Origin: an uncultured Actinomycetes bacterium
GTDB taxonomy: Bacteria; Actinomycetota; Acidimicrobiia; Acidimicrobiales; RAAP-2
Direction of reading: 5' to 3'
NCBI GenBank assembly: GCA_903870905.1
Contig: CAIQEU010000039.1
Location: 1-64,000, forward strand
DNA: 64,000 nucleotides
The notes beneath the pieces are model-generated. The model made no database searches. It was not told where the DNA came from and saw nothing but the letters and a program-made list of their open reading frames with translations. How positions within the stretch are numbered: the stretch's first letter is position 1; each line of letters starts with the position of its first letter. The position numbers and the translations under genes were made by a program. This document shows positions 1-64,000 of this stretch, piece by piece.

Positions 1-723
1 GGACTCGGCATCATGGTCCACAACCTCCGTCTAGCATCTCGACAGCCGCCGCGAAGGGCGGAGGCATTCGCCGAACCATCCACAGATCTCCTCATGAGAT
101 CGCTGTTCTGCGGCTACCTCAGCGATAGCAACTTCACCGAAATCTTCTCGGGCCCCAACAATGCGCTCATCCCCATCCAACGTGCAGCGAGCGCTGTTGG
201 CTGGAAGCTTGGGATTGCTGCCGAAGTGCGCGCTCTCGCTAATCCCCTCATTCGCCACTGCGACCCGAGCGAGTGGTTCGGTGGCTGCCACAGAGCTCGA
301 GGAGCACCGCCATGGAGCCTTCGCACTCTCCGGTGGTTCGAGGTCTCGCTGCGGCGATCATGGTTGCCACCTTCCTCGGGATCAACGCGATGGGGCCATC
401 GTCCGTAGTGTCTCCGTCACAGATCTGACCCGTCCTCGCATTCGCGCAAATCTCATCCCCCGCCACAGGAGCCTCTCCATCCCCCACAACCTCGGAAGGG
501 TGCTCGCACGGGCGGCAGCCGCGTCGCTCGCAAGCGTGGCCCGAGAGCCGAGCACCTGGATCTCAATGCGGCCGTCGTCGCATTGGCCATGGTCCCGAGG
601 TTGAAGATGGCTCCTGCCCGTTGGACTCCGGCCCACCTCCAGCGATCGTCGGCCCAGCGAATTGGTGGTGTGGTCGTGGTTGTGGCGACAGCACTGCTGC
701 TGAGCGATCCCATGATCCGCTGA
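1..723 (+). pseudogene. Decayed third copy of the adjacent membrane-protein family (5' end outside window)
   Basis: Translated piecewise, this stretch matches the C-terminal two thirds of the proteins at 830-2329 and 2528-3937, but the match jumps frame. Frame 1 (1 to about 300) begins GLGIMVHNLRL and continues to SLFCGYL, aligning without gaps to GLAVMIGKVRV...SLLCGYL of the intact neighbour. Frame 3 (312-425, then a stop) gives VVRGLAAAIMVATFLGINAM against VLRGIAAFVVFVAFLGLNWM. Frame 2 (about 455-545) gives SLSIPHNLGRVLA against SLRYFIPQNLGKIFA. Frame 1 again (550-723) ends ALLLSDPMIR-stop against ILQLSDHLIKT-stop. At least three frame changes are therefore needed. The protein is divergent from both intact copies, so it looks like an old paralog in decay. 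The N-terminal part lies beyond the left edge. Sequencing error is less likely given the number of shifts and the general divergence. Confidence 0.8.
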
Positions 724-781
724 TGCTGCCGCCACCGAAAATGCCATCGCACGCGCATACTCGGTTCTTGAAACGCTTTCA

Positions 782-823
782 TCACACATCGGTCACGATC
801 GGGCTACGTCGTCTCCGTAGTAT
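782..823 (+). promoter_or_regulatory. Putative leaderless promoter with TCACACATCG motif
   Basis: TCACACATCG (782-791) lies exactly 36 nt before a -10-like TAGTAT (818-823), which is followed by 6 nt and then the ATG at 830. The same decamer occurs 36 nt before the -10-like hexamer of the second paralog. No Shine-Dalgarno sequence precedes the ATG, which fits a leaderless transcript. A shared activator or sigma-factor site is inferred. Confidence 0.45.
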
Positions 824-829
824 TCGAGA

Positions 830-2329
830 ATGGCTGGCATGCACGAAATCAGCCGCTTGGCCAATTTCATCCTTGCGACGCATTCTCCCCATGCAGCGAC
901 AGCGGGGGCGGCTGCGGTTGCGGCGCGCGCCGCAACCGCCGCTCGGGCAGGTTCTGCAGCGAGAGCTGGTTCTGCAGCGAGAGCTGGGTCGGCATCTCGG
1001 GCTGGATCCGCAGCACGTTCAGGCTCTGCGGTGAGAGCAGGATCTGCGGCAAAGGCGGGCCGGGCCGGACGGGGCCATGCAGGAGGGCAGAGTCACTCAT
1101 CCACGGGCGAAGCGAAGGGCAAGGCTGGAGGAAAGCCCCGTACCCGCAAAGTGGAACTCCGCACCGGATCCTTGAGTGCCGGGCGGACGCACTTGGGCGA
1201 TCAATCCATCACCTTCAGAGGTCCGGGCCAACACTGGTCTGATGCGTTATCGCTCGCTGCTCCGGTGACGCTTGCGAAGTACTCACCCATTGCGTCATCG
1301 GTTGTTCTCGATGGTGCGTATCTGAGAGCCATGATCGGATCGTTCGCTTGGGTCCTCCCAGCAATTGCCTTCATGGCCATGACGGTGGTCGGGTTCGCCA
1401 CCGATGGACTCCGTTCACCCTTTCCCCTAGCGATGTTCTGCGGAATTCTCGCCGCTGGCGTCTTAGATGCCAGCATCGGTCTCGCCGCAACGGCTGGGGT
1501 ATTCCTTGCGTGCACAGTGCTCGGGACCGCGTTCAGCTTGAGCGGATTCACCATGCTGGTCATCTTGGGAGCGCTGTGGTGCGGCCTCGCGGTCATGATT
1601 GGCAAGGTGCGTGTGTTCCTCCGGGATTCGCCAACCGACCTCGCATCGTGGTATCGCCGCCTTGGAGACCTCACCATTGGGTCACTCCTGTGTGGCTACC
1701 TCGGCTTCAAGTTCATCGGCATTCTGAGCGGCCCGAATGATTCGTTCGCCGCCGTCCACGCCCGCGCCAACGCAATCGGCTGGGCACTCGTTGGTATTGG
1801 GGCAGGCAAATACCTGATCACGTCATTCGCTTGCCATTACTACCCGGAACGGATGCGGATCTGCGTACCTCTCGAGTTCCCTGCTCGACCCAAGCCCATC
1901 GATCGAGTTTCGCTGGTGCTGCGAGGCATTGCCGCCTTCGTGGTCTTCGTTGCCTTCCTCGGCTTGAACTGGATGGTGGTCACCCTCGTCATCCTCTACC
2001 TGATCGACGTGATCCTCCCCAACCTCGTGCAACCAACGGATGCGCATCCATCGCTTCGGTACTTCATTCCCCAGAACTTGGGGAAGATCTTCGCCCTGAC
2101 CATCGTGAGCACCCTGGCCACACTGGCACTCAAAGATCACGTGTCCTCCACCTACAACCTGGTGATCGACGCGCTGTTCGTCGTGATGGTGGTCGCCATT
2201 GTCAACAACACGGCCGCCGCGAAGTGGCAACCGCGTGAGAGCAATCGCCCCTGGCTGCTGTACTCGGGCGGGTTCATTCTCGCCCTCTTGACGATCTTGC
2301 AGTTGAGCGATCACCTGATCAAGACCTGA
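830..2329 (+). CDS. Polytopic membrane protein with Ala/Arg/Gly/Ser-repeat N-terminus, family unknown (paralog A)
   Basis: I do not recognise this 499-residue protein. The first ~165 residues are hydrophilic and strongly basic. Residues 41-76 are six copies of a G-S-A-A-R-A type hexapeptide, followed by a Lys/Gly/Arg-rich stretch. From about residue 168 the protein is hydrophobic with roughly nine or ten membrane segments, and a conserved SLLCGYLGFKFIGIL segment sits mid-protein. It closely resembles the next gene along most of its length, including the ending ILQLSDHLIK. The ATG at 830 is preferred because it aligns with the ATG at 2528 of the paralog and has a -10-like hexamer 6 nt upstream. 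No enzymatic motif, signal peptide or Walker box is visible. The topology suggests a transporter or membrane scaffold with a cationic cytoplasmic tail that could bind nucleic acid or another polyanion; this is inference only. Confidence 0.85.
   Translation: MAGMHEISRLANFILATHSPHAATAGAAAVAARAATAARAGSAARAGSAARAGSASRAGSAARSGSAVRAGSAAKAGRAGRGHAGGQSHSSTGEAKGKAGGKPRTRKVELRTGSLSAGRTHLGDQSITFRGPGQHWSDALSLAAPVTLAKYSPIASSVVLDGAYLRAMIGSFAWVLPAIAFMAMTVVGFATDGLRSPFPLAMFCGILAAGVLDASIGLAATAGVFLACTVLGTAFSLSGFTMLVILGALWCGLAVMIGKVRVFLRDSPTDLASWYRRLGDLTIGSLLCGYLGFKFIGILSGPNDSFAAVHARANAIGWALVGIGAGKYLITSFACHYYPERMRICVPLEFPARPKPIDRVSLVLRGIAAFVVFVAFLGLNWMVVTLVILYLIDVILPNLVQPTDAHPSLRYFIPQNLGKIFALTIVSTLATLALKDHVSSTYNLVIDALFVVMVVAIVNNTAAAKWQPRESNRPWLLYSGGFILALLTILQLSDHLIKT
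914..939. repeat. Perfect 26-bp palindrome inside the coding region of paralog A
   Basis: The left half is GCGGTTGCGGCGC and the right half is its exact reverse complement. It starts 84 nt after the A of the ATG and encodes part of AAVAARAATA. The equivalent position in paralog B also forms a palindrome although bases differ, with two pairs changed on both sides. A hairpin near the 5' end of a leaderless mRNA, or a protein-binding site, is possible. Ala-rich GC codons also favour chance palindromes. Confidence 0.7.
950..1057 (+). repeat. Six in-frame 18-bp tandem repeats encoding GSAARA-like hexapeptides
   Basis: The first two units (950-967 and 968-985) are identical, GGTTCTGCAGCGAGAGCT. 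The next four (986-1003, 1004-1021, 1022-1039, 1040-1057) are degenerate copies with the same length and mostly synonymous changes. The paralog at 2528 has a much shorter version, so the array length differs within the family. Confidence 0.85.
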
Positions 2330-2477
2330 GGGGTCGATACTGGATCAGCCATTCGCCCTCTGGCAACGCTGTGACGCAGGCTCTGGCGTCGGCACTCATG
2401 AGATCCGACCACCGTGCGCTCGAGGCCCTTCGGGACGTGAACGACCGCGAACAAGTCTCCGCAGCGCAACGAGTTCG

Positions 2478-2519
2478 TCACACATCGTTCGAAAGTGGTC
2501 AACCTTTCCCATCTAGGGT
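2478..2519 (+). promoter_or_regulatory. Putative promoter of paralog B with the same TCACACATCG motif
   Basis: TCACACATCG (2478-2487) begins 36 nt before TAGGGT (2514-2519), the same spacing as upstream of paralog A. The ATG at 2528 follows 8 nt after the hexamer. The remainder of the 198-nt gap 2330-2527 shows no gene. Confidence 0.45.
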
Positions 2520-2527
2520 CTAGAACT

Positions 2528-3937
2528 ATGAGTGCTTCCCGGGAACTCGCTCATCTCGCCCACGTGGTGTTGACCTCGCACGGCCCAAAGGCGACCACCG
2601 CAGCATCAGCAGCCGTTGCTGCTCGAGCTGCAACGGCTGCTCGAGCTGGGTCCGCTGCTCGAGCTGGAAAGGCTGCGGGAACAACCTCTTCTCGATCGAT
2701 CGCTGCCATCAAGGGGAAGGCAGGCGGCAAGGCCGGCGGTAAGCCGCTAACTCGGAAGGTGGAACTCCGGTCCGGCGCCCTCGGCGATCAGCGCCGCGCC
2801 TGGGGGGACCGCTCAGGGACCTTCGCCGCACCGGGACAGCGGTGGTCCGATGCACTCTCGGTGGCAGCTCCCCTGACTCTGGCCCGCTACTCGCCGATCG
2901 CCTCATCGATTGCAGGAGATGGAGCGTACCTCCGAGCGATGTTCGGTTCTTTGGCCTGGCTCCTCCCGGGCCTCTCCTTCGTCACGATGGCGTCCTTTGG
3001 AGTCGCAACGGATGGGTTTCGAACGCCACTCCCACTGTGGGCATTCTGTGCCGTGCTCTTCGCTGGTCTCTTCGATGCCGGCATCGGCTTCACCGCAACC
3101 ATTGGAGCCCTCCTCGCATGCATTGCGCTGGGTTCATTCTTCAGCCTTGCCGGATTCACGATGGTGGTCATGCTCGCAGCCCTCTGGTGTGGCCTGCCGG
3201 TCATGGTCGGAAAGGTTCGGGTCTACCTCCGAGACGCCCCCAACGATGTTGCGTCGTGGTATCGACGGCTCGGGGACATCACCATTGGCTCACTCCTGTG
3301 TGGCTACCTCGGCTTCAAGTTCATCGGAATTCTGACTGGTCCGAACAACTCCTTTGCTGGGATCCACAGCAATGCGCACGACATTGGTTGGTGGCTGGTG
3401 TTCGCCACTGCACTGAAGTACCTCATCACCACGCTGGCGTCCCACGGTTATCCAGAACGGATGCAGACGTGCACGTCTGATGAGGTTCCCACCCGCAGTC
3501 GTCACGTGGAACTCTTTTCCCTCGTCGGCCGCGGCACTGCGGCGTTCGTGGTGTTCGTGGCATTCCTCGGCTTCAACTGGATGGTGCTCACCCTGCTTGC
3601 GCTCTACCTCATCGACGTCATCCTCCCCGATGTGATCAAGCCCACCGATGCCCACCCAGCAGTTCGATTCTTCGTCCCCCAAAACCTCGGGAAAATCTTC
3701 ACGTTGACCTTGGTGAGCGCCTGCGCAACTATTGCTCTCAAGAGCCACGTCGACTCGACGTACCACCTCGTGATCGACGCGCTCTTCATCGTGATGGTGG
3801 TCGCCATCATCAACAATGCTGCTGCAGCTCGCTGGTCACCGAGGGAGCTCAATCGCCCATCGATCCTCTACATCGGAGGGTTCGCACTCGCGGCGCTCAC
3901 GATCCTGCAGTTGAGTGACCACCTCATCAAGGCCTGA
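2528..3937 (+). CDS. Polytopic membrane protein with basic Ala/Arg-rich N-terminus, family unknown (paralog B)
   Basis: This 469-residue paralog of the preceding gene has the same plan: a short N-terminal segment (MSASRELAHLAHVV), an Ala/Arg-rich tract with only about two G-S-A-A-R-A units, a Gly/Lys/Arg stretch, then about nine or ten membrane segments ending ILQLSDHLIKA. Identity with paralog A is high through the membrane part and low in the tail, where most of the 30-residue length difference lies. A GTG 33 nt upstream is in frame, but the ATG at 2528 aligns with the start of paralog A and is preceded by the shared promoter motif. The retention of two copies suggests they are non-redundant or form a heteromer; that is inference. 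Function unknown. Confidence 0.85.
   Translation: MSASRELAHLAHVVLTSHGPKATTAASAAVAARAATAARAGSAARAGKAAGTTSSRSIAAIKGKAGGKAGGKPLTRKVELRSGALGDQRRAWGDRSGTFAAPGQRWSDALSVAAPLTLARYSPIASSIAGDGAYLRAMFGSLAWLLPGLSFVTMASFGVATDGFRTPLPLWAFCAVLFAGLFDAGIGFTATIGALLACIALGSFFSLAGFTMVVMLAALWCGLPVMVGKVRVYLRDAPNDVASWYRRLGDITIGSLLCGYLGFKFIGILTGPNNSFAGIHSNAHDIGWWLVFATALKYLITTLASHGYPERMQTCTSDEVPTRSRHVELFSLVGRGTAAFVVFVAFLGFNWMVLTLLALYLIDVILPDVIKPTDAHPAVRFFVPQNLGKIFTLTLVSACATIALKSHVDSTYHLVIDALFIVMVVAIINNAAAARWSPRELNRPSILYIGGFALAALTILQLSDHLIKA
2608..2641. repeat. 34-bp near-perfect palindrome in paralog B at the position equivalent to 914-939
   Basis: The outer arms AGCAGCCGTTGC and GCAACGGCTGCT are perfectly complementary. 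The centre GCTCGAGC is self-complementary. Only one T-T pair (2620 with 2629) is mismatched. The core 2612-2637 starts 84 nt after the ATG, exactly as in paralog A. Two pairs in that core differ between the paralogs on both strands, so pairing is retained. Confidence 0.65.
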
Positions 3938-3957
3938 TTTGGGCCTGGAGCCGAGCC

Positions 3958-4701
3958 TCAGAATCCTCGGAGTTGGGCTTCGAGCAACGCCACGGTGTCG
4001 AGATCCCCACGCCGCTCGAGCACCTCTCCACTCCGACCCGCCGCCCACTGGAGCAGGGCGTCTGCCGATCCACCAACCGACGCCTGCGAGGGCGTCGTCT
4101 CGGTTCCCACGCCGAGACCATCGCTGCCGAGGGTGATCCTCCACTGTGCAGCACCTGTTGCGACCGTGATGGTCTGACCAGACCATTTCGAGCGGTCGCC
4201 CGAGGTTGACCATGGTGCGGTGGCGAACCACAGCAACTCATCAATGCCATCATCGGCGAGTGCAGCATCAACGGGTGTCCGTTCACCGACGGCTCGCTCC
4301 GCATCGGTCCGGTGGACGGCGGTTTCGAGGGCCATCCGGCGCCACCAGAAACCAACGGTTTGATCGTCACTCATGAAGGTTGGCGCAACCTCGTCCACCT
4401 CGCGGCGCTCCAACGATTCCATGAGTTCCCGTGCTGCGCGACCGAGTCGCTCGGGATCAGCGCGCCGGGGCTCTTGGAACGCAGCAGTGTCGGCACGAGA
4501 GGGGAACTTGCCCATCTCGAGGAGCAGGATCTTGTGCTCGTAGACCCCGGCGAGGTGATCGACGAGGTCCGCCACGGTCCACCCAGGACAGGTGGGCACG
4601 AGCGCTTCGAGATGATCCTCCCCCACAGCAATGCATCGTTCGAGGTCCCGCGTCCACAGGGCTCGATACTGCGCTGCAGTGAGTCGAGTCGAGATGGTCA
4701 T
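3958..4701 (-). CDS. Maleylpyruvate isomerase (MDMPI)-family mycothiol-dependent protein
   Basis: This 247-residue protein has the DinB-like four-helix N-terminal domain of the MDMPI family. Diagnostic pieces are CPGWTVADLVDHLAGV at about residues 38-53 and MALETAVHRTDAE at about 122-134, which carry the His and Glu residues that bind metal in this fold. A C-terminal domain of about 90 residues with a DALLQWAAGR motif follows, as is usual. Such proteins use mycothiol as cofactor or thiol donor; the substrate cannot be assigned, and maleylpyruvate is only the founding example. Its ATG overlaps the stop of the upstream gene 4698-5351 (ATGA), so the two are probably translated together. It ends 20 nt from paralog B of the membrane family, on the opposite strand. 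Confidence 0.85.
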   Translation of the reverse strand: MTISTRLTAAQYRALWTRDLERCIAVGEDHLEALVPTCPGWTVADLVDHLAGVYEHKILLLEMGKFPSRADTAAFQEPRRADPERLGRAARELMESLERREVDEVAPTFMSDDQTVGFWWRRMALETAVHRTDAERAVGERTPVDAALADDGIDELLWFATAPWSTSGDRSKWSGQTITVATGAAQWRITLGSDGLGVGTETTPSQASVGGSADALLQWAAGRSGEVLERRGDLDTVALLEAQLRGF

Positions 4702-5351
4702 GCAGGCGAGCCGTCGACGATATCGACCGGAGAGATTGCCATCGGTGAGGACGCCAAGAACGTGCTGAACTCCTCGACAGGGAAGCCAATCGCTCGGAGT
4801 TGCGCTGCCGAACGTCGCCCAGTCACGGATCGGAAGAGCTCAAACTCGTCAATCGGCAATGCCCGAATCTGCTCGACCAATTGGGGGTTCACTCTCTGGA
4901 GCCCACCGAGGAGGTAGGCCGTCGCCATGGGGATCGATGGCGCGTCTTGCGCTCCGAACACCCCAAATGCCAAGCGGAGGTCATGCTCGTGGGCTGCTTG
5001 GTCCATCACGATCTGGAGGTTGACCGGTGCGGGAATCACCGCCATGACAGGGTCGAAGGACGCGGCCGTGCCTTCGAACAGGTCGGCGAGATGAGCGACC
5101 GAATCGCCAGCATGGCGCTCCACTTGGGCCGCAGTCCATGCGTCCGATCCAGCTCCATCAAGGCGACCATTGACGATGTCGTCGATGGTCCCAACAAGAT
5201 GGCAGACCAGTTGCTGCACGGTCCACGCTGGGCATGACGGGACGATGATGGCCTCCTGGCCCGGTGCAATCGACCGCAGAAGGTCAACCGTGCGTTCACG
5301 AATGCCTTGGTAGGCAGTGAGGACTTCGGCGGCGTCAAAGGTGGTGGTCAT
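4698..5351 (-). CDS. MDMPI/TIGR03083-family mycothiol-dependent protein
   Basis: The 217-residue product starts MTTTFDAAEVLTAYQGIRER and carries CPAWTVQQLVCHLVG, the DinB/MDMPI N-terminal signature, and QAAHEHDLRLAFG with the second His/Glu cluster. It is related to, but not closely similar to, the gene it overlaps at 4698-4701. A longer in-frame extension to 5471 would run into the divergent SRAP gene and has low-complexity character. The ATG at 5351 has a -10-like TACGAT six nucleotides upstream, so that start is chosen. The two-gene operon of MDMPI paralogs suggests a coupled thiol-dependent reaction, substrate unknown. Confidence 0.82.
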   Translation of the reverse strand: MTTTFDAAEVLTAYQGIRERTVDLLRSIAPGQEAIIVPSCPAWTVQQLVCHLVGTIDDIVNGRLDGAGSDAWTAAQVERHAGDSVAHLADLFEGTAASFDPVMAVIPAPVNLQIVMDQAAHEHDLRLAFGVFGAQDAPSIPMATAYLLGGLQRVNPQLVEQIRALPIDEFELFRSVTGRRSAAQLRAIGFPVEEFSTFLASSPMAISPVDIVDGSPA

Positions 5352-5357
5352 GGCGCA

Positions 5358-5403
5358 ATCGTAGAGTCCCGGTGGTGACCGCGCTCGGCCAAAGTGCGAC
5401 AAT
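5358..5403. promoter_or_regulatory. Divergent leaderless promoters between MDMPI and SRAP genes
   Basis: On the minus strand TACGAT (5358-5363) lies 6 nt before the ATG at 5351. On the plus strand GACAAT (5398-5403) lies 6 nt before the GTG at 5410. Neither start has a Shine-Dalgarno sequence. Confidence 0.45.
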
Positions 5404-5409
5404 GGCGCA

Positions 5410-6108
5410 GTGTGTGGTCGACTCATGCTCACAACTCCCCCGGCGTCAGTGGCCCGATTCGTCGATGCCACCCTTGGAATGGCCTACGTTGATCTGCCGT
5501 TTCAGCCGAGTTGGAACGTGCCGCCGACTCGAGGAATTCCTGGCCTCCTCGATGCCCCGAATGGGTCAGGACGGGTGTTGTCGCAATTTCGCTGGGGTCT
5601 CCTCCCCCACTGGGCCAAGGACCGTTCCTTCTCGTCGAGGACGATCAACGCTCGAGTGGAGACCGTCGCGGAGAAGGCCTCGTACCGGGCCGCCTTCACG
5701 ACCCGGCACCTCATCATCCCTGTTGACGGGTACTACGAGTGGACGACACGGGGACCGGAACTCAAGCAACCCCACCTCATCACCCGCACCGACGACCAGC
5801 CCTTGCTCTTGGCTGGGCTCTGGGAGGAGTGGCGAGATCCGGCCCAACCCGACAGTGGCGTGGTTCGCTCAGCCACCATCTTGACCCGTGAGGCCAATGC
5901 CGACGTCGCCCACCTGCACGACCGCATGCCGGTGGTCGTCGAGCCCGAGTCCATTGACCTGTGGTTGACCTCGCTCGGCGAGGACGCACGACCAGCCCTC
6001 GACCAACTCCTCTCGGCGTCGCTCGGCGTCTTGGGTCATCGTCCAGTCGACCGAGCGGTGGGGTCGGTTCGCAACGACGGGCCGCACCTCATTCAGCCCG
6101 GCGACTAA
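5410..6108 (+). CDS. SRAP-family protein (SOS response-associated peptidase, YedK/HMCES type)
   Basis: This 232-residue protein has every landmark of the SRAP family. Cys2 (MCGRL) becomes the N-terminal nucleophile after Met removal. It also has NVPPTR, a WGLLPHWAKD motif, INARVETV with the active-site Asn, DGYYEW with the catalytic Glu, and HDRMPV with the active-site His. SRAP proteins form a thiazolidine cross-link with abasic sites in single-stranded DNA and protect them during replication. The GTG at 5410 is chosen because Cys must be residue 2; a leaderless -10 precedes it. Length is normal for bacterial members. No lexA-type box could be identified confidently. Confidence 0.93.
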   Translation: MCGRLMLTTPPASVARFVDATLGMAYVDLPFQPSWNVPPTRGIPGLLDAPNGSGRVLSQFRWGLLPHWAKDRSFSSRTINARVETVAEKASYRAAFTTRHLIIPVDGYYEWTTRGPELKQPHLITRTDDQPLLLAGLWEEWRDPAQPDSGVVRSATILTREANADVAHLHDRMPVVVEPESIDLWLTSLGEDARPALDQLLSASLGVLGHRPVDRAVGSVRNDGPHLIQPGD

Positions 6109-6171
6109 GGCGTGCTCCACCGGGAGGGTGGAGCGCACCTCTACTACGCTCAGGCGAAACGAGGAGGAATG

Positions 6172-7401
6172 ATGTCCACTGCCCCACTTGAAGGCCTGCG
6201 AATCATCGAGTGCTCGGCGCTCGGACCCGCGGAGATCACCAACACCCTGATCGACCTCGGCGCCGAGGTCATCAAAGTCGAACCGCCCCAGGGGGACTAC
6301 GGCCGCCAGATGACGTGGCCCATCATCAACGGGGTCTCGCTCCTCCACCTCCACGCCAACCGTGGGAAGCAGTCCATCACCTTGGATCTGCGCACCGAAG
6401 AAGGCCGAGCGATCTTCAAAGAACTGGTCGGCACCGCAGAAGTGGTGATCGAAGCCATGCGGCCCGGAGGATTGGCCAAGCGTGGCATTGGCTACGAGGA
6501 CCTCCTCGCCATCAACCCAAGCCTCGTGTTCTGCTGCATTTCCGGGTACGGCATGACCGGGCCGTATCGAGACCTGCCCAGCCACGGCATCGCGTACGAC
6601 GTCTGGGCCGGCCTCGTCAACGTCGCCACCGACGAGGAGGGATTCACCTACCTCCCCGAGCATCCCTCGACCGGTATCCACGCCGGACCGCTCTTCGGCG
6701 CGCTCGGCATCTTGGCGGCGGTCATTCGCGCCCGGAGGAGCGGTGAGCCGTCCTACATCGACATCGCCCAGAGTGATGCCTCAGCAGCCATGGACTGGCT
6801 TCGCTCAGAGACCTGGAAGGCCTATGAGCGCCCCGAGTCCGAAGTCACTGGGAACAAGGCCGACAACTATGAACGGCGCGCTCCGGGAACTGCTGGCATG
6901 AAAGAAGGCGTCCGCTACCAGGTCTACGAGGCATCTGACGGCAAGCACGTGCTGTTCATGGCCTCTGAGCAAGAGTTCTGGAAGAACTTCTGTGCGGGCG
7001 TGGACCGCACCGACCTCTTCGAGCGCTGGCCCGGGTCGAAGTACGCCGATCACGCCCGTGGCAACCGGGAACTCCAAGCAGAGCTCAAGCGCATCTTCGC
7101 CACCAAGACCGCAGTCGAGTGGCTGGACTTCGCCAATGCGTACAACACCGCAATCGCTCCCGTCAACACACCGAGGACCTTGCTCGATGACCCCCAGTTC
7201 CAGGATCGTTTCCCGTTGATTCCCGCCGAGCGACTCGGTGCTGATCAGATCCCTGCGCCGCTCAAGTTCGTCGGCGAGACCCTGCCGGTTCCCGAGATGG
7301 CGCCAACGGTTGGCCAGCACAACCGAGAAGTGCTCGCGCACTTACTCGGGTGGGACGACGCCCAGATCGACGCAGCGATCGCCAGCGGAGCGCTCGGATG
7401 A
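6172..7401 (+). CDS. CaiB/BaiF-type CoA-transferase (family III)
   Basis: The 409-residue protein starts MSTAPLEGLRIIECS and follows the family III CoA-transferase pattern: LGAEVIKVEPPQGDYGR, HANRGKQSITLDL, VVIEAMRPGGLAKRGIGYEDL, CCISGYGMTGPYRD, then YDVWAGL with the presumed catalytic Asp, and a C-terminal LGWDDAQIDA. These enzymes move CoA between acyl-CoA and a free carboxylate, typically in degradation of carnitine, bile acids or aromatic acids. AGGAGG (6162-6167) ends 4 nt before the ATG at 6172; an ATG at 6169 is also in frame but too close to it. The stop overlaps the ATG of the following SDR gene (ATGA), implying an operon and a shared pathway. Substrate unknown. Confidence 0.9.
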   Translation: MSTAPLEGLRIIECSALGPAEITNTLIDLGAEVIKVEPPQGDYGRQMTWPIINGVSLLHLHANRGKQSITLDLRTEEGRAIFKELVGTAEVVIEAMRPGGLAKRGIGYEDLLAINPSLVFCCISGYGMTGPYRDLPSHGIAYDVWAGLVNVATDEEGFTYLPEHPSTGIHAGPLFGALGILAAVIRARRSGEPSYIDIAQSDASAAMDWLRSETWKAYERPESEVTGNKADNYERRAPGTAGMKEGVRYQVYEASDGKHVLFMASEQEFWKNFCAGVDRTDLFERWPGSKYADHARGNRELQAELKRIFATKTAVEWLDFANAYNTAIAPVNTPRTLLDDPQFQDRFPLIPAERLGADQIPAPLKFVGETLPVPEMAPTVGQHNREVLAHLLGWDDAQIDAAIASGALG

Positions 7402-8177
7402 CCACTCCCGATCGCTTCGGCGATCGACCCGGAACCGCCCTCGTCACCGGGGGCACCGGAGGTATCGGCAGCGCGATCGTCCGGCAACTCGCCCGAGAGG
7501 GTGCTTCGGTGACCTTTACCTACCGGTCCGGAGCCGAACGAGCACTTACCCTCGTGGAGGAGCTGAGCGATGAAGGGTGGCGGGTCGACGCCGTCCAACT
7601 CGACCTCACCGTTGCGCAGGATTGCGCCGCGGTGATCGCCGTGGTTGGCGCCCATCGTGGTGGGCTCCACACGCTGGTCCACGCTGCTGGCCCGCACATT
7701 CCCCAGCAGCACCTCTCCACCATTGCTCCCGCCGCCTACGCCGCCCAGCTGAGCGACGAAGCCGCGGCGTTCTTCAACATCGCTGCCCCGGCGATCCCGG
7801 CCCTGCGGGCGGCGAGCGGTGCCATCGTTGCCGTCACGACCGCAGCGACTTCCCGGTATCCAGTGCGCGATGGGCTCTCGGCGAGTGCCAAAGGCGCTAT
7901 TGAGCAACTCGTCCGAGGTCTCGCCGCCGAAGAAGGGCGCTACGGCGTCCGAGCCAACTGCGTTGGACCGGGGATGCTCGTCGACGGGATGGCAGCCCGG
8001 CTCATGGCGAGTGGCGACCTCGACGAGGAGGCCCTCGCGGTCACCCGTCGCAACATCGCCCTTCGACGGTTCGGCACCGCACAGGACATCGCCGCTGCGG
8101 TGTGCTTCCTCGCGAGCACCGATGCCAACTTCATCTCGGGTCAAACCCTCAACGTCGATGGTGGCTACTCCATCTGA
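7398..8177 (+). CDS. SDR-family protein lacking the catalytic tyrosine
   Basis: This 259-residue Rossmann protein has an intact cofactor-binding TGGTGGIG near residues 18-25, a variant HAAG in place of NNAG, and the usual C-terminal INVDGG-like ending (LNVDGGYSI). The active-site segment, normally Y-x-x-x-K, reads S-A-S-A-K here (GLSASAKGA), so the Tyr is replaced by Ser while the Lys remains. The enoyl-reductase spacing (Y-x6-K) is not present either. It may be a non-catalytic or altered-activity SDR. It starts within the stop of the CoA-transferase (ATGA), so it probably acts on or regulates the same acyl-CoA route. Confidence 0.82.
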   Translation: MTTPDRFGDRPGTALVTGGTGGIGSAIVRQLAREGASVTFTYRSGAERALTLVEELSDEGWRVDAVQLDLTVAQDCAAVIAVVGAHRGGLHTLVHAAGPHIPQQHLSTIAPAAYAAQLSDEAAAFFNIAAPAIPALRAASGAIVAVTTAATSRYPVRDGLSASAKGAIEQLVRGLAAEEGRYGVRANCVGPGMLVDGMAARLMASGDLDEEALAVTRRNIALRRFGTAQDIAAAVCFLASTDANFISGQTLNVDGGYSI

Positions 8178-8188
8178 GGATGGTCGCC

Positions 8189-9175
8189 TCACGCACCCAG
8201 TGATGACGTCTGGGCTCGCTGGAGGAGTTGCGCGAAGAGCAGTGGAGTAATGTTGCTCCCGGTGAGCAGCACCACGGTGCCCGGAGGTGTCGCCACGAGG
8301 CCGGAGCGAACCGCAGCCCACGTCACCGCAGCAGATCCTTCGACGATGAGTCCGAGCGTGGCGAAGATCTCCGCGACCGCCTGGGCGATTGCGTCCTCGC
8401 TCACGGTGACCACCTCGATACCAGCCTCGCCCAAGATGGCTGCGGTGACCGCACCGGGTTCGACGCCACCAGCGAGGCCATCGGCCACCGTGTGCCCGTC
8501 AATGAAGGAATCGGGGATGCCAGCGAGCAGCGCCGCCATCGCCGCATTCTCCTCCGGCTGGACCCCAACGACGGTGATCTCCCGACCGGCAAATCCAAGG
8601 ACCAACCCTGCAGCCAATCCACCGCCGCCAATCGGACAGATGACCGTGGAGACTTCTGGGAGTTGCTCGAGGATTTCCGTGGCCAGCGTCGCCTGGCCAG
8701 CGATGACCGTCGTGTCGTTGTAGGGGGAGAGGAACACTGCACCACGTCGTTGCGCGAGGTCGAGGGCGAAGCGCTCAGCTTCGCCGTAGTCAGTCCCGTG
8801 CTCAACGAGCGTTGCCCCGAGTGCTCGCAACTTCGCAACCTTGACGAGTGATGCGGTCGTTGGAACCACCACGGTTGCCTCGATTCCGAGCACGCTGCTG
8901 GCATAGGCGACGCCGAGCCCGTGGTTCCCTGCCGAGCAGGTGACGATTGCACGTCCTGGAGCATGGCGTGCTGCGGCATCGAGGGCGGCGAGCCCTCCTC
9001 GAACTTTGAAGCTCCCGGTGACTTGCAGGCATTCAGCCTTGACGAACACCGAGGAACCGAGGACTGCAGCGGCCAGCATGGGTGTGGGCGAGAGGAAACG
9101 CCCGACCACGGCATCCGCCTCAGCGCGCTGCACAGGAGTTGGAGCGCTGACGGTGCGGACATCGTGTGGGGTCAC
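8189..9175 (-). CDS. PLP-dependent threonine/serine dehydratase-like enzyme
   Basis: The 328-residue product is a fold-type II PLP enzyme. It has the Schiff-base Lys in TGSFKVRGG, the phosphate/ligand loop CSAGNHGLGVAYA, a PIGGGGLAAG phosphate-binding Gly loop and a C-terminal LLTGSN. This matches biosynthetic-type threonine dehydratases without the regulatory ACT domain, or serine dehydratase/racemase relatives. The open frame runs to 9322, but that would cover the divergent CadD-like start. The GTG at 9175 gives the usual family start (VTPHDVRTV) and is preceded by GAGAGG, so it is preferred; an ATG at 9256 is an alternative. Exact substrate is not determinable. Confidence 0.85.
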   Translation of the reverse strand: MTPHDVRTVSAPTPVQRAEADAVVGRFLSPTPMLAAAVLGSSVFVKAECLQVTGSFKVRGGLAALDAAARHAPGRAIVTCSAGNHGLGVAYASSVLGIEATVVVPTTASLVKVAKLRALGATLVEHGTDYGEAERFALDLAQRRGAVFLSPYNDTTVIAGQATLATEILEQLPEVSTVICPIGGGGLAAGLVLGFAGREITVVGVQPEENAAMAALLAGIPDSFIDGHTVADGLAGGVEPGAVTAAILGEAGIEVVTVSEDAIAQAVAEIFATLGLIVEGSAAVTWAAVRSGLVATPPGTVVLLTGSNITPLLFAQLLQRAQTSSLGA

Positions 9176-9257
9176 CGAACCATCCTCTCGCAACCACCCC
9201 GAGGCACGGTGGCAGGCCCGGCGGCGTACCTGCTCGAAATGGAAGACTGCACCCATT

Positions 9258-9830
9258 GTGCCTACCACGTCAGATCTCGTCACTTTGGGTGTCGCCACCT
9301 TCGTTGCAACGAACGTCGACAACTTCTTGCTCTTCGCGACCCAACTCGCCGTTGCGCCTCGGAGCGCACATCGCTCAATTCAACGCGGACAGTTCGCCGC
9401 GTCGATCAGCGTGGTGCTCTTCTGCATCGGCGTTCGCTACGCCCTCGTGGGGGTGCCCACGACGTGGTTCGCCGTGCTCGCTCTCGTGCCGGCCTACTTC
9501 ACGGTGTCGTCGTTGCGAAGTCTTCGCCACCGAAGCGAAGCGACACCACCGCGGGTCAGGGGTGCAGCGACGGCCTTCATCGTCACGTTGGCCATTTCGG
9601 CCGACAACGCTGCCGCCTACCTTCCCCTCCTCCGAGCGACCCATGGCTTGGGTGACGTCCTCGTCTTCGCTACCTGGGCAGTCAGCCTCGTCGCTCTCAT
9701 CGCCATCTCCACGGTCGTGGCCCGACACCCCCGAGTCGTCGCGCTCTGCCAGCGCGTTGGCCACCTCATCGAACCCGCCCTCTACGCAGCACTCGCCGTC
9801 TTGATCCTGGTGGCGACCGGAGTCCTCTAA
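9258..9830 (+). CDS. CadD-like transporter (cadmium resistance / LysE-superfamily)
   Basis: The 190-residue membrane protein begins with VTLGVATFVATNVDNFLLFA, matching the CadD signature in which an Asn/Asp pair lies in helix 1. A second related motif, LAISADNAAAYLPLL, occurs near the middle, as expected for the internally repeated six-helix fold. Family members are implicated in cadmium or other cation efflux; the substrate here is inferred. The GTG at 9258 sits two bases from an alternative ATG of the divergent dehydratase, so the two genes may share a very compact promoter. The stop (TAA 9828-9830) overlaps the stop of the convergent SDR. Confidence 0.78.
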   Translation: MPTTSDLVTLGVATFVATNVDNFLLFATQLAVAPRSAHRSIQRGQFAASISVVLFCIGVRYALVGVPTTWFAVLALVPAYFTVSSLRSLRHRSEATPPRVRGAATAFIVTLAISADNAAAYLPLLRATHGLGDVLVFATWAVSLVALIAISTVVARHPRVVALCQRVGHLIEPALYAALAVLILVATGVL

Positions 9831-10609
9831 ACCGCTGAGGACAACCCGCCGTCGAGGTTGATGCCAACACCAGTGAGGTAACTCGCACGTGGCGAGAGGA
9901 TGAACGCAGCGAGATCAGCGAACTCCGCTGTGGTGCCCATCCGTCCGAGTGGAACACCAGCACCGAGAGCGAGCCCTGCTTCGAGCTCTTCGACGGGCAC
10001 CTGCTGCGCCTTGGCTGCTCGCACCCATTGCCCTGAGTGGATGAGGCCGATGAGGACGGCGTTGATCCGCACGCCACTCGGGCCGAGGTCCTTTGAGGCG
10101 GCCTTGGTGAACGCCAAACCCGCCGCTCGAGACACCGACGTCGGGCTGCTCGATGCACCAGGGTGCTTCCCGGAAATCGCCAGCACGTTGAGGATTGACC
10201 CTGCGGTGTTCGTCAGCGCAGGGGTGAAGGCCCGCGTCATGCGAATGGCCCCGAAGAGCTTGAGGTCGAGGTCGTCCTGCCAGGCTCCATCGTCGAGCGC
10301 GCCAATTGGTCCCGCAGCCGACCGACCGGCGTTGTTCACGAGACCATCGCACCGCCCGAAGGTTTCGAGGACGGCCGTGGCGAAGGTCGAACCTGCCTCG
10401 GGATCCGTGACGTCGAGGGCCAGACCGAGGACGCGACCAGCTGCAGCCTTCGCCTGCAACTGCTCCACGGCCATCGCCACGGCATCATCTCGGCGACTGC
10501 AGATTGCCACCGCAGCACCTTCGGCGAGCAGGCGCTCGGCGAGACCGAACCCGAGGCCATCGGACCCGCCGGTGATGGCGACCACCTTGTCCGTGAGGTC
10601 AAGATCCAC
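9827..10609 (-). CDS. SDR-family oxidoreductase with TxxxR in place of YxxxK
   Basis: This 260-residue protein has the classical SDR cofactor motif (TGGSDGLGFGLA), NNAG at the end of beta-4, and a C-terminal NLDGGLSSAV. The expected Tyr-Lys pair aligns with SPTSVSRAAG, that is Thr and Arg. Comparable P-T-S-V-x-R-A-A-G sequences occur in some actinobacterial SDRs as I recall, so this may be a real subfamily rather than damage. It starts with a normal ATG 3 nt after the stop of the upstream deazaflavin oxidoreductase gene, consistent with an operon. Confidence 0.85.
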   Translation of the reverse strand: MDLDLTDKVVAITGGSDGLGFGLAERLLAEGAAVAICSRRDDAVAMAVEQLQAKAAAGRVLGLALDVTDPEAGSTFATAVLETFGRCDGLVNNAGRSAAGPIGALDDGAWQDDLDLKLFGAIRMTRAFTPALTNTAGSILNVLAISGKHPGASSSPTSVSRAAGLAFTKAASKDLGPSGVRINAVLIGLIHSGQWVRAAKAQQVPVEELEAGLALGAGVPLGRMGTTAEFADLAAFILSPRASYLTGVGINLDGGLSSAV

Positions 10610-10612
10610 TGG

Positions 10613-11149
10613 TCACCCTCGCTTGGTCAACGCGAAGACGCGAATGGTTCGGGTGGTCCGGTGAGCGTACGCCTCATAGGGCTTGGCGAGGGTTTGGAAC
10701 GCATCGAATGCCTGCGTGCGTTCCTCGTCGACGAGTTCTCGAGCATCGACGGGGACCGCAGTGCCGCGAATGGTGATCGTGGCCGTGGGGTGATCAGCGA
10801 GGTTCAGTACCCAAGCCGGGTGGTGTCCCTGGCCGAAGTTGGAACCGACGACCAACAGCGCGTCGCCCTCAGGCAGGTAGACGAGTGGCGTGGTCCGCTC
10901 GAGACCGGACTTCCGCCCAATCGTGGTGAGCAGCAGCATTGGTGATCCAAAGGGGCCGAGCACCGTGTACCGCCCTGATGAGCGGACGAGCACCTTGCGG
11001 TCCACGGGGACGAGTGAGCGAATCGTCGCCGACCCCACGCGGGTCGCCGCGAAGGCGTGGAGGATCGGAGCGAGGAACGAATCGCTCGATCCCCATCGAC
11101 CATCGGGGAATGGGCTCGCAGCGAAGGCGGCGTCGAGATCAGTGGGCAT
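10613..11149 (-). CDS. Deazaflavin (F420)-dependent nitroreductase-family protein
   Basis: The 178-residue product matches the DDN-like split-barrel family: SPMLLLTTIGRKSGLERTTPLVYLPEGDALLVVGSN, then HHPAWVLNLADHPTATI. These proteins bind F420 (or FMN/heme in relatives) and reduce quinones or nitroaromatics. The ATG at 11149 (MPTDLDAAF) is chosen; a longer frame to 11236 would lie inside the upstream gene, which it already overlaps by 11 nt. It sits in a three-gene minus-strand run with the P-loop protein upstream and the SDR downstream. Confidence 0.85.
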   Translation of the reverse strand: MPTDLDAAFAASPFPDGRWGSSDSFLAPILHAFAATRVGSATIRSLVPVDRKVLVRSSGRYTVLGPFGSPMLLLTTIGRKSGLERTTPLVYLPEGDALLVVGSNFGQGHHPAWVLNLADHPTATITIRGTAVPVDARELVDEERTQAFDAFQTLAKPYEAYAHRTTRTIRVFALTKRG

Positions 11150-11693
11150 TGCCGCCCACGATAGAACGTTCTCGCCACGCAGTGGTCTGTCGAGGGTGCC
11201 GGAAGTGAAGGACGGTGGCGTGGTCGAACGTTCCACCCTCGATCGCCGCGGTGTACTCGGCGCGTCGCTGGTGGTGCCTCGTGAAGGACCAGAGCACGAC
11301 GTTGCGCTCTGGGTCGGCGCTCAGGAGATTGCGCCACGACTCCCGATTGCCGTTCCACAGTTCCGCTCTCGTCGCGGCCCGTCGGATCGAGCGCCACAGC
11401 ACCCGTCGAGTCGTGAGCCACCGTGGGTAGTCGAGCCAGATCACCGTGTCTGCTGCCGGCCAAATGATGGAACGGGTGACGGCTCGGTAGTTCCCGTCGG
11501 TGACCCATCGGGGCACTGCGCAGCGCTCGGCCACCACTGCTCGGAACTCGTCGTCGGGGAGCGGCGTCCAGTTGGCTTGGTGGAAGATCGCGTCCAACTC
11601 GATGTGGTCGAGACCCGAACCATCAGCGAGCGCGCGGGCAAGGGTCGTCTTGCCAGATCCCGAGCTCCCGATGACACAGACCCGATCCACCAC
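11139..11693 (-). CDS. P-loop adenylate kinase-like protein
   Basis: A 184-residue protein that starts VCVIGSSGSGKTTLARALA, a Walker A loop, followed by LDAIFHQANWTPLPDDEF and WVTDGNYRAV, a layout typical of the FlaR/topology-modulation and adenylate kinase-like group. An Arg-rich lid (RRVLWRSIRRAATRAE) follows. Predicted cytosolic small-molecule kinase or NTPase with unknown substrate. Two consecutive GTG codons are possible starts at 11693 and 11690; a CACAAT hexamer lies 6 nt before the second. It overlaps the next gene by 11 nt. Confidence 0.8.
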   Translation of the reverse strand: MVDRVCVIGSSGSGKTTLARALADGSGLDHIELDAIFHQANWTPLPDDEFRAVVAERCAVPRWVTDGNYRAVTRSIIWPAADTVIWLDYPRWLTTRRVLWRSIRRAATRAELWNGNRESWRNLLSADPERNVVLWSFTRHHQRRAEYTAAIEGGTFDHATVLHFRHPRQTTAWRERSIVGGNAH

Positions 11694-11794
11694 CTCATTG
11701 TGGCCGGGTCAGCGCCTGCGGTGCCACAGGCGCCCTCTACGATCCCTGCCGCCATGCCAGCACTGAGCAGCAGGCATCTGAGAGAGGAATCACC

Positions 11795-12973
11795 ATGGCA
11801 GCAAGCAGCCACCGCACATCGTCACCGGACGAGCAGCACGAACACCTGCACTCCCCTGACGAGAAGATGAACACGTCCCACCAAGCGTCCACCGATGTGC
11901 CGACCACACCACCTGATCTTGGCGCCAACGATCCGCCATCTGCGATGGATGACCGCCAGCGAGTTGAGGGGCTCCTCCGAGCAGCGGCCGCAGGCATCGA
12001 CCCCTCGGTCCTCATCACCATCCATCGGAAGAACTTGGCCACCATCGTTGGGAGGAGGGAATTCCTCGTCATTCGCCCAGCGATCACGAACGGATGGGGG
12101 CAAAAGGTGGCGAGTTGGCACGGCCACACGCTCCACGCCGTCTGCACTGCAGCAGGCACTCGAGCACACCGAGCGCTCGTCGCAGCCCTCGGTGCGTCCG
12201 CTGCGCATCCGACGCTCGACGAACTCCGCAGCGCAGTCTGCGCTGCGCAGTCCTCAGTCGCCGAGAGCGAGATCATCGCCGCACTGGCTGCCGTCATGTG
12301 GATCGACGCCCCTGCCGCTCCGCATGCCCTCGTGATCTTGAGCGAAGACTTCGCGCTGGAACCCCTGTCACGGAGCGCCGCCGCTCCGAACGCCAAGCCC
12401 GCCCTGACCCCAACCCCTCGACCGCAATCGAACCCAACACGAGCTGCAGCCAAAGCAGCGAAGCGCAAGGCAGTCGCCGAGGCGAATGCGAAGGCTGCCG
12501 AGATCGCCGAAGCCGCCGCGGTCAAGCGACGGACAGGGAAGGCGGATCGAGCGGAGAACGTCGTCGAACCAGAGACTGCACCGACGTTCGCCGGCAGGGG
12601 AACCCGTCCGGCAGTGGATCGCCGACCGGCGAAGCTCACGCCGAAAGAGGCGGAGACCTTCACCACCAGCGACCCCCTCGTCGGAGCCATTGTGGAGGTT
12701 GACGTCCGCTACCACTTCCACGATCCAGCCGAGCCAGACGTCCGCTCCAAGTTTCGTCCTGCGGTCATCGTGGCCGTGAGCGCGGACCGGTTCTTGGTGC
12801 GTGGCCTCTACAGCCGGCCCAAGGAGTGGACGGCAGAGGTCACGGGATGGCACAAGTTCGGCCTCAACCGCGAGCGCTGCAACGTCGCCATGGTCAATGA
12901 AGAGACCACATCCCAGGTCATTAATCGAACCTACGGTCGTCTCTCCGACGAAGCGTGGAATCAACTCTGGTGA
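11795..12973 (+). CDS. Uncharacterised protein with Lys/Ala-rich linker and possible PemK-like C-terminal domain
   Basis: I do not recognise this 392-residue protein. A polar, His/Pro-rich N-terminus (to ~50) is followed by a compact region (~50-190), then a Lys/Ala/Glu-rich linker with coiled-coil character (~215-250). The C-terminal ~100 residues contain DPLVGAIVEVDVRYHFHD, then KFRPAVIVAVSADRFLVRGL, resembling the small beta-barrel of PemK/MazF proteins, where a G-x-I/V-V-x-V-D segment is followed by R-P-A-V/L-V-V. The similarity is by eye and needs a fold search. AGAGAGG upstream of the ATG at 11795 is a good ribosome site. No antitoxin-like partner is adjacent, so it is unlikely to be a conventional toxin. 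Confidence 0.7.
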   Translation: MAASSHRTSSPDEQHEHLHSPDEKMNTSHQASTDVPTTPPDLGANDPPSAMDDRQRVEGLLRAAAAGIDPSVLITIHRKNLATIVGRREFLVIRPAITNGWGQKVASWHGHTLHAVCTAAGTRAHRALVAALGASAAHPTLDELRSAVCAAQSSVAESEIIAALAAVMWIDAPAAPHALVILSEDFALEPLSRSAAAPNAKPALTPTPRPQSNPTRAAAKAAKRKAVAEANAKAAEIAEAAAVKRRTGKADRAENVVEPETAPTFAGRGTRPAVDRRPAKLTPKEAETFTTSDPLVGAIVEVDVRYHFHDPAEPDVRSKFRPAVIVAVSADRFLVRGLYSRPKEWTAEVTGWHKFGLNRERCNVAMVNEETTSQVINRTYGRLSDEAWNQLW

Positions 12974-12976
12974 CGT

Positions 12977-13022
12977 GAGGTTGCCCAGGATGGACAGCGA
13001 GGTTGCCCAGGTGACCTCGCTG
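12977..13022. repeat. Direct repeat and 9-bp hairpin between the unknown gene and the MFS gene
   Basis: GAGGTTGCCCAGG occurs at 12977-12989 and again at 12999-13011. The second copy sits in an inverted repeat, CAGCGAGGT (12995-13003) and ACCTCGCTG (13014-13022) around a 10-nt loop. It begins 4 nt after the stop at 12973. It may act as a terminator without a U-tract or as a binding site for the MFS gene at 13066. Confidence 0.45.
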
Positions 13023-13065
13023 CCCATCCGCATCGCAGACCGGTAGCCTGTCTGACGGAGCCCTC

Positions 13066-14262
13066 ATGACTACAACCGCCGAGCCGTCGCGCTCGAACGC
13101 CGACCGCTTGGTCCGCACCCTCGCCTTCACCGTCCTCCTCGAGTGGATGGCCGGTGGTGCCTTCCTCCCTCTCTTCCCCGTCTACCTCCACGACAAGGGG
13201 GCTTCGACGAGTCTGCTCGGCGTGGTGGTTGGGGCGTTCTTCCTGGCCGGCCTCATCGGCCAATACCCGGCTGGGAAGCTCGCTGACCACACGAGCCCAC
13301 GAGCCGTCCTCCTCGGTGGCCAGGTTCTCTACGGGCTCTCAACCCTTGGATTTCTCCTCACCACCAACGTGCACGCAGCGATTGGCCTCCGGTTCATCCA
13401 GGGACTTGGTGCCGGTGCTGCTGAGGTGGCGAGCCTGTCGATCATCTCCAAGGTCGTCGCCCCCGAACGCCGAGGCCGGGCATTTGGCACCATCTACGGC
13501 GCCCAGCTGACCGGAACGATCCTCGGCCCGATTCTCGGCGCCATCATCGGCATCCACCACATGTCGCTCCTCTTCACCTTGACGGCGCTCCTGTCGTTCT
13601 CGGCGTCCATTCCCGTCCTCGCACAGCCGGCCCTCAAGCACCTCGGTCGGAGCGCGGGACCTCGCGTCCCGCTGTCTCGACTGACCCTCACCAACAGCGC
13701 CAAGGGTTCCCTCATCTTGGCCGCAGCGCTGGGCCTCATCATTGGCACCTACGACGCTTCGTGGAGCTTGCTGCTCCGATCCAAGGGTGCTGGGGGACTT
13801 GCGATCAACCTCTCATGGATCTTGTTCTCGCTTCCCTTCGCGCTGGCCAGCAAGCCTGCTGGGTGGTTGGCCGACCATCGAGATCGGCGCAAGCTCGCCC
13901 TCACAGGAGTGATCTCGGAGTCGCTGTTCTGTCTCGCCTATCCCTTCCTTCACTCCGTCGCCATCATGTTGGCACTGGCGACCTTGGAAGCGACCGTGCT
14001 CGCCGGAGCACTCCCCTCGGCCCAGTCGCTCCTCACCGAAGGCATCGCCGACGATGCCCATGGACGGGTCCAAGGGCTCAACGCCACGTCACAGATGGCA
14101 GCGATGACCGTGGCGTCGATGCTGGGCGGTGTGCTCTTCGCCATCAGCCCGTCGCTCCCCTTCGTGGCATCGGCCTCGATCTCCCTCGTGGGGGCTGGCG
14201 TGATGGCGGTCGTGTGGCGACCCGTGAACGGCCACGTCGGCCATTCGGTCAGCGCTTCGTAG
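13066..14262 (+). CDS. MFS transporter
   Basis: A 398-residue polytopic protein with about 12 membrane segments. Between segments 2 and 3 is GKLADHTSPRAVLLGG, the MFS loop motif, and the matching loop in the second half is WLADHRDRRKLALTG. GAAEVASLSIISKVVAPERRGRAFG in segments 4-5 is typical of drug-efflux or small-solute members. The substrate is not predictable. The start ATG has a GGAG about 8 nt upstream. Its 3' end overlaps the convergent methyltransferase gene by 14 nt, so transcripts from the two genes would be complementary there. Confidence 0.9.
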   Translation: MTTTAEPSRSNADRLVRTLAFTVLLEWMAGGAFLPLFPVYLHDKGASTSLLGVVVGAFFLAGLIGQYPAGKLADHTSPRAVLLGGQVLYGLSTLGFLLTTNVHAAIGLRFIQGLGAGAAEVASLSIISKVVAPERRGRAFGTIYGAQLTGTILGPILGAIIGIHHMSLLFTLTALLSFSASIPVLAQPALKHLGRSAGPRVPLSRLTLTNSAKGSLILAAALGLIIGTYDASWSLLLRSKGAGGLAINLSWILFSLPFALASKPAGWLADHRDRRKLALTGVISESLFCLAYPFLHSVAIMLALATLEATVLAGALPSAQSLLTEGIADDAHGRVQGLNATSQMAAMTVASMLGGVLFAISPSLPFVASASISLVGAGVMAVVWRPVNGHVGHSVSAS

Positions 14263-14995
14263 CGAGCACGGTCAGCTCGAAGTCAGCGTCGGCGTTCGTG
14301 GGCGCGGTTCGGGCATGGAAGGTGACATCGCTGAACCCTGCACCTTCCAACAGATGCACCCATGCCTCGCGCTCGTAGAGGCGGACGGACGCCACCACAC
14401 CGCTCTCGTCGGACGCTCCGGCATGCGCTCGAACCGTCACCAGTCGTTGCTCGTCGAGATCGAAGGAACTCCGCTCCACCATGAGGCCGCCCGCAGTGGT
14501 CGAGATCTCCCCGTGGACCCTGCCGTTCAGGTACTCCCGAATGGGGACGACGTCGAGCGTGTTGATGAGTACCACACCACCAGGACGCGTGGCGTGAGCG
14601 AAGGCATCGAGTACTGCGGCGTTCCACTCGTCGTCGCCGTAGCCAAAGGAGTTGAACCAACACATCACTGCATCGAAGTGCCGCTGCGGGCGGTAGGTCA
14701 AGAGGTCGCCAACGACGAAGGTCGCAGGGCTCGACATCGCCTTCGCGAACGCTTGGGCACGGGCAATCCACCCGGGCGATCGATCGAGACCGACGACCTC
14801 GAAGTTGAGGAGCGAGAGACGATTCGCGATGCGGCCCCATCCGCAGGGTGCGTCGAGGATCGTATGGGTCGACTTCGGGAGGAGCTGGAGGATTTCCTCG
14901 ACGTCGAAGTCCGATTGCTCACTGGTCAGGTAGTCCGCGTGGAGGAGTTCGTAGTCATCGTTGAAGACGGCATCGAGGTCGAAGCGTTCTTCCAT
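14249..14995 (-). CDS. Class I SAM-dependent methyltransferase
   Basis: The 248-residue product has the SAM-binding motif I as ILDAPCGWGRIANRL at about residues 46-60, motif II with an acidic residue (VVGLDRSPGWI), and a post-II Asp (VVGDLLTYR), then MCWFNSFGYGDDEWN and GGVVLINTLD. It resembles methyltransferases acting on small molecules or lipids. The ATG at 14995 is preferred over an upstream frame to 15043 because TACCAT lies 6 nt before it, and the extension would enter the hairpin at 15030-15065. Confidence 0.85.
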   Translation of the reverse strand: MEERFDLDAVFNDDYELLHADYLTSEQSDFDVEEILQLLPKSTHTILDAPCGWGRIANRLSLLNFEVVGLDRSPGWIARAQAFAKAMSSPATFVVGDLLTYRPQRHFDAVMCWFNSFGYGDDEWNAAVLDAFAHATRPGGVVLINTLDVVPIREYLNGRVHGEISTTAGGLMVERSSFDLDEQRLVTVRAHAGASDESGVVASVRLYEREAWVHLLEGAGFSDVTFHARTAPTNADADFELTVLATKR

Positions 14996-15001
14996 AGGGC
15001 C

Positions 15002-15007
15002 ATGGTA
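15002..15007 (-). promoter_or_regulatory. -10-like hexamer of the methyltransferase gene
   Basis: Read on the minus strand the sequence is TACCAT, six nucleotides before the ATG at 14995. This suggests a leaderless transcript. Confidence 0.4.
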
Positions 15008-15029
15008 GGAGCCACGTTGCCCGTGAACG

Positions 15030-15065
15030 CACAACTGCGGCACCCCGGAGGGTGCCGCAGTTGTG
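15030..15065 (-). terminator. Perfect 16-bp hairpin terminator of the binding-protein gene
   Basis: CACAACTGCGGCACCC (15030-15045) pairs perfectly with 15050-15065 around the loop CGGA. It starts 20 nt after the stop of the substrate-binding protein. There is no strong U-tract, as often seen in actinobacterial terminators. Confidence 0.8.
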
Positions 15066-15085
15066 AACAGCGTGATTGCTGTGAA

Positions 15086-16825
15086 TCAGGCTTTGGTCAC
15101 GTTCGTGAACCACGGAACGAGGCCGTTCTGGCGGAGCAAGTTGACCGTCGAGCCACCGACACTCCACGAGGGCGACTGCCAGCCGCTCACGTTGGTGGTC
15201 GAAACAATGGCCGAGATCTGGTAGTTGATCCACACGTACGGGACGTCCTTGTTGATCTGACTCATCACGGCGTTCCACTTGGTGGCCTGCGTCTTTGGAG
15301 CACCAGCTGCCATTGCGGCGAGCATGGTGGACTCGATGACGGAGTCGAAGTTTCCAGCCATGTTGATCGACACCAGGGCGCCGTTGGAACCGTCGAGCGT
15401 GTTCCACCATGGGAAGTTGAGGTCAGGGTTGCAACCACCGAACTGGTTCCACAGCGTGGCGTCGTAGTTGCCCACGAGGCAGTTGTTGATCAATGTTGAG
15501 GAGTCCATGGTGACCACAGTCACCGTGATACCTGCTGCCGCGCAGTAGGACTGAATCGCTCCGGCCGCAGTGGCCTGCGAGGTCGATCCAGCAACCGTCA
15601 TCAACTTGAACGAGGTCAGACCAGCCGACTTCGCCGTGGTCTTGGCTTTCGAGGAGCTGTAGGCCGGGAAGGCAACCTTGGACTTGCCGTACACCGAAGA
15701 GGTCGGGAAGACCTGGTCGGCGTTTGCGGTCACGCCACCGTTGACCAGCGCGTTAAGCGCTGAGCGGTTGATGGCTTGCGCCACGGCGGTACGAGCGAGA
15801 AGGCCCTTGGCGTTTGCCTTGCCGTTGGGCAAGTAGTTCGAGAACGGTGAACCCTTGTAGCCCAGCGCGTTGCGGCAGTTGAACTGAATGCAGTCCACCG
15901 CCGGGGTGCGCACGGCGTAACCAGCGCTACTCGAGTCGTCGATGTAGTGCGAGCTCGAGGAGTTCGCCGCACCGAAGTTCGACTTGAGCGAGGCGATGGC
16001 CTTGGGCTCGGACAGCACGATCATGTCGACGGAGTTGCCAAGCGCATCCACACGAGCGCCACCGTCGATGATGGGGTGGAACTCGATGTGGGCGACGTTC
16101 GGCAAGCCAGGGATCCAGTAGTTCGGGTTGGCGTCCGCGTACAGAACGGAGTTGACACCCCAGTCGCAGCGGTTGAACACGAAGGGCCCCGTGCCGACGG
16201 GGTTCTTGTCGCCCCTCCCAGCCGAGGCCAGGTTGTCAGCGATGGACGAAGGAGCCTGGACGTAGGCGATCTGCTGCTCGGCCAAGGTGTTCGCGAACGA
16301 CGCCCAGGCGTAGTTCAACGTGACCTTGACGGTGAGGTTGTCGATCTTGGTCGTCGTGGCCAACTTCGTCGTCTTGTTCTGGATGAGCGGAGCGACGGCG
16401 TAGTGCGCAATGGCTGCACTATTCACCCACTGGTTCATGTTGGCGATGAGCGCGTCAGCGTTGAGCGAGGCCCCATCGTGGAACTTGATGCCCGAGCGGA
16501 GTTTGATCGTCCAGTTCTTGAACGTCTTATCCGGCGTCATCGACTCCGCCAGGTAACCGGTCACCGAACCGTCGGACTTGTTCACCATGAGCGGGTCGTA
16601 GATCGCCCGCATCATCGCGATGCCCGCCGAGTCCATCTTGCCGAATGCTGGCCCGATGCCAGCGGTGTCTTGGTTCTCGAGTCCGACCTTCAACGTTCCA
16701 GAGAACGTCGTTGCGCCAGCTTGTGTTGCCATTGCGGCATCGGTCATCGCACCTGCGGCGACCACCCCACCCGCAGTGGCTGCGCTCCGTGCGAGGAACG
16801 ACCTGCGGTCAATTGCTGTTGCCAT
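15086..16825 (-). CDS. Tat-exported family 5 ABC substrate-binding protein (peptide/nickel type)
   Basis: The 579-residue product begins with a twin-arginine signal (DRRSFLARSAATAGG, then an Ala-rich stretch). It continues as an SBP_bac_5 protein: YDPLMVNKSDGSVTGYLAES, WTIKLRSGIKFHDGASLNADALIAN, NPVGTGPFVF and the GLLARTAVAQAINR stretch are characteristic. Such proteins capture peptides, opines, sugars or metal chelates for ABC importers. GGGGGG lies 8 nt upstream of the ATG at 16825. No DppB/C/D/F-type permease or ATPase is next to it; the adjacent ABC-2 genes belong to an exporter. It is therefore an orphan binding protein, possibly serving an importer elsewhere. Confidence 0.9.
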   Translation of the reverse strand: MATAIDRRSFLARSAATAGGVVAAGAMTDAAMATQAGATTFSGTLKVGLENQDTAGIGPAFGKMDSAGIAMMRAIYDPLMVNKSDGSVTGYLAESMTPDKTFKNWTIKLRSGIKFHDGASLNADALIANMNQWVNSAAIAHYAVAPLIQNKTTKLATTTKIDNLTVKVTLNYAWASFANTLAEQQIAYVQAPSSIADNLASAGRGDKNPVGTGPFVFNRCDWGVNSVLYADANPNYWIPGLPNVAHIEFHPIIDGGARVDALGNSVDMIVLSEPKAIASLKSNFGAANSSSSHYIDDSSSAGYAVRTPAVDCIQFNCRNALGYKGSPFSNYLPNGKANAKGLLARTAVAQAINRSALNALVNGGVTANADQVFPTSSVYGKSKVAFPAYSSSKAKTTAKSAGLTSFKLMTVAGSTSQATAAGAIQSYCAAAGITVTVVTMDSSTLINNCLVGNYDATLWNQFGGCNPDLNFPWWNTLDGSNGALVSINMAGNFDSVIESTMLAAMAAGAPKTQATKWNAVMSQINKDVPYVWINYQISAIVSTTNVSGWQSPSWSVGGSTVNLLRQNGLVPWFTNVTKA

Positions 16826-16870
16826 CACTACCCCCCTGGGAAGCTCTGTCTGCTTGATGTGGTACTTCCC

Positions 16871-16893
16871 GGAACTGGTGCAGTACCGGTTCC
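16871..16893. promoter_or_regulatory. Inverted repeat upstream of the binding-protein gene
   Basis: GGAACTGGT (16871-16879) and ACCGGTTCC (16885-16893) form a 9-bp inverted repeat with one G-T pair and a 5-nt gap. It lies 46-68 nt upstream of the ATG at 16825, a plausible operator or leader hairpin. The remaining 16826-16978 gap shows no gene. Confidence 0.35.
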
Positions 16894-16978
16894 GTACGAT
16901 GAACACTACTCACGGCGACGGCGATGTCAAGGCGCATCCAGCGCGTCTCTTCGCCCTTCTTCAGGCGTGTTCGCTTGA

Positions 16979-17782
16979 TCACGAGAGCACAAGTCGACGC
17001 ATCCTCGCCGTGGCAACCGTGAGGCCCAGCACCAGCATGACCATGAGGTACGCGGCGGGTACGAGTAGCTCGACATGGAGGTCACCGAGGGCAGCTGAAC
17101 GACTGAGGAGTACCCCTTGGTAGAGGGGCGTGGCCTTCACGACACCTTGGAGCCAGCCGGGGTACACCGTGATGGGGTAGAAGGTCGCCGAGAACAAGAA
17201 CATCGGCATGAGGGCCAAGCTCACGAGGTCGAAGTCCTGCCATGACCGCATGAAGGTCGTCAGCGACATACCAACCGCACCGAAGGCCGCGCCCATCAAC
17301 ACCGCCGATGGAATGCACAGCAGCGCCCACCACGAGGTTGCCGTTCCCGTCGCTGCCATGACGAGCAGGAAGCACGAGGCGTACAGGGTGCCTCGCAGCA
17401 CGCTCCAGATCAGTTCGCCGAGCGCCACGTCTCCTGGTCCAAGCGGCGTGGCCAGCACAGCGTCGTAGGTCTTTGAGATCTTCAACTTGAAGAACAGGTT
17501 GAAGGTGGCATCCATCAAGGCGCCGTTCATCGCTGCGGTTGCGAGCAGGCCCGGGGCCACGAACGCGGTGTAGGGAACGCTGCGGCCAGCAACCTCGAGC
17601 GAACCGACGAGGTGGTTCAGCCCGACGCCAATGGAGAAGAGGTAGAACACCGGCTCGAAGAAGCCTGAGACGATGAGCAGCCACTCTCGTCGGTACACGT
17701 AGACGTTGCGCTCAACGAGTCGCCACGCCCGCATGGACCAGGGGAAGGTTCGCCCTCGAAGAATGGGCACTCGGGTACTCAT
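16979..17782 (-). CDS. ABC-2 type exporter permease (second membrane subunit)
   Basis: A 267-residue protein with six predicted membrane helices. It contains GVGLNHLVGSLEVAGRSVPY, FVAPGLLATAAMNGALMDATFNLFFKLK, and FDLVSLALMPMFLFSATFYPI, typical of NodJ/DrrB-like ABC-2 permeases. The ATG at 17782 overlaps the TGA of the first permease (ATGA); a longer frame to 18136 lies wholly inside that gene. With its paralog it would form the membrane heterodimer driven by the ATPase at 18584-19525. Drug, polysaccharide or lipid export is the usual role; the substrate is unknown. Confidence 0.88.
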   Translation of the reverse strand: MSTRVPILRGRTFPWSMRAWRLVERNVYVYRREWLLIVSGFFEPVFYLFSIGVGLNHLVGSLEVAGRSVPYTAFVAPGLLATAAMNGALMDATFNLFFKLKISKTYDAVLATPLGPGDVALGELIWSVLRGTLYASCFLLVMAATGTATSWWALLCIPSAVLMGAAFGAVGMSLTTFMRSWQDFDLVSLALMPMFLFSATFYPITVYPGWLQGVVKATPLYQGVLLSRSAALGDLHVELLVPAAYLMVMLVLGLTVATARMRRLVLS

Positions 17783-18591
17783 AGGACCATCCGCTTCCGA
17801 AAGGCACGACGGGCGAACGCGATTCCCACTGCGGCGAAGACGGCGAGGTAGACGACATCGACAAGTGCTTGGGTCGCAGGAAAGATGCCGAGCGTGCAAT
17901 CTCTGAGGAGGTTGACCGCGTGCAGCAGGGGTGTGCACTGTGCGACGGCGCGAAGCCACACCGGCAACTGTCCGAGGGGGAAGAACGTTGCCGAGAAGAG
18001 AAAGAGGGGCATGACGCCGAATCGGTAGAGCAGGGCGAAGCCATTCTCGCTCGTGGTCGTTGCCGCGTAGGCAGTCGTCGGAGCAGCGAACGCCACCGAT
18101 GCCGCCATGGCGAGCGGGAGCACCGCGAGCGCCCACCAGGAGTGGATAACACCGAAGCCCTCCATCACGAGGAGGAAGGCACCGCTCACCATCCCCCCAC
18201 GGAGCGCGCTCCAGCCGAGGTGACCAATGAGGACATCATCGATATCGAGGGGCGTGGCCAACATGGCCCAGTAGGTCCGCATCCACTTGATGCGAGCCAT
18301 CACCGGATAAGTCGATTCGTTCACCGCCACTTGGAAGATGGTGCCGGCGAGGAGCCCCGGGGCCAAGAAGTCCACGTAGGCCACGCCGCCGACGTGGTGT
18401 GCATGGCGGTCCACCAAGGTCCCGAGTCCAACGCCCATCGCCGCCAAGTAGAGGAGTGGGAAGAGGAAGGTCGTCGTCACCGAGCCCTTCCACACCTTGG
18501 AGTAGGTGTAGGCGTGCACCCACACGGCTCGAAACCACGTCGGCCAACCTGCACGCTGCGCAGCCACCGAAACCTCGACCACCTCAGTCAA
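17779..18591 (-). CDS. ABC-2 type exporter permease (first membrane subunit)
   Basis: A 270-residue permease homologous to the next gene: FLFPLLYLAAMGVGLGTLVDR, VDFLAPGLLAGTIFQVAVNESTYPVMARIKWMRTY, and RFGVMPLFLFSATFFPLGQLP. The first membrane segment follows a cytosolic amphipathic N-terminus. The start is uncertain: TTG at 18591 overlaps the ATPase stop by 8 nt, and an in-frame GTG at 18582 is an alternative. It is the middle gene of a tightly overlapping three-gene operon. Confidence 0.88.
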   Translation of the reverse strand: MTEVVEVSVAAQRAGWPTWFRAVWVHAYTYSKVWKGSVTTTFLFPLLYLAAMGVGLGTLVDRHAHHVGGVAYVDFLAPGLLAGTIFQVAVNESTYPVMARIKWMRTYWAMLATPLDIDDVLIGHLGWSALRGGMVSGAFLLVMEGFGVIHSWWALAVLPLAMAASVAFAAPTTAYAATTTSENGFALLYRFGVMPLFLFSATFFPLGQLPVWLRAVAQCTPLLHAVNLLRDCTLGIFPATQALVDVVYLAVFAAVGIAFARRAFRKRMVL

Positions 18592-19525
18592 CGAGCGTCC
18601 GACCGGTCAGGTGCAAGAAGACGTCTTCGAGCGTCGAGCGTCGCACGAGGGCGCTCTCGGGGAGGAGACCGCGTCGGTGCACCTCGCCAATCGTTGCATC
18701 ACCGTCGTGGACGTAGAGCAGGATGCGGTCAGGGAGCACTTCGACTCGCTCAGCGAGATCTTCGACACTAGCCACGTTCGCCTGTTGCTGGTCAACCGCG
18801 AAGCGCAGTTCGACGACTTCTCTCGTCGAGTGCTCCGCGATCAGCGCCCGCGGTGAACCGTGGGCAACGATGCGTCCCTTATCCATGACGACCAGGCGAT
18901 CGCAGAGCTGCTCGGCTTCATCCATGTAGTGGGTCGTGATGACGAGGGTGACCCCTTGACTCTTCAGCCGGTAGAGGCGGTCCCACAGCAGGTGGCGCGC
19001 CTGTGGGTCGAGACCAGTCGTCGGTTCATCGAGAATCAAGATGTCGGGCTCTGAGATCAGCGACCGAGCGATGGTGAGGCGACGCTTCATGCCACCCGAC
19101 AGTGGTCCAACCTTGTCGTTGCGCCGGTCCGTCAACTGGGCGAACTCCAAGAGTCGCTCAGCCCGCTCACGGATGAGCTTCTTCGGGAGATCGAAGTAGC
19201 GGCCGTAGATATAGAGGTTGTCGAGCACGGTGAGCTCTTCGTCGAGGGTGTCCTCTTGGGGAACGAGGCCGAGGCGTCCCCGAATCGCTGGACCCTGCGT
19301 CATGGGATCCATGCCGAGGACACGGAGCGATCCGCCGCTGTAAGGCGACATGCAGGCGATCATCCGCATGGTCGAGGTCTTTCCTGCGCCATTGGGTCCG
19401 AGGAAGCCGAAGGACTCCCCCTTGCCAATGCGGAAGTCAACGCCATCAACAGCGGCGAAGGAGCCGAACGCTTTCCGCAGCCCTTCGGCCACGATCATGG
19501 GTTGAGGTTCTCGTGCAGTGTCCAC
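18584..19525 (-). CDS. ABC-2 exporter ATP-binding protein (DrrA/NodI type)
   Basis: A 313-residue ATPase with Walker A GPNGAGKTS (about residues 43-51), Q-loop LVPQEDTLDEELTV, signature LSGGMKRRL, Walker B ILILDEPTTGLD with the catalytic Glu, and a switch His in VITTHYMDEAEQLCDR. The M-K-R-R-L signature variant and the C-terminal ~80-residue extension are typical of daunorubicin/nodulation-type exporters. It is the first gene of the operon. The start is a GTG at 19525; TAGGGT lies nine bases before it. Confidence 0.93.
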   Translation of the reverse strand: MDTAREPQPMIVAEGLRKAFGSFAAVDGVDFRIGKGESFGFLGPNGAGKTSTMRMIACMSPYSGGSLRVLGMDPMTQGPAIRGRLGLVPQEDTLDEELTVLDNLYIYGRYFDLPKKLIRERAERLLEFAQLTDRRNDKVGPLSGGMKRRLTIARSLISEPDILILDEPTTGLDPQARHLLWDRLYRLKSQGVTLVITTHYMDEAEQLCDRLVVMDKGRIVAHGSPRALIAEHSTREVVELRFAVDQQQANVASVEDLAERVEVLPDRILLYVHDGDATIGEVHRRGLLPESALVRRSTLEDVFLHLTGRTLVD

Positions 19526-19659
19526 AGTGGCTTCACCCTAGATGGCGCCAATGTCGACCGAGGTTCTCCGTCGGTGACCGTTGAGTGACTAGCGTCATCT
19601 TGGTCGCACGGGCGATGCAATGCGACGGAGAATCCCGTCGGCCACCTTGAGGGGGGACC

Positions 19660-21210
19660 TTGTCCACACACCAGCAGGCGCATCTGCCTTCAGATGACCT
19701 CGCCTTCCACGTAGAACAACGTGGTATCGATTTCATCCCTGAGGCCGACCGGTGGGCGACGCCGAGAACTATCGGCGCGATGTGGGCGGGGTCCGCAATC
19801 AACGTTGAGTACTTCGTCTACGGCGCATTGCTCATGGGGTTTGGCTTCAGCTTCACGACGGCCCTCGTCATCATCGTCCTCGGGAACCTGTCGTTCCTCT
19901 TGCTCGGCTTGGCGTCGCTCCAAGGACAAGAGACGGGAACCACGGCGTTCACGATCTCACGGGCACCATTCGGAACGCGGGGCGCCCGCATCGTCTCGTT
20001 CTTCAACTGGATCACCCAGTTGGGCTTCGAAACCGAAGGGCTCATCCTCATCGTTGGTGCAGCCGTCGTGCTCTTCAAGTACGCAGGCTGGAACGTCACG
20101 AAGGGACCAGAGGTCATCATCATCATCGTGGCGACGGCGATCCAGGCACTCATGCCGTACTTCGGGCACGCCACGATGGTCAAGGTGCTGCGAGCGCTGA
20201 TCATCCCCTTCGCCTTGATTTTCGCCGTCATGTGCATCTTCATCGGGAAGCACTCCAACACCGGTGGCGTCTCCGTCTTCGCCCACGGCTGGGAATCATT
20301 CACCGCAGGCCTTGCCTTCGTGATTGCACTCTCGGGTCTTGGATGGACCGAGTGCGGCAACGACTACACCCGCTACGTTCCACGTGACGCCAAGAAGGCT
20401 TCAGTCGTTGGCTGGATCTTCCTCGGAACCGCCGTCCCAGAGATCGTCATGATGACGCTCGGTGCGTTGGCCTTCACGTTCCTTGGAACGTCGACGATCT
20501 GGAACAGCGCGAACCCCTTCTACGCGATGTACCACCAACACGGAATGCCGAGCTGGTTCGTCGTGATCTTCTTGCTGTTCGCCATCGTGCAGCTGTTCGG
20601 CATCAACTCCCTTGACCTCTACTCGTCAGGTGTGTCGATCCAGGCAATGGGCCTCAAGCTCAAGCGCTATCAAGCAGTGCTGCTCGACAGCGTGATCGCT
20701 GGTTGCCTCACCATCTGGGCGACCTTCGGTGCAACCTTCGCCATCTACATGAAGGACTTCGTCGGCGTGATCATCGTCTGGATCAGCCCGTGGTTCGCAA
20801 TCTTCATCGTGGACTGGCTCCTGCGGAAGACCCGGTACAACGCTGCTGAGCTCCAGCGCACCGACGCCGGTGGTCTCTACTTCGGCAAGGGTGGTTTCAA
20901 CTGGAACGCCATCGTTGCCTTCATCCTCGGCCTCGTGGCGTCGACCACTGCGTACTCCAAGGCGCCACCTCCGGTGAACTTCCCCCTCCACTGGATGACG
21001 CCGTTCTCCAACCACTTCGGCGGCTTCTACTGCACGGGACCCAAGGATCCGTCCGGTTGCGGCGTTCAGGGCTGGTTCGGAGGAGCCGACCTGTCGGTCT
21101 TCTTCGGCATTGGTGCTGCAGCCATCATCTACCTGGTCCTCGAGCTCGCCACGGGCTACGTGAAGGGTCAAGTCGCCAAGCAGAACGAACTCGAGCCTGC
21201 AGCGCAGTAA
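19660..21210 (+). CDS. NCS1-family nucleobase (cytosine/purine) permease
   Basis: The 516-residue transporter has the NCS1 N-terminus (VEQRGIDFIPEADRW), then about 12 helices with SRAPFGTRGARIVSFFNWITQ, GLGWTECGNDYTRYVP and the conserved substrate-site region around LSGLGW. The family imports cytosine, purines, allantoin or hydantoins by cation symport. The TTG at 19660 is chosen because it follows GGGGGGACC and gives the normal family N-terminus. Its neighbours downstream are a phosphoribosyltransferase, a cytosine deaminase-like enzyme and upp, so cytosine is the favoured substrate. Transcription ends at the strong hairpin at 21231-21266. Confidence 0.88.
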   Translation: MSTHQQAHLPSDDLAFHVEQRGIDFIPEADRWATPRTIGAMWAGSAINVEYFVYGALLMGFGFSFTTALVIIVLGNLSFLLLGLASLQGQETGTTAFTISRAPFGTRGARIVSFFNWITQLGFETEGLILIVGAAVVLFKYAGWNVTKGPEVIIIIVATAIQALMPYFGHATMVKVLRALIIPFALIFAVMCIFIGKHSNTGGVSVFAHGWESFTAGLAFVIALSGLGWTECGNDYTRYVPRDAKKASVVGWIFLGTAVPEIVMMTLGALAFTFLGTSTIWNSANPFYAMYHQHGMPSWFVVIFLLFAIVQLFGINSLDLYSSGVSIQAMGLKLKRYQAVLLDSVIAGCLTIWATFGATFAIYMKDFVGVIIVWISPWFAIFIVDWLLRKTRYNAAELQRTDAGGLYFGKGGFNWNAIVAFILGLVASTTAYSKAPPPVNFPLHWMTPFSNHFGGFYCTGPKDPSGCGVQGWFGGADLSVFFGIGAAAIIYLVLELATGYVKGQVAKQNELEPAAQ

Positions 21211-21230
21211 CCTGCACGCAGCGACGAGCT

Positions 21231-21266
21231 ACAACGAAACCCGGGCTTCGGCCCGGGTTTCGTTGT
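21231..21266. terminator. 16-bp hairpin with TTCG loop, bidirectional terminator
   Basis: ACAACGAAACCCGGGC (21231-21246) pairs perfectly with 21251-21266 around TTCG. The right arm ends in GGGTTTCGTTGT, giving a short U-containing tail. It lies between the 3' ends of the convergent permease (ends 21210) and phosphoribosyltransferase (ends 21280), so it can serve both. Confidence 0.9.
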
Positions 21267-21279
21267 CGTTGATGGGGGC

Positions 21280-21888
21280 TCAGCCCTCCCAGTCCTCCAC
21301 GAGGCCACCGGCCCCGTCGGGGCGAAACACCGGAATAGAGCCGAGTGCTCGTACCTTCACGGCATCCTCACCGAGCGAGGTCCGCCAGATCGACGCTTCG
21401 GTCACCAGGGTGCCAATGACGACCACGTCTGCACCAATGCCCTTGAAGAGGCGCAGTGCGGCACCAGTCGACGCTCCGGTCGACACCACGTCGTCGACGA
21501 TGGCAATGCGCTTGCCTGCCACCGCATCAACGCGCGCCCGGTCGTAGAGGAGCTTCTGCTCTCCTGCGGTCGTAATCGACCGGACTGGTTCTGCAATGGC
21601 GTCGGCGAGGTGGATCTTCTGCGTCTTGTGCAGAACGACGTACTGCTCGAGGCCGAGGGCACGGGTGACCTCCACCGCAACGGGAATGCCCATCGTCGCA
21701 ACCGTCGCCACCACGTCCACGTCGAAGGGTCGGAGCAATTCAGCGAGCTCGCGCCCCGCCTGCTCCATGAACGCCATACCCATATCGACGGTGATGAGCA
21801 ACGCGAGTGCCAGATCCTTCGACATCGAGGCAATGGGCAGATCGACTTCTTGGGTGCCAATTTGCGCGTGGAACGTGGAGAGCGTCAC
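21280..21888 (-). CDS. Phosphoribosyltransferase (purine PRTase-like)
   Basis: The 202-residue product carries the PRPP-binding motif IAIVDDVVSTGASTGAA with the two acidic residues, preceded by EQYVVLHKTQKIHL and a VATMGIPVAVEVTRALG segment, as in adenine or xanthine phosphoribosyltransferases. Substrate purine is not resolved. The open frame extends to 22101, but the GTG at 21888 has TATGCT 6 nt upstream and leaves room for the divergent deaminase, whose start is only 21 nt away. Its location supports a role in nucleobase salvage. Confidence 0.82.
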   Translation of the reverse strand: MTLSTFHAQIGTQEVDLPIASMSKDLALALLITVDMGMAFMEQAGRELAELLRPFDVDVVATVATMGIPVAVEVTRALGLEQYVVLHKTQKIHLADAIAEPVRSITTAGEQKLLYDRARVDAVAGKRIAIVDDVVSTGASTGAALRLFKGIGADVVVIGTLVTEASIWRTSLGEDAVKVRALGSIPVFRPDGAGGLVEDWEG

Positions 21889-21894
21889 GAGGCG

Positions 21895-21902
21895 AGCATA
21901 CT
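21895..21902. promoter_or_regulatory. Overlapping divergent -10 elements of the PRTase and deaminase genes
   Basis: Minus strand TATGCT (21895-21900) is 6 nt before GTG 21888. Plus strand CATACT (21897-21902) is 7 nt before GTG 21910. Only 21 nt separate the two start codons, so the -10 elements overlap and the promoters should exclude each other. Confidence 0.4.
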
Positions 21903-21909
21903 GAGGGGC

Positions 21910-22383
21910 GTGACGAAGACCGATCGAACTCCACTCTCTCGAGAGCTCGCCCAGCAGATGTTGGCCGTCGCCTACGCCGAGGCAGAACTCGGCCAGAGCG
22001 AGGGTGGCATTCCGATCGGCGCTGCCCTCTTCCACCGAGATGGAACGCTGCTCGGCGCAGGGCATAACCGCCGAGTCCAAGAGGACGATGCGTCCGTCCA
22101 CGCCGAAACCGATGCCTTCCGCAAAGCTGGCCGGCGACGGGACTACCCGGACTGCGTGATGGTCACGACCTTGTCGCCGTGTTGGTACTGCTCAGGTCTC
22201 GTCCGACAGTTCAACATCGGCGCCGTTGTCATTGGCGAGGCAGAAACCTTCTGCGGCGGCCACGAATGGCTCGAGGAGTTGGGCGTCGAGATCATCGTGC
22301 TCGACGACCCCGCCTGCATCAGCTTGCTCCAGACCTTCACGACCGCCCATCCAGAACTGTGGAACGAGGACATCGGGCTCTAG
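21910..22383 (+). CDS. Cytosine deaminase-like enzyme (Fcy1-type, CDA fold)
   Basis: This 157-residue protein has the zinc-deaminase signature: HAETDAF with the zinc His and catalytic Glu, and SPCWYCSGLV with two zinc Cys. GGIPIGAALFHRDG at the N-terminus, VVIGEAETFCGG, and GVEIIVLDDPACISL near the C-terminus follow the layout of yeast Fcy1 (158 residues) rather than bacterial CodA, which is an unrelated amidohydrolase. A guanine deaminase or other nucleobase deaminase cannot be excluded. The GTG at 21910 is preferred; ATG 21958 would remove part of helix 1. It would supply uracil for the convergent upp gene, 7 nt away. Confidence 0.82.
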   Translation: MTKTDRTPLSRELAQQMLAVAYAEAELGQSEGGIPIGAALFHRDGTLLGAGHNRRVQEDDASVHAETDAFRKAGRRRDYPDCVMVTTLSPCWYCSGLVRQFNIGAVVIGEAETFCGGHEWLEELGVEIIVLDDPACISLLQTFTTAHPELWNEDIGL

Positions 22384-22390
22384 TTGCGGG

Positions 22391-23032
22391 TCACCAGACC
22401 GGCGCTCCGAACTGGCGGTCTCCGGCATCGCCGAGGCCGGGAACGATGTAGCCGTGGTCGTTGAGTTCGGGGTCGATGGCCGCCACGGTGAGGGAGATGG
22501 TCGGAAACTCTGTCATCACCCGTTCGAGTCCGGGTACGGCGGCCAGGAGGCAGAGCACCACGATCGACGTTGCGCCTCGCTCTTCCACCAAGGAGAGGGC
22601 GTGGCAGAGGGAGCCCCCGGTTGCCAGCATGGGGTCACAGAGCACCACCGTCTCCCCTCGGAGATCGGCGGGAAGGCCATTGAGGTAGGTCTCCGGCTCC
22701 AGCGTGGTCTCGTTGCGACGGAGCCCGAGGAGGCAGAGCCGTGAGGCGCCAACGACACGCTGGACGGTTGCTGCCATTCCGAGACCAGCGCGGAGAATGG
22801 GGACGACGACAGGCACCTCCGTGAGTTGCACCCCCTGCGTTGGAGCAACTGGCGTCGTGACCGGGACCGAGGTCACCGAAAGCCCACCGAACGCTTCGTA
22901 AGCGAGGAAGGTCGTGATCTCGTCCACCAGCCGCCGGAATGCTTCGTCCGAGGTGGCTGCATCTCGAAGACGGGCAACACGCGTCGCGATCAGGGGGTGG
23001 TTGCTCGCGTGGTGACGGTAGTCCTCGATCAT
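22391..23032 (-). CDS. upp: Uracil phosphoribosyltransferase
   Basis: The 213-residue enzyme converts uracil and PRPP to UMP. It shows the family's PVVVPILRAGLGMAATVQRVVGASR stretch, a GLRRNETTLEPETYLNGLP loop, the PRPP-binding CDPMLATGGSLCHAL, and the uracil-binding C-terminal GYIVPGLGDAGDRQFG. The ATG at 23032 gives the normal family N-terminus, with a TAGCCT hexamer 7 nt upstream; the frame upstream to 23194 overlaps the divergent ABC exporter start. With the permease and deaminase it completes a cytosine-to-UMP salvage route. Confidence 0.95.
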   Translation of the reverse strand: MIEDYRHHASNHPLIATRVARLRDAATSDEAFRRLVDEITTFLAYEAFGGLSVTSVPVTTPVAPTQGVQLTEVPVVVPILRAGLGMAATVQRVVGASRLCLLGLRRNETTLEPETYLNGLPADLRGETVVLCDPMLATGGSLCHALSLVEERGATSIVVLCLLAAVPGLERVMTEFPTISLTVAAIDPELNDHGYIVPGLGDAGDRQFGAPVW

Positions 23033-23039
23033 GATGGCG

Positions 23040-23045
23040 AGGCTA
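23040..23045 (-). promoter_or_regulatory. -10-like hexamer upstream of upp
   Basis: TAGCCT on the minus strand lies 7 nt before the ATG at 23032. This fits a leaderless start. Confidence 0.35.
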
Positions 23046-23091
23046 GCCAAGGCCACGGGGCCACTCCATCCCCGCCCGGTAAGGTGAAACG

Positions 23092-25035
23092 GTGACCCCT
23101 CCCCCTCTGCCCTCGAGCGACACTGCCCGACAGTCCCCGGCTCGAGGTGCTGAAGGAGCGATGGACCCCTTCGCTGGCCTCGTTCCCGAGGCACCGAAGA
23201 CTCGCTACCGCGCTCCTCGTGCAGGAATTGATCCCGATACGTCGAAGACCTGGTTCAAGCGCATCCTGCCGATCATCAAGTCCCACAAAGTGGCATTCGT
23301 GATGGCGCTCTTCATGAGCTTCGTTGGCCTCATGATCCAGGTGCAGATCCCCATCATCTTGAAGTGGGCCTTTGAGAACGCGAAGACCACGCCGATCACC
23401 GATTACGCCTGGGCCATTGGCGCTCTCGGACTCGCTGCGGGAATCTCGGGATTCATCTCTCGCCGATTCCTCTACGTCATGGCGTACAACTTCGAGTACG
23501 ACCTGCGGAACCTGCTCTACGAGCACTTCACCAAGATGAGCTTCGCGTTCTTCGACCGGGTGCAGACCGGGCAGCTGATCTCACGAGCGAACTCCGATAT
23601 CCGCTCGGTCCAGATGTACGCCACCTTCGCACCGCTGATCCTCGTCAACTGCTCGATAGCCGTTGTGGCCTTCTGCTACATGATCACGATCTCGTGGTGG
23701 CTCTCCATCATCGCCATGTCGACCATGCCGCTGATCTACGTGGTGGGGCTCAAGATGCGCCAAGACCTCTTTCCGGTGTCGTGGATCATCCAGTCCCGTC
23801 TCGCTGACGTGGCCACAATCGTCGACGAGAACATCAACGGCGTTCGAGTGGTGAAGTCCTTCGCTGCTGAGGAGCGTCAGGTCAACGAACTCGCCGACGC
23901 TGCAGAGCGTGTCAAGTGGGCCTACGTCAAAGATGCTGACCTGCGAGCCCGCTGGGGCCCACTGATTCAGAACCTCCCCCAGGTTGGCCTCGTCCTCGTC
24001 TTGCTGTCGGCTGGCCTCATGATCATCTACGGCCACATGAACGCGTCGGTCATCCTCACGTTCAACCTCTACCTCTTCATGATGCAGGCGCCGTTCATGA
24101 TGCTCGGCCAACTCGTCATGATGGGCCAGCGTGCTGCTGCGTCGGCCGATCGGATCTTCGAGATCTTGGACGAAGTCCCAACCATCGTGAACGACTCGGA
24201 CGCGACGAACCTCCCCGAGGAGCCCGGCGCCATTGTCTTCTCCGACGTGACCTTCGCCTACGGTGAACCGCCGGCGCACCGACCCGGTGAGCACCACGTC
24301 AACCCCGACGAGCTCGAAACCGCCATCCTGCGGCACCTCAACCTGACCATCGCACCAGGTGAATCCGTGGCCATCGTCGGACGAACGGGGTCGGGCAAGT
24401 CGACCATCGCGCGCCTGCTCACCCGGTTCTACGACGTCACCAATGGTGCGATCACCATTGGTGGCCTCGACGTCCGAGATGCGACCCTCGAATCCCTCCG
24501 TGCCCGCATCGGCATGGTGCTCGATGAGCCGTTCCTCTTCTCGGCGTCCATCAGCGACAACATCGCCTACGGACGTCCCGATGCCAGCCACGACGAGATC
24601 GTGGCTGCAGCGACAGCAGCAGGGGCCGACACGTTCATTCGCCGCCTTCCTGGTGGCTACGACTCCGTCGTTGGCGAGCGGGGCTACACCTTGTCGGGTG
24701 GCCAGCGTCAGCGCATCGCCATTGCCCGAACCTTGCTCGTCAATCCCCCGATCCTCGTCCTCGACGATGCGACGAGTGCGATCGACGTCCACGTGGAGAG
24801 CCAAATTCACGCAGCGCTCGAGACGCTGCTCGAGCGGCGGACCACGGTCATCATTGCCCACCGTCTCTCGACCATCAGCTTGGCGAGTCGAGTGGTGCTG
24901 CTCGATGACGGCCGCATCGTGGCCGATGACACCCACCAGAACCTCCTGGCAACGGTGCCGCTCTACGCCGAAGTCTTGGCGCAAGCGGCCAGTCTCGATG
25001 CCGCTGATGACGTGATCGACGGAGAGGACGCCTGA
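23092..25035 (+). CDS. Heterodimeric ABC exporter, subunit with degenerate ATP site
   Basis: A 647-residue half-transporter: six membrane helices (about residues 65-340) followed by a nucleotide-binding domain. Walker A is GRTGSGKST near residue 430, signature LSGGQRQRIA near 534, and the switch His is in IIAHRLST. Two catalytic positions are altered: the residue after Walker B is Asp (ILVLDDATSAID) instead of Glu, and the Q-loop reads GMVLDEPFLF with no Gln. This pattern marks the degenerate subunit of heterodimeric exporters. The GTG at 23092 follows AAGGTGAA. The stop TGA shares a base with the ATG of the partner gene. Confidence 0.92.
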   Translation: MTPPPLPSSDTARQSPARGAEGAMDPFAGLVPEAPKTRYRAPRAGIDPDTSKTWFKRILPIIKSHKVAFVMALFMSFVGLMIQVQIPIILKWAFENAKTTPITDYAWAIGALGLAAGISGFISRRFLYVMAYNFEYDLRNLLYEHFTKMSFAFFDRVQTGQLISRANSDIRSVQMYATFAPLILVNCSIAVVAFCYMITISWWLSIIAMSTMPLIYVVGLKMRQDLFPVSWIIQSRLADVATIVDENINGVRVVKSFAAEERQVNELADAAERVKWAYVKDADLRARWGPLIQNLPQVGLVLVLLSAGLMIIYGHMNASVILTFNLYLFMMQAPFMMLGQLVMMGQRAAASADRIFEILDEVPTIVNDSDATNLPEEPGAIVFSDVTFAYGEPPAHRPGEHHVNPDELETAILRHLNLTIAPGESVAIVGRTGSGKSTIARLLTRFYDVTNGAITIGGLDVRDATLESLRARIGMVLDEPFLFSASISDNIAYGRPDASHDEIVAAATAAGADTFIRRLPGGYDSVVGERGYTLSGGQRQRIAIARTLLVNPPILVLDDATSAIDVHVESQIHAALETLLERRTTVIIAHRLSTISLASRVVLLDDGRIVADDTHQNLLATVPLYAEVLAQAASLDAADDVIDGEDA

Positions 25036-26981
25036 TGGGCTTCGGTGGCGGAGGATTCGGCGGTGGTGGGCCAGGGATGTTCGGTGGCGGACCTCCCGGA
25101 GGACGGGTGGGCAACCTCCCCTTCGGCGGTATTCCGACCGAGCTCCTAGATGGCGTCAAGCGCCTGACCGAGGAAGAACCTGACCACCCGCCAGCAGATC
25201 TCCCTTTCTCACATCAGCCCAACGCCCGAGAGCGTGAGCGACTCTCGCTCATCACCTTGGTGCTGCGCTACAAGAAGTGGCTCCTCCTGGCGTCGCTCTT
25301 CGTCTCGTTGACCTCCATCGTGGCCCAAGCAGGACCGTCAATCACGGGCTACGCCATCGACCACGCCCTCTTGCCCGGACATCACTCCCTCAAGGTGCTC
25401 CTCATCTGCGTCGTCCTCTACAGCGCCATGGTGCTCATGAACGGCTACGCCCAACGGGAGCAGGCAACGACCACCGGGCGACTCGCGGCATCGGTCATGC
25501 ATGACTTACGCGTGCGGGTCTTCACCCACCTGCAGCGGCTCTCGCTCGACTTCTTCACCGAGGAGAAGGCCGGCGTGCTCATGAGCCGGATGACCTCGGA
25601 CATCGAGAACCTCCAAGCGCTCCTCCAAGATGGCATCGCATCGTTCGCCACGCAGGGCCTGACGATGGTCACGATCCTCACGATCATGTTCATTTCGTCG
25701 TGGAAGCTCTCGCTCATCGTGGTGGTCGCGGTGCTCCCGATCCTCATCATCTTGTCGATCTGGTTCCAACGAGGATCAGACAAGGGCTACGACCGAGTGC
25801 GTGACGGCATTGCTGGCGTCCTCGCCGACCTCTCAGAATCCCTGCACGGGATCCGGATCGTGACCGCCCACAACCGCCAGCGTCGCAACATCGCCCTCCA
25901 CCGGGAGTTCGTCGGCGAGTACCGCACCGCCAACATCCAAACCGGAAACTTGATGGCGATCTACGGCCCCGCCACGCAGGCGATCGCCATCATTGGACAG
26001 GCGATCCTGCTCGGTGTCGGCGGCAACATGGTGCTCCACCACGAGCTCTCGGCTGGTGTGCTGGTGTCGTTCTTCCTCTACCTCAACCGATTCTTCTCCC
26101 CGATTCAGCTCCTCGTGCAGCAGTACAACTCGCTCCAGAGCTCGAATGCCTCGGTCAACAAGTTGCGTGACCTCCTCGAGACCCCACCGCAGGTCCTCGA
26201 GGCCCCCGACGCCCACGACCTCCCTCCAATCGTTGGCGAGATCACCTTCTCCCACGTGAGCTTCGGGTACAACCCCGAGCGACCGGTGCTCTTCGACGTG
26301 GACCTCACCATTCACCCAGGCGAGTCGGTGGCGTTCGTTGGCCCAACTGGGGCGGGCAAGTCGACCATGGCAAAGCTCGTCACCCGCTTCTACGACCCAA
26401 CCGGTGGCAGCGTCAGCATCGACGGCCACGATCTGCGCTCGGTGACCTTCGCTTCGCTGCGCAGTCAGCTCGGCGTGGTCCCCCAGGAGGCCTTCCTCTT
26501 CGCAGGATCCATTCGCGACAACCTCATCTTCGCCAACCCGACCGCGAGCGACCAAGAGCTCGACGACGCCATTGACCGGGTGGGGCTCCGTGATCTCATC
26601 GATCGACTCCCTGACGGTGTCGACACCATCGTGCATGAGCGCGGCCAATCACTGTCGGCTGGAGAACGTCAACTCCTCGCCCTCGCTCGAGCGTTCCTGT
26701 CGCACCCACGAGTGCTCGTGCTCGACGAAGCGACCTCGAACTTGGACCTCCAGAGCGAGACCACCATTGAGCATGCGCTCGACGCCGTGCTCGAGAACCG
26801 CACCGCGATCCTGATCGCCCACCGCCTGTCAACAGCCAAGCGAGCCGATCGCATCGTGGTGGTCGACCACGGCCACGTCGTCGAAGTGGGCAGCCACGAC
26901 GAGCTCGTCGCGCAGGGCGGCGTCTACGCCTCGATGTACGCCACGTGGGTCACCCAAGGGGCATCGACCGACGACCACTGA
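25035..26981 (+). CDS. Heterodimeric ABC exporter, catalytic partner subunit
   Basis: A 648-residue half-transporter with an unusual N-terminus of about 30 residues that is almost only Gly, Phe and Pro (GFGGGGFGGGGPGMFGGG). A polar linker and six helices follow, then an NBD with Walker A GPTGAGKST near residue 435, a normal Q-loop (GVVPQEAFLF), Walker B VLVLDEATSNLD with catalytic Glu, and HRLST. The signature is degenerate, LSAGERQLL. Because a composite site uses one subunit's Walker motifs and the other's signature, this LSAGE pairs with the partner's Asp-containing Walker B, so both defects fall in the same site. Drug, lipid or peptide export is likely. Confidence 0.92.
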   Translation: MGFGGGGFGGGGPGMFGGGPPGGRVGNLPFGGIPTELLDGVKRLTEEEPDHPPADLPFSHQPNARERERLSLITLVLRYKKWLLLASLFVSLTSIVAQAGPSITGYAIDHALLPGHHSLKVLLICVVLYSAMVLMNGYAQREQATTTGRLAASVMHDLRVRVFTHLQRLSLDFFTEEKAGVLMSRMTSDIENLQALLQDGIASFATQGLTMVTILTIMFISSWKLSLIVVVAVLPILIILSIWFQRGSDKGYDRVRDGIAGVLADLSESLHGIRIVTAHNRQRRNIALHREFVGEYRTANIQTGNLMAIYGPATQAIAIIGQAILLGVGGNMVLHHELSAGVLVSFFLYLNRFFSPIQLLVQQYNSLQSSNASVNKLRDLLETPPQVLEAPDAHDLPPIVGEITFSHVSFGYNPERPVLFDVDLTIHPGESVAFVGPTGAGKSTMAKLVTRFYDPTGGSVSIDGHDLRSVTFASLRSQLGVVPQEAFLFAGSIRDNLIFANPTASDQELDDAIDRVGLRDLIDRLPDGVDTIVHERGQSLSAGERQLLALARAFLSHPRVLVLDEATSNLDLQSETTIEHALDAVLENRTAILIAHRLSTAKRADRIVVVDHGHVVEVGSHDELVAQGGVYASMYATWVTQGASTDDH

Positions 26982-26988
26982 GCACGGC

Positions 26989-27004
26989 GGGGCGCAAGCG
27001 CCCC
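26989..27004. terminator. Short GC-rich hairpin between convergent genes
   Basis: GGGGCG and CGCCCC flank a CAAG loop. It lies 7 nt after the ABC exporter stop and 5 nt before the end of the convergent hydrolase gene, so a bidirectional terminator is likely. Confidence 0.6.
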
Positions 27005-27009
27005 CAGGT

Positions 27010-27873
27010 TCAGTTGATGTGGGCGAGGATTTCTTCCACGATCGCCGGGACGAGTTCCAAGGGGAGGTCGTGCCCCATCCCCTCGAAGGTGACGTGGCGC
27101 GCTCCGGGGATTGCCGCTGCGGTTGCCTCGCCGCCGCTCGGCTGAACGAGGGGATCCTTCGTTCCGTGGATCACCAACGTGCGAATGTCGAGCGCACCGA
27201 GGTGTTCGGTCCGATCACCTGAGGCCAAGATGGCTGCGAGTTGCCGGTTGGTGCCCACGGGGTGGTAGCCACGGTCGTGGGCGACACCGGCCCGACTGCG
27301 GATCTCGTCTTCTCGGAAGGGGAAGTCGGGCGAGGAGATGATGCGCCAGGTCTCGACGTCGCTCTCGATCGCCGCATCACGCGAGGTTGCCGGTGCTCGG
27401 AGCAAGGCACCGAGGGCAGCTTCGGTTGGTTGCCCGACCATCGGGCTCCCCGTCGTCGACATGATCGACGTCAGGGTGAGCGTGCGAGCCGGGAAATCAA
27501 TGACGAACTGCTGGGCGATCATGCCGCCCATGGAGATGCCGAGGATGTGGGCCGAGGCCACGCCTGCAGCGTCGAGCACCGAAGCAGCGTCTGCCGCCAT
27601 GTCGGAGAGGAGGTAGGGGGCGTCAATGGGCTCGCCGAGCAGGAAGGGCAGGACATCGACCTCGCCGTGCTCGTCGAACCACGTCGACTTGCCCACGTCT
27701 CGGTTGTCGAAGGTGATGGCCGAGAACCCTTGGGCGGTGAACAGGTCGATGAATGCAGGGTCCCAGGCGATCATCTGGCCGCCGAGGCCCATGATGAACA
27801 GAATCGTCGGGTTTGCGAGATCGCCGTGGACCTCGTACTCAATCTCGACAGGGCCGTTGTGCGCACGAGCCAT
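27010..27873 (-). CDS. Alpha/beta-hydrolase
   Basis: A 287-residue alpha/beta-hydrolase with the oxyanion HG-like strand (ILFIMGLGG), nucleophile elbow GISMGG near residue 115, acid residue in VIHGTKDPLV and catalytic His in GMGHDLP near the C-terminus. FDNRDVGKS is typical of the group that includes epoxide hydrolases, esterases and C-C bond hydrolases. The specific substrate is unknown. GGAGACACC precedes the ATG. It lies 24 nt downstream of the F420-type oxidoreductase gene, so co-transcription is likely. Confidence 0.9.
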   Translation of the reverse strand: MARAHNGPVEIEYEVHGDLANPTILFIMGLGGQMIAWDPAFIDLFTAQGFSAITFDNRDVGKSTWFDEHGEVDVLPFLLGEPIDAPYLLSDMAADAASVLDAAGVASAHILGISMGGMIAQQFVIDFPARTLTLTSIMSTTGSPMVGQPTEAALGALLRAPATSRDAAIESDVETWRIISSPDFPFREDEIRSRAGVAHDRGYHPVGTNRQLAAILASGDRTEHLGALDIRTLVIHGTKDPLVQPSGGEATAAAIPGARHVTFEGMGHDLPLELVPAIVEEILAHIN

Positions 27874-27897
27874 GGTGTCTCCTTCAGTGGTGTCGAC

Positions 27898-28947
27898 TCA
27901 GCCGACGATGGACTTGAGTTCCTCAATGACCTGCGGTGCGGTTTGGTCGCCAACGGGAATGGGGTGGACTTGGAGGTGGGTGACCCCTGCTGCCTCGAAA
28001 GCCGCCACCCGCTCGGCGACGTAGGACTTCGGGCCACACAGGCACGTGAGCTCCAAGAATTCCTCGGGGACGAGCGCTTCGGCTTCCCTCTTCTTGCCCG
28101 AGAGGTAGAGGTCTTGGATGGCCGCCGCTTCTTCTTCGAAGCCGTAGCGACAGGCCAAGGTGTTGTAGAAGTTCTTGCCCTTGGCCCCCATGCCACCCAC
28201 GTAGAGCGCAATCATGGACCGACCGAGTTGGCGCAGACGCGTGACGTCCTCACCTTCACCAATGGCGCAGATACCACCAGCGGTGATCTGGAGCGGACCG
28301 AGCTCTGGTGCACGCTTGGCCGTGCCTTCGGCCAGGGCATTCCCCCACACCGCATCGGCACGCTCGGGGATGAACAGAATCGGGATCCACCCGTCAGCAA
28401 CCTCTGCGGTGAGCGAGACGTTCTTCTCGCCAATGGCGGCAATCCACGTCGGGATGCTCGATCGCACCGGGTGCTGGATGATCTTGAGCGCCTTCGGCGG
28501 CACTGATGCTTGGTCGGCCGGAAGGGGGAGGTGGTAGTGCTTGCCGTCGTGGGTGAGGGGCGCTTCGCGCTTCCAGACCTCGCGGCAGATCTCGATGATT
28601 TCTCGGGTGCGACCGAGCGGGTCGGAGTACTTCACGCCGTGGAAGCCCTCGATAACCTGGGGACCAGAGGCGCCGAGGCCCAAGTGGAAGCGCCCGTCGG
28701 TCATGGAGTCGAGTCCAGCCGCGGTCATCGCAATGAGCGTCGGGGTCCGGGTGTAGATCGGCAAGATGGCCGAGCCAATCTCCACCGTCTTGGTCAAGGC
28801 TGCGAGGTAGCCCATCACCGAGACCGAGTCGAAGCCGTAGGCCTCAGCGACCCAGATGAGATCGAGTCCAGCCGATTCCAAATCAGCCAAGTCACGGGCG
28901 GCCTTCTTGATGTCGCCCGAGTAGTTGAGCATGGAACTGATCTTCAC
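27898..28947 (-). CDS. LLM-class (luciferase-like) F420-dependent oxidoreductase
   Basis: The 349-residue TIM-barrel protein shows the family pattern: AGLDLIWVAEAYGFDSVSVMGYLA, VEIGSAILPIYTRTP, DGRFHLGLGASGPQVIEGFHG, GRTREIIEICREVW and the later VSLTAEVADGWIP. This is the F420-dependent branch rather than bacterial luciferase itself, judged from similarity to mycobacterial paralogs; cofactor choice is inferred. The GTG start follows GGAGACCC. The gene lies between a rhodanese/MBL protein and an alpha/beta-hydrolase, suggesting a degradation operon. Confidence 0.9.
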   Translation of the reverse strand: MKISSMLNYSGDIKKAARDLADLESAGLDLIWVAEAYGFDSVSVMGYLAALTKTVEIGSAILPIYTRTPTLIAMTAAGLDSMTDGRFHLGLGASGPQVIEGFHGVKYSDPLGRTREIIEICREVWKREAPLTHDGKHYHLPLPADQASVPPKALKIIQHPVRSSIPTWIAAIGEKNVSLTAEVADGWIPILFIPERADAVWGNALAEGTAKRAPELGPLQITAGGICAIGEGEDVTRLRQLGRSMIALYVGGMGAKGKNFYNTLACRYGFEEEAAAIQDLYLSGKKREAEALVPEEFLELTCLCGPKSYVAERVAAFEAAGVTHLQVHPIPVGDQTAPQVIEELKSIVG

Positions 28948-28993
28948 GAGGGTCTCCTTCGGTTGCCCATGGAGCGTAGTGCGGCGATCGCCC

Positions 28994-30082
28994 TCAGGCG
29001 GAGGTCACCGCACAGCGGTTCGGTCCAACCTCCAACGTGAGCAATTCCTCCAAGGGAGCGAGCACCGCACCCTGATTCGCCTCGACGATGCGCTGGTAGT
29101 TCGGCGGTCGATCCTTCGCCTGCGAGCTCGCCCACGCAACGAACGCCGCTCGCTCCATGGTGAGCGGCACGAGCCGCCACCGCAGCTGCCCGAGCGGCAC
29201 CCCGGTGACCACACCACGCTCGACCTCGATGACCTCGCCGATGTGGGCGGGCAAGACGAGCACGTCATCGGCGAGTGCGTCGGTGTGACGGTGGATGGAC
29301 TCGTAGAGGTTGTTGGCGAACTCCTCAGCCTGCTCAGCGAGATCAGGTCGCCCCACACCATCTAAGAACAAGGTGTCCCCGGTCAACAAGGCCGCACCCT
29401 CCACGAGGAACATGGTCGAACCCATCGTGTGCCCTGGTGAGCGCAGTGGCTCGATGGTCGCCTCGTAGGGCGCATCGCCCAAGGTGATGCACTCGGGCAT
29501 TGCCTCGTGGGAGAAGTGCACGGGTTCGGCGTCACCGAGGTAGTAGTGGGCACCGACGGCACTCGCCAGTGCTCGACCTCCTGAGAGGTGATCGGCGTGG
29601 AGGTGCGTATCGAGGACGGCCGTGACCGTCCAACCCTTCGACGCGGCGAGATGCTCGTACCGTTCGAGATCGGTCGAGGGGTCGACCACCATGCACTGTC
29701 CGCCAGTGCCGATCACGTAACTGAAGCAGCCCTTGCCCCGACGGCGGACTTGGATGATGGTGGCTCGACCGACCCGCACTTCGGCGTGGTCGTAGACGTT
29801 GGCCCATGCGGCCATACCACCGTCAACGGAGGTGGCATCGAAGAAACGCTGCTCGAGGAGTTGCGCCGCCGATGCAGACCGTGCACCCGCTGCGCAGATC
29901 GTGAACACCTCAGCGGTGCGAGGAATCCGGTTCAGGTGGTGGGGGAGATCCTGCAGCGGCAGGTTCACCGCACCACGGATATGCCACGCGTCGAACTCCT
30001 CAGGGGTGCGCACGTCGAGCAAGTAGGTGACTTGGTCCCGGTCGAGTCGATCGAGCAGGTCGGCAACGGTAATTGAACGCAT
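28994..30082 (-). CDS. Rhodanese-MBL fusion (persulfide dioxygenase-like)
   Basis: This 362-residue protein fuses two domains. Residues 1-100 form a rhodanese domain with CAAGARS as the active-site Cys loop. Residues from about 105 form a metallo-beta-lactamase domain with THLHADHLSGG, SPGHTMGS and LLTGDTLFLDGVGRPDL, the pattern of ETHE1-type persulfide dioxygenases, in which a single iron is bound. In most fusions the rhodanese is C-terminal; here it is N-terminal. Oxidation of glutathione- or mycothiol-type persulfide to sulfite is the expected reaction, with the rhodanese handling sulfur transfer. GGAGGC lies just upstream of the ATG. Confidence 0.88.
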   Translation of the reverse strand: MRSITVADLLDRLDRDQVTYLLDVRTPEEFDAWHIRGAVNLPLQDLPHHLNRIPRTAEVFTICAAGARSASAAQLLEQRFFDATSVDGGMAAWANVYDHAEVRVGRATIIQVRRRGKGCFSYVIGTGGQCMVVDPSTDLERYEHLAASKGWTVTAVLDTHLHADHLSGGRALASAVGAHYYLGDAEPVHFSHEAMPECITLGDAPYEATIEPLRSPGHTMGSTMFLVEGAALLTGDTLFLDGVGRPDLAEQAEEFANNLYESIHRHTDALADDVLVLPAHIGEVIEVERGVVTGVPLGQLRWRLVPLTMERAAFVAWASSQAKDRPPNYQRIVEANQGAVLAPLEELLTLEVGPNRCAVTSA

Positions 30083-30144
30083 GAACGCCTCCTCACTCCA
30101 ACCTTACCGGCGCCCCTACATTCCTGACCCGGATGAGGACGGCC

Positions 30145-31080
30145 TCAGTGCAGGCGATACTTCCCGAATCGCTCGTAGCGCCAGAGCAAGCGACCGAGGG
30201 TGTTCACCGTGTCGAGGCCGTACTGCTTCGACGGATTGTGGCCCGTTTGGATCGCGGCGAGGTACCAGGTGTTGCCGAGGAGTACGAACCCCGCCGAGTT
30301 GATCTGCCACCCGGTCGCCACCTCAGGGAACCATCCGTCCTTGAGCCCCACCGCTGACCCCGCCGGCGGGCCTGAGCCGATGCCGAATCGTTGGGCTGGC
30401 ACCACGCCTTCGAGGAGCGACATCGCGAGGTCTCGGGTGCTCGTCGACAAGACCGTGTTGGGCAAGACGACGAGTCGGAGGAGGGCGATCTGATCGGCTG
30501 GGGTCGTGAGCGTTGCTCCCCAATTCCACTGACTCGTGGTGGAGGTCAGCCCGAGACGAGCGTTGAAGGCGTCGAGCGCCGTTGGACCGCCGAGGGCGTT
30601 GAAGAGCGCGGTCGCAGCGTCGTTGTCCGAGGTGGTGATCATTGATCGGGCCAGGCGCAGCGTCGCCGCAGGTACCTGCTCGTGTCGTTGCTCGGCGCCT
30701 ACGAGCAGCTCGAGCAGGATGTCGAGTTTGACCATGGACGCCGTGAACTGGCGGAGTCCGGGGTGGTACTGCGACAGCGTTCCCGTCGACAGATCGCAGA
30801 CCGCTGCGCTCACCACGTTGGTCCTCGTGGCCAAGAAGCGAGCGATCGCCGGCGAGGTGAACGGATTCGGCCCGGCGACGTCGGTTGCTGCTGGCACCGT
30901 GGTCGTGGTCGTCGTCGACGCGACGACCATTCGAGGATGGCTGGCGGCGGAGATTCCTCCGGCAGCGACCACGGCACCGGTCGCTGCAACTGAGGAGCAT
31001 GCGAGGACTGCGAGCCCGACACCGAGCACGCGTCGGCGCTTCGGAGGTTGCCGTCGGTGCTTCGGAACGTACTTGGCCAT
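30145..31080 (-). CDS. Membrane-anchored serine hydrolase (beta-lactamase/PBP fold)
   Basis: A 311-residue protein with a Lys/Arg-rich cytosolic start (AKYVPKHRRQPPKRRR), one membrane anchor (about 20-48), a Thr-rich linker, and a class A beta-lactamase-like domain. The catalytic S-x-x-K is ASMVK, the S-D-N motif is TTSDNDAA, and a K-x-G-like element is LKDGWFPE. The SDN and SxxK motifs support a penicillin-interacting or transpeptidase-like enzyme; many actinobacterial members have no known substrate. The ATG at 31080 follows TAGATT by 7 nt. No omega-loop E-x-E-L-N is visible, so it is unlikely to be a true beta-lactamase. Confidence 0.8.
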   Translation of the reverse strand: MAKYVPKHRRQPPKRRRVLGVGLAVLACSSVAATGAVVAAGGISAASHPRMVVASTTTTTTVPAATDVAGPNPFTSPAIARFLATRTNVVSAAVCDLSTGTLSQYHPGLRQFTASMVKLDILLELLVGAEQRHEQVPAATLRLARSMITTSDNDAATALFNALGGPTALDAFNARLGLTSTTSQWNWGATLTTPADQIALLRLVVLPNTVLSTSTRDLAMSLLEGVVPAQRFGIGSGPPAGSAVGLKDGWFPEVATGWQINSAGFVLLGNTWYLAAIQTGHNPSKQYGLDTVNTLGRLLWRYERFGKYRLH

Positions 31081-31087
31081 CAGCCAA

Positions 31088-31093
31088 AATCTA
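31088..31093 (-). promoter_or_regulatory. -10-like hexamer of the serine hydrolase gene
   Basis: TAGATT on the minus strand, 7 nt before the ATG at 31080. It suggests a leaderless start. Confidence 0.4.
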
Positions 31094-31126
31094 GGAGCGA
31101 GAGAGGTGCTCCTCGGTGGATACTGC

Positions 31127-32479
31127 CTACCGACCGATCTCGAACGCCGCCTCAACCGCGCCGAGCGCTCCGTCCAAGATGGCGAGTCCTTCGGCCACTT
31201 CTTCCGCCGTCACGGTGCACGGCGGCACGACGTGGAGGCGGTGGTAGTTGAAGAAGGCGAGGAGACCGCGTGCCTTGCACTCAGCTTGGAGCATGGCCAT
31301 GGCTGGGCTCGTGCCGCCGTAGGGAGCGAGCGGCTCCTTCGTCGCTCGGTCCATGACGAGGTCGAGGGCCCAGAACACCCCCATGCCCCGCACCTCACCA
31401 ATGCTCGGGTGCTTCGCCTGCAACGCCGTGAGGCCAGGGCCGATGTGGTCCCGCCCCATTGCGGCGGCGTTGGCCACGATCCCTTCGTCCTCCATGGCGC
31501 CAATGGTGGCGACGGCTGCAGCGCAAGCCAAGGGGTGACCGGAGTAGGTGAGGCCACCGGGGTAGACCCGATCGGCGAAGGTCTGGCAGATCGACTCGGA
31601 GATGACCACGCCGCCGAGGGGGACGTAGCCGGAGTTCACCCCCTTGGCGAAGGTGATGAGGTCCGGGGTGACCCCGAAGTGCTCGAACGCGAACCACGAG
31701 CCCGTGCGCCCAAATCCACACATGACCTCATCGGCAATGTAGAGAATCCCGAATTCATCACACAGTGCTCGAACACCGGCCAAGTAGCCCGGCGGGGGCA
31801 CCATGATGCCGGCAGTCCCAGGGATGGTCTCCAAGATGATGGCGGCGATGGTGGTCGGACCCTCGAAGACAATGGTGTCGCGGAGATGCGCCAGCGCACG
31901 CTCGGTCTCTTCAGCCTCGGTCGTGGCGTAGAAGGCGGAACGGTAGAGGAACGGTCCGAAGAAGTGGACGACACCGGCCGACGCGGTGTCGCTCGGCCAG
32001 CGTCGGGGGTCACCGGTCAAGTTGATCGACGTTGACGTGGCCCCGTGGTAGCTGCGATAGGTCGACAGCACCTTGTGGCGGCCAGTGTGGAGCCGGGCCA
32101 TACGCACCGCGTGCTCGACGGCTTCGGTCCCGCCATTCGTGAAGAACACCTTGGAGAATCCCGCTCCGGCTCGCTCCACGATCAACCGGGCTGCCTCGGA
32201 CCGCTGGTCGTTGGCGTGTTGGGGCGCAATGGTGCAGAGCGTCGCGGCCTGGGCCTGAATGGCCGCCACCACTGTTGGGTGCTGGTGGCCAATGTTGGTG
32301 TTGACGAGTTGGCTGGAGAAATCGAGGTAGGTCGTTCCCTTGTCGTCGGTCACCCGTGCCCCGAGCGCATGGTCGACGACCATGGGCGTGAGCGCCGCTT
32401 GTGCAGACCACGAGTGGAAGACGTACCTCCGGTCGAGTTCGTAGGTGCGCTGTCCTCGTTCTGCTGCGGTGTCCACCAC
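31127..32479 (-). CDS. Class III PLP-dependent aminotransferase
   Basis: The 450-residue enzyme has the class III aminotransferase landmarks: FFTNGGTEAVEHAVRMAR, YRSYHGAT, ILETIPGTAGIMVPPPGYL, ILYIADEVMCGFGRTG with the Asp contacting PLP, and FAKGVNSGYVPLGGV with the Schiff-base Lys. It is closest in style to omega-amino acid or taurine-pyruvate aminotransferases; the substrate cannot be fixed. The GTG start follows GGAGACC. The region 31081-31126 contains no gene. Confidence 0.92.
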   Translation of the reverse strand: MVDTAAERGQRTYELDRRYVFHSWSAQAALTPMVVDHALGARVTDDKGTTYLDFSSQLVNTNIGHQHPTVVAAIQAQAATLCTIAPQHANDQRSEAARLIVERAGAGFSKVFFTNGGTEAVEHAVRMARLHTGRHKVLSTYRSYHGATSTSINLTGDPRRWPSDTASAGVVHFFGPFLYRSAFYATTEAEETERALAHLRDTIVFEGPTTIAAIILETIPGTAGIMVPPPGYLAGVRALCDEFGILYIADEVMCGFGRTGSWFAFEHFGVTPDLITFAKGVNSGYVPLGGVVISESICQTFADRVYPGGLTYSGHPLACAAAVATIGAMEDEGIVANAAAMGRDHIGPGLTALQAKHPSIGEVRGMGVFWALDLVMDRATKEPLAPYGGTSPAMAMLQAECKARGLLAFFNYHRLHVVPPCTVTAEEVAEGLAILDGALGAVEAAFEIGR

Positions 32480-32570
32480 TGGTCTCCTTTTCCTCAGCCG
32501 AGGTTACCGCCGCCATGCACGAACATCTGGGGCCCGCACGCGGTGCTCACCGTGACCGGCGAGGGCCGGT

Positions 32571-34172
32571 TCAGGAGCGGAAGCGGCGACGGGCGTTCGG
32601 GGCGTCAGCGATCTTCTCTGAGACCTCTGCCCGTTGCGCCCGAATTTGGCGCGGGGTCAACGACTCCTGGGTTGGGTCCATGCCCACCGCGGTGAGCAGC
32701 GCTTCAGGGTCAAAGGTTGCGAGCGCCGGATCGATTCCGAGTTGTTCAGCGATTTGGGTGCCGTAGGTCGACGCGAAGTAGGCGGAGATGAAGGTGAACT
32801 CGGCGAGCAGGTTGAGATCGGGCGCCAAACTCCCAATGGCGGCGTCGACGAACATGACGTCCTTCAAGTACAAGACGACCACTTTCGGGATACGCAGCCC
32901 ATGGGCGATCATCGCCTTCGTGACCCGTCGCATCTCCGCCACCAACTCATCGGCTTGTGCGGTCGAGGGATCCACGCTCGGTGCACCAATCGGCACCTCG
33001 GCTAAGAACTGGTCGAGATCGGTCCCTGGCGGCAGCGCACCGAGGCCTTGGTACCCCTCGAGGACTCCTCGGTGATCACCAGCGAAGGACGACAAGAGCA
33101 CCTTTAAGAACATCGTCCGTTCGGTGGCGTCGAGGCGACCGGTGATGCCGTGGTCGAGCAGCGCCACCCGACCGTCGGCCTGGACGAGCAGGTTGCCGGG
33201 GTGGAGATCGCCGTGGAAGACGCCGTGGATCACCGCACCCTCGAGGAGCGACACCATGAGCGCTCTGACGACCGCGGTGGTGTCGACGCCGGCAGCCACC
33301 ATGGCCGCACCGTCGTCGAAGGCGAACCCCGAGAGCCGTTCCATGACGAGCACCCGCTCGGTGACGAGCGTCAGATGGGGTCTCGGCACGACGACGGTCC
33401 GATGGCCGGTGGTGTCGAGCACCGTCGCCACGTCGATCATGTTGCCGGCTTCGAGACGGAAGTCGAGCTCTTCGACGATGGTCTCGGCGAAGACCTCGAT
33501 GATGGCGGGTAGGTTGACGATCTTCATCAACTCGATCCGCTTGGCGAGATGCGGAGCGATCCACGTCATGATCTTGAGGTCAGCCTCGACGAGATCGCCA
33601 ATGCGAGGGCGTTGCACCTTCACCGCGACCTGCTCCCCTGTCATGAGCGTGGCGAAGTGGACCTGGGCAATGGAGGCAGCAGCGATTGGCTCGGTCGAGA
33701 ACTCCGAGAACATCGCCTCGAGGGGGCGGCCGAACGCCTCCTCAACGACGGCACGCACGTGGTCGAAGGATTCGGCGGGGACCCGGTCGCGCAGCACCGA
33801 GAAGGCATCGACGAGCTCTTCGGGGAGGAGTCCTTGCGCTGCGGAGATGATTTGACCGAGTTTGATGTAGGTCGGTCCGAGCACGACGAAGGCGTCACGA
33901 ACACGGCGCGAGAGCCCTGCTCGTGACGTCGACTTGTCCTTGCGGCGATCGGTCACCGCCCAGCGGGCAACGGCCCAGCCGAGGACGAGACCGGCTTTGA
34001 CGAGTCGGCCAACCGGGGGCACTGCTCGACGCCGAGTGGCACCGGGCACCCGTTGCTGCGCTCGACGCCGCAGTGCCGGGCCATCGAGCGCCCACGAGGT
34101 CGCCGAGAGGTCGAGTCGCCACGGTCCGTTGGTGGTGAACGCTGAGAGTTCTGGCTCAGTCACCGGATCCAT
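32571..34172 (-). CDS. ABC1/UbiB-family atypical kinase (AarF-like)
   Basis: A 533-residue protein with the hallmark motifs of the UbiB family: LGPTYIKLGQIISAAQGLLP (the K-x-G-Q motif), AAASIAQVHFA (an Ala-rich loop replacing the Gly-rich loop), VAVKVQRPRI with the ATP-binding Lys, FHGDLHPGNLLV as catalytic loop and ALLDHG as DFG equivalent. No strong C-terminal membrane pair is obvious. The family supports quinone or lipid metabolism through ATPase-like activity. The ATG at 34172 follows TAGCAT by 6 nt. The gene 32480-32570 gap is empty. Confidence 0.93.
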   Translation of the reverse strand: MDPVTEPELSAFTTNGPWRLDLSATSWALDGPALRRRAQQRVPGATRRRAVPPVGRLVKAGLVLGWAVARWAVTDRRKDKSTSRAGLSRRVRDAFVVLGPTYIKLGQIISAAQGLLPEELVDAFSVLRDRVPAESFDHVRAVVEEAFGRPLEAMFSEFSTEPIAAASIAQVHFATLMTGEQVAVKVQRPRIGDLVEADLKIMTWIAPHLAKRIELMKIVNLPAIIEVFAETIVEELDFRLEAGNMIDVATVLDTTGHRTVVVPRPHLTLVTERVLVMERLSGFAFDDGAAMVAAGVDTTAVVRALMVSLLEGAVIHGVFHGDLHPGNLLVQADGRVALLDHGITGRLDATERTMFLKVLLSSFAGDHRGVLEGYQGLGALPPGTDLDQFLAEVPIGAPSVDPSTAQADELVAEMRRVTKAMIAHGLRIPKVVVLYLKDVMFVDAAIGSLAPDLNLLAEFTFISAYFASTYGTQIAEQLGIDPALATFDPEALLTAVGMDPTQESLTPRQIRAQRAEVSEKIADAPNARRRFRS

Positions 34173-34178
34173 ACGTCG

Positions 34179-34237
34179 ATGCTACCGACCGACCTCGGAC
34201 GACCAACCGACCGCCACCACGCTCCAACCCCTACATT
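34179..34237. promoter_or_regulatory. Divergent leaderless promoters of UbiB-like and amidase genes
   Basis: Minus strand TAGCAT (34179-34184) is 6 nt before ATG 34172. Plus strand TACATT (34232-34237) is 6 nt before ATG 34244. The 71-nt gap contains both. Confidence 0.45.
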
Positions 34238-34243
34238 GGCGCA

Positions 34244-35728
34244 ATGGCTTCGTTCGATCCCCACCCCCACTCCCTCCCGATTGCCGACCTCGGTGTCGCC
34301 GACCTCATTCGCCACTTCGGCGATGGCAGCCTCAGCGCCGTCGAGGTCACGAGCACGCTGCTCGAGCGCATTGGCGCCATCGACGCCGAAGGAACTGACA
34401 TCGCCTTGTCGTCGGTGCTCGCAGTGAGCGAGACCGCGCTTACCGACGCCGAAGCGAGCGATCGCGCTCGAGCGACAGGAGCCGGTGGACCCCTCTGCGG
34501 CGTTCCCCTGCTCGTCAAGGACAACGTCGAGGTCGTCGGCCTCCCGAGCACTGCTGGATCGACGAGCTTGCTCGGCCGACCGGTGCGTCATGATGCCGAC
34601 CTCGTCACGCAACTGAGAGCGGCTGGAGCGGTCATCCTCGGAACGACCAACCTCTCGGAGTGGGCGAACCTCCGGTCCACGAGATCAGCCTCGGGATGGT
34701 CGGCCGTTCGAGGTCTGACTGCCAATCCCTGGGCAACGGATCGCAGTGCCGGTGGGTCGTCCTCGGGTTCAGGGGCGGCGCTGGCCGCTCGCCTGAGCCC
34801 TGGGGCAATTGGCACCGAGACCGACGGTTCCATTACCTGTCCAGCCTCGCTCAACGGCGTCGTGGGATTGAAGCCGACCGTCGGCGCGGTGTCCACCCGT
34901 GGGGTGATCCCACTGAGCGCCAGTCAAGACAGCCCTGGACCAATGGCACGATCGGTGGAGGATCTCGCGTTGCTCTACGCCGCCCTCACCGGTGACGCTG
35001 CCTTCGCCACCGAGAGCACTGGCAACGCCCGGACGTTCTCGGCCGCGGTGGCAACAACCTGGCGGACCGGCCACGCTGAAACCGACCAGCGCTTCGACGA
35101 GGTCATCGCCGCACTGTCGAGCGTGCTCGGTACCGTGACGCAGCGAGACGTCGCCGTTCCAACTAACGACGTCGGCAACGACGAACTCACCGTCTTGTTG
35201 GCCGAAGCGCTCGACGACCTCTCGGCGTACCTCACCGCGAGAGGTGGCGCACCGGCAACCCTTGCCGAGGTGATCGCCTTCGAACGCGAGCACGCCGAGA
35301 CGGAGTTGGCCTACTTCGGCCATGAACTCTTCGAGCAGGCACTGACGACCGGTGGCCGGGGCGGCGATGCCTACCGCCCTGCCCGCGCACGGAACCTGGC
35401 GTGGGCGACCACGACCTGCCTCGAGCCAGCACTCGATGGGGTCGACGTCCTCTTGGCGCCAACCTATGGACCGGCGTGGAAGCAGGACCTCCACATTGGT
35501 GAACACGGCGTCGCTGCGCCGACCACCTGCGCACCGGCGATTGCAGGTTGGCCCATCGCCACCGTTCCCATGGGGCTCGTCCGGGGATTGCCGGTCGGTC
35601 TCGGCATCATCGGTCGACCGGGGAGCGAAGCGACCATCGTCGCCGTCGCCCGGGCCATTGAGGCGACCGTGGACCTCGGGAGCGATCCCACCTACCGCCC
35701 GAGTTTCGCTGCCCCTCGCCGCGGCTGA
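34244..35728 (+). CDS. Amidase signature-family hydrolase
   Basis: A 494-residue amidase: LLVKDNVEV with the catalytic Lys, GGSSSGSGAALAA with the cis-Ser, and TDGSITCPASLNGVVGLKPTVG with the nucleophilic Ser. It ends with the family's IIGRPGSEATIVAVARAIE. Amides, indoleacetamide-like compounds or carbamates are typical substrates; the actual one is unknown. TACATT lies 6 nt before the ATG, and no Shine-Dalgarno is seen. It is followed by an SDR and an amidohydrolase, suggesting a small catabolic cluster. Confidence 0.92.
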   Translation: MASFDPHPHSLPIADLGVADLIRHFGDGSLSAVEVTSTLLERIGAIDAEGTDIALSSVLAVSETALTDAEASDRARATGAGGPLCGVPLLVKDNVEVVGLPSTAGSTSLLGRPVRHDADLVTQLRAAGAVILGTTNLSEWANLRSTRSASGWSAVRGLTANPWATDRSAGGSSSGSGAALAARLSPGAIGTETDGSITCPASLNGVVGLKPTVGAVSTRGVIPLSASQDSPGPMARSVEDLALLYAALTGDAAFATESTGNARTFSAAVATTWRTGHAETDQRFDEVIAALSSVLGTVTQRDVAVPTNDVGNDELTVLLAEALDDLSAYLTARGGAPATLAEVIAFEREHAETELAYFGHELFEQALTTGGRGGDAYRPARARNLAWATTTCLEPALDGVDVLLAPTYGPAWKQDLHIGEHGVAAPTTCAPAIAGWPIATVPMGLVRGLPVGLGIIGRPGSEATIVAVARAIEATVDLGSDPTYRPSFAAPRRG

Positions 35729-35784
35729 GAGTTGTCCCCTCGTCTGTCTGGGTGTAGAACACAGAGCAACGAGGGGAGTCTCGA

Positions 35785-36654
35785 ATGGAGTTCGCAGGCA
35801 AGGTTGCCGTCATCACTGGTGGCGCGAGCGGCATTGGTAAGGGCATCGTCCACGCACTGCTCAGCCGGGGGGCGAGCGTCGTGGTGGCCGACATCGAGCA
35901 AGGGGTCCTCGATGCCACGGTGGCGGAGCTCTCGCCGCTCGGAGCACTCCGTGGCGTGCGCTGCGATGTGACCGACGCCGCGTCGATCACCGCACTCGCA
36001 AATGACGTCTACGGCACCGAAGGCGTCGTCGATTTCCTCTTCGCCAACGCCGGGGTTACCTCGGGAGGCGGGGGTCTCCCCTGGGAGCAGGAGATGAACG
36101 ACTGGCGTTGGTGCTTCGGCGTGAACGTGTTCGGCGTGGCCGGCACCATTCTCGAATTCCTCCCCCGCATGCTGGCGGCCGATCGCGAAGCACACCTCAT
36201 CACCACCTCATCGGGCGACGGCGGCATCGCCCCCGTCCCCCACGCCAGCATCTACGCCGCGTCCAAAGCTGCGATCAGTTGCTTCACTGAGTCACTGGCC
36301 CATCAACTCACTAAGGTCGGTTCACCAGTGGGCGCCCACGTCTTCTACCCAGGTGGTGGTCTCCTCGACACTGGACTGTGGACCGCGCAGCGCAACCGAC
36401 CGAAGGACTTGGAACGGGTGAAGCCCCGGCCTCCTGCTCCTGGAACCTCGTTCGAAGAATTCCGCGAGCAGTTGAAGGCTGCGGGCATGAAGGCTGACGT
36501 CGTCGACCTCAACTGGCTCGGTGATTTCGTCCTCGATGCACTCGCCGCCGACAAGTACGTCATCGCACCGAACTGCGAGACCTTTGGGCCCCTCCTCCAC
36601 AGCCGGGCGGACGCGATCGCCGCAGGTCAGGTTCCCCCAACCCTCATCCACTAG
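35785..36654 (+). CDS. SDR-family oxidoreductase
   Basis: A 289-residue classical SDR with TGGASGIGKGI, FANAG and an intact SIYAASKAAI active site, plus a C-terminal extension of about 60 residues that may close the substrate pocket. It starts 9 nt upstream-coupled to the amidohydrolase at 36664 and has CGAGGGGAG before its ATG, so both genes are probably one transcript. Reaction: NAD(P)-dependent oxidation or reduction of an alcohol/carbonyl; the substrate is unknown. Confidence 0.92.
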   Translation: MEFAGKVAVITGGASGIGKGIVHALLSRGASVVVADIEQGVLDATVAELSPLGALRGVRCDVTDAASITALANDVYGTEGVVDFLFANAGVTSGGGGLPWEQEMNDWRWCFGVNVFGVAGTILEFLPRMLAADREAHLITTSSGDGGIAPVPHASIYAASKAAISCFTESLAHQLTKVGSPVGAHVFYPGGGLLDTGLWTAQRNRPKDLERVKPRPPAPGTSFEEFREQLKAAGMKADVVDLNWLGDFVLDALAADKYVIAPNCETFGPLLHSRADAIAAGQVPPTLIH

Positions 36655-36663
36655 GAGGCCACC

Positions 36664-37893
36664 ATGGACAGCACGCGCTACACCGTCATCAGCTGTGATG
36701 GCCACGCCGGGGCAGACGTCAAGGACTACCGCCCCTACTTGGCCTCGTCGTTCCACGAGGAGTTCGACGCGTGGGCGGCAACCTACGAGGTGCCCTTCGC
36801 CGATCTGTTGGCCCCAATCCGCTACCGCAACTGGGACTCCGCTGCTCGGTTGAAGGAGCACCACGCCGATGGCGTCGTTGGAGAGGTGCTCTTCCCGAAC
36901 ACCGTTCCGCCGTTCTTCGAGGAGGGCAACCTCGTCTCGCTGCCACCTTCTGCCGCCGACTACGACAAGCGGTGGGCTGGCATCCAAGCCCATAACCGCT
37001 GGCTCCTCGACTTCTGCAACGACGCCCCGGGACAGCGGGCCGGAGTCATCCAAGTCTTCTTCAACAACCTCGACGACGCGCTGGCCGAGATCACCTGGGC
37101 AACCGAGCACTTCACGAAGCCTTTCGGCGGCATCATGCTGCCCTCCATCAACCCTGGCGGCGTGCTCGCGCCGTTGTACGACCCGGTCTACGACCCGCTG
37201 TGGCGGCTCTGCGAAGAGCGAGGGGTGGTCCTCAACATCCACGGCGGATCCGGACTCCCCGACTACGGCGAACTCGAGATCGCTCGGGCCATGATGCTCA
37301 TTGAACTCCCCTGGTACTCCCACCGCGCCATGTGGCACCTCATCTTCGGTGGCGTCCTCGAACGGTTCCCCGGCCTCAAGGTAGCCATGACCGAGCAAGG
37401 GGTGGCCTGGCTCCCCCGCGGCCTTGAGACCCTCGACTGGTTCTACGGCCGCATGGCCGGCGGTGGCGCTGCCGAAGCGATGTTCTTCGGTGCCGCAGCG
37501 AGTGGGATGTCGATGACCCCGAGCGAGTACTTCCACCGAAACTTCTACCTCGGCGCGTCGTTCCTCCGCTCCTCAGAGTCCGCACTTCGTCCACAGTTCG
37601 GCGCCGATCGGATGATGTGGGGGGATGACTACCCCCACAGTGAAGGCACCTGGCCGTTCTCCAATGAGGCGCTGCGGGTCGCGTTCGCCGGCGAGGATCC
37701 TGACGTCGTCCAAGCCTGCGTGGGGACCAACACCGCCAACCTCTACGGCTTCGATCTGGCAGCGCTCGCTCCCTTGGCCGCTGAGTTCGGACCCTTGGTC
37801 ACCGACATCGCCGAGGTGCTCGACCCCGCCGACTACCCAGCAGCCTCAACGTCCAACGCCTTCGACACCACCCAGGTGCTGCGGAGCTGGTAG
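36664..37893 (+). CDS. Amidohydrolase_2-family metal-dependent hydrolase/decarboxylase
   Basis: The 409-residue protein begins VISCDGHAGAD, the variant D-x-H metal motif of amidohydrolase_2, and later has VVLNIHGGSG and MMWGDDYPHSEGTWP with the catalytic Asp. Related enzymes act as decarboxylases of hydroxy-aromatic acids or aminocarboxymuconate-like substrates. It resembles the gene at 43373-44635 in architecture (both end with WG-DYPH-EG-WP). CTAGGAGGCCACC upstream gives a strong ribosome site. It meets the convergent zinc-protein gene stop to stop at 37893/37894. Confidence 0.9.
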   Translation: MDSTRYTVISCDGHAGADVKDYRPYLASSFHEEFDAWAATYEVPFADLLAPIRYRNWDSAARLKEHHADGVVGEVLFPNTVPPFFEEGNLVSLPPSAADYDKRWAGIQAHNRWLLDFCNDAPGQRAGVIQVFFNNLDDALAEITWATEHFTKPFGGIMLPSINPGGVLAPLYDPVYDPLWRLCEERGVVLNIHGGSGLPDYGELEIARAMMLIELPWYSHRAMWHLIFGGVLERFPGLKVAMTEQGVAWLPRGLETLDWFYGRMAGGGAAEAMFFGAAASGMSMTPSEYFHRNFYLGASFLRSSESALRPQFGADRMMWGDDYPHSEGTWPFSNEALRVAFAGEDPDVVQACVGTNTANLYGFDLAALAPLAAEFGPLVTDIAEVLDPADYPAASTSNAFDTTQVLRSW

Positions 37894-38253
37894 TCAGCCC
37901 TCGTCCTCGTCATCGTCTGGACGATCGAAGGGGGTGGAGCACTCGCACGAGGCGAACTGGTGATGGCAGTTCGGACAGTCTTCGAGGCCGCAGTTGAAGG
38001 CGTGGATCTCGCCGACGTTCGCTCCGCAGTCGCGACAGGGACGTAATGGTCCCGACATCACGAGCGCTTCGCCGGTGTTGGCCGCTCGGGGGCAACTAGC
38101 TGCGTGAGGACGTCCGGATTCCTCCCCACAGGCGGGGCAACCCGAATGCCAAGGGAACTCAGCTCCCCACGGGATCCGGTCGTAGAGGATCCCGTTCACC
38201 TCGACACGCTCCATGAAGCCGTCGAACCCTTCGGGCACGGCCGACTCAGCCAT
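37894..38253 (-). CDS. Small protein with two CxxC-x7-HxxxC zinc motifs
   Basis: I do not recognise this 119-residue protein. CPACGEESGRPHAASC and CRDCGANVGEIHAFNC are two exact copies of C-x2-C-x7-H-x3-C, and a third Cys cluster (CPNCHHQFASCEC) follows; the tail is acidic (DRPDDDEDEG). A GGAGGA precedes the ATG, which overlaps the sbcC stop by 8 nt, so it is translated with the SbcCD nuclease. Zinc binding is likely from the spacing; DNA binding or an accessory role to the nuclease is inference. Confidence 0.8.
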   Translation of the reverse strand: MAESAVPEGFDGFMERVEVNGILYDRIPWGAEFPWHSGCPACGEESGRPHAASCPRAANTGEALVMSGPLRPCRDCGANVGEIHAFNCGLEDCPNCHHQFASCECSTPFDRPDDDEDEG

Positions 38254-41251
38254 CGACTCCTCCGGGATAGCACGGCGTCACCGTTGATCCATGGTCGCTC
38301 GGCACGACGGTGATGCCGGTCGGTAGCGAGCGCTTGAGCTCTTCCACGTGGCTGATCACCCCGACGCTCCGACCCCCACCTTGGAGGCCGTCTAAGACAC
38401 CGAGCACGGTGTCGAGACGCTCCTCGTCCAAGGTGCCGAAGCCCTCGTCGATGAAGAGCGCTTCGAGCCCACGCCCGCTCGAGGATGCCACGACGTCGGC
38501 GAGGCCCAAGGCCAGCGAGATTGCGGCCAAGAAGGTCTCGCCACCAGAGAGCGTGTCGACCGGGCGGGTCCTGCCCGTCTGCGCGTCGGCGACGACCAGG
38601 TTGAGCGTGGTGCGCTTCTTCGAACCATCGTCACCGGCGAGCGCCAAGGAGTACCGACCAGACGACATCTCATCGAGCCGAACGTTGGCCTGGTCGACAA
38701 TGGTGGCCAGGTAGGTCGACAGCACCCAGTCACGCAAGGCTACCTTCGTCCCCGCACCACTCATGGTTCCCGCCAACAGCTTCGACAGACCGATGACGAC
38801 CCCACTGCGGCGGTGCTCATCTGCAGCCACTTCGACCGCCTTCACCCACTCCTCGAGTTGATGCACCACCGTCGACACCAAGGAGTCGAGCTCCCCGACT
38901 CGGCGTTGCGCAACGTCCGCCACCGCACGTGCTGCCTCGCAGGCCACGGTGGTCGCCTCGACGTCTGGGCGCACCTCGAGGACCCCAGCACGGCGAGCAG
39001 CATCGAGATCTTCGGTTGCCTTCGCCCGCTGTGCCTCGACGCTCACGAGCGCGTCGCGCAGATCCTGTCGATCCTCGTCGGCGAGGAAGCTCGCTGCCAG
39101 CGCATCGAGATCCTCGAGGCCAACCTGACGAGCGACGCCGAGGAGTACGTCGCGCTCTCGCTCGTACTGCTGGTGGCGTGTCGCGACGTCATCGTAGGCA
39201 CGACGAAGCGCATCGAGACCGTCGATGAGCTCGGCGTAGTCGTCGTGCAGATTCATGAACGTGTCGAGCGAGCCGTGCTCGGTCTCGAAGGCGTCGAGGT
39301 CGCGTGGAAGTGCCGCTCCCTCAGTGGTGGTCAGTTGCGCAAACGCGTCGATGGCCACTGACGCTGTCGCGAGGTCAGCAATGACTCGCTCTCGCTCCTC
39401 AAGCTGCGCCTCGACGATGCCCTCTCGAGCTGCCACGAGCGCGTGCAGCTCCCCTGCCCGGGCCACGCTGGCTTCGGCGCGCTCCACGTCGCTTCGGCGT
39501 TCATCGACGGTCCCTGTCACCACGAGCGACGTTCGACGAGCCTCGAGCCCGGCAACCGCGATGCTCGCAGCGTGTTCTGCGTCCTTCGCCCGCTCAAGCA
39601 CCGCTGCAGCCTCTTCGACCGCCTCGGCGTCAACTCCCCCATCTGTCGTTGCGGGGTGGGGGTGCTCCAGGCCACCACAGACGGGGCATGGACAACCCGG
39701 CTCGAGTGCTGTCGCCAGCGTGGCAGCGAGCGACGCGTCGACCGCTGCACGTGCGGCATCGGATGCTGCGCTGGCGAGAGCCGTCGCTTCTCGGCAGACG
39801 CCGTGGTGCTCCCGAGCGGTGACGAGGTCTCGGTCGAGATCTGCCGCTGTCGTTGCATCCTCGAGCGCGCGCTTCGCCTCGACGAGGGCGACGTCGACCT
39901 GGCCGAGCGTGGCGAGTTCTCGTTGCGCTGCTCCTGCACCCTCCTGCACCACGGCCAAGGCATCATCGAGTTCTCGCTGGAGGCGCTCGGCTCCACCACG
40001 GCGTTGCTCGGCCTCTCCCGCTGCACGCTCAGCCTTGGCGAAGGCCGTACGTCGCTCTTCGAGCGTTCGGTGGAGGTCCACTGCGCCCTGATGGTCCTTC
40101 TGAGCCAGACGCACTGCGTCTCTGGCGGCACTCGCTCCACTGCCGCTCTGGACCTCGAGGACCGCCGCAGGAAGCCCGTCACCGAATGGTGCGCAGAGGC
40201 CGGGAAGGGTTTCGAGCACTCCATCGAGGAGCGCCTCGGCGCTGGCGCAGAGGGCGTAGGTCTCCGTGAACTGGTCGTAGGTAGCCTCATACGGCGCGAT
40301 CTTCTCGGCGATCTCGAGGCGCTGGCGATCCTGGTCATGCGTGGATCGCTCCTGATCGAGGGCGGCGATCACCTCGATCGCCTCGCGCGCAGCATCGTGC
40401 AGCGCTGCGTTCGCCACCACGGTGGAGAGCGCTGCCTCTGCGTTGGTCCGTGCAGATTCTGCTGCACGGGCCTCGTCGTTGAGCGCTGCTCGGCGGTTCC
40501 CGAGCTCGCTCAGCTGGTGGTGCACCCCATCGATGGTGAGCGCCGACGCCATCTCCTCACTCCAGGGCATCTCGGCGGCTTCGAATGCACTGTCGAGTTG
40601 CATGGCGACGGTCTCACGCTGGAACTCCGTCCGTTCGCGAGCTGTCTTGTAGGCAGACTCGGCATCACGGGCGGCGAACTTCAGTCGCTCGACGACTGCA
40701 TCGAAGCTGTTCACGATGGGGAACAACGTCGCCAGAATGGCCGCTCGCTCATCACCGTCTGCTCGAAGCGCCGTCTCGAACTCTCCCTGCGGGAGCAAGA
40801 TGACCTGCTTGAACTGGTTGGCAGTCAAGCCGACGAGTTCGGCAATCTCGTTGCCCACCTCTCCCTTCTTCACGAGGTTCGGCCGATCGGCGTCGAGGAA
40901 CTCGAAGGTCACCGACGCTTTCTCCTCGGTCATTCCCTCGCCTGTCTTCTTCGGGCGCTCTTGCGTCGGGATCCGCGTCACGCGGTAGCGGGCACCGTGG
41001 ACCTCGAAAGTGAACGCCACCGAACAGATCGCCGAGCGCTCAGCGAAGTGGCTCCGGAGCTCGTCGATGCCGGTTCGTCCAGGGATGGTGTCGTAGAGGG
41101 CGTAGACAATGGCGTCGAGAATCGTGGTCTTGCCAGCCCCCGTAGGCCCAGCGATGACGTACGCTCCGTACTCCGACAGCTTCGAGAAGTCGATGTCCAC
41201 CCGCTCGGCGAAGGGTCCAAAGGCTTCAACGGTCAAGAGGATGGGTTTCAC
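38246..41251 (-). CDS. sbcC: SbcC, ATPase subunit of SbcCD nuclease
   Basis: A 1001-residue SMC-like protein: N-terminal Walker A (VIAGPTGAGKTTILDAIVYALYD) near residues 33-55, a Q-loop-like LLPQGEFETALRA, a long alpha-helical coiled coil with a CPVCGGLEHPHP zinc hook near the middle, and a C-terminal LSGGETFLAAISLALG signature with EALFIDEGFGTLDEERL Walker B. It forms a head with SbcD that opens hairpins and processes DNA ends. The GTG start at 41251 overlaps the sbcD stop (GTGA). Length is normal. Confidence 0.96.
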   Translation of the reverse strand: MKPILLTVEAFGPFAERVDIDFSKLSEYGAYVIAGPTGAGKTTILDAIVYALYDTIPGRTGIDELRSHFAERSAICSVAFTFEVHGARYRVTRIPTQERPKKTGEGMTEEKASVTFEFLDADRPNLVKKGEVGNEIAELVGLTANQFKQVILLPQGEFETALRADGDERAAILATLFPIVNSFDAVVERLKFAARDAESAYKTARERTEFQRETVAMQLDSAFEAAEMPWSEEMASALTIDGVHHQLSELGNRRAALNDEARAAESARTNAEAALSTVVANAALHDAAREAIEVIAALDQERSTHDQDRQRLEIAEKIAPYEATYDQFTETYALCASAEALLDGVLETLPGLCAPFGDGLPAAVLEVQSGSGASAARDAVRLAQKDHQGAVDLHRTLEERRTAFAKAERAAGEAEQRRGGAERLQRELDDALAVVQEGAGAAQRELATLGQVDVALVEAKRALEDATTAADLDRDLVTAREHHGVCREATALASAASDAARAAVDASLAATLATALEPGCPCPVCGGLEHPHPATTDGGVDAEAVEEAAAVLERAKDAEHAASIAVAGLEARRTSLVVTGTVDERRSDVERAEASVARAGELHALVAAREGIVEAQLEERERVIADLATASVAIDAFAQLTTTEGAALPRDLDAFETEHGSLDTFMNLHDDYAELIDGLDALRRAYDDVATRHQQYERERDVLLGVARQVGLEDLDALAASFLADEDRQDLRDALVSVEAQRAKATEDLDAARRAGVLEVRPDVEATTVACEAARAVADVAQRRVGELDSLVSTVVHQLEEWVKAVEVAADEHRRSGVVIGLSKLLAGTMSGAGTKVALRDWVLSTYLATIVDQANVRLDEMSSGRYSLALAGDDGSKKRTTLNLVVADAQTGRTRPVDTLSGGETFLAAISLALGLADVVASSSGRGLEALFIDEGFGTLDEERLDTVLGVLDGLQGGGRSVGVISHVEELKRSLPTGITVVPSDHGSTVTPCYPGGVDG

Positions 41252-42420
41252 TTGGCACCTCCCTGCAGCACGGCGTCAATTACTCCTGCGAGGAGTTCAC
41301 GTTCCTCCTCAGATGGTGGTTGTCCGTGCACCTGGTCGAGGAACGTGGCGATGACCGTCAGGGGGTCCTCCTCGATGAGCGCAGCAGACGGCACGGCCGG
41401 GGCAACGCCGTGGGGAGCTGCGCTCGCCGCACGCGTCACGTTGACGATGTGGGGGAAGCGGACCTCGAGCTTGGCCTTGGCGTCGATCTGCAAGGTGTCG
41501 TTGGTGAGGCGAGCGGCGACGAAGTGCTGCTCGGCACCGGCGTATCGCGCATCGGTGAGGAGTTCCTCCAAGGTCCCGGTGATGGTGCTCACCCCTCGGC
41601 CGAACGCCACGCCAACAGGAATCTCCACTCGTTCGATGCTCGTGAGGCCTTCTGCGCCGACCTCAAGAATGCGCACCGCCTTGTCGGCGGTTTCACTGAA
41701 GGAGTAGGGCAACGGCGAGCCGCAGTAGGCCACCCGCCCCTCGTCGAACTCTTGGTAGCGGTGGAGGTGGCCGAGGAGCACGGCGTCGAAGCCATGGAAC
41801 AGCGAGAGCGGAACCTGGTCGGCGCCACCGACGTAGCGACGCTCAGAGTCACTCGTGGCCGAGCCGCTCACGTAGGCGTGGGCCACGGCGATGGTGGCGA
41901 CCACGTCGGCATCAGCCAACTGGCGACGGCCATCGTTGAGCGCGTCGTCGAGCACGGCAGTGTGGGTGCGGAGGCGAGACGTTCCGTCCTCAGCGGGGAC
42001 CGGAGCGATGGTGCGCTGGGGATCACGATAGGGAACGGCGACGAAGCCGACCGATGCTCCGTTGCGATCCACGATGACCGGCGTTGGGTAGCCCACGTCT
42101 TCGGTGACCAAGATGATGCCGTAGTTCTTCGCCCACGAAGCGCCGTAGGCCAGGCGAGCGGCACTGTCGTGGTTGCCGGCAATGGCGATCACGGTGGCCC
42201 CAGTCGCAGCGACCGCGTTGAGTGATTCCTCCATCAAGGTCACCGCTTCCGCCTTGGGATTAGCACGGTCCCAGACGTCCCCAGCGACCACGACGACGTC
42301 GACGGCGCGCTCGGTCACGACACCGCAGAGCCAGGTCACGAAGGCGCGCTGATCCTCTTCTAAGGAGATGGACTCAAAGGTCCGTCCCAAGTGCCAGTCG
42401 CTCGTATGGAGAATGCGCAC
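41248..42420 (-). CDS. sbcD: SbcD, nuclease subunit of SbcCD
   Basis: The 390-residue calcineurin-like phosphoesterase starts VRILHTSDWHLGRTF, then VVVAGDVWDRANP, IAGNHDSAARL, VAHAYVSG and VLLGHLHRYQ, giving all metal ligands of the MRE11/SbcD family. The frame extends to 43068 but that lies in the divergent SDR. The GTG at 42420 is preceded by AGAGGAC and starts at the family's first motif. Forms a complex with SbcC. Confidence 0.96.
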   Translation of the reverse strand: MRILHTSDWHLGRTFESISLEEDQRAFVTWLCGVVTERAVDVVVVAGDVWDRANPKAEAVTLMEESLNAVAATGATVIAIAGNHDSAARLAYGASWAKNYGIILVTEDVGYPTPVIVDRNGASVGFVAVPYRDPQRTIAPVPAEDGTSRLRTHTAVLDDALNDGRRQLADADVVATIAVAHAYVSGSATSDSERRYVGGADQVPLSLFHGFDAVLLGHLHRYQEFDEGRVAYCGSPLPYSFSETADKAVRILEVGAEGLTSIERVEIPVGVAFGRGVSTITGTLEELLTDARYAGAEQHFVAARLTNDTLQIDAKAKLEVRFPHIVNVTRAASAAPHGVAPAVPSAALIEEDPLTVIATFLDQVHGQPPSEEERELLAGVIDAVLQGGAK

Positions 42421-42565
42421 GTTCAGTCCTCTCGAAGGGGTGAACGACCGACTGTACCGAGGGGATGTCACATTGAGCGAGGCCCCACGCAAACATCCTC
42501 GCGGCCCAAGCTGTCGTGGCAGGTTGCGGGGAACTCTGGGAAACTCAAGCGGCGGAGGGGGGATC

Positions 42566-43366
42566 ATGGAGCGCATTGCCGGAAACGTCACGGTGATCAC
42601 CGGAGCAGGGGACGGCATCGGGGCTGGAATCGCCCGCCGCTTCGCTCGAGAAGGTGCCCGCCTCGTCCTGAGCGATATCGATGGCGATGCCGTGCAACGA
42701 ATCACCGAAGAGCTCCGCACCGAGACTGGGGCGTCGGTCCTCGCCCTCAGGGTGGACGTCGCTGACGAAGCGCAGGTCGTCGACATGGTTGACCGCACTA
42801 TTGCCACCTTCGGCACCTGCAACACGCTCATCAACAACGCCTGGGGTGGGGGTCGCCTCGGACGGCTCGAGATGAAGTCCACCGATCTCCTTCGCCGCGG
42901 GATGGACGTTGGGTACTTCGGCCCGTTCTGGGCCATGCGGGCCGCATTCCCCCACCTCCGGGCGGCCGGCGGTGGCTCGATCATCAACCTGTGCTCCCTC
43001 AACGGCGTGAATGCCCACATGGGCACCGCTGAGTACAACGGTGCCAAGGAGGCGCTCCGCGCCCTCACGAGAACCGCTGCTCGTGAGTGGGCTCCCTACC
43101 AAATTCGGGCCAACGTCATCTGCCCTGGCGCCAAGAGCGCAGCGTTTCGTTCCATGGCAGCAGCCCATCCAGAACTCGCCACCATGTCCGACGCTGCGAA
43201 CCCCATGGGTCGCCTCGGTGACCCTGAAGACGACATCGCCCCCGTGGCGCTCTTCCTCGCCAGCGACGATGCGAGGTACGTCACGGGCAACACCTTGTTC
43301 GTCGACGGCGGGAGCCACATCAACGGCGTGGCGTGGAACCCGGACCTCGGACCCGAGATCGACTGA
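42566..43366 (+). CDS. SDR-family oxidoreductase
   Basis: A 266-residue classical SDR: TGAGDGIGAGIARRFA, INNAWGGG (NNAG variant with a Trp), TAEYNGAKEALRA as Y-x-x-x-K, and FVDGGSHINGVAW. The frame begins at 42368, but the ATG at 42566 is preceded by GGAGGGGGG. Its 3' end faces the amidohydrolase at 43373. NAD(P)-linked alcohol/ketone chemistry on an unknown metabolite; the pairing SDR plus amidohydrolase recurs at 35785-37893. Confidence 0.9.
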   Translation: MERIAGNVTVITGAGDGIGAGIARRFAREGARLVLSDIDGDAVQRITEELRTETGASVLALRVDVADEAQVVDMVDRTIATFGTCNTLINNAWGGGRLGRLEMKSTDLLRRGMDVGYFGPFWAMRAAFPHLRAAGGGSIINLCSLNGVNAHMGTAEYNGAKEALRALTRTAAREWAPYQIRANVICPGAKSAAFRSMAAAHPELATMSDAANPMGRLGDPEDDIAPVALFLASDDARYVTGNTLFVDGGSHINGVAWNPDLGPEID

Positions 43367-43372
43367 GTGGCC

Positions 43373-44635
43373 CTAGGGGCGCGTCGGGGTGATCCCGTAG
43401 TCCTCGAGCCACCACTTGGCATCGCGCTCCGCGGTTGGTGACGCCATGAGGTCTGGGTCCTGGTTGAGGTCGGTCGGTGTGTAGCCAATTCGATCTGCGA
43501 TGGGTTGGAGCTTGGCCAGGTCGAGTCCGTAGACCCCAGCAGCGACGCCACCGAGGATTCGTGCCGTCTCGTCGACCGGGATGTCGACGAAGTCCTTCTG
43601 CAACTTGGCGAAGGTGTTCGGCCACGAGCCCTCAGGGTGGGGGTAGTCGGTTCCCCACATGACCGCGTCGGTGCCGAGCACGTTGCGGCGACGGAGCTCT
43701 TCTTTGGACATCGTGGACGCACCGGCGAAAATGTTGGTGCCGAAGTACTCCGATGGGAGCTTGGAGATCTTGCCTTCGAGCAGTGCCGCCATCTTCTTCG
43801 TGGTGTGGCCGCCGCCCATGTACTGATCCCACTTCCACTTCGTGTCGGCGATCCAGTAGGCCGCAGCTTCGGTGACTACGAACTTGAGGTTGGGGTGGCG
43901 TTCGAAGGCTCCGGAGAACAGCAGGTGCCAACTCGGCCGCGCCGCCCACCAGACCACTTCAGCCAAGTAGATCCCGAGGTGATCGTTGTAGTCCTCGTGG
44001 GGCGCTTCCCCAGAATGGGTGTGGACCGGCAGGTTCGCTGCTGCGCATGCCGCCCAGAACGGCTCGTAGACCTCGGAGGAGTAGGGCGGACGATCGCGCC
44101 ACATGGTTGGAATCATGACGCCACGAATTCCCGGCTGGTTGGCCGCCCACTCCACTTCGTCAACCGCACGAATCGGATCGTGGCACAACGGGATGAGGGC
44201 GATGCCGGCCCGTCGCTCCGGACTGGTCGAGCACAAATCAGCGAGGAACCGGTTGTGGGCCCGTGCTCCAGCGAACGCGAGTTCGGCGTCGAGTTGCATG
44301 CCTGCGGCGAGACCGGCGTCGAAGGGTGGCGAGCCCATGCCGGTTACCGCATCCGCATCGGCGAACAGCACGTCGGCGGCCACGCCGTCGGCATCGAGCT
44401 CCTTATCGCGGACCGAAGGGTCGTAGGCGCCGCGAAGGCCCTCTTCGTTGGAGGTCTCCCACCCCATGATGAACTCGTAATTCGACTCGAGCTTGAGCTT
44501 GCGCTCCGCTTCCTTCTGCGCGACCCAGGTCGCGAACGCCGGACGGAACCCCGGGTCGAGATACCGCTCGTACTCGTGGATCGGAAGACCGCAGTGGCCG
44601 TCCGCCGAGATGATGACGTACTTCTCATTCCCCAT
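43373..44635 (-). CDS. Amidohydrolase_2-family metal-dependent hydrolase/decarboxylase
   Basis: A 420-residue protein with IISADGHCGLP, LPVHTHSGEAPHED and VMWGTDYPHPEGSWP, the metal-ligand and catalytic positions of amidohydrolase_2. It is a distant paralog of 36664-37893. The substrate is presumed a cyclic or aromatic carboxylic acid. No canonical ribosome site is obvious: the first codons follow AGGGGGAATC. It ends 7 nt after the convergent SDR. Confidence 0.9.
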   Translation of the reverse strand: MGNEKYVIISADGHCGLPIHEYERYLDPGFRPAFATWVAQKEAERKLKLESNYEFIMGWETSNEEGLRGAYDPSVRDKELDADGVAADVLFADADAVTGMGSPPFDAGLAAGMQLDAELAFAGARAHNRFLADLCSTSPERRAGIALIPLCHDPIRAVDEVEWAANQPGIRGVMIPTMWRDRPPYSSEVYEPFWAACAAANLPVHTHSGEAPHEDYNDHLGIYLAEVVWWAARPSWHLLFSGAFERHPNLKFVVTEAAAYWIADTKWKWDQYMGGGHTTKKMAALLEGKISKLPSEYFGTNIFAGASTMSKEELRRRNVLGTDAVMWGTDYPHPEGSWPNTFAKLQKDFVDIPVDETARILGGVAAGVYGLDLAKLQPIADRIGYTPTDLNQDPDLMASPTAERDAKWWLEDYGITPTRP

Positions 44636-44664
44636 GATTCCCCCTCAGGGTCGCTGCCTCTGGA

Positions 44665-46305
44665 CTACTTCACCGCCCTACCGTTCACGCACCATGCGCT
44701 GTTGGGTACGCCGACGCAGGGGTTCGGCATTGTGGCGAGCTTCGATGGGGCCGGCAACGGCTGGAGAACGGTCCCGGTGTGCTTCGGGTAGTTCGCTCCC
44801 GACGGGCACGAACCGAAGCCCGTGTCACAGATGGCCTGCAGGTAGAGCGGAAGACCTGGACCCACCGCGTTGCCCGGGTGCGTGCCGGTGCACTTCAGTT
44901 CCCTTGCGATTCCGGTTGGGAACATGCCATCGGGTGTCACGTTCTTCGAGAAGCAGTTGGAGGCGTGAGGGTTGAGGGTCAACTCACCGAGGTCACCATT
45001 CGAGGGATTCCCGAGCGAACCGTTCTTCGAGAACTTGTTCCCCGTAATCGTGTCGTTCTTCGGGTCGAACACGCAGCCGAGTCCTTGAACCTGGAATCCG
45101 CCTGCATCGGCGCATGCCGTCGGCGTGGGCGGGGTGTCCGAGTCTGGGTAGGGAACGACGAGCAGGCCCCATGCGTTGTTGTTCGTGAAGGTGTTGTTCA
45201 TCACGGTGTCGTTGATGCCACCCGACAAGGTCATGCCGGTTCCAGGAGGACCAGCAGCAGCGGTGCCAGCTCGAGGAGCATTGGCGTTGTTGTTGTTCGT
45301 GAAGGTGTTGTTTCTGAGGACCCAGCACGAGTGCGTGTGGGTGATTGGGGAGATCCCATTGTTCGGGCAGGCACCGTTCTGCGGCGGCGGCGGGTCACCA
45401 GCGACTTGGGTGTTGGTGTCGAATCCATCGGTGTTGTTGTCGAAGAGCGAGTTCTCAATCACGAGGGCGCCACCAGAGTTCGTTCCCGAGTAGCCGAGCG
45501 CATTGCCCTCTGCCCACACCTTGTTCACCGTGGCCGAACACAGCTGGCGGCAGGCGCCGATGTAGAACCCGGAGTCGTTCATGTTCGAGGCGTAGTCGTA
45601 GCTCCACGAACCGTTCGAAGCGTTGGAGGAGAAGATCCCGTAGGTACCCGCAGTGTTATTGCCACCGAAGTAGGTCGTAGTGGCGGTGAGGTAGGAGCCC
45701 TCGTAGCCGCTCAGCCCAATCGCGTTGGCATTCTCCTTGCCGTTCCACCAGATCTGGTTGCCGCCGCCCCAGTTCCCCGAGAGGTAGTTGCAAATGGTGA
45801 GGTTGTCGACTGAGACGTTGTTAGCGGCGTAGACGTCGATGCCGTTGCGACCGGCGACTCGACCGTTGACCGTTGGTCCGACCTGCTGGTCACCAGCTGC
45901 TGTACTGCAGGCCGGAGCGCCGACCTTGGTGCCGTCGATGACCGTGGTGTTGCGGCTCATGCCGCGAATGTGAATCCCTGACGTCGTCACGAGGACGCCA
46001 CCGAACGAGCCTGCGCCGTACTGGCTCTCCGACGGTGTGTTCGTGAGGTCTGCTCGCTCCTTGTAGTCACCTGGGGCGACCAGGATCCAGTCTCCTGGTT
46101 GTGCCGCGTTCACCGCTGCCTGCACGCTCGAGTACTGGCCGACGTGACCGTTGTAGGTCCCAACCGTCAACACGTGACCCGTCACATGCGCCGCCTGGGC
46201 GCTCGTGGCCGTTGCCGACAGCGCGACGAGGCCCGTCGCAGTTCCGGCGATGGTGGCGAGCGCCACTGCACCGCGGATGAATGAACGCTGGACCCGATTG
46301 TTCAT
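44665..46305 (-). CDS. Secreted right-handed parallel beta-helix protein
   Basis: The 546-residue product has a Sec signal (NNRVQRSF, hydrophobic stretch, SATATSAQA as likely cleavage region) and a body of Asn/Gly-rich coils typical of parallel beta-helices: NGIDVYAANNVSVDNLTICNY, SLFDNNTDGF, NNTFTNNNNANAP and NNTFTNNNAWG are successive rungs. The fold is shared by pectate lyase-like enzymes, alginate epimerases and surface proteins. No clear catalytic Asp/Arg set can be named; a polysaccharide lyase or adhesin is possible. GGGGAAG precedes the ATG. Confidence 0.85.
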   Translation of the reverse strand: MNNRVQRSFIRGAVALATIAGTATGLVALSATATSAQAAHVTGHVLTVGTYNGHVGQYSSVQAAVNAAQPGDWILVAPGDYKERADLTNTPSESQYGAGSFGGVLVTTSGIHIRGMSRNTTVIDGTKVGAPACSTAAGDQQVGPTVNGRVAGRNGIDVYAANNVSVDNLTICNYLSGNWGGGNQIWWNGKENANAIGLSGYEGSYLTATTTYFGGNNTAGTYGIFSSNASNGSWSYDYASNMNDSGFYIGACRQLCSATVNKVWAEGNALGYSGTNSGGALVIENSLFDNNTDGFDTNTQVAGDPPPPQNGACPNNGISPITHTHSCWVLRNNTFTNNNNANAPRAGTAAAGPPGTGMTLSGGINDTVMNNTFTNNNAWGLLVVPYPDSDTPPTPTACADAGGFQVQGLGCVFDPKNDTITGNKFSKNGSLGNPSNGDLGELTLNPHASNCFSKNVTPDGMFPTGIARELKCTGTHPGNAVGPGLPLYLQAICDTGFGSCPSGANYPKHTGTVLQPLPAPSKLATMPNPCVGVPNSAWCVNGRAVK

Positions 46306-46383
46306 GACTTCCCCCCGGAAGGCACCGTTGCGGTGCACCTCCGGCGACAGTAGCACTCGCGCCAGAGCGCCTGCGAAGTCACC

Positions 46384-47604
46384 TCAGGCGAAGAGATCCG
46401 CTCCGAGGGTCTGGCCCTTCTCGAGGCCCGGCGGGCAGGCGAATACTGCACTCGTCGTTGCCGTGACGTAGCGCATGAGGGCATCGGTGCGCGCCAAGTC
46501 CCCAGCGAGGGTGGCGAACTGGGCCATGGGATCCCGCTGGAAGCAGATGAAGAACAACCCGGCGTCGTAGGCCCCAGTGGTCGGGTCGAGCCCATCGATG
46601 AAGTTGTAGCCGCGACGCAGCAGGTGGATGCCGTTGTTGGTCGTTGGTGCCGCAATACGGATGTGGCTGTTGGCCGGAATGATGGGGTCGCCGTGGGGGC
46701 CCTGTGCCGCGAGATCTGGTGCGTCGTGCTCGGTGGTCCCCGTCAAGGGAGCACCCGATGCTCGGAATCGCCCGATGACCTGTTCTTGGTCGGTCAACGG
46801 GAGTGACGACCACGCCTCGAGGTCGAGTCGGAGCCGTCGCGCCACGAGGTAGGTCCCGCCACCCATCCACGGCTGATCGTCGCCCGGGTCCACCCAGACC
46901 CAGCGCTTGAGCAGTGCCGTGTCGCTCCCGGTCAGGTTGTTGGTGCCATCTTTGAATCCGAGCAAGTTGCGCTCGGTGGGCTGCGAAGAAGACGTCGTCG
47001 AGGTTCGACCGGTGCCGATCTGCAACGCTCGCAGCACCACGGTGCCTTGTCCGAGGAGCGTCAAATTCCGCACGGCGTGGAACGCCACCATGGGGTCATC
47101 CGCGCAGGCCTGGATACACAGATCGCCGTTCGAGGTAGCGGGATCGAGGGCATCTCCGGGCAAGATCGGCACGGGTTGCAGGACGCCTGGTTGCCGACGG
47201 CTGAGCCCAAACCGAGCGTCGAAGAGGGATGGTCCGTAGCCGAAGGTGAGCGTCAACCCTGAGGGTGCTAGTCCCGTCGCCTCACCGGTATCAGACGGCG
47301 GGTAGGTGTTATCCCAGACGGCCGGGATGGGGCGGCCCTCGGCGAGGATGGGGGCAACCGTTCCCCAGGTGCTGAGGAGGCCCTGGAGGTCATCCCTCGA
47401 CCCCACGACGTCGAAGGTTGCGAAGACCAAGTGATCTTGTGTGGGTGTCGTGATACCGGCTTGGTGGGAACCGTGGAACGGCACGGTCCGTGCCGTCCCC
47501 GAGAACGGTGCCCCCGCCTTCAGCGCCAGCGCGGCGGCTGACAAGGTCACAGAGGACGTGGCGAGCACCGCACGGCGAGAGATTCCCGGCTGGTTGCCGC
47601 TCAT
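46384..47604 (-). CDS. efeB: EfeB-like Dyp-type heme peroxidase, Tat-exported
   Basis: The 406-residue protein starts with a twin-arginine signal (GISRRAVLATSSVTLS) and matches Dyp-type peroxidases of the EfeB group: HLVFATFDV at the N-terminus, LLGFKDGTNNLTG with the catalytic Asp (G-x-x-D-G), the proximal heme His region, and HIRIAAPTTNNGIHLLRRGYNF. EfeB oxidises ferrous iron or extracts heme iron for uptake. The ATG overlaps the end of efeO (ATGA at 47601-47604), so they are coupled. No EfeU permease is adjacent. Confidence 0.92.
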   Translation of the reverse strand: MSGNQPGISRRAVLATSSVTLSAAALALKAGAPFSGTARTVPFHGSHQAGITTPTQDHLVFATFDVVGSRDDLQGLLSTWGTVAPILAEGRPIPAVWDNTYPPSDTGEATGLAPSGLTLTFGYGPSLFDARFGLSRRQPGVLQPVPILPGDALDPATSNGDLCIQACADDPMVAFHAVRNLTLLGQGTVVLRALQIGTGRTSTTSSSQPTERNLLGFKDGTNNLTGSDTALLKRWVWVDPGDDQPWMGGGTYLVARRLRLDLEAWSSLPLTDQEQVIGRFRASGAPLTGTTEHDAPDLAAQGPHGDPIIPANSHIRIAAPTTNNGIHLLRRGYNFIDGLDPTTGAYDAGLFFICFQRDPMAQFATLAGDLARTDALMRYVTATTSAVFACPPGLEKGQTLGADLFA

Positions 47605-48473
47605 GCGAAGTACCTCCCGTTGGTGTAGCCATCGAATGCTCCAGCGAGTTGGCCGAGTACCCCTTCGAGCGCCATGGCTTTGGCGGCGATGCCTCGAACC
47701 GCGTCCCGGTTGACCTGGCCGTCGCGAGCCGAGATCGTCGTGAGCGACGCACGGAACGCGTTGATGGACCGCTCGAACAAGACGGCGGTCGCCGGTTCGA
47801 CGAGGCGGGCCAAGGGCAGCAGCGTCGCACTCGCCGCGAGCGCACCTCGGCCGACCGCCACGACGTCGAGGATCTGATCGTGGCTCCAGGGCTCAGGGTC
47901 ACCGCCGAGGCAGGTGGTCACGAAGTACCCCAGGTTCTCGACCTGGTGGGCGGCGATTGTGCTCGGCTGCACGATGGTGCGGAAGAACCCGATGGCGTAG
48001 GTCGCCCCCGCCAGCACGAGTGCGGGGGTGGCGGCAGTTGCGACCGACTGCGGCCCGTGGAAGAGGCCGAATTCGATCGCGTGGAGCCCGCCACCGGCGC
48101 CGGTGGCATCGACCGGTCCACCAATGGCGCTCCACGCTCCCGGGCCACCGCTCAGTTCTGGCCGAAAAATGTCGAAGGCTGCCTGCGCTCGTCGCCAATC
48201 CGCGATCGCCGCCGTTGTGTGGTGCGCAGCCAGATCGTCGTGCAGCGCCCGCACCGCATCGTTGAACGCCGTCGCTGCCGTCACAATTTGGGTGCGGTAG
48301 GCGTTGGTCGCTGCAAGGGTCGCCGCCTGCTCGGCCGGCGTCGGCACGACTCCTCGGACCGTCGTCGGCGTTGGCCGTGACCCTCCACCGCATGAGGACA
48401 GCACCGCTGCGACGAGAACAGCTGCGCTACTCGCGGTGATCCACTGACGGAACCGCTGTCGGGGGACGGACAT
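47601..48473 (-). CDS. efeO: EfeO-like iron uptake lipoprotein
   Basis: A 290-residue lipoprotein with a signal peptide ending in LSSC at about residue 28 (lipobox), and the imelysin/M75-like helical domain. LHAIEFGLFHG contains the H-x-x-E metal-binding motif of EfeO/imelysin. TTAAIADWRRAQAAFDIFRPELSG and the C-terminal ARDGQVNRDAVRGIAAKAMALEGVLGQLAG further match. It has no cupredoxin domain, so it is the short EfeO form. TACGAT lies 7 nt before the ATG. Confidence 0.85.
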   Translation of the reverse strand: MSVPRQRFRQWITASSAAVLVAAVLSSCGGGSRPTPTTVRGVVPTPAEQAATLAATNAYRTQIVTAATAFNDAVRALHDDLAAHHTTAAIADWRRAQAAFDIFRPELSGGPGAWSAIGGPVDATGAGGGLHAIEFGLFHGPQSVATAATPALVLAGATYAIGFFRTIVQPSTIAAHQVENLGYFVTTCLGGDPEPWSHDQILDVVAVGRGALAASATLLPLARLVEPATAVLFERSINAFRASLTTISARDGQVNRDAVRGIAAKAMALEGVLGQLAGAFDGYTNGRYFA

Positions 48474-48480
48474 GGTGCGA

Positions 48481-48486
48481 ATCGTA
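48481..48486 (-). promoter_or_regulatory. -10-like hexamer of efeO
   Basis: TACGAT on the minus strand, 7 nt before the ATG at 48473. Suggests a leaderless efeOB transcript. Confidence 0.4.
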
Positions 48487-48509
48487 GGACTGATCCCGGC
48501 GCTTCGGAA

Positions 48510-49193
48510 TTAGCCCGGGAATCCCCAGTGTGTGGGAGGCCAGATGATGAGTTGCACCTCACCGACCACCGAGGAGGTGGTGATGGTCCCCCACATCCTG
48601 CTGTCACAGGAGTTCGGTCGGTTGTCACCCATGACGAAGAGGTGCCCGGCCGGAATCACGGTGGTCGGGATTGGGGTCGACCCGAGGTCGTGCCCGTCGG
48701 GTGGCAACCAGGTCTCGTGCAGGACCTTGCCGTTGATGAGCACGGTATTGCCCTTCGACGAGATCGTCTCGCCCGGCAACCCAATGACCCGCTTCACGAG
48801 ATCGGGGACTGGAGGGCCAGAGCACTCGCCTTCCTCGTTCGCCGGCCTCGAGAACACGATGATGTCGCCCCGGTGAATGGAGTGGAAGTCGTAGGCCAGC
48901 TTGTTGACCAAGATGCGATCACCAATCGCCAAGGTCTGCTCCATCGAGCCCGACGGGATGTAGAAGGTCTGGGCGACGAAGTCTCGAACGACGACTGCAA
49001 GGAGAACGGCGCACACGATGACGATGGCCCACTCTCGAAGGATCCGAGCCGCACGGCGCTTTCTGGTCGGACGAGCTGGCTCGTCGTTCACCTCGACGTC
49101 CCCGGACGTCGCTGGTTGCGCGCTCAGATCGCCGTCGACTTCTGCATCGTCGTGATCTGCCGAACCGGCATGAGGCGTTCCGTCGGCATCCAC
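48510..49193 (-). CDS. lepB: Signal peptidase I
   Basis: A 227-residue type I signal peptidase. A polar N-terminus (1-50) is followed by one membrane helix (EWAIVIVCAVLLAVVVRDFV). FYIPSGSMEQTL holds the catalytic Ser, DLVKRVIGLPGETI holds the catalytic Lys, and MGDNRPNSCDSRMWG is box D. It removes signal peptides from exported proteins on the outer face of the membrane. The GTG at 49193 follows TAGATT by 6 nt. It is next to efeO, but nothing links them functionally. Confidence 0.96.
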   Translation of the reverse strand: MDADGTPHAGSADHDDAEVDGDLSAQPATSGDVEVNDEPARPTRKRRAARILREWAIVIVCAVLLAVVVRDFVAQTFYIPSGSMEQTLAIGDRILVNKLAYDFHSIHRGDIIVFSRPANEEGECSGPPVPDLVKRVIGLPGETISSKGNTVLINGKVLHETWLPPDGHDLGSTPIPTTVIPAGHLFVMGDNRPNSCDSRMWGTITTSSVVGEVQLIIWPPTHWGFPG

Positions 49194-49199
49194 GAGCCA

Positions 49200-49205
49200 A
49201 ATCTA
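49200..49205 (-). promoter_or_regulatory. -10-like hexamer of lepB
   Basis: TAGATT on the minus strand, 6 nt before the GTG at 49193. Consistent with a leaderless start. Confidence 0.4.
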
Positions 49206-49233
49206 CCCCGGCAATCTTCTCCGGCTTCCCCGC

Positions 49234-50964
49234 TTATGCGAACTGACCGCTGCGGAGCAGTCGACCGGGCAGCGCCCCCACGTGGGTGCCGTCTTCGAAG
49301 GTCACCGTCCCAGACTTAATCGTGGCGACGTAGCCGGTTGCTCCTTGGAGGATCCGGCGTCCACCGGCAGGGAGATCTTGAACCACCCGCGGTGCCGTGA
49401 TCGTCAACGCGTCGTAGTCGATGACGTTGACGTCAGCGAGTGCACCAACGGTGAGCCGACCCCGATCGGTCAAGCCGTAGAGCTGCGCCGTGTCGTGCGT
49501 CTGCTTCTTCACCGCTTCTTCGAGTCGTAGCCGGGCGCCATCACGATCTCGGGTCCAGTGGGTGAGGAGGTAGGTCGGCAGCGATGCGTCACAGATCGTG
49601 CCGACGTGGGCGCCACCATCGGCGAGACCGGAGATCACCTCAGGGTGGGCGAACAGCTCAGCCACGTGGTCCAAGTTCCGCGACGAGTAGTTGAGGATCG
49701 GCAGGTAGAGCAGGCCGTGGCCGTCGTGCTCGGCCATGGCGTCGTAGGCAATGGCCATTGCCGACTGGCCGCTCCGCTCGGCGAGGCCAGTCAGGCAGTC
49801 CTCTGCTCGTGGCTCATAGTTCGGTGGAGTGCCGAGGAGGAAGGTAGAGGTAAGCGCTCCGTCCATCCGAATCCGCTCCTCGTCATTCGCTGGCTCCCAC
49901 GACACGATGGCGTCCCGCATGGAGGCATCGGTGAAACCGGCCACGAAAGCGGCTTCATCTGCAGCCGATTCACGAAGGGCCTTGTAGGCGGGGATGGCGT
50001 CGAAGAGCGAGTAGGTCGTGAAGTTCCCCGTCAAGAGCCCCGTCGGGCGACCGGCGACTTGCGGTCGGAGTTGGGCGCCATCGGCGTTGGCCTTCAGCGA
50101 ATGCTCGAGCAGGGTCCGCCAGAGTTCTGGATCAGCGTCGGTCTGCAGGAGGGCGTAGGTGAGCGGGAGGCCGATCTCCTTCGACAGCTCCGCCATCCAC
50201 TCCACTTCACGACGCATCCCGGCGGCGTCTTCGCCAGCGGTTCCAAGTGGAGCGACTTCGTAGACCCCTCTGCCGACGCTGCCGAGGGCTCGACCGAGAC
50301 CGAAGAGCTCATCGGCCATCGCGAAGGTCCCAGGAACTGGCTCGCCGTCGAGTGCCCGGTGCGCCAAGGTTCGAGATGTCGAGAATCCGAACGCACCAGC
50401 CTCGATCGCCTCGCGAACGATGGCCGCCATCTGAGCGATGTCCTCAGCGGTCGCTGGTTCATTGCGAGCGCCGCGGTCCCCCATGACGTAGCCGCGAACC
50501 GCTCCATGGGAGACCTGCGTCGCCACATCCATCGTCCAGCGGGCGTCGTCCAAGCCGTCCAAGTACTCCGGGAACGACTCCCATCCCCAGGTGATGCCCT
50601 CGGCCAGCGCCGTACCGGGGATGTCTTCTACCCCCTCCATGAGTTCAATCAGCCACTGATGACGATCGGGTGCGACCGGTGCGAAGCCCACACCGCAGTT
50701 CCCCGTCACGATGGTGGTCACCCCGTGCACCGACGTCGGGGCGAGCACCTCGTCCCAGGTGATCTGCCCGTCGTAGTGGGTGTGGCAGTCGACCCAGCCC
50801 GGGGTCACGATCTTGCCGGCGGCATCGATGCTTCGGCGGGCAGGCTGGTCGCGCAGGTCCCCAATGGCGGTGATCATCGTTCCCTCGATGCCGAGGTCGG
50901 CGCGGTAGGGAGCCCCACCGAGACCGTCGACAATCAGGCCAGACGTGATGAGTAGATCGAACAT
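49234..50964 (-). CDS. N-acyl-D-amino-acid deacylase-like amidohydrolase
   Basis: The 576-residue protein is an amidohydrolase: VDCHTHYDGQITWD provides the first metal ligands, GNCGVGFAPVAPDRH is the D-aminoacylase signature, and GLADGGAHVGTICDAS is the late Asp/His region. Family members deacylate N-acyl-D-amino acids or related N-substituted compounds. The frame runs to 51651, but the ATG at 50964 has GAGGGGGAACC upstream and is the natural family start. It ends 40 nt from lepB on the same strand. Confidence 0.92.
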   Translation of the reverse strand: MFDLLITSGLIVDGLGGAPYRADLGIEGTMITAIGDLRDQPARRSIDAAGKIVTPGWVDCHTHYDGQITWDEVLAPTSVHGVTTIVTGNCGVGFAPVAPDRHQWLIELMEGVEDIPGTALAEGITWGWESFPEYLDGLDDARWTMDVATQVSHGAVRGYVMGDRGARNEPATAEDIAQMAAIVREAIEAGAFGFSTSRTLAHRALDGEPVPGTFAMADELFGLGRALGSVGRGVYEVAPLGTAGEDAAGMRREVEWMAELSKEIGLPLTYALLQTDADPELWRTLLEHSLKANADGAQLRPQVAGRPTGLLTGNFTTYSLFDAIPAYKALRESAADEAAFVAGFTDASMRDAIVSWEPANDEERIRMDGALTSTFLLGTPPNYEPRAEDCLTGLAERSGQSAMAIAYDAMAEHDGHGLLYLPILNYSSRNLDHVAELFAHPEVISGLADGGAHVGTICDASLPTYLLTHWTRDRDGARLRLEEAVKKQTHDTAQLYGLTDRGRLTVGALADVNVIDYDALTITAPRVVQDLPAGGRRILQGATGYVATIKSGTVTFEDGTHVGALPGRLLRSGQFA

Positions 50965-51040
50965 GGTTCCCCCTCGTTTGGCCCATCGTGGCACCGCGAG
51001 CCTGTCCTCGTCCACCGAGTCCGCTGCCGCACCTCGAGGT

Positions 51041-52174
51041 TCAGTCCTCGAGTGGTGGTTGCTCGTTCTCCAGGCGCCATGCCGCAATGGCGGCGTCGAC
51101 CTGGTCGGTGATAATCGGCGCCCTCCACGGACGATCCAATCGAGACGCCCGTCCGCCGAGTCGAGCGAGGAAATCGGCTCGGCTCGCCACCATGGCCGGA
51201 ACGATTTGGTGCTGCTCAGCTGCTTCTCGCGTGAGGGTCTGGAGCGCTGAGAGCAGGGGGCGGAGATCCACCGAAGTCGCCTTGTCGAAGGGAAGACGGA
51301 CCGATCCAGGGTCGATCGTCTCGGCGAGGGCGACGGCGTCCAAGAGATCGGTGAGATACGCCAGGTCGAACTTCGTCCGGCGCAGCATTGCCTTCGCCTT
51401 CTCAGGCGTCCGAGGCGGGTTCTGCGCCAAGGAGAGGACCACCTCGTCGCGCAGCACGTGCCGCTTGGGCACATTGGCCATGATGGCGAGCTCCTCTCGG
51501 AGCTTGGCGATCTCTTGGGCGTAGGGGTAGGCAGCCGAGGGCAGGGTGTTCCATTCCCGGAGGTGCCACCAACACTCATCGAGGACGACGGTGCGGAGCG
51601 GGGCGCCGAGGAGTGCAGCGCACTCCTGCTCCATCGCCTCGACCCGACCAAACTGCTCTAGGTCGACGAGGAGTTCCTCGCGAAGATCGAAGAGATGTGC
51701 GACGTCGAGCGCGGCGTAGTCGAGCGCCGCCTCCGGCAACGGCCGCATGGTCCAGTCCCGAAGCTGTTCGGCCTTATCGAGCTCGATGCTCAAGAGTTCA
51801 GCCGTGATGCCTTGGAGGGAGAGCTTCTCCATCCCGACGAGCTCGGCCGCGATCTGGGTATCGAAGATCGCCGATGGGCGTGCACCGATGACCTGGTCGA
51901 GCACGTCCAAGTCATTGGTGGCGCTGTGGGCAATGGCAGTTCCGGGGCCAGCGAAGAGCGCAATCAACGGCTGGAGGTCGACCGTGAACGGGTCGACGAG
52001 GATGATCCGGTCTGGCCATGAGATCTGCACCAGTGCCAGACGGGGGTAGTAGGTCTTGGCCGAGGAGAACTCCGTGTCGATGCCGAAGAGCGGTTCATCG
52101 ACGGCGGCATCGACGTGCTGGGCAAAGCGCGCGGTGGACGTGACGAGTTCGACCGTTATCTCTCGCTCGGTCAT
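51041..52174 (-). CDS. rnd: Ribonuclease D
   Basis: A 377-residue DEDD-type 3'-5' exoribonuclease: FGIDTEFSS carries the first Asp/Glu, AIAHSATNDLDVL the second Asp, and ALDYAALDVAHLFDLREEL the Tyr/Asp of motif III. HRDC helices follow, ending with a C-terminal WRAPIITDQVDAAIAAWR. It trims tRNA and other structured RNA ends. The ATG at 52174 (MTEREITVEL) is the sensible start; a frame to 52258 lacks support. Confidence 0.92.
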   Translation of the reverse strand: MTEREITVELVTSTARFAQHVDAAVDEPLFGIDTEFSSAKTYYPRLALVQISWPDRIILVDPFTVDLQPLIALFAGPGTAIAHSATNDLDVLDQVIGARPSAIFDTQIAAELVGMEKLSLQGITAELLSIELDKAEQLRDWTMRPLPEAALDYAALDVAHLFDLREELLVDLEQFGRVEAMEQECAALLGAPLRTVVLDECWWHLREWNTLPSAAYPYAQEIAKLREELAIMANVPKRHVLRDEVVLSLAQNPPRTPEKAKAMLRRTKFDLAYLTDLLDAVALAETIDPGSVRLPFDKATSVDLRPLLSALQTLTREAAEQHQIVPAMVASRADFLARLGGRASRLDRPWRAPIITDQVDAAIAAWRLENEQPPLED

Positions 52175-52214
52175 GGGCGTTGGACTCCTCTGGCGTCCAT
52201 GAATCGACGTTGCA

Positions 52215-53615
52215 CTACTGAGGAGCGCAGAGCGGCCATGGCCGTCCACGCTCGGCACGCAGCGCTACCTCGAGGAGAACCTGCTCCTCGTGGTGGCGAC
52301 CAATGACCTGGAGCCCAACGGGGAGTCCGTCGACGAACCCGGCGGGGATAGAAACTGCTGGAAGGCCAGCAAGGTTGGCTGGGATGGTGAGGGCGCCGTT
52401 GTTCCCAATGGCGCGGTCGAAGCCGAATTTCGCAATGAGATCCTCGCCGTCGACCGTCGTCGCCATTGGACCCTCTGCGCTGAAGGCAACGTCGGGGTTC
52501 GTGGCGCAGAAGACGAGGTCTACCTGCTCGAAGAGGTCAGCAATCTGTTCGTTGAACGCCGCTCGGAACATCTCGGTTCGACCAGCAGCCTGGACCGTGA
52601 ATCCTTGAGCGATCTGCATGCCGAGGGCAATCTCCCCAGTCAACTGGTCGGCGCAGTCGGGATAGCGATCGCCCAATTCGCCAATGAGGCCAACCAGGTT
52701 CGACATCGCCCACTCGAGCCCCCCTTGCGGGAAGGCGACTACGACGTCGACCTGTCGGAGCCTGGCATCGGCAATCAGGAACTGCACGAGGTCGTCGAGC
52801 ACTTCGACCATTTTCGAGCTCACCACCGCAGAACCGAGGTCGTAGACGACGGCGACGCGCTTGCCCGTTAGATCGATGGTGCCGAGACCAGCTTCGTAGC
52901 CATCGACTCGAGGAAGGCTCAAGGTGTCGCGCGGGTGGAAACCATTGCACACGTCGAACCACCGTGCCGTGTCCCGCACAGATCGAGACAGGCAGCCGAG
53001 GTTCACCGTCAGCGGCTGGTGGAGGACGTGCGGTCCTCGGGGAATTCGACCGAAGGTTCCCTTCATCCCGAAGAGACCCGTGAAGCCTGCAGGAATCCGA
53101 ATCGATCCACCGCCATCACCACCCGAGGCGATGGGGACGAGACCGCCTGCAACCGCTGCAGCTGAACCACCCGAGGATCCCCCGGGAGTCCTTCCGTGCT
53201 GCCACGGGTTGTGCGTCGCACCGTGGAGGCTCGTCCGCGTGCAGTTGATGCCACCGAACTCTGATGCGGTCGTCAAGCCAACGAGTACCGCTCCTGCGGC
53301 ACGGAGTCGGGCAACCTGGGTGCTGTCGCGCGCAGCAATTCGGTCAGCGAAGACCAGCGAGGCTTCGGTCTGCGGCCATCCGGCGACGTCTTCGAGTTCC
53401 TTGATGCCCATGGGCACGCCACCGAAAGGGCGCTCGATGTCCGCCGCAGCAGCGGCCGCCCTCGCTGCATCTTCGTCGAGGTAGGCAAAGGCGTTGAGGT
53501 CCGATGCGGCGATCGCCGCGAGTGACTCGTCGAGGGCTTCTGTGGGACTGATAGCGCCCGAACGAAATGCATCAACCAGTGAAGCGGCATCACCGGACCA
53601 AGGATTGATCATCAC
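52215..53615 (-). CDS. Amidase signature-family hydrolase (second copy type)
   Basis: The 466-residue amidase contains GVPMGIKELEDVAG with the catalytic Lys, PGGSSGGSAAAVAGG with the cis-Ser, and GGDGGGSIRIPAGFTGLFGMKGTFG with the nucleophilic Ser. It is shorter than and only moderately similar to the amidase at 34244. GTG 53615 and ATG 53612 are both possible starts; TAGTGT lies 6 nt before the GTG. Substrate unknown; aryl or alkyl amides are typical. Confidence 0.92.
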   Translation of the reverse strand: MMINPWSGDAASLVDAFRSGAISPTEALDESLAAIAASDLNAFAYLDEDAARAAAAAADIERPFGGVPMGIKELEDVAGWPQTEASLVFADRIAARDSTQVARLRAAGAVLVGLTTASEFGGINCTRTSLHGATHNPWQHGRTPGGSSGGSAAAVAGGLVPIASGGDGGGSIRIPAGFTGLFGMKGTFGRIPRGPHVLHQPLTVNLGCLSRSVRDTARWFDVCNGFHPRDTLSLPRVDGYEAGLGTIDLTGKRVAVVYDLGSAVVSSKMVEVLDDLVQFLIADARLRQVDVVVAFPQGGLEWAMSNLVGLIGELGDRYPDCADQLTGEIALGMQIAQGFTVQAAGRTEMFRAAFNEQIADLFEQVDLVFCATNPDVAFSAEGPMATTVDGEDLIAKFGFDRAIGNNGALTIPANLAGLPAVSIPAGFVDGLPVGLQVIGRHHEEQVLLEVALRAERGRPWPLCAPQ

Positions 53616-53763
53616 TCCGCCACACTAGGGCGGAGTCGAGATACGAGCACTCATGCCCACTGTACGAAAGACACAGGAAGAACCCTGCTCGTCGGAAGAC
53701 GTGGCCGAGGAACCGACCAGTGGCGCACGTGAGATCGGGTCCGGTGGGATCGCACAGACGTCA

Positions 53764-53797
53764 ATCTGCCCCCTCGCTTCGTCGCAAGGGGGCAGAT
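53764..53797. repeat. 11-bp inverted repeat, 12-nt loop
   Basis: ATCTGCCCCCT (53764-53774) is perfectly complementary to AGGGGGCAGAT (53787-53797). No U-tract follows on either strand. It could be a terminator or part of a structured RNA. Confidence 0.65.
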
Positions 53798-53820
53798 ATC
53801 TCCAGCAAACTAGGAAGGCT

Positions 53821-53857
53821 GAATCACATCGGGTCTCTACGAAACCCGGTGTGATTC
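53821..53857. repeat. 14-bp inverted repeat, 9-nt loop
   Basis: GAATCACATCGGGT (53821-53834) pairs with ACCCGGTGTGATTC (53844-53857) with one G-T pair. CTTTT follows 16 nt later on the plus strand, so terminator function on that strand is possible. Confidence 0.65.
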
Positions 53858-53873
53858 AAACCGACCTTTTCCT

Positions 53874-53887
53874 TGCTGGCGCCAGCA
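53874..53887. repeat. Perfect 14-bp palindrome
   Basis: TGCTGGCGCCAGCA has no loop, so it is more likely a dimeric protein-binding site than a stem-loop. It lies 17 nt beyond the larger inverted repeat. Confidence 0.6.
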
Positions 53888-54268
53888 GGTTGCTGGACAC
53901 GATTGGCGATACCGCTCATCTGGTTCCAGCCCCCTGCACGCTAACGGGCGGATTTCCTGATCGGACAAGTGCAATCGGTTGATGCAGTTCAGGAGCGTGC
54001 GTCAGAGGGGTGCGCATGGCCCTCGGGCACCCCGTCGAGCTGGCCCCGGCGCATTGAATGGCACGGCTCACGACGGACGCTCGAACGTCGACCGACGTCG
54101 TCGTCCACGTGGCAACGACGATCCCCGATCCACCGACGATTCCGATCATCCTCGACTGTGGGAATCGGCCGCAGAAGTGCTCCGACCAACGCTGGTGTCG
54201 TCGGGGCGACCTTGGCACTCACCGTGACCGGCGGTGCCATCACCGTCGTGGCCGGACAACTCCAGCGG

Positions 54269-55528
54269 TTACTTCGTGACCTTCCAGGTCAAGCTGACCG
54301 GTCTCGATGCATTGTTCGCTGCGTCAGCGGCGTAGACCACCAGCGTGTGGGTTCCAACGGCGAGCGGCGAGAACACCTTTCCCGACTTGCACGGGGCAGG
54401 AATGTGCTTGTCGAGAGAGCAGTAGAAGGTGAAGGCCTTCGAGACGTTGTCGGTGGCGCTGAAGGCAACGGCGAGCGACTTGGTCTTGGTCGTGCCCGGT
54501 GATTTGGTCGTGATCTTGGCAACTGGTGGCACGACGTCGGCAGCGGGACCACCTGCGAGGTTCAACGCAACGTTCTGATCGCCGATGAGATTCCCGAGAT
54601 CTGTCTTCACGGGATTGGAGTCGTTCACGGGCAACGCTTCGTGGTTCTCCGGGTCGTAGGCCCCGGTGTAGGCGTAGTACTCATAGCGCTTAACGATCGA
54701 GACGTTCTTCGCCCCCATCTGCACTTGGTCAGCGAGCTGGGACGCCAAGGATCCGCCAGCTCCGGGCTGGAGGAGGGCCCACTCAGTCTCCACTTGTGAT
54801 GGATCTTCCTTGTCACCAGGAACGAGGTGGCCGAGATCTGCCTTGGACGGAGACTGCGTGGAGTAGACCTTCACCCACATCGCCGTACCGAGCTGCGCAT
54901 CGGGTTGGTCATCAGGAGCTGCGACGACCGCCTGCACGACCGGCTGCTGATTCGCGGCTGCTGGCGGTGCCGGCTGCACGTTCCACGCAGGTGCGGGAAC
55001 CGAGACGCTCGGCCCATTGGCAACGATGAGGTTCCCCGGAGCTGCAGGATCCGCGACCAGCCAGTTGTAGACCACGTTGGTGGGTGTTCCCGTCAACCCG
55101 AGACCGAAGTGCTCACACCCTGCGGTTGGGTAGTTCGGCGATCCGCCGGTCCAGCACGCATGGCCCAACGTCGGGGTAATGGGATTCGGCGCGAGTGGCG
55201 TCGCAGCTGCCCAAGTCTTCGACGCTGCGTCGTAGGGAGAGGCGTAGGTGACGAGGGTGCCGCCAGGAATCGCCGTCACCGTGGGGTTGCCGTAGCGCTC
55301 GTAGGGCGCGCCGAACTCGTAGGTGACCTGCGAGGGGTCAATGCCGTCGAGTTCAATTTCAAAACCGTGGGTTGCTTGACCCGTGTCGTTGAACACGTCG
55401 AAGTTCGACAGTGTCCCGTACTGCGGCGGGGTTGAGCCCGAACTCTGCGCCACGGTGACGAGTGGGAAGAGCACACCTGCCAGCAAGAACGGGGCGGTGA
55501 GCATTCCGAGTTTGCGTCCGTTGATCAT
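54269..55528 (-). CDS. Secreted protein with C-terminal Ig-like/chitobiase-type domain, function unknown
   Basis: This 419-residue protein has a Sec signal (MINGRKLGMLTAPFLLAGVLFPLVTVAQS split around residues 8-28). The central 300 residues carry a Pro/Ala/Gln-rich patch (APAWNVQPAPPAAANQQ). The last ~90 residues (PPVAKITTKSP, ATDNVSKAFTFYCSLD, LAVGTHTLVVYAADAANNAS) read as a beta-sandwich like those in many secreted bacterial proteins, with two nearby Cys that could form a disulfide. No catalytic motif is evident. AAGGAG lies 7 nt before the ATG at 55528; an ATG at 55534 is too close to it. Confidence 0.78.
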   Translation of the reverse strand: MINGRKLGMLTAPFLLAGVLFPLVTVAQSSGSTPPQYGTLSNFDVFNDTGQATHGFEIELDGIDPSQVTYEFGAPYERYGNPTVTAIPGGTLVTYASPYDAASKTWAAATPLAPNPITPTLGHACWTGGSPNYPTAGCEHFGLGLTGTPTNVVYNWLVADPAAPGNLIVANGPSVSVPAPAWNVQPAPPAAANQQPVVQAVVAAPDDQPDAQLGTAMWVKVYSTQSPSKADLGHLVPGDKEDPSQVETEWALLQPGAGGSLASQLADQVQMGAKNVSIVKRYEYYAYTGAYDPENHEALPVNDSNPVKTDLGNLIGDQNVALNLAGGPAADVVPPVAKITTKSPGTTKTKSLAVAFSATDNVSKAFTFYCSLDKHIPAPCKSGKVFSPLAVGTHTLVVYAADAANNASRPVSLTWKVTK

Positions 55529-55728
55529 GACCATCTCCTTCGATGGTTTCACCGTAGGCCTTGTGAAGAAAATCGCCAACGGGGCTTCACAGGTGATCTT
55601 CAGGCCATCGTCGACGATGCCACCGCACGCTCGTGGCGTTGCGTGCTGCCCTGCCCGATGCTCGGTTGCGCGTCGTTCGGAGTGCACGGCCCATCCGCAG
55701 CGCAATCGCTCATGGGTCGAGGAAGCGT

Positions 55729-55755
55729 GAAATCCTGCGCAGAGCGCAGGATTTC
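55729..55755 (-). terminator. 12-bp hairpin terminator of the tRNA pair
   Basis: GAAATCCTGCGC (55729-55740) pairs perfectly with GCGCAGGATTTC (55744-55755) around a 3-nt loop. It begins 6 nt beyond the 3' end of tRNA-Glu. The TTTC end of the stem acts as the U-rich side. Confidence 0.8.
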
Positions 55756-55760
55756 TGGTG

Positions 55761-55833
55761 TAGCCCCAACGGGATTCGAACCCGTGTCTCCACCTTGAGA
55801 GGGTGGTGTCCTAGGCCTCTAGACGATGGGGCC
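55761..55833 (-). tRNA. tRNA-Glu (CTC anticodon)
   Basis: Read on the minus strand: acceptor GGCCCCA against TGGGGCT, a D-arm with TCTAGAGGCCTAGG, anticodon stem CCACC/GGTGG with loop CTCTCAA giving anticodon CTC, and T-arm ACGGGTTCGAATCCCGT. The 73-nt length and discriminator A are normal; the first acceptor pair is a G-T wobble. CCA is not encoded. It is the second tRNA of a pair near gltX. Confidence 0.93.
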
Positions 55834-55895
55834 GTGTCGCTGAACTGCAGACTGCGGTACTACACACGCCGTCGGCACGAGCCTCCGACCTGTCG

Positions 55896-55968
55896 CTCCG
55901 GGGGAAGGGCTCGAACCTTCAACCTTATGATCCAGAATCATCTGCGCTGCCAATTGCGCCACCCCGGA
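55896..55968 (-). tRNA. tRNA-Gln (CTG anticodon)
   Basis: On the minus strand the acceptor TCCGGGG pairs with CCCCGGA, the anticodon loop TTCTGGA gives anticodon CTG, and the T-arm GAAGGTTCGAGCCCTTC is canonical. Discriminator is G; CCA is not encoded. It is 62 nt upstream of tRNA-Glu and lies 48 nt after the YdcF-like gene. Confidence 0.93.
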
Positions 55969-56016
55969 TTGGATGGAGCACCACTCTAGCCGATGGCGGG
56001 AGAACCCTCGGCCTGC

Positions 56017-56646
56017 TCAGTGGAACCAAGTCGTGAGCGCAGAGAGGTTCCCGTAGCCAATGATCCGACCGAGCGAGACCGCCAGCCCTTCTCGAGCGAA
56101 GTACTTGATGGTGGCGGTCCCCTTGATGGGAGAGGTCTGGGTTGGGGTTGGGGTTGGGGTGAAGTTGAAGGTCGACAGAATGGCCATGGAGCGATCTTCG
56201 TGGAAGGGATCGGTCACGCAGAGCACCGTCCGAATGTGCCGGGCCCGCATCGCAGGGGCGGCGTAGGCGATGTTCTGGTAGCTGTCGGCACCTCCAGCCT
56301 GGAGGATGTCTGCGGTTGGAACACCCTTACCCTCGAGGTACGACGCTGATGCCTGGGCCTCGGTGTAGAGGTCACCCTTCAACTTGCCACCGGTGACGAC
56401 GAGCACCTTGGTCTGACCCGTTTGGAAGAGGACGAGCGCCTCATCGAGTCGGGCCTTGAGCACTGGTCCGGGGGTTCCGTTGTACCCCGATGCCGTACCC
56501 ATGACGACGAGCGCATCAGCGTGGTGGGGACTGTAGAGCCGCGAGGTGTTCCACACCTGGAAGACGGTGATCCCGTAGTAGAGCACCACCACCGAGATGA
56601 TGGCCGAGAGGATCTTCAGCGCGAGCTTGAGCGGCCAGAAGATCAC
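56017..56646 (-). CDS. YdcF/ElyC-SanA-family (DUF218) membrane protein
   Basis: A 209-residue protein with one N-terminal membrane helix (LALKILSAIISVVVLYYGIT), then the DUF218 pattern: DALVVMGTASGYNGTPGPVLKARLDEAL, VLVVTGGKLKGDLYTEAQASASYLEGKGVP, SYQNIAYAAPAMRARHIRTVLCVTDPFH. DUF218 proteins act in cell-envelope metabolism. A Thr-Pro repeat (TPTPTPTQT) is encoded by the G-rich tract at 56139. The GTG at 56646 overlaps the gltX stop (GTGA). The family supports the assignment; the exact role is unknown. Confidence 0.82.
   Translation of the reverse strand: MIFWPLKLALKILSAIISVVVLYYGITVFQVWNTSRLYSPHHADALVVMGTASGYNGTPGPVLKARLDEALVLFQTGQTKVLVVTGGKLKGDLYTEAQASASYLEGKGVPTADILQAGGADSYQNIAYAAPAMRARHIRTVLCVTDPFHEDRSMAILSTFNFTPTPTPTQTSPIKGTATIKYFAREGLAVSLGRIIGYGNLSALTTWFH
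56139..56159 (+). repeat. Potential G-quadruplex tract inside the YdcF-like gene
   Basis: Four runs of 3-4 G are separated by TT (GGG-TT-GGGG-TT-GGGG-TT-GGGG) on the plus strand, which is the template strand for the gene. It encodes the Thr-Pro repeat. It may be a coding artefact of that repeat. Confidence 0.5.
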
Positions 56647-58088
56647 TGGCCCGCTCCAGCGGCACCCCGAGCCACGCTCAGGCGACGGAGGACCTCGTCG
56701 CGACCGAGGAGCTCCATTGACTCGAACAACGGGGGGCCCACGCTCCTGCCTGTCACCGCAACGCGAATGGGGGCTTGAACTTTGCGGAGCTTCGAACCGA
56801 GGGCTTCGGTGAAGGCCAAGGTCACCTCGTGCAGTGCAGCGGCGGTGAACTCGCACGACGTGAACGCTGCAATCGCGGCATCCAAGATGGCCGGAGCATC
56901 GCTCTCGCCCGTGACGGCCTTCGCCCACGAAGCCGCATCGATGACGGGCTCGTCGAGGAATAAGAAGTCCACCATGCCCGGGACTTCACTCAGACGAGTG
57001 ACGCGTTCTTGGACGAGCGGCGCAATGGTACGGAACCGTTCAGCATCGAACCGCTCAGCAGGCCACGGCACCTCAACCGCTGTCGGCATCCAGGCACCTG
57101 GTTCTGGATCCACCCACGGGGAAACTGCCACGAGGAAGTCCTCCAGGCTCATCGCCCGGAGGTAGTCGGCGTTGATGGACCGGAGTTTCATGACGTCGAA
57201 GAACGCAGGGCTCTGGTTGACGTCGGCCAGGTCGAACTGCGCGATCATCGTCGCTCGATCGACCTGCTCGTCGCCCTTCGGACTCCAGCCGAGGAGGCCG
57301 AGAAAGTTCACGAAGGCATCGGCGAGGTAACCCTCGTCCCGGAAGTCCTCAACCGACACCGGGTCCTTGCGCTTCGAGAGCTTCTTGCGCTGGGCGTCGA
57401 CGAGGAGGGGGAGGTGGGCGTAGGTGGGAAGCGGGAGGTGCTCCCCCGTCGCCTCGGACAACGCCTCCCAGATGAGTTGCTGCTTCGGCGTGTTGGAGAT
57501 GTGGTCTTCGCCGCGCACCACGTGGGTGATCCGGTCTGCTCGGTCGTCGACCACGTTGGCCATGTTGTAGAGCACGGCACCGGAGGACTTGGCGACCACG
57601 AAGTCGTCGATGACGGCGTTCTGGAACTCAATGGTGCCGCGGATGATGTCGTGCACCGTGGTCGTTCCCTCAGGCACTTTGAACCGCAGTGCGGTGGTTG
57701 GTCCACGCTCGACGCCACGGTCTCGGCAGTAGCCGTCGTAGCCGGGGGTCTTGTTGTCACGTTTTCTCGCCTGCACCTCATCACCCGTGCAGGCACAGGG
57801 GTAGAGGCGACCAGCGCCGATGAGTGCGTCGACCGCTGCGGTGTGCTGCGTGGCGTTGTCGCTCTGACGGAACGGTCCTTCATCAGGACTAAGGCCGAGC
57901 CACTCGAGGCAACGGTTGATGACGTCGACCCACTCTTCACGGTTGCGCTCTGCGTCGGTATCTTCAATGCGGAGGAGGTATGTGCCTCCGGTGTGGCGAG
58001 CGAAGAGCCAGTTGAACAGCGCAGTGCGAGCACTGCCGACGTGGAAGTACCCCGTCGGCGATGGGGCGAAGCGAACTCTGGTCGTCAA
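56643..58088 (-). CDS. gltX: Glutamyl-tRNA synthetase
   Basis: The 481-residue class I synthetase carries the HIGH-like FAPSPTGYFHVGSARTALFNWL near residues 7-28, LLRIEDTDAERNREE, and the KMSKS-like KLSKRKDPVSVE near residue 237, with the anticodon-binding helical domain after it. A zinc-like CACTGDEVQARKR segment follows in the insert. In organisms without GlnRS it also charges tRNA-Gln, which is amidated later; both tRNAs lie just downstream here. The start is TTG 58088 at a position that fits the family N-terminus; a ferredoxin gene ends 9 nt upstream. Confidence 0.96.
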   Translation of the reverse strand: MTTRVRFAPSPTGYFHVGSARTALFNWLFARHTGGTYLLRIEDTDAERNREEWVDVINRCLEWLGLSPDEGPFRQSDNATQHTAAVDALIGAGRLYPCACTGDEVQARKRDNKTPGYDGYCRDRGVERGPTTALRFKVPEGTTTVHDIIRGTIEFQNAVIDDFVVAKSSGAVLYNMANVVDDRADRITHVVRGEDHISNTPKQQLIWEALSEATGEHLPLPTYAHLPLLVDAQRKKLSKRKDPVSVEDFRDEGYLADAFVNFLGLLGWSPKGDEQVDRATMIAQFDLADVNQSPAFFDVMKLRSINADYLRAMSLEDFLVAVSPWVDPEPGAWMPTAVEVPWPAERFDAERFRTIAPLVQERVTRLSEVPGMVDFLFLDEPVIDAASWAKAVTGESDAPAILDAAIAAFTSCEFTAAALHEVTLAFTEALGSKLRKVQAPIRVAVTGRSVGPPLFESMELLGRDEVLRRLSVARGAAGAGQ

Positions 58089-58097
58089 GAGGTGGAC

Positions 58098-58292
58098 TCA
58101 GTCCTCTTGGATGGAGATAGCCCCCGTTGGGCAACCGTTGACCGCTTCGCGCATCTGCTCGCGGTACTCCTCGCCAGGGTTCTCGTTCAAGATGTAGAGG
58201 TAGCCGTCGTCACGGACCTCAAAGATGTCCGGGGCGATGCCCATGCAGACGGCGTTGCTGGCACACTCATCGAAGTCGACAACGACCTTCAT
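58098..58292 (-). CDS. [3Fe-4S]-type ferredoxin
   Basis: A 64-residue ferredoxin. CASNAVCMGIAPDIF holds two Cys at positions 10 and 16, and CPTGAISI holds the third Cys near residue 54; a Cys at the position that would make a 4Fe-4S cluster is absent, which fits the 3Fe-4S type seen with cytochrome P450s and Rieske systems. A GGAGGAACGTC precedes the ATG at 58292; the frame to 58331 is not supported. No P450 gene is adjacent, so its electron acceptor is elsewhere. Confidence 0.9.
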   Translation of the reverse strand: MKVVVDFDECASNAVCMGIAPDIFEVRDDGYLYILNENPGEEYREQMREAVNGCPTGAISIQED

Positions 58293-58365
58293 GACGTTCC
58301 TCCTTGGAGACGTGGAATCGGCATGACCCACCGGGCCATGCTACCGAAGAGAACTCCGGCTGGCC

Positions 58366-59541
58366 TTACTCTGGGCGATCGGCACCGACGACCCACATGG
58401 CGAAGAACTGCGCGCCACCGCCGTAGGCGTGGCCGAGCGCCTTGCGGGCACCCTCCACCTGGTGCTCCCCCGCCAATCCTCGGACTTGGAGGGCAGCTTC
58501 TAAGAAGCGGAGCATGCCCGAAGCACCAATGGGATTGGACGACAACACGCCGCCCGAGCAGTTCCATGGGATGTCGCCACCATCGAGCGAGGTGGCTCCA
58601 GATTGGGTCAGCTTCCACCCTTCACCTTCGGGAGCGAATCCGAGGTTCTCCAGCCACATGGGTTCGTACCAGCTGAAGGGCACGTAGACCTCGGCGCAGT
58701 CGAGCTGCTCACGGGGGTTCGTGATGCCAGCCTGGGCGTAGACATCCCTCGCGCAGTCCCGACCAGCTTGGGGGTTGACCTGGTTGCGGCCGGCGAACAT
58801 CGTCGGCTCGGAACGCATGGCCATGCCGTGCACCCACGCTGGGCGACGACCCGTCGACGCTTCAGCCTGTGCGGCGGCCTTCTCAGAGCCGAGCACCATG
58901 GCTGCGGCACCATCAGAAGATGGGCAGGACTCCAAGTAGTGGAGCGGGTCCCACAACATGACCGACTCTTCGACCTTCTCCATGGAGATGTCGGGCATCT
59001 TGAGGTGGGCGTAGGGGTTCTTGAGCGCGTGCAGGCGATCCTTCACCGCCACCCGCATCCCTGTGTCGAGCGGAGCACCTGAGCGGCGCATGTAGGCCCG
59101 GATGATGGGGGCGAAGTACCCGCCAGCACCAGCGAGGAGCGGAGCGCTGAACGGTTGGGGCACCGACAGCGCCCACATCGCATCAGAGTCACTCTGCTTC
59201 TCGAACGCCACCGTGAGCACCCGCTGGTGGATGCCTCCGGCAACGAGGTGGGCTGCGACCACCGCAGTGGAGCCTCCGACCGAGCCTGCGGTGTGCACCC
59301 GCAGCATGGGCTTGCCAACGGCACCGAGTGCTGCCGCGAGGTAGAGCTCGGGCATCATGATGCCTTCAAACATGTCGGGGGCCTTCCCGATCACGACGGC
59401 ATCGATGTCATCCCAAGTGCACCCAGCGTCCTCGAGGGCTCGGACGGCAGCCTCTCGGACGAGACCTGCGATAGAGACGTCGTCGCGCTTTGAGCGGTGG
59501 TACGTCTGTCCGACGCCAATGACTGCTACGCGTTCTGCCAT
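58366..59541 (-). CDS. Thiolase-like (lipid-transfer/SCP2-type) protein without catalytic Cys
   Basis: A 391-residue thiolase-fold protein: LVREAAVRALEDAGCTWDDIDAVVIGKAPD, then HTAGSVGGSTAV where thiolases have N-x-x-C-x-S-G, and later SSNPIGASGMLRFLEAALQVRG and HAYGGGAQFFAMWVVG. The Cys nucleophile is absent, as in Ltp2-type aldolases that pair with DUF35 proteins. ATG 59541 shares bases with the upstream stop (TGATG). It is the last gene of a four-gene operon with a second thiolase-like protein and two DUF35 proteins. Confidence 0.88.
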   Translation of the reverse strand: MAERVAVIGVGQTYHRSKRDDVSIAGLVREAAVRALEDAGCTWDDIDAVVIGKAPDMFEGIMMPELYLAAALGAVGKPMLRVHTAGSVGGSTAVVAAHLVAGGIHQRVLTVAFEKQSDSDAMWALSVPQPFSAPLLAGAGGYFAPIIRAYMRRSGAPLDTGMRVAVKDRLHALKNPYAHLKMPDISMEKVEESVMLWDPLHYLESCPSSDGAAAMVLGSEKAAAQAEASTGRRPAWVHGMAMRSEPTMFAGRNQVNPQAGRDCARDVYAQAGITNPREQLDCAEVYVPFSWYEPMWLENLGFAPEGEGWKLTQSGATSLDGGDIPWNCSGGVLSSNPIGASGMLRFLEAALQVRGLAGEHQVEGARKALGHAYGGGAQFFAMWVVGADRPE

Positions 59542-60626
59542 CACGCACCTTCCAAGACACAGACGAGGTTTTGCTGGAGCACAGGGCCAGAGGTCGCGTG
59601 GGCGACGACTCGCTTCGCCCGACCGTCCAAGATCGCTTGGGCAGCTTCACCAATACGGGTGAGACCACCAGACATGAGGGCGTTGGCCGCCAACGCACCG
59701 CCCGAGGGATTGATGACCGTGCTGCTCGGTAGGCCGAGCGCTGTGGTCAGAATCGCCTCTTGAGAGGCGAAGGGGGCGTGAACCTCGGCGAGGTCGACCG
59801 GACCCTCGCCAACACCGGCCATCTCGGCTGCCTTGGCTGTCGAGGTGGACACCGCGAGGTTTCGAGCACCAATGGCGTGGGTCTCAATCCGGTGGTCAAT
59901 GCCGGTAATCCATGCTGGTCGTTCCACGAGATCGAAGGCTCGGTCACCAGCGACGAGGACGATCGCCGACGCACCATCGCTGATGGGCGGCAGACAGTGC
60001 CGACGGAGCGGCGAGACGGCGTACGGCTCGGCCATCAAGTCTTCCACCGAGTCGTCGCGTCGAACTTGAGCGAACTCGTTGGAGAGCGCACTCCTTCGAC
60101 TGCGAGCAGCCACTGCGGCGAAGTCTTCTTCGGTCGCGATTCCCTGATCGATGACCACCCGGGCCTGCAGCGCCGCCAAGGAGACGAGGTCAGGGTTGAG
60201 CGGGGCCATCGTGTACGGGTCGAGCTGCAGGGCGAAGATCTTGTCGAGATCGCCGAGCGAGCTCTTGCCGAAGCCGTAGACGAGGGCGATGTCGATGTCA
60301 CCCTCTTGGAGGCGCACGAACGCTTCGTAGAGCGCCCAGGCACCATCCATCTCGACGTGGCTCTCAGACTTCGGTGGCCACACACCAATGGCGTCGAGGG
60401 CGGTCACGAAGCTGAACGGACCACCGATCAAGTAGTCGGTCGAGCCCGAGCAAATGAACCCAACGTCGTCCTTGGTGATGCCTGCCTTGGCGAAGACCTC
60501 GTGCACGACCGGCATGAGCATCTCCACTTCGTTGGAGTTGGTCTCGGCACGGACGACGTGGCTCTGCGCGAACGCCACCACGGCAACGGGTCGGTGGCCT
60601 TGCTTGGCTGCGGGGATCTGGCTCAC
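59541..60626 (-). CDS. Thiolase-like protein without catalytic Cys
   Basis: A 361-residue thiolase-fold protein: AVVAFAQSHVVRAETNSNEVEMLMPVVHEVFAKAGITKDDVGFICSGSTDYL, then SHVEMDGAWALYEAFVRLQEGDIDIALVYGFGKSS, where the nucleophile Cys position is not Cys; later NPSGGALAANALMSGGLTRIGEA. It is a distant paralog of 58366-59541. The GTG at 60626 overlaps the DUF35 stop (GTGA). Together they may be a heteromeric aldolase/thiolase acting on acyl-CoA thioesters. Confidence 0.88.
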   Translation of the reverse strand: MSQIPAAKQGHRPVAVVAFAQSHVVRAETNSNEVEMLMPVVHEVFAKAGITKDDVGFICSGSTDYLIGGPFSFVTALDAIGVWPPKSESHVEMDGAWALYEAFVRLQEGDIDIALVYGFGKSSLGDLDKIFALQLDPYTMAPLNPDLVSLAALQARVVIDQGIATEEDFAAVAARSRRSALSNEFAQVRRDDSVEDLMAEPYAVSPLRRHCLPPISDGASAIVLVAGDRAFDLVERPAWITGIDHRIETHAIGARNLAVSTSTAKAAEMAGVGEGPVDLAEVHAPFASQEAILTTALGLPSSTVINPSGGALAANALMSGGLTRIGEAAQAILDGRAKRVVAHATSGPVLQQNLVCVLEGA

Positions 60627-61141
60627 AGGTACTCCCGGTAGGTCTCGTAGTCAGCATCGGGTTCGCCCGTTGGACGGAAGTACTTCACCGAGGCGAGCGA
60701 GGGGACGAGGTCTGCTTCGTCCACCCAGAGTGCCTCGACGCGCATCCCCATGTGGATGTCCTCGACATCGCACTCTTGGATGAGGCCCATGAAGGAGAGG
60801 TTGGCGCCGTCGAGCAGGATCTGAGCGCAGATGTAGGGGATCTTGATGGACTGGCCGGCGAAGGGCACGTTGACGACGCAGTAGGTCGTCACCGTCCCGG
60901 TGTTCTTGAGCGGCACTTCTTCGGTCAGGGCCACGCCATCAACGGGGCAGGATCCCCGTGAGGGCACGTAGACCTTGCCGCACACCGGGCACTTCTGGCC
61001 GACGAACTCGGCCCGCTGGTAGCCACGGAGGTTGCGGCTGAGGGAGAGCCCTGCGGTGAACAAGTAGTCCAACCGCATGGGGGTGGCGAGTTGAGTGACG
61101 GGACCGCGAGGATCCTTCGTGACGTAGGTCTGATCGCTCAC
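60623..61141 (-). CDS. DUF35 zinc-ribbon/OB-fold protein
   Basis: A 172-residue DUF35 protein with a zinc ribbon made of CPVCGKVYVPSRGSCPVDG (three Cys) and an OB fold with TGTVTTYCVVNVPFAGQSIKIPYICAQILLDG. DUF35 proteins form complexes with thiolase-like enzymes such as Ltp2 and bring them acyl-CoA substrate. The GTG at 61141 overlaps the upstream stop (GTGA). Confidence 0.88.
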   Translation of the reverse strand: MSDQTYVTKDPRGPVTQLATPMRLDYLFTAGLSLSRNLRGYQRAEFVGQKCPVCGKVYVPSRGSCPVDGVALTEEVPLKNTGTVTTYCVVNVPFAGQSIKIPYICAQILLDGANLSFMGLIQECDVEDIHMGMRVEALWVDEADLVPSLASVKYFRPTGEPDADYETYREYL

Positions 61142-61596
61142 TTGGCCTCCTCTGGAACGAATGCCCGAAGGTCGAAGATGTTGCCGACGCGCTCTTCAGC
61201 GGGCTTCCACGACGCAGTCACCCGCATTCCCGTCGACACCGCCTCGGGACTGCCTGCGTCGAGTGCGTGGAGCATGGCGGTGTCGGCACCGTCGAGCTGG
61301 ACGAGCGCCCAGGCAAAGGGGTGCTGGAGCGGGTGCTGTGGGAGCGGATCTGCGACCCAGGCCCATGAGGTGACCACGCCACCGGGTCCGACTTCGACGA
61401 TGCCGCTCGTCTCCTCTGAGGTGTACGGGTCGTACTCCGTTGGTGGCACGATCACGATGCCACCGGTTCCCCGAATCCCGATGAGGACGCCGTCGCGCAG
61501 CGCCGTCAAGAACGATCCAATGACTGGTCCCGTTGAGCGCGAGTACGGGTACTCGAGCACGTGTGGACTGGTGAAGACCTGCGTTGGCTCAGCCAC
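61138..61596 (-). CDS. DUF35 OB-fold protein without zinc-ribbon Cys
   Basis: A 152-residue partner with the DUF35 OB pattern (GPGGVVTSWAWVADPLPQHPLQHPFAWALVQLDGAD, then GMRVTASWKPAEERVGNIFDLRAFVPE) but lacking the zinc-ribbon Cys. It is the first gene of the operon, so one thiolase-like protein may pair with each DUF35 member. GGAGGGG precedes the GTG. Confidence 0.85.
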   Translation of the reverse strand: MAEPTQVFTSPHVLEYPYSRSTGPVIGSFLTALRDGVLIGIRGTGGIVIVPPTEYDPYTSEETSGIVEVGPGGVVTSWAWVADPLPQHPLQHPFAWALVQLDGADTAMLHALDAGSPEAVSTGMRVTASWKPAEERVGNIFDLRAFVPEEAK

Positions 61597-61611
61597 GTTT
61601 CCCCTCCATCT

Positions 61612-61627
61612 CCGGCGCCAGCGCCGG
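61612..61627 (-). terminator. Short GC hairpin after the SRPBCC gene
   Basis: CCGGCG and CGCCGG flank CCAG. It lies 43 nt after the SRPBCC stop at 61671 and before the operon start at 61596. Confidence 0.45.
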
Positions 61628-61670
61628 TTCGCATCAACCTAGAGCACGCACTCTGGTGCGTGCCACACCG

Positions 61671-62069
61671 CTACGCGAAGTACTTCTCGAGATCGCCGAG
61701 CGCTCCGGTGTAGGTGCCCTTGAACAGATCGATCATGGCGTCAGGTGCCACGTCGAATGCCCAGGTCACGTGGCTGCCCTCACCCTCAGGGGTCACCGTG
61801 ATGGTGCCCTGGTGGTGCTCGAGCTCGACGCCAGGAATCGACAGCACCGAGTACACGAGCACTCGGGCGTCGTCGTCCTTGGAGATGAAGCGCTCGCGGA
61901 TGTCCATGCCGAACATGGTGAGCACGCGGTCGTGTCCGTCGGCGGAGTCCTCAATGCGGAGGCCCTCCAAGTTGGGGAACAACTTGTCGATGCCGTCGAA
62001 ATCGCCAACGACTGCCCACACTGCATCGGGTGCTGCTGCTAGCGAGACTGCAACGTGGTCCTGCGCCAT
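61671..62069 (-). CDS. SRPBCC-family (START-like) protein
   Basis: A 132-residue protein of the polyketide cyclase/START-like SRPBCC fold: VAVSLAAAPDAVWAVVGDFDGIDKLFPNLEG, then ERFISKDDDARVLVYSVLSIPGVELEHHQGTITVTPEGEGSHVTWAFDVAP. The fold forms a deep ligand pocket for hydrophobic molecules. ATG 62069 has GAGGGGAACACC upstream; the longer frame to 62093 is less likely. Function unknown. Confidence 0.85.
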   Translation of the reverse strand: MAQDHVAVSLAAAPDAVWAVVGDFDGIDKLFPNLEGLRIEDSADGHDRVLTMFGMDIRERFISKDDDARVLVYSVLSIPGVELEHHQGTITVTPEGEGSHVTWAFDVAPDAMIDLFKGTYTGALGDLEKYFA

Positions 62070-62162
62070 GGTGTTCCCCTCCTCGTCGGACACCTCGTCC
62101 GATCGCTCATCGGTACACTACGCCAGCGCCGCTGACCCGTGAGTGGCGACGAGGGGGATCCC

Positions 62163-63107
62163 ATGCAATTTCGCTCCATTGGCGCACTGACGGTCTCGGC
62201 GATTGGGCTCGGCTGCAATAACTTCGGCAAGCGTCTCGACCAGACCGCCACCGACACCGTGGTCCACGCCGCCCTCGACGCTGGCATCACCTTCTTCGAC
62301 ACCGCCAACACCTACGGCGGGGGCAACGGCGAGAGCGAGCTCCAGTTGGGCCGAGCGCTCAAGGGTCGCCGGAGCGAGGCGATCATCGCCACCAAGTGGG
62401 GTATGCCGATGGCCGACGGCCGTTGGGGTGCGAAGCGGGACTACATCGTCGAGTGCTGCGACGCTTCGCTCGCTCGCCTCGGTACCGACTACCTCGATCT
62501 CTTCCAGCTCCACATGCCCGACCCAGAGACCCCCGTCGCTGAGACCCTCGGAGCGCTCCAGGAACTCATCGAGGCCGGGAAGGTTCGTGAGATTGGCTGT
62601 TCGAACTTGACCGCCGAGCAACTCCGCGAGGCGGCTTCTGCGACGGACGGTGCGACGTTCAAGAGCCTGCAGAACCAGTACTCGCTGCTCTGCCGTGACC
62701 CTGAAGGCGAGGTCCTCGACACCTGCGCTGATCTCGGTATCTCCTTCCTCCCCTTCTACCCCTTGGCCAACGGCCTCCTCACCGGCAAAGTGCGCAACGG
62801 CGTCGTGCCCGAGGGAACGCGTCTGAAGGAGATGGAGGTCCAAGCGGACCCCTTCCGTGCCGGTCACTGGCTCGGCCAACCCATGCTCGACCGAGCCGAG
62901 CGGGTCCTCCAGGTGATCGACGACACGCCGTATACCCCTGTGGACGTTGCCTTCTCGTGGCTGCTGTCGAACCCACTGGTCGCCTCGGTGATTGCGGGCG
63001 CATCGAACACCGAGCAGGTGCAGGTCAACGCTGCGACGGCGAACGTCACCATCGACCCTGCACTCCTCGCCGCACTCGATGTGGCATCTGGCCCCGACGG
63101 TGCCTAA
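62163..63107 (+). CDS. Aldo/keto reductase
   Basis: A 314-residue (beta/alpha)8 enzyme with FDTANTYGGGNGESELQLG (Asp and Tyr of the tetrad), IATKWGMP (Lys), LFQLHMPD (His), and SLQNQYSLLCRDPEGE, all in the expected order. NADPH-linked reduction of aldehydes or ketones is expected. GAGGGGG lies just before the ATG at 62163; the frame to 62139 is not needed. Confidence 0.92.
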   Translation: MQFRSIGALTVSAIGLGCNNFGKRLDQTATDTVVHAALDAGITFFDTANTYGGGNGESELQLGRALKGRRSEAIIATKWGMPMADGRWGAKRDYIVECCDASLARLGTDYLDLFQLHMPDPETPVAETLGALQELIEAGKVREIGCSNLTAEQLREAASATDGATFKSLQNQYSLLCRDPEGEVLDTCADLGISFLPFYPLANGLLTGKVRNGVVPEGTRLKEMEVQADPFRAGHWLGQPMLDRAERVLQVIDDTPYTPVDVAFSWLLSNPLVASVIAGASNTEQVQVNAATANVTIDPALLAALDVASGPDGA

Positions 63108-63174
63108 ACCTCGAGGATCACACAGGCCCTCTCGTGGATCGTGAGTCTGAGCAGCGAACGGTCATGTTTCGTCG

Positions 63175-63180
63175 TACAAT
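63175..63180 (+). promoter_or_regulatory. -10 element of the small two-gene module
   Basis: TACAAT lies 6 nt before the GTG at 63187, with no Shine-Dalgarno, which fits a leaderless transcript. Confidence 0.5.
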
Positions 63181-63186
63181 ACCAAC

Positions 63187-63432
63187 GTGGAGATCATTCC
63201 GTCAGCGCTGAAACACGGCGTCTCGTTGGATGACATCGACCATGCTGTTGAGTGTTCGCTCGCAGTCGACGAAATTGGTGAAGACCCCCTTCGCTTCCTG
63301 GTGCTCGGTCCAGATCTCAATGGGAATCTGCTGGAATTGGTGATCGTCGATGATGCTCGCGGACCTCGAGTGATCCACGCGATGAGAATGCGAGAGCAGT
63401 ACAAGTCCCTGCTGCAAGGAGGAGCGAGATGA
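63187..63432 (+). CDS. Small toxin-like protein (type II TA candidate)
   Basis: An 81-residue protein starting MEIIPSALKHGVSLDDI and containing VLGPDLNGNLLELVIVDDARGPRVIHAMRMREQY. This resembles a family of small actinobacterial proteins paired with ribbon-helix-helix proteins, and is reminiscent of the BrnT-type RNase fold (beta-sheet with a V-I-H-A-M-R-x-R motif). The toxin role is inferred from size and pairing. The stop overlaps the next gene's ATG (ATGA). Confidence 0.7.
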   Translation: MEIIPSALKHGVSLDDIDHAVECSLAVDEIGEDPLRFLVLGPDLNGNLLELVIVDDARGPRVIHAMRMREQYKSLLQGGAR

Positions 63433-63665
63433 CCAAGCCAACGAATGAAGAACTCGTAGCGGAAGCCGAGGCAGGCTACGACGTCGACGAACTCCTGCGC
63501 CGACGAGGCGGGCGTCCCCGTATGGGTGCTGCACCCTCGACGGTTGAATCAGTTCGCCTGAGCCCTGAATTGAAGCGCGATCTTCTGCTCCGCGCTGCAC
63601 GCGACGGCGTGAGCTTCTCGGAGGCCATTCGCACTGCGCTGCAGGCGTACGTCCACGCGAGTTAG
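63429..63665 (+). CDS. Ribbon-helix-helix (CopG-like) antitoxin candidate
   Basis: A 78-residue protein with a C-terminal RHH domain: PSTVESVRLSPELKRDLLLRAARDGVSFSEAIRTALQAYV. The N-terminus is acidic, then GRPR basic. In type II modules such proteins bind their toxin and repress the operon. Here the toxin-like gene comes first, as in brnTA. GGAGGAGCGAG precedes the ATG at 63429. Confidence 0.75.
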   Translation: MTKPTNEELVAEAEAGYDVDELLRRRGGRPRMGAAPSTVESVRLSPELKRDLLLRAARDGVSFSEAIRTALQAYVHAS

Positions 63666-63713
63666 AGCGAGGAATACTCCTCGAGAGCACGTCTGCAGGA
63701 ACCTTGAAGGCGA

Positions 63714-64000
<287 letters not shown>

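Follow-up and report, generated by a model that had tools for sequence, protein, structure and literature searches.

Gram-positive surface proteins can hold a secreted ectodomain by C-terminal anchoring, as in the sortase/LPXTG and CWB2 systems, and SipW-TasA represents a fibre type of gene cluster. In lakes, freshwater actinobacteria rank among the most abundant cells, and they present to grazers and phages a surface that includes the proteins studied here. In Apilactobacillus kunkeei, Giant1-5 are described as giant extracellular surface proteins (PMC12863079). Most members of the family reported here are likewise surface proteins of great size encoded by small genomes. By comparison with the A. 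kunkeei giants, its membrane end is a domain of about ten helices (hereafter the core), and two of its members, the products of genes A and B, have no ectodomain at all. Like the sortase/LPXTG and CWB2 systems, the core family anchors its ectodomain C-terminally, but in place of a wall anchor it uses either a long domain of several membrane passes or a distinct multi-pass protein. Giant surface proteins anchored in the membrane are already known; what is new is the ten-helix membrane end, together with derivatives that carry only a basic tail. The core is found at the membrane end of proteins of up to about 8,000 residues. The literature searches, which covered papers outside subscription, returned no description of the core family or of how freshwater actinobacteria hold their largest surface proteins.

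Genes A and B

The window, meaning the whole 64,000-nucleotide stretch of DNA that was analysed, is the start of contig C39 in a 2.1 Mb genome that is 98% complete. Gene A (830-2329, + strand) begins with ATG and encodes 499 aa, composed of a basic tail (residues 1-115) and a multi-pass core. The A tail (830-1174, +) contains a short N-terminal helix, a conserved AAVAARAATAARA segment, AARAGS hexapeptide repeats and a Lys/Gly linker, with a pI of about 12; the A core (1175-2326, +) extends for about 384 aa from a GDxS motif, and ten membrane helices were predicted in it via homology to the B model. Gene B (2495-3937, +) encodes 480 aa when read from GTG 2495. The ATG at 2528, which would give 469 aa, is probably the true start, since from there the N-terminus of B aligns with that of A (MSASRELAHLAHVVLTSHGP with MAGMHEISRLANFILATHSP) and with those of two relatives. 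The B tail (2528-2788, +) is shorter than that of A, has the same conserved segment and carries a charge of about +12, and the B core (2789-3934, +) was modelled by AlphaFold with a pLDDT of 90.3 and a pTM of 0.86.

The two genes are tandem paralogs whose cores were 68% identical in the alignment. The dN/dS of the A and B cores was 0.17, indicating purifying selection; synonymous sites were close to saturation, so that most of the more distant pairs and most tails gave no reliable value. The original prediction of two adjacent paralogs, each joining an Arg/Ala/Gly/Ser tail to nine or ten membrane helices, agrees with the open reading frames, the tails and the ten-helix core model. The neighbors of A and B were ordinary enzymes, with no linked partner gene, and no shared operon was found for the pair, the upstream neighbors being unlike in G000, G001/G004 and G040. 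Scans for promoters and terminators yielded nothing beyond chance. No match to B was obtained in plasmid and phage records (tblastn), and pattern matches in viral contigs encoded no relative of B, giving no sign of a mobile origin.

Sequence, fold and topology of the core

The AlphaFold model of the B core showed ten long hydrophobic helices, one of which (181-212) was broken at D194 within a GxxDAxxG motif. In A and B, as in the rest of the family, the ten-helix core follows a GDxS...D...SP...DxxYLRA stretch. The core alignment from the profile search held 48 sequences with 17-68% identity to B. Residues D142, Y145, L146, R147, A148, G151, R242, R258, D261 and G359 (B numbering) were invariant in core alignment A3, and both A and B have them.

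Pfam and NCBIfam gave no match for A, B or 27 to 48 homologs beyond scattered noise in single members; matches of the latter kind (Amj 0.004, TauE, DUFs), and one to EutS in one member only (E 0.005), were dismissed. The PDB sequence search with A and B likewise gave only noise, such as STING at E 0.6. Foldseek with the core models reached a best E of 0.16 to 0.26 with TM below 0.22, and a viral fold search with the core returned nothing. An ECF S component was at the top of both VIA fold lists from two models (Z 7.2 and 7.0, rmsd 4.7 to 5.0, 139 residues), which is in the noise range for helical models. This weak likeness concerned core helices 1-5 (Z about 7, noise level); unlike ECF S components, the core is twice as long, and no ECF genes were seen near it. 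Known transporter families (MFS, MATE and others) gave no profile match, with Foldseek E values of 0.16 or worse. The core family is thus undescribed, in that it has no entry in Pfam, NCBIfam or PDB. The earlier claim that neither part of the proteins matches a known family held in every Pfam, NCBIfam, PDB and fold search made, and neither profile nor fold searches produced a clear match to a known transporter.

The mean number of Lys and Arg residues per core loop was, in order, 0.1, 0.02, 3.2, 0.3, 2.0, 0, 2.9, 0.2 and 2.0, with 0.4 in the C-terminus. We infer from the alternating loop charges that the C-terminus of the core is outside, and the C-terminal NHL propeller found in some members agrees with this placement. 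Directly behind the pre-core helix, clusters of Lys or Arg (KK in L137, RRYRRR in E-type relatives) suggest that the N-terminus of the core is inside. For an N-in/C-out arrangement the crossings must be odd in number; helix 181-212 would then be re-entrant or cross twice, starting and ending outside. The core may have a further activity, since ten helices exceed the need of an anchor.

Architectures of core-bearing proteins

In the commonest architecture, a signal peptide, a long ectodomain, an Ala/Gly-rich membrane helix, a flexible linker and a C-terminal core of ~390 residues are joined in one polypeptide. These giants span 1,000 to 8,000 residues and belong mostly to freshwater actinobacteria. 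The 5' end was closed at 36 loci; of these, 23 encoded more than 900 aa and seven encoded 540-900 aa with a small ectodomain. Pfam analysis of six core-bearing surface proteins identified Fn3 (13 stretches in one protein), Ig-like, LRR_5, List-Bact repeat and NHL families in the ectodomains, and no known sorting domain. The largest core-bearing open frames, of 8,169 residues (in a 1.4 Mb genome) and 7,098 residues, came from one Microbacteriaceae genus. Their core loci are G922:C1:115713-116978 and G1084:C10:169379-170644; a frame of 6,930 residues containing the core, at locus G365:C1:59875-61032, was flagged with an internal TAG. All three are probably among the largest genes of their small genomes.

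The core also occurred apart from the ectodomain. In split units, a secreted gene ending in an Ala-rich helix and an acidic tail was followed by a core-only gene that abutted or overlapped it. Contig C61 of the genome that carries A and B has such an acidic-tailed surface-protein/core unit; an apparent internal stop in this copy reads as the boundary between the acidic-tailed upstream gene and the core gene. Two-gene units near strain IMCC26077 comprised a large secreted gene and then a core gene with a small ectodomain of its own, mostly with a 4-bp overlap (L055, L114, L118, L132 and L137). Secreted proteins at L137 1-7470, L132 3981-6818, L114 4155-7079, L136 1-1974 and L118 3-332 had in common a basic C-terminal domain, GLKxGxKIxxxxKR, with exactly one strong match per genome in five of five acI-like genomes, just upstream of the core. 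The idea that this domain marks many cargos was refuted by the single strong match per genome. In a further form, a clade II core (see below) was fused to a C-terminal NHL beta-propeller, giving proteins of about 930-960 aa (G031:C25, G056:C69, G307:C4, G914:C16, G865:C6 and others) that mostly co-occurred with clade I giants.

Tail-only proteins were of two types. The D-type includes A, B and the copies in G001 and G004, as well as that in G040, which has a hydrophobic segment in front; the E-type has an extra helix ahead of the basic segment. A and B had no signal peptide, ectodomain or pre-core membrane helix, and the maximum KD15 of their tails was about 1.05. The split cores of clade II likewise lacked all three elements; membership in the family rests on the core and not on these typical but not universal elements. 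Being tied to surface proteins through fusion as well as through gene overlap, the core would be a membrane platform for surface proteins, a role that the gene context supports well. The membrane anchor proposed in the original prediction was borne out insofar as the homologs form the membrane end of giant surface proteins, a sense that the prediction had not foreseen.

Distribution and phylogeny

The core family was present in 36 of 172 genomes of the window's family, 20 of 395 of its class, and 10 of 396 sampled across the phylum, of which three were false; weak phylum-level matches in G525, G626 and G705 were discarded as off-frame or as unrelated ORFs. Of the 151 genomes in the family of strain IMCC26077, 31 were positive, part of them through a remote branch. 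A scan of one genome collection recovered 49 loci, nearly all in MAGs labelled as actinobacteria, many of them from lakes by isolate name. Two core loci labelled Acidobacteria are probably mislabelled: one had the same core as G056 of the window's family, and the other grouped with an actinobacterial row at a branch length of 0.02.

In the core tree, A and B were sisters (support 100/99), and the D-type genes of G001 and G004, one in each, came next (100/100). Together with giants of the window's family, the D-types and E-types made up a clade of 15 rows (100/99), in which the nearest fork, on which the choice of the closest giant depends, had a support of 87/85. Clade II, made up of split and NHL forms, was separate (100/99). 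Giants are likely the ancestral form, and A and B would most simply have arisen by losing the ectodomain. The A/B pair itself is, by the tree, a lineage-specific duplication. The suggestion that the two intact copies form a heteromer is weakened by this origin, since A and B derive from one duplication and the D-type gene is single in two sister species (G001 and G004). Clades I and II, on the other hand, co-occurred in the window's family: 11 of the 172 genomes had both, 2 only clade I, 7 only clade II and 152 neither (Fisher p=3e-11, uncorrected for genome relatedness). This suggests that clade I and clade II proteins work together, and that they are a better heteromer candidate than A with B.

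The remote branch consisted of a protein of 516-535 residues, found in many genomes of the IMCC26077 family, whose profile matched the core over 334 columns (hhalign E 2.8e-20). It sat in a conserved cluster with an archaeal/SipW-type signal peptidase (a TIGR02228 match above the cut-off), a collagen-repeat protein and several small secreted proteins. Such a surface-type gene cluster supports a general role of the core in surface structures. As in SipW-TasA fibre clusters, the remote branch adjoins a SipW-like signal peptidase, here together with a collagen-repeat protein; A and B, in contrast, have no such genes adjacent. Clusters of this kind were located at L221 1342-8424, L226 1165-8389 and in L218, all from acI-like genomes.

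The basic tail

The A tail (residues 1-115) had a charge of about +15. Its six-residue AARAGS repeat gave a period-6 self-match of 0.65, reached by 0 of 2000 shuffles; the period was weaker in the B tail, where 31 of 2000 shuffles reached it. The first two repeat units of A were identical in DNA, and several units used differing synonymous codons, showing that the repeat is not merely a recent DNA slippage artefact. The TAASAAVAARAATAARA segment, or a recognisable variant of it, was common to eight proteins of two genera (G000, G001, G004 and G040). The cores of these proteins were down to about 25% identical, and persistence of the segment at such divergence indicates that the tail is a conserved element and not a passing repeat.

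The tails were originally likened to histone H1. Linker histone H1-like and bacterial Ala-Lys tails are, like those of A and B, Ala-rich, strongly basic and of low complexity. The A and B tails differ in being Arg-rich and membrane-linked, and when searched alone against Pfam they matched 0 families, including histone or HU-tail families. Moreover, the basic segment sits where the giants have their Ala-rich pre-core membrane helix or linker. The comparison with H1 was therefore not upheld. The homologous basic segment of E-type relatives, however, is flanked on both sides by predicted membrane helices; the topology rules applied above would place it outside, so a cytoplasmic position of the A/B tail is tentative.

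Possible role of A and B

The reading that we favor, with modest confidence, is that A and B are ectodomain-less members of the surface-protein platform and that their cationic tail, probably cytoplasmic, docks an anionic partner. In a minority of actinobacterial lineages, chiefly plankton of lakes, the core would serve as the multi-pass platform on which very large surface proteins are held. With its N-terminus in the cytoplasm and its C-terminus outside, the tail of A and B would be cytoplasmic, and these ectodomain-less subunits would bind their partner electrostatically. The most economical candidate partner, encoded in this very genome, is the acidic cytoplasmic tail of the C61 split unit; possible alternatives are anionic lipid and nucleic acid. 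G040 had tail-bearing copies and no clade II unit that we could find, so an acidic-tail partner would not be a general rule. A more elaborate version, which we put forward tentatively and consider unlikely, is that the core is a new machine that exports or holds the giants as a clade I/II pair in streamlined freshwater actinobacteria. A and B would then be adaptors in which the cationic tail takes the place of a covalently attached ectodomain and recruits a separately encoded surface protein by its acidic tail. The platform role is experimentally approachable, as gene replacement is feasible in Rhodoluna lacicola and Aurantimicrobium photophilum (PMC11577799) and an Aurantimicrobium MAG contained a core fragment.

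The ten hydrophobic helices, the invariant charges (D142, R147, R242, R258 and D261 in B), the helix broken at the conserved Asp of GxxDAxxG and the noise-level ECF S component at the head of two fold lists would also suit a transporter or channel that is regulated by the A/B tail and that gains a sensor or receptor in the giants and NHL fusions. However, this is unlikely, because Foldseek gave nothing better than E 0.16 to 0.26 (TM below 0.22), no Pfam transporter matched, no substrate gene is adjacent to A/B, and repeated coupling to giant structural ectodomains is unusual for transporters. Placing the tail outside, on a core that is N-out with ten crossings, would let it bind to anionic polymers of the cell wall or to linkers in other surface proteins; an even crossing number suits ten helices, and both the E-type architecture and the extracellular look of the G/S/D/E linkers of giants point this way. 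We regard it as quite unlikely, since export of a cationic tail of 90-115 residues is hard to expect from proteins with no signal peptide or hydrophobic N-terminal segment, and since loop L1 has no positive charge. A pI of about 12, a charge of +12 to +15 and Ala/Arg repeats could instead mean that the tail is a DNA-binding tether between nucleoid and membrane. This appears distinctly improbable for a tail that uses Arg instead of Lys, matches no histone or HU-tail family, is homologous to a surface-protein linker region and lies, in its E-type copy, between two membrane helices. That A and B are functionless remnants of a giant gene heading for loss is very improbable indeed: the third copy is a pseudogene and giants are likely ancestral, but the core dN/dS is 0.17, the tail is kept across species, and intact D-type genes occur in three species of the genus as well as in one species of a second genus.

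Degraded third copy and flanking genes

A degraded third copy at positions 1-723 (+) of the window matched B residues 222-468 (counting from ATG 2528) collinearly but in shifted frames and is, from its sequence, a pseudogene. Over its first 165 bp it shared 97% identity with the end of contig C25 (L053), which carries the 5' part of the copy, encoding the preceding residues, and is interrupted there by an ISL3-type transposase ORF. The transposase ORF may explain the assembly break at this point. On the other side of the pair, window positions 3958-5471 (-) contained a pair of neighboring genes whose products have mycothiol maleylpyruvate isomerase N-terminal domains; a gene with an SRAP domain came after them, and all are of an ordinary kind.
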